Of a stretch of 12,821 bases of DNA, positions 1 through 12,821 are shown one piece after another; the stretch's first letter is position 1, and the number at the start of each line of letters is the position of its first letter. This DNA comes from an uncultured Novosphingobium sp. (GTDB taxonomy: Bacteria > Pseudomonadota > Alphaproteobacteria > Sphingomonadales > Sphingomonadaceae), in NCBI GenBank assembly GCA_937860195.1, contig CALMBN010000075.1, forward strand, positions 1 to 12,821, in the 5' to 3' direction. Below the pieces are notes generated by a model. That model saw only the letters and a list, made by a program, of their open reading frames with translations, was not told the DNA's origin and made no database searches. A program made the translations under genes and the position numbers.

Positions 1-1843
1 GACTGCGCTTTGACCCCAATTCGACGCTTACCCCGTAGAACTTCCGTTCCTTGAGCACGTAAGTCTGGCGCGAAGACAGCACCGGAAAACCCGCCACCGC
101 ATTGATCCGCAGTTGCTTGCCGGCCTGCCAGCCCAGCATCGCTCCATCGAAACGGCCCAGCACGCCGCCCGAATTGCGGGTTTGCCGTCCGACCCGCAGC
201 TGGGTGTTCAAGTCGTTGTCGGTATAGTCGAAATAGAGCGCGGAAACCGATTCCTGATTGCGGAAAACCCGCCTTTCAGCGCCGTTGTTGATGACGATCA
301 CCGACTTGCTTGTGCCGAAATCCTTGGTGTACGCCCCCGCCGCGCGGATCTGGAACTGGCGGCGATCATTGCCGCCCGAAATGGTGATGTCGCCGTTGGT
401 CAGCAGCTGGTTGAGGTTGAGCGAATTATCGACCTCGACGCCCAGCTGTGATGTCGTGTTGAACGTATTTGTGCGGTTCTGATCGCGGAAATAGAACTGC
501 GAAAAGCTGCCTCGCAAACCCCAATTCCATTTGGCAGCGCCGCCAAGACCGCTGGCTTCGCGCAGCGGTGAGCCTGGCTGGCCGGTCGGACTTGTCGATT
601 CGAGCCCGGCAAGCCGTTGGCGGACCCGATCAGCACCTTCGCCGCTTGGGTAACGCCGCAAGTACTCTTCGTATTCCGCGCGCGCATGGGCACCCTGGCC
701 CTGGCGCTCGCGGGTCAACCCAAGAAGCTCCAGCGCTCGCGGAGTGTTGAAGTTCTCTGGCTTCTGGACGGCGTTGGTCAGCAATTGAACCGCACGGTCA
801 AGATTGCCATCCTGGATCGCTTGCTCGGCTTCTGCAATAAGGCCGGCTGTTTCGGTGCTCGCTGCGTCACCGACCCCGGCACTGGCCGGTCCGGGGGTGG
901 CAGTTACGATCGCCGGCAAAACCGGCGCACCGGCTTGTGCAGGCGTGGCAGTTGCAGGTGCGGCGGGCGCGCTGACCGGTCCGGGGGTAACGGTTGCCGG
1001 TACCGGCGGCAGGCTAACTGGTCTGGGCGTTACGGTTGCAGTCGGAGCCGGTACGCTGGGAACGCTCAGCTTGCTCGCAATGCCTTCGCGGCGCTCGAGC
1101 ACCGAAACCTTGACCACCCAGGCTTCCGGGAAATCCCTGGACAGGCGCAGCCGCGCAGCGTCGGCTTCTTCCTTGGTTTTGAAGAAACCAACGCGGAGCC
1201 GGTGCCAGCGCAGCGAATCGCGTTCGAACTGATTCTCATAGACGACATCCCCGGCCACTGCTTGCCGCTGGCCCGGCGTCAGATCGCCAACTTCGCGGGG
1301 CAATGACAAGACGTTGACGACATACAGGCCATCGGGGATTGCTTGCTGCTGTCCGGTCGACGGCGTGGCCAGATCGGTTTCGAATCCCGCCGCGCATGCC
1401 ATGCTGCCGGGTTCAGCGATCCGGATGTTGAGTGTCTGAAGCTTATCGCCGGGGGCAACGGTAAATTCCATATCGCGCGTAAAGAACAACGACAGGACCG
1501 GGCCAGCCGGATTGTCACCCTCATACCCGATCGAACGCAATTCAGGGATCGATTGGGGTGTACGCAGCGATTCACTCGATCTGCCGGCGGTCTTGCCGTC
1601 CAACGGACGCAGCCTGACGTGGAGCTCGCGTCCCTTTGCCGGAAATGAGCTCAGCACCTGGAAGCGGATGTTGAAATTGACCGTTACGGTTGTGCAACTG
1701 CCGACCGTCTCAGCCTTGACGTCTGACAGGGCGCGATCTGATACGGCCTGCCCGAAGGCAGGACTTGGGAAAACCGCGCCGGCGGCTGCAACTGCTGTGA
1801 TCGCGACTATCGAACTAGCGGTCGCAAAGCGGGTAGTGCTCAA
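1..1843 (-). CDS. Exported SPOR/TPR protein with probable C-terminal beta-barrel (3' end beyond window)
   Basis: Partial; 614 codons are visible and the frame is open to the left edge. The chosen start is TTG at 1843-1841, with GGGGGA at 1856-1851 seven bases upstream, followed by a clear signal peptide (residues 1-31, ending PSPAFG). Residues about 48-145 form a beta-rich domain that may be AMIN-like. Residues about 171-250 match a SPOR domain (GLYVVNVLS opening, GFFKTKEEADAARLRL, closing AWVVKV), a fold known to bind peptidoglycan. A Pro/Val/Thr/Ala-rich linker with degenerate repeats (about 258-325) leads to a TPR-like helical region (335-414). From about 435 on, alternating aromatic and polar strands with Asn/Asp turns resemble an outer-membrane barrel. 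It is last in the visible cytochrome operon, 28 bases after the 23-heme gene. I infer an envelope-spanning or outer-membrane partner of the cytochromes. The TPR-barrel layout also recalls polysaccharide exporters such as BcsC. SPOR and signal peptide are fairly sure; the barrel is tentative. Confidence 0.8.
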   Translation of the reverse strand, partial: MSTTRFATASSIVAITAVAAAGAVFPSPAFGQAVSDRALSDVKAETVGSCTTVTVNFNIRFQVLSSFPAKGRELHVRLRPLDGKTAGRSSESLRTPQSIPELRSIGYEGDNPAGPVLSLFFTRDMEFTVAPGDKLQTLNIRIAEPGSMACAAGFETDLATPSTGQQQAIPDGLYVVNVLSLPREVGDLTPGQRQAVAGDVVYENQFERDSLRWHRLRVGFFKTKEEADAARLRLSRDFPEAWVVKVSVLERREGIASKLSVPSVPAPTATVTPRPVSLPPVPATVTPGPVSAPAAPATATPAQAGAPVLPAIVTATPGPASAGVGDAASTETAGLIAEAEQAIQDGNLDRAVQLLTNAVQKPENFNTPRALELLGLTRERQGQGAHARAEYEEYLRRYPSGEGADRVRQRLAGLESTSPTGQPGSPLREASGLGGAAKWNWGLRGSFSQFYFRDQNRTNTFNTTSQLGVEVDNSLNLNQLLTNGDITISGGNDRRQFQIRAAGAYTKDFGTSKSVIVINNGAERRVFRNQESVSALYFDYTDNDLNTQLRVGRQTRNSGGVLGRFDGAMLGWQAGKQLRINAVAGFPVLSSRQTYVLKERKFYGVSVELGSKRS

Positions 1844-1872
1844 GATATGGTCCCCCAAAGTACGGTATTCAT
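1840..1872 (-). CDS. Possible 10-codon coupling ORF between cytochrome and SPOR genes
   Basis: An ATG at 1872-1870 overlaps the stop codon of the 23-heme gene (TGATG). It opens a frame of ten codons (MNTVLWGTIS) whose stop TGA (1842-1840) overlaps the TTG start of the next gene (TTGA). Seen directly: both junctions overlap. Inferred: ribosomes ending the cytochrome could reinitiate here and be handed to the SPOR gene. The peptide itself is unlikely to have a function, and the arrangement could be chance. Confidence 0.25.
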   Translation of the reverse strand: MNTVLWGTIS

Positions 1873-3599
1873 CAGTCCCAATTGCGGGTGTTGTGACACG
1901 CGCCGCAGTCCTGCGTGGTAGTGGGATGGTCACGTGGCTTGCCTTCGGCGATCGTGCCGTTGTGACATGAGTCGCACCGCCCGGTAATCGCGCTGTGGTT
2001 CATGTTGACCGAAGCGAAGCTGGTTGTGCTGCGATGGCAGGATTCGCACACGTTCGTCGTCTGCCCGTGTCCAGGATTTTTGCCAATTGCGGTCGTGCCA
2101 TTGTGGCAGGATGAGCAATTGGTAGTGATGCCGGTGTGGCTGAAGTTGGCCGGTGTCCAGGCATTGGTGGTGTGGCAGGTGCTGCACTGTGCGGTCGTGT
2201 TGACGTGGTTCGCCGATTTGCCCTTGGCGGTGGTGCCGTTGTGGCAGCTGGAACAGGTGCCGATCACATCGAGGTGGTTGACCGTCTTGGCCGGGGCCCA
2301 GGCGGTATTGGTGTGGCAATTGGCACAGGCCGTCGTCGTATTGATGTGGGTCGGGCTCTTGCCGGTCGCCGTCGTGCCGTTGTGGCAGCTGACGCAGGTG
2401 CCGGTGGCATTGGCGTGGTTGAAGTTCGCCGGAGTCCACGCAGTCGTGCTGTGGCAGGTGCTGCACTGCGCGGTCGTGGTGATGTGGGTCGCCGACTTGC
2501 CCTTGGCCTTGGTGCCGTTGTGGCAGCTGCTGCAAGTGCCGATCACATCGTTGTGGTTGACCGTCTTGGCCGGTGCCCAGGCAGTGCTGGTGTGGCAATT
2601 GGCGCAAGCTGTCGTCGTGGTGATGTGGGTCGCCGACTTGCCCTTGGCATTCGTGCCGTTGTGGCAACTGACGCAGGTGCCCGTGGCATTGGCGTGATTG
2701 AAGTTGGCCGGAGTCCAACCAGTCGTGCTGTGGCAGGTGCTGCATTCAGCGGTCGTGGTGATGTGAGTGGCCGATTTACCCTTGGCCTTTGTGCCGTTGT
2801 GGCAGCTGCTGCAGGTGCCGATCACGTCGTTGTGATTGACCGTCTTGGCCGGAGCCCAGGCGCCAGTCGTGTGGCAATCGGCGCAGGCCGTATTGGTGTT
2901 GATGTGGGTGGCAGACTTGCCTTTTGCAGTCGTGCCATTGTGGCAGCTCACACAAGTGCCAGTGATTCCCGCGTGGTCGAATTTCGCCCCGGCCCAGCCG
3001 TTCGTCGTGTGACAAGCAGCACAATCCTGCGTTGTCGCGACGTGGGTCGAGCCCTTGCCGGTTGCCTTGGTGCCATTGTGGCAACTGGCGCAATTGGCAG
3101 TGATCCCGGTGTGATCGAATCGGGTCGATTCCCAGTTCGACGTGGTATGGCAGGCACCGCATGCCTGGGTGGTGGGCAGGTGGCTCGCTGGCTTTCCGAC
3201 CGCCTGGACGCCATTGTGGCAGCTCGCGCAGGTTCCCGTGTAGCGGCTGTGATCAAATTTGCTGACCTGCCATTGCCGAGTGGTGTGGCAGCTGTCGCAG
3301 TTGTCCTGGGTGCGCAGGTGATTTGCGGGCAGGCCACTGGCCCGAACCGAGTTGTGGCAACTGAGACAGTCCTTGGGTGTGCCTTCGAATTCGCCGCCTT
3401 TGTGGCAGCTTTCACAGCGGACAGCAGCGTGCGCACCGGTCAAGGGGAAACCGGTCCGGAAATGGTCGAATTGGCTGTTTGCGCCCTGGGCAGCGGCCGG
3501 CATCGACCACGCTGCAAGGAGCATGGCACCGAAAACTGCGAAAATCGCGGTCAGGAATTTCCTTGGCAAGCCAATCACCTGTGTTGCGACACGACCCAA
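1872..3599 (-). CDS. 23-heme c-type cytochrome with tandem heme repeats
   Basis: 575 residues. Start TTG at 3599-3597, with GAGGGG at 3609-3604 four bases upstream. A Sec signal peptide (PRKF, hydrophobic stretch, cleavage near AAA37-Q38) has no lipobox, so the protein is soluble in the periplasm or outside the cell. It has 23 CxxCH motifs between residues 62 and 569, about one heme per 22 residues. After a divergent start, the repeat is CxxCHNGTxAKGKSATH, then CxxCHTTxAWxPA, then FNH or VNH. There are exactly 23 histidines outside the motifs, placed alternately with them, so every heme can be bis-His ligated. Most of the chain is Thr/Ala/Asn/Gly-rich linker. It sits between the 24-heme cytochrome (158-base spacer) and the SPOR/TPR protein. 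Inferred role: a periplasmic or extracellular electron wire in a respiratory or extracellular electron-transfer chain. Multiheme c-type identity is certain; electron donor and acceptor are unknown. Confidence 0.95.
   Translation of the reverse strand: MGRVATQVIGLPRKFLTAIFAVFGAMLLAAWSMPAAAQGANSQFDHFRTGFPLTGAHAAVRCESCHKGGEFEGTPKDCLSCHNSVRASGLPANHLRTQDNCDSCHTTRQWQVSKFDHSRYTGTCASCHNGVQAVGKPASHLPTTQACGACHTTSNWESTRFDHTGITANCASCHNGTKATGKGSTHVATTQDCAACHTTNGWAGAKFDHAGITGTCVSCHNGTTAKGKSATHINTNTACADCHTTGAWAPAKTVNHNDVIGTCSSCHNGTKAKGKSATHITTTAECSTCHSTTGWTPANFNHANATGTCVSCHNGTNAKGKSATHITTTTACANCHTSTAWAPAKTVNHNDVIGTCSSCHNGTKAKGKSATHITTTAQCSTCHSTTAWTPANFNHANATGTCVSCHNGTTATGKSPTHINTTTACANCHTNTAWAPAKTVNHLDVIGTCSSCHNGTTAKGKSANHVNTTAQCSTCHTTNAWTPANFSHTGITTNCSSCHNGTTAIGKNPGHGQTTNVCESCHRSTTSFASVNMNHSAITGRCDSCHNGTIAEGKPRDHPTTTQDCGACHNTRNWD
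2172..2954 (-). repeat. Tandem 279-base four-heme superrepeat inside the 23-heme gene
   Basis: Nearly identical sequence recurs with a period of 279 bases. The CSSCHNGT-coding segment lies at 2233, 2512 and 2791 on the plus numbering, and the related CVSCH segment at about 2372, 2651 and 2931. Each unit encodes 93 residues with four heme sites, made of two diverged halves of 46 and 47 residues. About 2.8 units span heme 8 (2940-2954) to heme 19 (2172-2186). The high DNA identity suggests recent unit duplication or ongoing homogenisation. Confidence 0.85.
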
Positions 3600-3758
3600 T
3601 CGACCCCTCGCCGAAAAATGTGTCTCAGATTGCTATTATCTTTACGAACCTAACCAGCAAAATAAAAGAAATGGTATACAAGACCTTTCGACCTATCGCT
3701 GCAAGGAATCGGTTGGCCGACAAAACTGGTCAACTGCAAGGTTAATGTCAGTTTCGGG
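3600..3758 (-). other. Intra-operon spacer between the two cytochrome genes
   Basis: This 159-base stretch is unusually long for an operon whose other junctions overlap or nearly touch, and it is more AT-rich than its surroundings (for example the TATACCATTTCTTTTATT segment). It contains no credible gene. It could hold an internal promoter or a processing site that sets the 23-heme level separately. I see a GATAAT element but no convincing -35 partner, and no intrinsic terminator with a T-run. Confidence 0.4.
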
Positions 3759-5531
3759 TTAGGGTTTGGTCCGCCCTTTGCCGACCAGAATTTCCGCAAA
3801 ATCGTTGGTTGTATGGCAACGCGCGCAATCATCGCCGAACCCGCCGCGGTGAGGATCATGACGGCGGTGGCAGTCTACGCACTGGTTCCCGACCTTGGCC
3901 GGATCACCTGGCCGGGCGTGGCAAGCCGAACAGACCAACCCTTTGTGCTTGCCGGTCAAGGCAAATTTGGTCTGGCGATCATGATCGAACCGCCACACTT
4001 TCCAGTCGGTCGTGTTGTGACAATTCTGGCATTGGGCTGGCTTGCCCAGCGTTCCCTTGTGGGTCTTGTCCTCGTGGCAGGCCGCGCAGGTCAACCCTTT
4101 GGCAGAAAAGCTCTTGTCCGCATGACAGGACACGCAGGCCAGGGCCATATGTTTGCCCAGCAGCGGGAACTTGGTCAGATCATGGTCGAACCGGACCCCT
4201 TCTTTCCAGCTTTCAGCATTGTGGCATCGCCCGCAATCTGTGCCGAGCCGCCCGGCATGCGGATCTTCCTTGGCGTGGCACGTGCTGCATAGGCTGGAAA
4301 GCTTCACTTCCAACGGCGGCTTGGGGTGACAAGCTTCACACTTGGCGGTCGCGTGTTTTCCGGCCAGGGCAAACTTTGTCATCGTGTTGTGGTCGAACGT
4401 GACCTTCTTCCAGTCAGTCTCATTGTGGCACTTGGCGCAATCCTTGCCATTGCCGCCCTTGTGGGCATCGTCAGCCGCATGGCAGGCAAAACAGGTGTTT
4501 GGCGGCTTGGCGATCTTTGGTGGCTGCTTGTGACATCCCTCGCACTTGGTCGTGCGGTGCGCGCCTTTCAGCGGAAACTGGGTCGTGTCATGGTTGAAGC
4601 TGGTTTGCTTCCAGTCGCGGGGATTGTGGCAACTGCCGCAATCGGTCCCGTTCGCTCCCTTGTGGCTGTCATCCTTCGCATGGCAGGCAAAGCAGGTCCG
4701 GGATGGGTGCTTGTTGGCATTTCCGGCCCCGTGACACCCGGCGCAGGTCGCGGCGGCATGCCCACCAACCAGCGGAAAACCTGTTGTCGAATGGTCGAAC
4801 GTCGCGGTCCCCCACGATGCGGTGCTGTGGCACGAAGCGCAATTGGTGCCGCGGCTTCCCTTGTGAGCATCATCCTTGGCGTGGCAGCCGACGCAAGTTG
4901 CAGGAAGATTCTTCCAACGCTGTCCGGCATGGCAGCTCATGCAGGCCTTTTGGGCATGGGCTCCGGTCAGCGGAAATCCGGTCGAAGCATGGTTGAACCC
5001 CTGGATCTGTTTCCAGGCAGTGGTGTTATGGCAACTCTGGCATGCGCGCCCAAGCTGGCCTTTGTGTGGATCGAACGGGCCATGGCAGCCGGCACAATCG
5101 CGCGGCCGACCGCGATAGTCGTTACCCCGATGGCAGCTGCTGCATTTCGCCCGTTTGTGCGCACCGGTCAGGGCGAAGTCGGTGTAGGCGTGATTGAAGC
5201 TGGGTTGGTGGAGGACGATCAGCGTGTTGCTGCGCCCCTTGTGATCACTGTGACACGATTTGCAGGCCCCATTGCGGGCGGGCGCGAACTTGCCATGGAA
5301 TTTGGTGCCTGTCCGGACATCCGTGGCAACCCCGCCATGACAGGTCAGGCAGCGGCCGTTTTGCGCCTCTTTCCGGAACGACGAATGGCAAGAATCGCAC
5401 TTCGCCTCAAGCTTGGCATGGGCGCTGGACAACGGTCCGGGCGTGACAAGACGCTCCATGATAGTCTGGGCCACGGCGGGCGTGGCCAGACACAGGCAAA
5501 GCAACCAGAATAGAGCAAGCGCACGACGCAT
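3759..5531 (-). CDS. 24-heme c-type cytochrome, triheme-module type
   Basis: 590 residues. The ATG at 5531-5529 overlaps the upstream gene's stop (TGATG), and it begins a proper signal peptide (MRRALALFWLLCLCL, cleavage near AVA21-Q22); longer upstream starts would lie inside the preceding gene. It has 24 CxxCH motifs from residue 45 to 573. The N-terminal part (GPLSSAHAKLEAKC, two close CxxCH, then CKSCHSDHKG) is a conserved opening I recall from cytochrome c3-type multiheme proteins. The rest repeats a three-heme module: CxxCHAKDDAHKG, then CxxCHxxxxWK, then FDH, FPLxGxH and CxxCH. There are 27 histidines outside the motifs, enough for bis-His ligation of all hemes. No lipobox is seen. Inferred role: periplasmic carrier taking electrons from the membrane cytochrome encoded just upstream and passing them to the 23-heme protein or an outer-membrane partner. 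Confidence 0.95.
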   Translation of the reverse strand: MRRALALFWLLCLCLATPAVAQTIMERLVTPGPLSSAHAKLEAKCDSCHSSFRKEAQNGRCLTCHGGVATDVRTGTKFHGKFAPARNGACKSCHSDHKGRSNTLIVLHQPSFNHAYTDFALTGAHKRAKCSSCHRGNDYRGRPRDCAGCHGPFDPHKGQLGRACQSCHNTTAWKQIQGFNHASTGFPLTGAHAQKACMSCHAGQRWKNLPATCVGCHAKDDAHKGSRGTNCASCHSTASWGTATFDHSTTGFPLVGGHAAATCAGCHGAGNANKHPSRTCFACHAKDDSHKGANGTDCGSCHNPRDWKQTSFNHDTTQFPLKGAHRTTKCEGCHKQPPKIAKPPNTCFACHAADDAHKGGNGKDCAKCHNETDWKKVTFDHNTMTKFALAGKHATAKCEACHPKPPLEVKLSSLCSTCHAKEDPHAGRLGTDCGRCHNAESWKEGVRFDHDLTKFPLLGKHMALACVSCHADKSFSAKGLTCAACHEDKTHKGTLGKPAQCQNCHNTTDWKVWRFDHDRQTKFALTGKHKGLVCSACHARPGDPAKVGNQCVDCHRRHDPHRGGFGDDCARCHTTNDFAEILVGKGRTKP

Positions 5532-6391
5532 CAGTACATGTGCACCGCTACGATATGAAGCACGGCTGCCGCGACCAGAATGAAAAACAGCGGCAAATGA
5601 AACAGATGCCACAGCCGCAGCAGCCGGTCATAAAAGGCGAATTCAGCAGATCGCCGAACAGCCTTGAAAAATTCGTGAACCAGGTCCCGCAAGTTTATGG
5701 TCCGGCGATCTGCCCCATGCGGCAATGCGGCGATCAGGCGGCGCTCGGCCAGGCGGGTTTCCACGCCCAATCCAATGACGGCCGCCGCGCTGCTCCAGAA
5801 TGCGCCGCCGGCCCGGATCGCGCGATCTTCATACGGCTGAATTCGCGCCAGAATTGCCTCTCGCGGCAACCCGCGCGCTTCAAGCTGCGCCATCAAATCG
5901 TCCATTTCCTGCTTCAACGCACGCAGTTCCAGCTTGCGGCCGGAATAGCCACGATGGACCCGCGAATAGAAGAACCTGCCGACCAGCCCGCTGCTCGCCA
6001 CTACAATCATTGCCCCCAACGCCAACGCACTATTCAAAGCACCCCAGGTGAAACGCGAATGATATAGAATCGCCAGCGGACCAAGCAAGCCCAATAGCAT
6101 GTGAAATCGGAACCAGAAGCCGATCGAGCCGGGCGCGCTTTTGCCCTTCTTGACTCGCTTGCGCAACGGGTAACCCAGCAGGATGATCATCATCGTCCCG
6201 CCGCCAATGCCCAGCCAATAGCCAAGCCCGTCTTCCGGATCGAAGGGGAGGCCCGACCGATTGCCCCATCCCCAGCCAACCGCGCACACCACCGCGAAGA
6301 CGATCGCCAACGAAACAAATCGTTCGATTGCGCCTGCGGTTAACTTTGGCCGTTCACTGGATGATTGGAATTTCTCTGCTCTCGAAGCCAT
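5531..6391 (-). CDS. Cytochrome b561-like inner-membrane protein
   Basis: 286 residues from the ATG at 6391. A TTG at 6436 would add 15 residues, but neither start has a good ribosome site, and the recognisable protein begins near residue 19. Membrane helices lie at about 23-41, 57-75, 94-112, 118-142 and 262-283. His97 and His111 in the third helix and His265 and His279 in the last are each 14 apart, the spacing expected for two stacked bis-His b hemes; His262 and His284 are extra candidates. A charged, helical, coiled-coil-like stretch (about 149-195) lies in the long loop between helices 4 and 5. It is first in the minus-strand operon and its stop overlaps the start of the 24-heme gene, so the two are probably translationally coupled. 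Inferred role: membrane electron entry point, perhaps quinol oxidation, feeding the periplasmic cytochromes. It could instead belong to a ferric-reductase-like family. Confidence 0.75.
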   Translation of the reverse strand: MASRAEKFQSSSERPKLTAGAIERFVSLAIVFAVVCAVGWGWGNRSGLPFDPEDGLGYWLGIGGGTMMIILLGYPLRKRVKKGKSAPGSIGFWFRFHMLLGLLGPLAILYHSRFTWGALNSALALGAMIVVASSGLVGRFFYSRVHRGYSGRKLELRALKQEMDDLMAQLEARGLPREAILARIQPYEDRAIRAGGAFWSSAAAVIGLGVETRLAERRLIAALPHGADRRTINLRDLVHEFFKAVRRSAEFAFYDRLLRLWHLFHLPLFFILVAAAVLHIVAVHMY

Positions 6392-6620
6392 CTGGCAATT
6401 TAACCTGCTGTTGTCGACCCTGCGCTTATCAGGCAAATATGCTTAGCGTTTGGTTTCTGTACCGGGAAAATTATCCGACTCGGCTCGTCTCTCGAGGCAG
6501 TCGCCCGGTCGAGCCTGGCGCAAAATGCAAGGTTCGTGTCAGAAATGGGATGGGCGTTGGTCAGAAAGCCATTGAAAAGCAGATGAGGCCATCGGCCTTT
6601 TGTAACGAACGGGAAATCGA
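6392..6620. promoter_or_regulatory. Divergent intergenic control region
   Basis: This 229-base spacer separates the minus-strand cytochrome operon from the plus-strand ccmI-like operon, so it should hold both promoters and any regulator site. Seen: an inverted repeat GGCTCG (6482-6487) / CGAGCC (6510-6515) around a CTCGAG palindrome; a GATAAT element on the minus strand near 6475; and a short hairpin AGGCC-ATC-GGCCT followed by T's at 6586-6601, just before the ccmI-like gene. No -35/-10 pair is clear enough to call. Confidence 0.5.
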
Positions 6621-7706
6621 ATGCTGCAGTACATTTTTACCGGTCTGGCGGGGATCGCCTTGGGAATCGTGGCAATGCGCGTCTGGCAGAGCCGCGAAGC
6701 TGGCTTGGCTGCCAAAGCCGATGAGGCAACGGCGCCAACGTTCGCATTGCCTTGGGCCAAGGTCAGTCAGGGCCGAATGCTGCTGGCTGGGGCCGGCGTC
6801 CTGTTGGTAGCCGCAATCGGAATCTTCGTGTTCCGTGGTCAGGAAGCCGCCGAACCCATAGTGGCATCCACCAATGCGCCGACCGGATCCCAGCAGGATC
6901 TGGCCGATGTCGATACAATGATCGGAAAGCTGTCAGCCCGGCTCGAGAAGGAACCGAACGATGGCGAAGGCTTCCGCATGCTGGGCTGGTCCTATCTGAT
7001 GACCGGGCGGCCGCAACAGGCCATCGCTCCGTTCAAGCGGGCAATGGAATTGTTGCCAAAACAGGCCTCGGTTCAATCCGGCTATGCCGAAGCGCTGGTC
7101 GGGGTGGCAGGCGGTAAGGTCACGCCTGAGGCCAAGGCTGGATTCGACAAGGCCTTGCAACTTGATCCCAAAGAGCCGCGCGCCCGTTATTTTTCAGGGC
7201 TGTGGCTGGCGCAGAATGGAAAAGGTGGCGAAGCGCTTGATCGCTGGATCGACCTTGCCAACGCAAGCCCTGCCGACGCACCCTGGCAACCTGAAGTTCA
7301 AGCCAAGATCCGTGAAGTAGCAACCCGCGAAGGCGTTGATGTTTCTGGCCGGCTGAGAGTTAAGGCCATTCCCGCCGCTGGCACCAGTGCAGTCGCTGCT
7401 GGCAATGTCGGAGCGGGCACCGTTCCTGCGCCTGACCCCGCCAAGGCCGCTGCGGTTGCGCAATTGCCGCCGGATCAACAGCAGGCTTCGATCGGCGGCA
7501 TGGTAGATGGCCTGGCCGCGCGGCTCAAGGCAAACCCCAGGGATGCCAAGGGCTGGGCGATGCTGGTCAGGTCGCGAATGGTCCTGAAACAGGACAAGCA
7601 GGCCGCCGCCGATCTCGCAAGCGCCCGCAAGGCGCTGGCGGGTGATGCCGCCGGTCTGGCAGACGTTAACGCTGCGGCCAAGGACGCAGGAGTTCCAGGC
7701 GCCTGA
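6621..7706 (+). CDS. ccmI: CcmI/CycH-like cytochrome c maturation TPR protein
   Basis: 361 residues; the ATG has GGGAA eight bases upstream. Two membrane helices (about 3-21 and 53-71) flank a short loop, as in CcmI. A periplasmic TPR domain follows (about 98-215), then an Ala/Pro/Gly-rich linker (250-285) and a second TPR-like copy (293-340); compare SARLEKEPNDGEGFRMLGWS with AARLKANPRDAKGWAMLVRS. In the family, this protein holds unfolded apocytochrome c by its C-terminus and presents it to the CcmF/CcmH heme ligation complex. Here no ccmF, ccmG or ccmH accompanies it, so this copy may be dedicated to the 47 heme sites encoded next door. Its stop is one base from the next start, so the two are probably one operon. 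The family call is firm. The exact orthology is less sure, since this may be an accessory paralogue. Confidence 0.8.
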   Translation: MLQYIFTGLAGIALGIVAMRVWQSREAGLAAKADEATAPTFALPWAKVSQGRMLLAGAGVLLVAAIGIFVFRGQEAAEPIVASTNAPTGSQQDLADVDTMIGKLSARLEKEPNDGEGFRMLGWSYLMTGRPQQAIAPFKRAMELLPKQASVQSGYAEALVGVAGGKVTPEAKAGFDKALQLDPKEPRARYFSGLWLAQNGKGGEALDRWIDLANASPADAPWQPEVQAKIREVATREGVDVSGRLRVKAIPAAGTSAVAAGNVGAGTVPAPDPAKAAAVAQLPPDQQQASIGGMVDGLAARLKANPRDAKGWAMLVRSRMVLKQDKQAAADLASARKALAGDAAGLADVNAAAKDAGVPGA

Positions 7707-7707
7707 G

Positions 7708-9018
7708 ATGAATTTCGATCCGCTACTTCTGATCTATGTGCTGCCCTTGCTTGCCATCTGGGCCAACAGTGTCGTGCGGTCTCGCCGCAATTCGTCAAAG
7801 GCCCTCGCAGTTCTTGATGACAATCGCCAGGCTGGCCTGATCGAACCTGCTTCGTTGCATCCCGTCGTCGATCCGGCCCTTTGCCTTGGTTGCGGCGCAT
7901 GTGTCTACGCGTGCCCCGAAAAGAAGATTCTGGGCATCATCGACGGCAAGGCCGCCTTGATCGAACCGACGATGTGTGTCGGCCATGGCGCTTGTGCGAC
8001 GGCCTGCCCGACCGACGCGATTACACTCGTGTTCGGAACCGAGACCCGCGGTGTCGATATTCCGCTGCTTTCGCCGGATTTCGAAACGAATGTGCCGGGT
8101 ATGTTCATCGCCGGCGAACTTGGCGGGATGGGTCTGATCAAGAACGCGATCGAGCAGGGGCGGCAGGCAATCGTGGCAATCGCCAACAAGGCGCGTCAAT
8201 TGCCTGGCGGTGACGGTGTACTAGACGTCCTGATAGTCGGTTGCGGGCCGGCCGGGATTGCGGCCAGCCTGGGCGCGATCGAGCGCAAGCTTTCGTTCGT
8301 GACTGTCGATCAGTCCACCCTGGGCGGAACAGTCGCGCATTTTCCGCGCGGCAAGCTGGTGATGACCGCGCCGGCGACTTTGCCGATGATTGGCGAAGTC
8401 CGGTTTAGAGAGGTCAGCAAGGAAGAATTGCTGGGGTTCTGGGAGGACGTCCTGGGCCGAACGGGTCTGCAGCCGCGGTTCGAAGAGCAGGTCGCGTCGA
8501 TTTCCAAAGTCGACAACCACTTCGAAGTCGTGACAAGCAAGGCGACGTTTCGCGCAAAAACGGTCTTGCTGGCCATCGGTCGACGCGGAACGCCTCGGCC
8601 CCTTGGGGTTCCGGGCGAAGAACTTGGCAAGGTGGTCTACCGCCTGATCGACCCCGAACAATATGCCGGAAAACGGGTGCTCGTGGTCGGCGGCGGCGAT
8701 AGCGCGCTGGAAGCCGCCTGCCGGATTGCCGAGCAGCCAGGAACCCAGGTCGCGATTTCCTATCGCGGCAAGAGCTATTCCCGGGCCAGAGCAAAGAACC
8801 GCGATCGTTTGCAGGAATTGGCCCAGGAAGGCCGTATCCGTGAACTGCTTGACAGTACCGTCGAGCGGATTGATCCTCAGGCGGTAGCGCTGCAGTGGAA
8901 GTCTGAACCGATGACGCTGGAAAACGACGATGTGATCGTCTGCGCCGGGGGATTGCTGCCGACCGCATTCCTGAATTCGATAGGAATCAGAATGGAGACA
9001 AAATTCGGAACGGTTTGA
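7708..9018 (+). CDS. Membrane-anchored 4Fe-4S / FAD NAD(P)H oxidoreductase, circularly permuted
   Basis: 436 residues. The ATG at 7708 lies one base after the previous stop; longer starts lie inside ccmI. An N-terminal helix (3-20) anchors it, followed by basic residues, with the rest probably cytoplasmic. A two-cluster ferredoxin domain follows: C59, C62, C65, C69P, then C90, H93, C96, C100P, with His at the usual second Cys. A FAD domain has VGCGPAG at 177-183, and a dinucleotide domain has VVGGGDSALEAA at 326-337. The thioredoxin-reductase active-site CxxC is absent. The segment TNVPGMFIAGELGG with NAIEQG (128-151) looks like the FAD-closing GxFAAGD motif of this fold, but it precedes the first glycine motif, and the chain ends where that motif would normally come. 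Inferred role: moves electrons between NAD(P)H and the membrane cytochrome b or quinone pool. Domains are sure; partner and direction are inferred. Confidence 0.88.
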   Translation: MNFDPLLLIYVLPLLAIWANSVVRSRRNSSKALAVLDDNRQAGLIEPASLHPVVDPALCLGCGACVYACPEKKILGIIDGKAALIEPTMCVGHGACATACPTDAITLVFGTETRGVDIPLLSPDFETNVPGMFIAGELGGMGLIKNAIEQGRQAIVAIANKARQLPGGDGVLDVLIVGCGPAGIAASLGAIERKLSFVTVDQSTLGGTVAHFPRGKLVMTAPATLPMIGEVRFREVSKEELLGFWEDVLGRTGLQPRFEEQVASISKVDNHFEVVTSKATFRAKTVLLAIGRRGTPRPLGVPGEELGKVVYRLIDPEQYAGKRVLVVGGGDSALEAACRIAEQPGTQVAISYRGKSYSRARAKNRDRLQELAQEGRIRELLDSTVERIDPQAVALQWKSEPMTLENDDVIVCAGGLLPTAFLNSIGIRMETKFGTV

Positions 9019-9153
9019 AGTGCATTGAGGTGAGCAATGGTCACCGCGTTCAAATGCATTGAAAGCCATTTCAAGGGCAAAAACATCCTGAAGCCAAACT
9101 GTTGAGAGGCTTGCACACACCAAATCCGAAGGCGATTATCTGATGACAAGACC
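9019..9153 (+). promoter_or_regulatory. Spacer with palindromes ahead of the two-component pair
   Basis: 135 noncoding bases. There is a direct repeat TGCATTGA at 9021-9028 and 9055-9062, and a perfect inverted repeat TTGAAA-GCCA-TTTCAA at 9059-9074. A smaller GGTGA/TCACC pair lies at about 9029-9045 and an AAGCC/GGCTT pair at about 9093-9114. Repeats of this kind upstream of an OmpR-family gene fit an autoregulatory binding site, but none has been matched to a known operator. Confidence 0.35.
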
Positions 9154-9810
9154 ATGCGCCTGCTATTGATCGAAGATGATATCCGGTTGGCTAACCGGCT
9201 GACCGCGCGGCTTGCCAGCGAAGGCATGATCGTTGCGCATGCAACAAGTGCCGAACAGGCGCTCGAGCTGGACGACTTCGAATCCCTGGCCGCGCTGATC
9301 GTCGATATCGGACTGCCTGGGGCGGACGGCGTGACGTTCATCCGCAAAGTCCGTTCGCTTGGCTTCACAATTCCGATCCTGGTTCTTTCGGCGCGCGGCA
9401 ACTGGGAGGAAAAGGTTGAAGGGTTGAATGCAGGCGCTGACGACTACGTTGTCAAACCAGTCCGGGCAGAAGAGCTGATTGCCCGGTTGCAGGCGCTGAT
9501 GCGGCGGGCGTCGGGCCAGGCGGGCGAACGGCTGTCTGCAAGCGGGATCGAGCTGGATCTGCAGCAGAAGTCCGCCTGGGTCGAAGGCAAACCGGTCGAC
9601 CTGACCCAGAACGAGTTCCGGCTGCTCCAGTTATTCCTGCTCCGGCCAGCCAGCATTCTGGCCCAATCCGAAATTCTCGACCACCTCTATTCAAAGACAA
9701 AGGGCCGCGAGGCAAACACGATCGAAGTCAACATCGCCCGATTAAGGCGCAAGATCGGCAAGGATGCCATTCGGACGGTCCGCGGTCTTGGCTATCGTTT
9801 GCGGCGATGA
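9154..9810 (+). CDS. OmpR/PhoB-family response regulator
   Basis: 218 residues, the usual length for the family. The receiver domain (1-115) has the acidic pair D8-D9, the phosphoacceptor D51 in IVDIGLPGADG, the switch residue S79 and K101 in VVKPVRAEE. The C-terminal winged-helix domain (about 125-218) has the typical LTQNEFRLL and NTIEVNIARLRRKIG motifs. There is no clear ribosome site before this ATG; the family's usual MRLLLIEDD opening fixes the start. It overlaps the kinase gene downstream by four bases. Placed just after the oxidoreductase, it is the best candidate regulator of both flanking electron-transfer operons. The signal it reports is unknown. Confidence 0.93.
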   Translation: MRLLLIEDDIRLANRLTARLASEGMIVAHATSAEQALELDDFESLAALIVDIGLPGADGVTFIRKVRSLGFTIPILVLSARGNWEEKVEGLNAGADDYVVKPVRAEELIARLQALMRRASGQAGERLSASGIELDLQQKSAWVEGKPVDLTQNEFRLLQLFLLRPASILAQSEILDHLYSKTKGREANTIEVNIARLRRKIGKDAIRTVRGLGYRLRR

Positions 9811-11156
9811 TCCGTCGCACTGACAGCCTCAGGTTTCGCCTGCTCATCGGGACGGCGGTGTGGATCGGTTTGGGCATCCTTGTGGGCGGGCTGCTGGTAT
9901 CCTCACTGTTCCGCTGGAATCTGATGCAGGGCTATCATGAAGAGCTGGCAATCCACATCGAGGAGTTGGCGGCCTTGACCGCGATTGACCCGACAGGTCA
10001 GCCATACCTGCTTCGGCGCCTGTCGGATCCGCGCTATTTGCCGCCGGAATCCGGTTTCTATTGGCAGATTGACCGGGCGGGGAAGCAAACGGTGGCCTCC
10101 CCTTCGCTTGGCAGCAACCGCTTTGATCCAGGGTTCGCGAACGGACCGGCACTGCGCACCGCCTGGACCGAGGGCCCGCACGGCCGGACGCTCGAATACG
10201 GCAAACAGATCGCGTTGGACGACGGGCCCCCTTTGCAGGTGGTAATCGCCACGGACAAACGCCTGGTCGATGCGACAATGGCCGAATTCAACCGTTCGCT
10301 CGCACTTTCGCTGTTCAGCTTTGCGCTGCTCATGATTGCCGCCGGGATGCTGCAAATCCGCTTTGGCTTGCGACCGCTCGACCGGCTGGCGAGAGCAATC
10401 GGAGACGTGCGCTCTGGCCGCTCAGAGCGAATGCATGGAACATTTCCGGCCGAAATCACACCGCTGGTCGCCGATCTGAATGGTCTGATCGAATCCAGTT
10501 CCGCCTCGGTCGCGCGGAGCCGACTGATCGCCGGCAATCTCGCCCACGGCCTGCGCGCACCGCTGGCAATCCTGATCGACGAAGCCGATTGTCTGCGCAA
10601 ATCAGGACATACCGATGCTGCGGACACGATCCTGGGCGAATCAATCAGAATGCAGCGGCAAATCGATTTTCACCTCGCCCGGGCGCGCAGTGCAGCCGCG
10701 CAGCCGCTGCCTGGCAAGGTCGCATCGGTTCCGGCGGCGCTGCAGCGGCTTGGCGATGCCTTCACCCGGCTGCATCAACAGCGCCAGATTGAATACCTGA
10801 TCGCGCCAGGCGAGTCCCTGTGCGTCCCGTGCGACCAGATCGACTTGACCGAAATCCTGTCAAACCTGCTCGACAATGCCGGCAAATGGGCCGCCAGCCG
10901 GTGTTCGGTCCGTTGGTACCGGGAAAAGTCGATGGTTGTGATCGAGATCGACGACGATGGCCCGGGACTGCCCGACGAGGAACGCGAGGCGGTGTTCAAG
11001 GTCGGCACCCGGCTTGACGATCTGATGCCGGGCACCGGGCTGGGGCTGGCGATTTCCCGCGATCTGGCCCGCATCTATGGCGGCGACGTACACTTGGCCA
11101 ACGCGCCCAGCGGAGGCCTGCGCGCCACGGTGCGGCTGCCAGCAGTTGAGGGGTAG
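9807..11156 (+). CDS. Sensor histidine kinase, PhoQ/QseC-like
   Basis: 449 residues, starting in an ATGA overlap with the response regulator, so the pair is translationally coupled. A first membrane helix (11-35), a periplasmic sensor of about 125 residues (36-162) and a second helix (163-183) lead into a HAMP-like linker (183-235). The H-box is NLAHGLRAPLA with the phosphorylated His247; Gly replaces the common Glu after it, as in PhoQ-like kinases. The ATP-binding domain has the N-box NLLDNAGKW (353-361), DDDGPGLPD (382-390) and GTGLGLAIS (409-417). The sensor domain has no CxxCH or other visible heme or metal motif, and I cannot name its ligand. Context suggests control of the cytochrome cluster. 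Confidence 0.92.
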   Translation: MIRRTDSLRFRLLIGTAVWIGLGILVGGLLVSSLFRWNLMQGYHEELAIHIEELAALTAIDPTGQPYLLRRLSDPRYLPPESGFYWQIDRAGKQTVASPSLGSNRFDPGFANGPALRTAWTEGPHGRTLEYGKQIALDDGPPLQVVIATDKRLVDATMAEFNRSLALSLFSFALLMIAAGMLQIRFGLRPLDRLARAIGDVRSGRSERMHGTFPAEITPLVADLNGLIESSSASVARSRLIAGNLAHGLRAPLAILIDEADCLRKSGHTDAADTILGESIRMQRQIDFHLARARSAAAQPLPGKVASVPAALQRLGDAFTRLHQQRQIEYLIAPGESLCVPCDQIDLTEILSNLLDNAGKWAASRCSVRWYREKSMVVIEIDDDGPGLPDEEREAVFKVGTRLDDLMPGTGLGLAISRDLARIYGGDVHLANAPSGGLRATVRLPAVEG

Positions 11157-11184
11157 GTGGCGGAGCGGGAGGTAGCCGAAAAAG

Positions 11185-11200
11185 TCATGTAAAAACATGA
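11185..11200. terminator. Possible kinase-operon terminator hairpin
   Basis: A perfect 6-bp stem TCATGT/ACATGA with a four-A loop begins 29 bases after the kinase stop codon. The downstream side (TCTTAAAA) has no proper T-run, and on the minus strand the stem is followed by CTTTTTC, which fits better a transcript coming from the right (the DUF2384 gene). The stem is short and AT-rich, so the call is weak. Confidence 0.35.
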
Positions 11201-11229
11201 TCTTAAAAGTGAACTCGGGCGGAGGACCA

Positions 11230-11264
11230 GGCTTTGCCCACAATTTATCCCACCGGGCAAAGCC
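11230..11264. other. Strong inverted repeat (10-bp stem)
   Basis: GGCTTTGCCC (11230-11239) and GGGCAAAGCC (11255-11264) are perfect inverse complements around a 15-base AT-rich loop. Neither strand has a T-run after it, so it is not a standard intrinsic terminator. It could be a structured 3' end, a protein-binding site or part of a dispersed repeat. Confidence 0.6.
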
Positions 11265-11432
11265 CAGTGCGCGACCGTCCAGCGCGGTCCGTTTCTGTGC
11301 GGGGGAATGTGAGTTTTTGAATAGTCGAAATCGGGCTGGCTGACCAGCGGGATTTTGTCGTCGTCGGCGGTTTTGTGTCCGCCACAATCCGCACCCGCTT
11401 TTGGTTGTCCGTGTTCCTTTCGGGACCGTCGC

Positions 11433-11765
11433 TCAACCGGCGACCTCCGCATTGAGATAGGCCTTCACCCGCTGCATGCCCGCAAGACCATCGGCTTGCA
11501 TGACGTCGAGCGCGCTTTTCCCGTCGAATGCAGCATTCTTCTGACCAACCCAGCGTGCAGCCCGATCGCCATTGGGAAAGATCTGGCGCAATGCGGCGTG
11601 AATACCAAGCAGCACTGCTGCTCTCTCAGTCCGCTCACCGCTTGCGCCATCAAGGAGAGAGTCGGGCGGGACGTCCGGAACACCCCAGTGCGCGAGCAGA
11701 GTAACGGCAGCTCGCGCCATCGCCTGCGTCTCGTCATCATGGTATTGAACGATTGCGGAGGCCAT
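11433..11765 (-). CDS. MbcA/ParS-type (DUF2384) antitoxin-like protein
   Basis: 110 residues from the ATG at 11765; a TTG at 11828 would add 21 residues of poor character. The C-terminal half matches the MbcA/ParS/Xre toxin-binding domain: LLGIHAALRQIFPN, then RAARWVGQKNAAFDGKSALD, then MQRVKAYLNAE. The N-terminal part is short and helical, possibly a reduced helix-turn-helix. In this family the protein neutralises a RES-domain toxin encoded directly downstream. No RES gene follows here; the next 276 bases are noncoding and end at the kinase gene. It points away from hipBA. It may be an orphan antitoxin, a remnant, or a partner for a toxin elsewhere. The domain call is good; the function is open. 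Confidence 0.8.
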   Translation of the reverse strand: MASAIVQYHDDETQAMARAAVTLLAHWGVPDVPPDSLLDGASGERTERAAVLLGIHAALRQIFPNGDRAARWVGQKNAAFDGKSALDVMQADGLAGMQRVKAYLNAEVAG

Positions 11766-11830
11766 GGACGGATTTTCCGGAATTCGACGTCCTGTCTTAG
11801 CCGAAGATGCGCCGAGACGCCACCACAAAA

Positions 11831-11948
11831 TCTTCCCGATCGGTAAGATGGACGATCAAACGGCACTCGGCAGTCATCTTTCTTCCCGTTCGGTAAGAAA
11901 ATGACTTGATCAGTCTATTCGATTGTGCTTTCTTCCCGCTCGGTAAGA
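11831..11948. promoter_or_regulatory. Three-site operator array upstream of hipBA
   Basis: TCTTCCCGNTCGGTAAGA occurs three times, at 11831-11848, 11881-11898 and 11931-11948, differing only at the N (A, T, C). Starts are exactly 50 bases apart and the intervening sequence is not conserved. Each copy is a palindrome with a single mismatched pair, plus the central N. The last copy ends five bases before the hipB ATG. The pattern fits binding of HipB dimers with HipA for autorepression. The site nearest the DUF2384 gene starts 66 bases upstream of it, so that gene could be co-regulated. Confidence 0.8.
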
Positions 11949-11953
11949 ATGCC

Positions 11954-12169
11954 ATGATTGAAGACGCAACCCAATTCGGCACAGCCGTCGCCTCCGCCCG
12001 AAAGGCTCTCGGCCTCACCCAGCGAGAGCTGGCGCTTGCCATCAACAGCGGTGAGCGCTTCATCGTCGATCTCGAAGCTGGCAAGCCCACCGCGCAATTG
12101 GGCAAGGCACTCGCCGCCGCCCGTGCCGTCGGCCTGCGCCTGACCGCAACAGGCACTGCACAGGGCTGA
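11954..12169 (+). CDS. hipB: HipB-like antitoxin and repressor (XRE family)
   Basis: 71 residues. The ATG at 11954 was chosen because the family begins just before the first helix, and a start at 11906 would read through the third operator. The helix-turn-helix covers about 8-60, with GLTQRELALAINSGERFIVDLEAG as the core (quoted in part: LTQRELALAI, FIVDLEAGKP). It ends with GLRLTA, a typical HipB beta strand. It binds DNA as a dimer and holds the HipA kinase inactive. The operator array is directly upstream, and the hipA start follows two bases after its stop. Confidence 0.9.
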   Translation: MIEDATQFGTAVASARKALGLTQRELALAINSGERFIVDLEAGKPTAQLGKALAAARAVGLRLTATGTAQG

Positions 12170-12171
12170 CC

Positions 12172-12821
12172 ATGGAACTGCCCATCCACTTCGGGAACCG
12201 GCAGGTCGCCACAATCAGCGCCGACGCCCAGGCAACAACGCTCAGCTACACCGACTCCTGGCTGTCCGCCCCGGACCGCTTCCCGGTCTCGCTCGCCATG
12301 TCCTTGCAAGCTGAACCTTTCGGCAGCGAACGGGTCCTGCCTTGGCTGATGAACCTGCTACCCGAGGGCGAACCCTTGCGCGCGATGACCCGCGCCGTCG
12401 GCGTCGCCCCCGAAGACGCGCTCGGCCTGATCGCTGAGACCGGCAACGATCTCGCTGGCGCACTCAGCATCGCCCCGCAGCAACCGCGCGGCGAGCCTGG
12501 CTATCGTGCAATCCCGGATACCGACACACTCGAGCGGATCATCGCAGAATTACCCGCACGCCCCTTCCTGATCGGCGAAGAAGGCGTCTCGATGAGCCTC
12601 GCGGGCGCACATGACAAACTGCCCGTCGCCATGATCGATGGCCAGATCGCTGTCCCCATCAATGGCGCGCCGTCGACCCACATCCTCAAGCCCGATAATC
12701 CGCGCCTGCCCGGCAGTGTCCAAAACGAGGCGCTTTGCATGGTCCTTGCCCGACGGATCGGCCTCACTGTAGCGCCAGTCACGACCGGCGTTGCTGGAGG
12801 ACGCAGCTATCTGCTCGTCGA
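12172..12821 (+). CDS. hipA: HipA-like serine/threonine kinase toxin (3' end beyond window)
   Basis: Partial; 216 complete codons are visible and the frame is open to the right edge. The ATG lies two bases after hipB, with AGGG about six bases upstream. The N-terminal subdomain (1-100) has the FPVSLAMSL and FLPWLMNLLPEGE-like motif (VLPWLMNLLPEGE, 55-67). The kinase part shows the glycine-rich loop SLAGAHDKLPV (142-152) and the ATP-binding lysine in STHILKP (K173). The common Gln in the AGAQDK motif is His here. The catalytic Asp region lies beyond the window, so activity cannot be judged. In the family, HipA phosphorylates glutamyl-tRNA synthetase or related targets and induces persistence. 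Confidence 0.92.
   Translation, partial: MELPIHFGNRQVATISADAQATTLSYTDSWLSAPDRFPVSLAMSLQAEPFGSERVLPWLMNLLPEGEPLRAMTRAVGVAPEDALGLIAETGNDLAGALSIAPQQPRGEPGYRAIPDTDTLERIIAELPARPFLIGEEGVSMSLAGAHDKLPVAMIDGQIAVPINGAPSTHILKPDNPRLPGSVQNEALCMVLARRIGLTVAPVTTGVAGGRSYLLV

Follow-up and report, generated by a model that had tools for sequence, protein, structure and literature searches.

Gene content of the locus

The window, by which we mean the whole stretch of DNA analysed, is an entire contig of 12,821 bp from a 71%-complete genome. Its base 1 is the contig end, and there is no sequence further left. Two divergent gene sets were found in it. Set A encodes an inner-membrane protein (IMP), a 24-CXXCH and a 23-CXXCH cytochrome (CytA and CytB), and an outer-membrane barrel protein. 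Set B, on the opposite strand, encodes a protein resembling CcmI/NrfG and an Fe-S flavoprotein with a membrane anchor, and a two-component pair comes after them. In the list below, PCC3 refers to a putative porin-cytochrome conduit that He et al. reported in 2017 from Sideroxydans, Leptothrix, and Erythrobacter (PMC5566968).

2..1933, minus strand: outer-membrane barrel ("porin"), predicted, with a soluble N-terminal part, SPOR, and TPR; cut by the contig end
1872..3599, minus strand: CytB, 23-CXXCH repeat cytochrome of the putative extracellular PCC3 type; Thr, Ser, Ala, and Gly together make up 47%, and each motif corresponds to 25.0 aa
3759..5531, minus strand: CytA, 24-CXXCH cytochrome of the putative periplasmic PCC3 type; its likely start and the IMP stop share one base
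5531..6391, minus strand: IMP, inner-membrane protein with two predicted b hemes; for a member of this family, five helices are expected
6392..6620: divergent promoter region, in which three blocks of conservation were picked by eye in a 6-locus alignment
6621..7706, plus strand: CcmI/NrfG-like cytochrome c maturation factor (TPR_CcmH_CycH, PF23914, 1.9e-20)
7708..9018, plus strand: Fe-S flavoprotein with an N-terminal transmembrane helix and YpdA/thioredoxin-reductase-type folds for FAD and NAD(P)
9154..9810, plus strand: OmpR-type response regulator (Pfam); a homologue adjoins the flavoprotein in 9 other clusters
9807..11156, plus strand: sensor histidine kinase (Pfam); the nearest NCBIfam is PhoQ, below cut-off

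All the parts that the sequence-only reading had placed in two divergent operons were recovered in the window by Pfam, motif counts, and the IMP signature. Its 47 c-type hemes correspond to 47 CXXCH motifs, of which 1872-3599(-) has 23 and 3759-5531(-) has 24; these are motif counts and not measured hemes.

Assignment to PCC3

By the sequence definition of PCC3, the locus is a sphingomonad copy of this known putative gene set, as the sequence-only reading had suspected when it named PCC3 as the nearest idea for a trans-envelope conduit with its own flavoprotein and maturation factor. The resemblance to the published description (PMC5566968) covers the predicted barrel, the repeat extracellular-type cytochrome, the periplasmic-type cytochrome with 21-27 motifs, the 300-aa IMP with its signature, the low aa-per-heme ratio, and the gene order. 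Since Erythrobacter is in the 2017 list, the locus is not new in kind. Nor is it surprising for a sphingomonad, as had been claimed: of 396 genomes from the order, the window's genome among them, 16 have the IMP. The description of the route as complete was overstated, because the contig stops inside the barrel gene and some relatives have an additional CcmF/NrfE heme lyase. Another contig of the same bin (C94) begins inside a PCC3 barrel gene and runs on into nrfE. It was rejected as the left continuation, since its overlap with the window barrel is just 73% identical in DNA over 535 bp, which indicates another copy or another organism. No IMP match was found among 72,556 plasmid records.

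The barrel protein and the two cytochromes

The left-edge protein matched SPOR at 8.9e-7 and TPR weakly in Pfam. A full-length relative (844 aa) is encoded in L035, to which the window piece, cut by the contig end, is 58% identical. Fold prediction gave 22 long strands after the soluble part of the L035 protein, and the structural neighbours of this model were barrels in a second look with VIA-align. The outer-membrane beta-barrel porin of PCC3, which had been supposed for the left-edge gene, is therefore predicted through this relative.

In our corrected assignment, the 24-motif cytochrome, which adjoins the IMP, is of the periplasmic type, and the 23-motif one, which adjoins the barrel, is of the extracellular type. 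Judged from its composition, its repeats, and its many motifs, CytB fits the Thr/Ser/Ala/Gly-rich extracellular-type multiheme cytochrome of PCC3. A 279-bp tandem repeat in the DNA of cytB corresponds to a 4-heme unit, and the protein contains 23-aa repeats. The length of CytB varies widely among clusters, from 5 to 57 motifs; as many as 57 hemes have already been reported for a PCC3 cytochrome of the Leptothrix group (PMC13386937). In six draft clusters (L032, L033, L036, L039, G120, and G417) cytB is interrupted by a contig break, so that draft motif counts may be too low. The count of 23 in the window comes from a single metagenome assembly, in which the longest exact repeat of cytB is 35 nt, so that a simple repeat collapse is not evident.

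CytA is composed of a 3-heme N-terminal cap followed by seven 3-heme modules of ~67 aa each, and its motif numbers among clusters rise in 3-heme steps (15, 21, 24). The 24 CXXCH motifs in the window protein lie within the about 21-27 hemes of the periplasmic PCC3 cytochrome, if each motif carries a heme. From the likely start onward CytA has 590 aa, or 24.6 aa per motif; both this value and the 25.0 of CytB fall within the 22-39 aa per heme of PCC3. No solved relative of CytA was found at 0.01 in a sequence search of solved structures.

The inner-membrane protein and the flavoprotein

Counted from its conserved start, the IMP has 286 aa, close to the ~300 aa of PCC3, and it carries the PCC3/PCC4 signature W-X3-H-X13-H / SGXXG / W-X3-H-X13-H. 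The same signature was found in 12/12 named-genome loci and in all 120 homologues listed of 728. Hydropathy alone gave four membrane stretches, while the helices of an AF2 model (mean pLDDT 76.8) fit five plus an insert. This helical insert lies ahead of the last helix and is cytoplasmic by the positive-inside rule. The IMP had no Pfam match at 0.01, the ferric reductase domain included, and sequence search of a structure database found no convincing solved relative (best E 0.093, unrelated).

The flavoprotein contains the cluster motifs CXXCXXCX3CP and CXXHXXCX3CP, and Pfam identified Pyr_redox_3 (1.7e-38) together with Fer4 domains. Its closest solved relatives are YpdA (chain 7.2e-39) and thioredoxin and ferredoxin-NADP reductases, and the GGGDS motif that accompanies the FAD and NAD(P) Rossmann folds of the YpdA/TrxR type is present. 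It scores below the NCBIfam cut-offs and is therefore not a YpdA equivalog. The published text describes four genes for PCC3 (PMC5566968) and does not name this protein as a part, although Figure 6 or the tables of that paper may show it; unlike that text, the window and the 31 clusters that we compared also have the Fe-S flavoprotein. Passages of PMC10734462, PMC12442390, PMC12016527, and PMC11334425 likewise do not name it as a PCC3 part.

Maturation and regulatory genes

Beyond the four described genes (PMC5566968), a CcmI profile match was found in 19/31 clusters and an NrfE/CcmF heme lyase match in 7/31; CcmI was absent in 3/12 named-genome loci. The idea of a dedicated heme lyase for PCC3 is borne out only in part. 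A second, cluster-linked CcmF copy was shown only for G559 and G223; in G417 the cluster-linked NrfE is the sole CcmF match of the genome, and in G311 the second CcmF lies far from the PCC3 cluster. As to the two-component pair, a clear orthologue of the kinase was found only in L105 (50% identity). In L037 and L077, kinases with ~28% identity lie beside a regulator.

Linkage and co-occurrence

The flavoprotein was found with IMP and CytA in 31/31 clusters examined. Two of these are split over two contigs each and their joining is inferred: L074 and L075, which on their own lack the flavoprotein because they end in cytB, were paired with L100 and L101, since the latter have a contig edge in cytB, at their beginning or end. 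Contigs retrieved twice were counted once, and cluster gene counts took every reading frame. Conservation of the neighbours across genomes, as anticipated in the sequence-only reading, was found: flavoprotein, IMP, and CytA stand in the same order in 12/12 named-genome loci from the IMP search. Novosphingobium sp. CF614 and Sandarakinorhabdus oryzae are among the strains with the cluster. The barrel was present in the 8/8 named loci that reach past cytB, and the remaining 4 contigs end in cytB. Five clusters show a reduced form with IMP, a 15-heme CytA by motif count, and the flavoprotein; CytB, barrel, CcmI, and NrfE were not found alongside.

In a phylum sample of 396 genomes besides the window's, the full-length IMP (E below 1e-50) and the flavoprotein (E below 1e-180) occurred in the same 5 genomes. 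In 22 more genomes the IMP matches were weaker, most of them partial or of the short type, and none of these genomes had such a flavoprotein at 1e-60. One match (G085, E 5e-70) was not counted: it is a 780-aa frame with other surroundings and was judged to be a different protein. Among 395 genomes of the order besides the window's, 13 had both genes, 2 the IMP alone, and 0 the flavoprotein alone. The two IMP-only genomes have a completeness of 77 and 88%, and the retrieved stretches flanking their IMP showed no cytochrome gene. Fisher tests gave p 1.3e-11 (phylum) and 1.4e-22 (order), with kinship ignored and with cut-offs set after the hits were known. A class sample has no bearing on linkage, with IMP or flavoprotein in 0/148 other genomes at the limits used. 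The pairwise distances of IMP, flavoprotein, and CytA correlate (r 0.83-0.91; 0/2000 permutations), and their trees have the main groups in common. By linkage and co-occurrence, then, the flavoprotein belongs to the PCC3 gene set as defined from sequence.

Comparison with known systems

By analogy, the locus resembles MtrCAB, MtoAB, and PioAB in its predicted combination of a periplasmic multiheme cytochrome, an outer-membrane barrel, and a surface cytochrome, whereas the window cytochromes have far more motifs. Against the DmsE/MtrA-family decaheme profile (TIGR03508) expected of MtrAB/MtoAB, CytB reached 132.8 bits and CytA 15.9, both below the cut-off of 192.2. No CymA/NapC-type protein was found by Pfam among the nine window proteins. 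PCC4, with a porin and periplasmic 4-, 5-, and 10-heme cytochromes and no extracellular one, does not match the 24 and 23 motifs found here.

In MsrQ-Fre and the NOX/ferric reductases, a two-heme-b membrane relay is paired with an NAD(P)H flavoprotein on the cytoplasmic side. The model proposed below would be analogous, with a two-heme-b relay and an NAD(P)H flavoprotein, and He et al. remarked on the HX13H likeness of the IMP to such reductases (PMC5566968). Three features set the locus apart from those systems: two Fe-S motifs in a flavoprotein of the YpdA/TrxR type, a multiheme wire as the proposed outlet, and an IMP that lacks a ferric reductase Pfam match at 0.01. The motif CXXHXXC(X)nCP is shared with the [3Fe-4S] ferredoxins of P450 systems, which pass electrons from an NAD(P)H reductase on to the heme; a potential of -31 mV is given for one His type (PMC6237146). 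In contrast to these ferredoxins, the motif here is one of two cluster motifs in a protein that also includes the reductase part and a membrane anchor.

Proposed electron path and its alternatives

That PCC3 travels with an Fe-S flavoprotein suggests a wire plugged into the NAD(P)H pool. We consider it reasonably likely that the inner-membrane end of this conduit is a split NAD(P)H reductase formed by the flavoprotein and the IMP; the heme wire would be fed by it, probably in the outward direction. NAD(P)H as the substrate is suggested by the closest solved relatives of the flavoprotein. In line with this, a 2Fe-2S NAD(P)H flavoprotein of another type lies directly upstream of the shorter IMP in 3/8 retrieved non-PCC3 clusters, and the P450 ferredoxins with the His-type motif accept electrons from NAD(P)H reductases. 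The membrane-anchored flavoprotein would take electrons from NAD(P)H onto FAD and pass them through the [4Fe-4S] and the His-type cluster (probably [3Fe-4S]-like and of higher potential) to the b hemes of the IMP, which would carry them across the inner membrane to CytA. CytA would bridge the periplasm to the barrel, and CytB would lead the electrons outward to an acceptor outside. CcmI, with NrfE/CcmF in some relatives, may help heme loading. The route had been proposed from NAD(P)H or quinol, and it is the NAD(P)H part to which the joint occurrence of flavoprotein and IMP lends support.

The model that He et al. proposed for PCC3 runs the other way (PMC5566968): electrons from Fe(II), Mn(II), or a mineral outside would pass through CytB, CytA, and the IMP to the quinone pool. 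The flavoprotein would in that case be a side branch. A Mn(II)-oxidising Erythrobacter sp. is in their list, Erythrobacter sp. SD-21 has the cluster (L038), and the CL21 IMP is up in iron-oxidising cells. However, S. lithotrophicus ES-1 has two PCC3 clusters, and each of them decreases on Fe(II) (PMC8788666). The flavoprotein, which such a route does not need, tracks the IMP, and we regard quinone-linked uptake as rather unlikely. Electrons from Fe(II) or Mn(II) would moreover have to move against potential and membrane charge to reduce NAD(P)+ along this path, which counts against it.

The remaining alternatives give the flavoprotein or the heme array another task. Being kin to thioredoxin reductase and YpdA, the flavoprotein might be a maturation enzyme and operon partner of CcmI. 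It would hold apocytochrome cysteines or heme in the reduced state, serving the large heme load instead of feeding the wire. The two genes are adjacent in the window, in 9/12 named loci, and in L073, L101, and L105, and ccmI is matched in 19/31 clusters, but the flavoprotein stays with IMP and CytA in the 12/31 clusters where ccmI has no match (L040-L042, G120, L077, L081, L082, and the five mini forms with only 15 motifs). Its invariant columns contain no CXXC pair outside the Fe-S motifs, and this role seems improbable to us. Least probable is a regulatory or storage role, in which the heme array would be an envelope capacitor or a redox sensor read out by the two-component pair, with no net respiration. 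A response regulator does lie beside the flavoprotein in the window and in L031-L035, L037, L039, L077, and L105, and the varying length of CytB would suit this role. Yet 21/31 clusters have no regulator match there (in L084 and in the G311 cluster one lies at a greater distance), and a clear kinase orthologue occurs in only one other locus.

The wider reading, that PCC3 is an NAD(P)H-driven trans-envelope wire and not a quinone-linked iron-oxidation conduit, is offered tentatively, as one that may well fail. A split NOX/MsrQ-like reductase would be plugged into CytA as a modular periplasmic heme ruler, and CytB would be a freely expandable outer wire. NAD(P)H flavoproteins of different kinds would have been taken up independently by different IMP families. 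Aerobes such as sphingomonads would then discharge cytoplasmic reducing power outside.

PCC3 has been a candidate since 2017, and a fifth component that tracks it closely offers a biochemical handle, which predicts both a cytoplasmic substrate and the direction of flow. If this is true, a minority of aerobic alphaproteobacteria would have NAD(P)H-driven extracellular electron transfer, and PCC3 would be unsuitable as a marker of iron oxidation.

Organization of the locus

The window occupies its entire contig (12,821 bp), and its parent genome is 71% complete in 359 contigs. The genes of the conduit are arranged as follows.

2-1933, minus strand, outer-membrane barrel protein, cut by the contig end
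1872-3599, minus strand, extracellular-type multiheme cytochrome (CytB), 23 CXXCH motifs
3759-5531, minus strand, periplasmic-type multiheme cytochrome (CytA), 24 CXXCH motifs
5531-6391, minus strand, inner-membrane protein (IMP)
6621-7706, plus strand, CcmI/NrfG-like gene
7708-9018, plus strand, Fe-S flavoprotein

The IMP stop overlaps the likely CytA start by one base, and a response regulator and a histidine kinase follow the flavoprotein on the plus strand. The sequence-only reading had listed this set of IMP, CytA, CytB, barrel, CcmI-like protein, flavoprotein and two-component pair, and our analysis confirmed it. Its interpretation, a complete route from NAD(P)H or quinol to the outer membrane, was partly supported. 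That the locus is a PCC3 member is almost certain.

Three blocks in the divergent promoter region (6392-6620) are conserved among six loci and may serve as binding sites of the linked response regulator. Elsewhere, positions 11433-11828 (minus strand) encode a protein with an Xre/MbcA/ParS-type antitoxin domain (Pfam 6.5e-11), and 11906-12819 (plus strand) looks by eye like a truncated HipB/HipA pair running off the contig.

Conservation of the flavoprotein in PCC3 clusters

The flavoprotein lay alongside IMP in all 12 loci picked by IMP alone. When the phylum was sampled evenly (396 genomes in addition to the window's own), IMP matched at 0.001 in 27 other genomes. Five of them, G223, G120, G417, G311 and G415, which span four families, had IMP in full length (E below 1e-50), and these five were also the ones with the flavoprotein (E below 1e-180); the remaining 22, with weaker IMP matches, had no flavoprotein at 1e-60. 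A further flavoprotein match, in G085 (5e-70), was set aside as a different protein in another gene context. Among 395 genomes of the order, 13 had both proteins, two IMP only and none the flavoprotein only. For this association Fisher p was 1.3e-11 in the phylum and 1.4e-22 in the order, with relatedness uncorrected and cut-offs set after the matches were seen. Neither IMP-only genome had a cytochrome gene next to IMP in the fetched stretches, and one had a broken IMP frame. At L112 (151-1185), the IMP gene has an inner stop and no cytochrome was found alongside on the 6-kb contig; PCC3 looks to be decaying in that lineage.

We collected 31 clusters with IMP and CytA, comprising the window, the 12 named loci, another 13 full clusters and five reduced ones. 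All 31 had the flavoprotein, which in G120 and G417 lay with the barrel on a second contig, the break falling in the repetitive cytB. The barrel was present in 22 of 26 full clusters, and the contigs of the other four end in cytB. Distances of IMP, flavoprotein and CytA correlated pairwise (r 0.83-0.91; 30 clusters, L082 being omitted as a close relative of L081; 0 of 2000 permutations), and the two trees had their main groups in common while differing in some branches.

The reduced clusters (L084, L085, L086, L113 and L114, all of one genus) combine the flavoprotein with an IMP that is short and a CytA of 15 motifs. Their surroundings, which in L086 are limited to a 7-kb contig, yielded no barrel, CytB, CcmI or NrfE. 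They look like a derived form of PCC3, since they nest within the Novosphingobium/Erythrobacter group in both trees. IMP, CytA and flavoprotein are thus the core trio that survives reduction. The flavoprotein very probably belongs to PCC3 as a true partner.

An ankyrin/Sel1-repeat protein lies between flavoprotein and IMP in L081 (7655-9499) and L083 (10495-12360), the two loci given a Pfam run. Frames of the same size hold this position in L082 and L107-L110, and the arrangement occurs in two families of the order. By eye, a similar-looking frame adjoins the flavoprotein in L100.

Modular structure of the cytochromes

In the eight clusters in which its layout was read, CytA is a three-heme cap (spacings 16, 29) followed by three-heme modules (16/17, 18, 33). 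Among 30 clusters, 13 had 24 motifs, 11 had 21, five had 15 and one had 20, its first motif being degenerate; counts of 21, 24 and 27 are reported for Gallionellaceae (PMC10734462). CytB is built of a 23-aa one-heme repeat arranged in two-heme pairs, with a four-heme super-repeat of 279 bp in the window. Its motif count was odd in all 18 complete alphaproteobacterial copies (range 5 to 57; four truncated copies excluded), and outside the class was 34 (L076) and 11 and 13 (L077). The longest, in L031 of Novosphingobium sp. HK-STAS-PROT-76 (12822-16895; 57 motifs, 1357 aa), has a 590-nt exact internal repeat; L031 is the window's sister in the IMP tree. Large, variable heme counts were noted by He et al. 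(PMC5566968), and a 57-heme count is reported in PMC13386937. A fixed wire on the inside and an expandable one outside would be consistent with CytA spanning the periplasm and CytB being free.

Cytochrome maturation genes

CcmI matched in 19 of the 31 clusters and CcmF/NrfE in seven. The latter lies behind the barrel in L031, L034, L035, L037 and L038, between ccmI and IMP in L073, and between barrel and flavoprotein in L101, amid other genes that look by eye like ccm genes. Four of the 14 PCC3-type genomes searched had a second CcmF match: cluster-linked in G559 and G223, unlinked in G311, and beside another barrel fragment in the window's genome (G000). In G417 the cluster-linked CcmF is the only copy. 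From this pattern of copy number and linkage, a dedicated heme lyase is a feature of some PCC3 members and not a general one.

The other fragment in the window's genome (L115, contig C94, 1-4049) shares 73% DNA identity with the window's barrel over 535 bp, and is followed by an NrfE-like gene and a thioredoxin-like frame resembling CcmG/DsbE. It represents either a second copy or a mixed bin.

Flavoprotein motifs and the proposed electron path

The flavoprotein begins with a transmembrane helix followed by basic residues, and by the positive-inside rule its domain is predicted to be cytoplasmic; in several relatives (e.g. L041, L073, L109) the helix falls below the hydropathy cut-off. It has two ferredoxin motifs, and FAD and NAD(P) folds closest to those of YpdA/thioredoxin/ferredoxin-NADP reductases. 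The second motif is CXXHXXCX3CP in all of the best 120 of 8000 scored homologues and, by pattern, in 28 of the 31 cluster flavoproteins; the other three (L076, L077, L101) have the same motif, read by eye, and in their first motif the second Cys is replaced by Ser. In these three, which lie outside the class (G311, G415 and G417), CXXSXXC thus precedes CXXHXXC and neither motif has four Cys. In the P450-linked ferredoxins examined in PMC6237146, CXXHXXC-type motifs bind [3Fe-4S] and the proteins hand electrons received from NAD(P)H reductases on to heme; the His-type ferredoxin of M. tuberculosis is given there as -31 mV.

Among eight non-PCC3 clusters whose IMP is shorter, three (L078, L080, L087) have a flavoprotein of another, FNR type (FAD, NAD and 2Fe-2S domains) directly upstream of that IMP; none was seen among the few genes tested in the other five. 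These three also have cytochromes of 6-7 motifs, with no match to the PCC3-type barrel within the fetched stretch, and form a parallel NAD(P)H-to-multiheme arrangement.

Because of the anchor, Fe-S motifs and FAD and NAD(P) folds of the flavoprotein, the His-type precedent, the parallel clusters and possible docking on IMP through the helical insert that precedes its last helix and would lie on the cytoplasmic side, we propose that electrons would pass from NAD(P)H through FAD, Fe-S, heme b and CytA to CytB. NAD(P)H is somewhat favoured as the substrate. Flow would be outward, since electrons moving inward would have to climb in potential and overcome the membrane charge. In strain CL21, iron-oxidising cells show higher expression of one PCC3 IMP gene (PMC12442390), which speaks against this proposal. 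Two observations on S. lithotrophicus ES-1 speak for it: both PCC3 clusters are reduced in expression on Fe(II) (PMC8788666), and the PCC3 extracellular cytochrome Slit_1448 stands at 0 in the proteome table of PMC12016527. We give outward electron flow through PCC3 an even chance.
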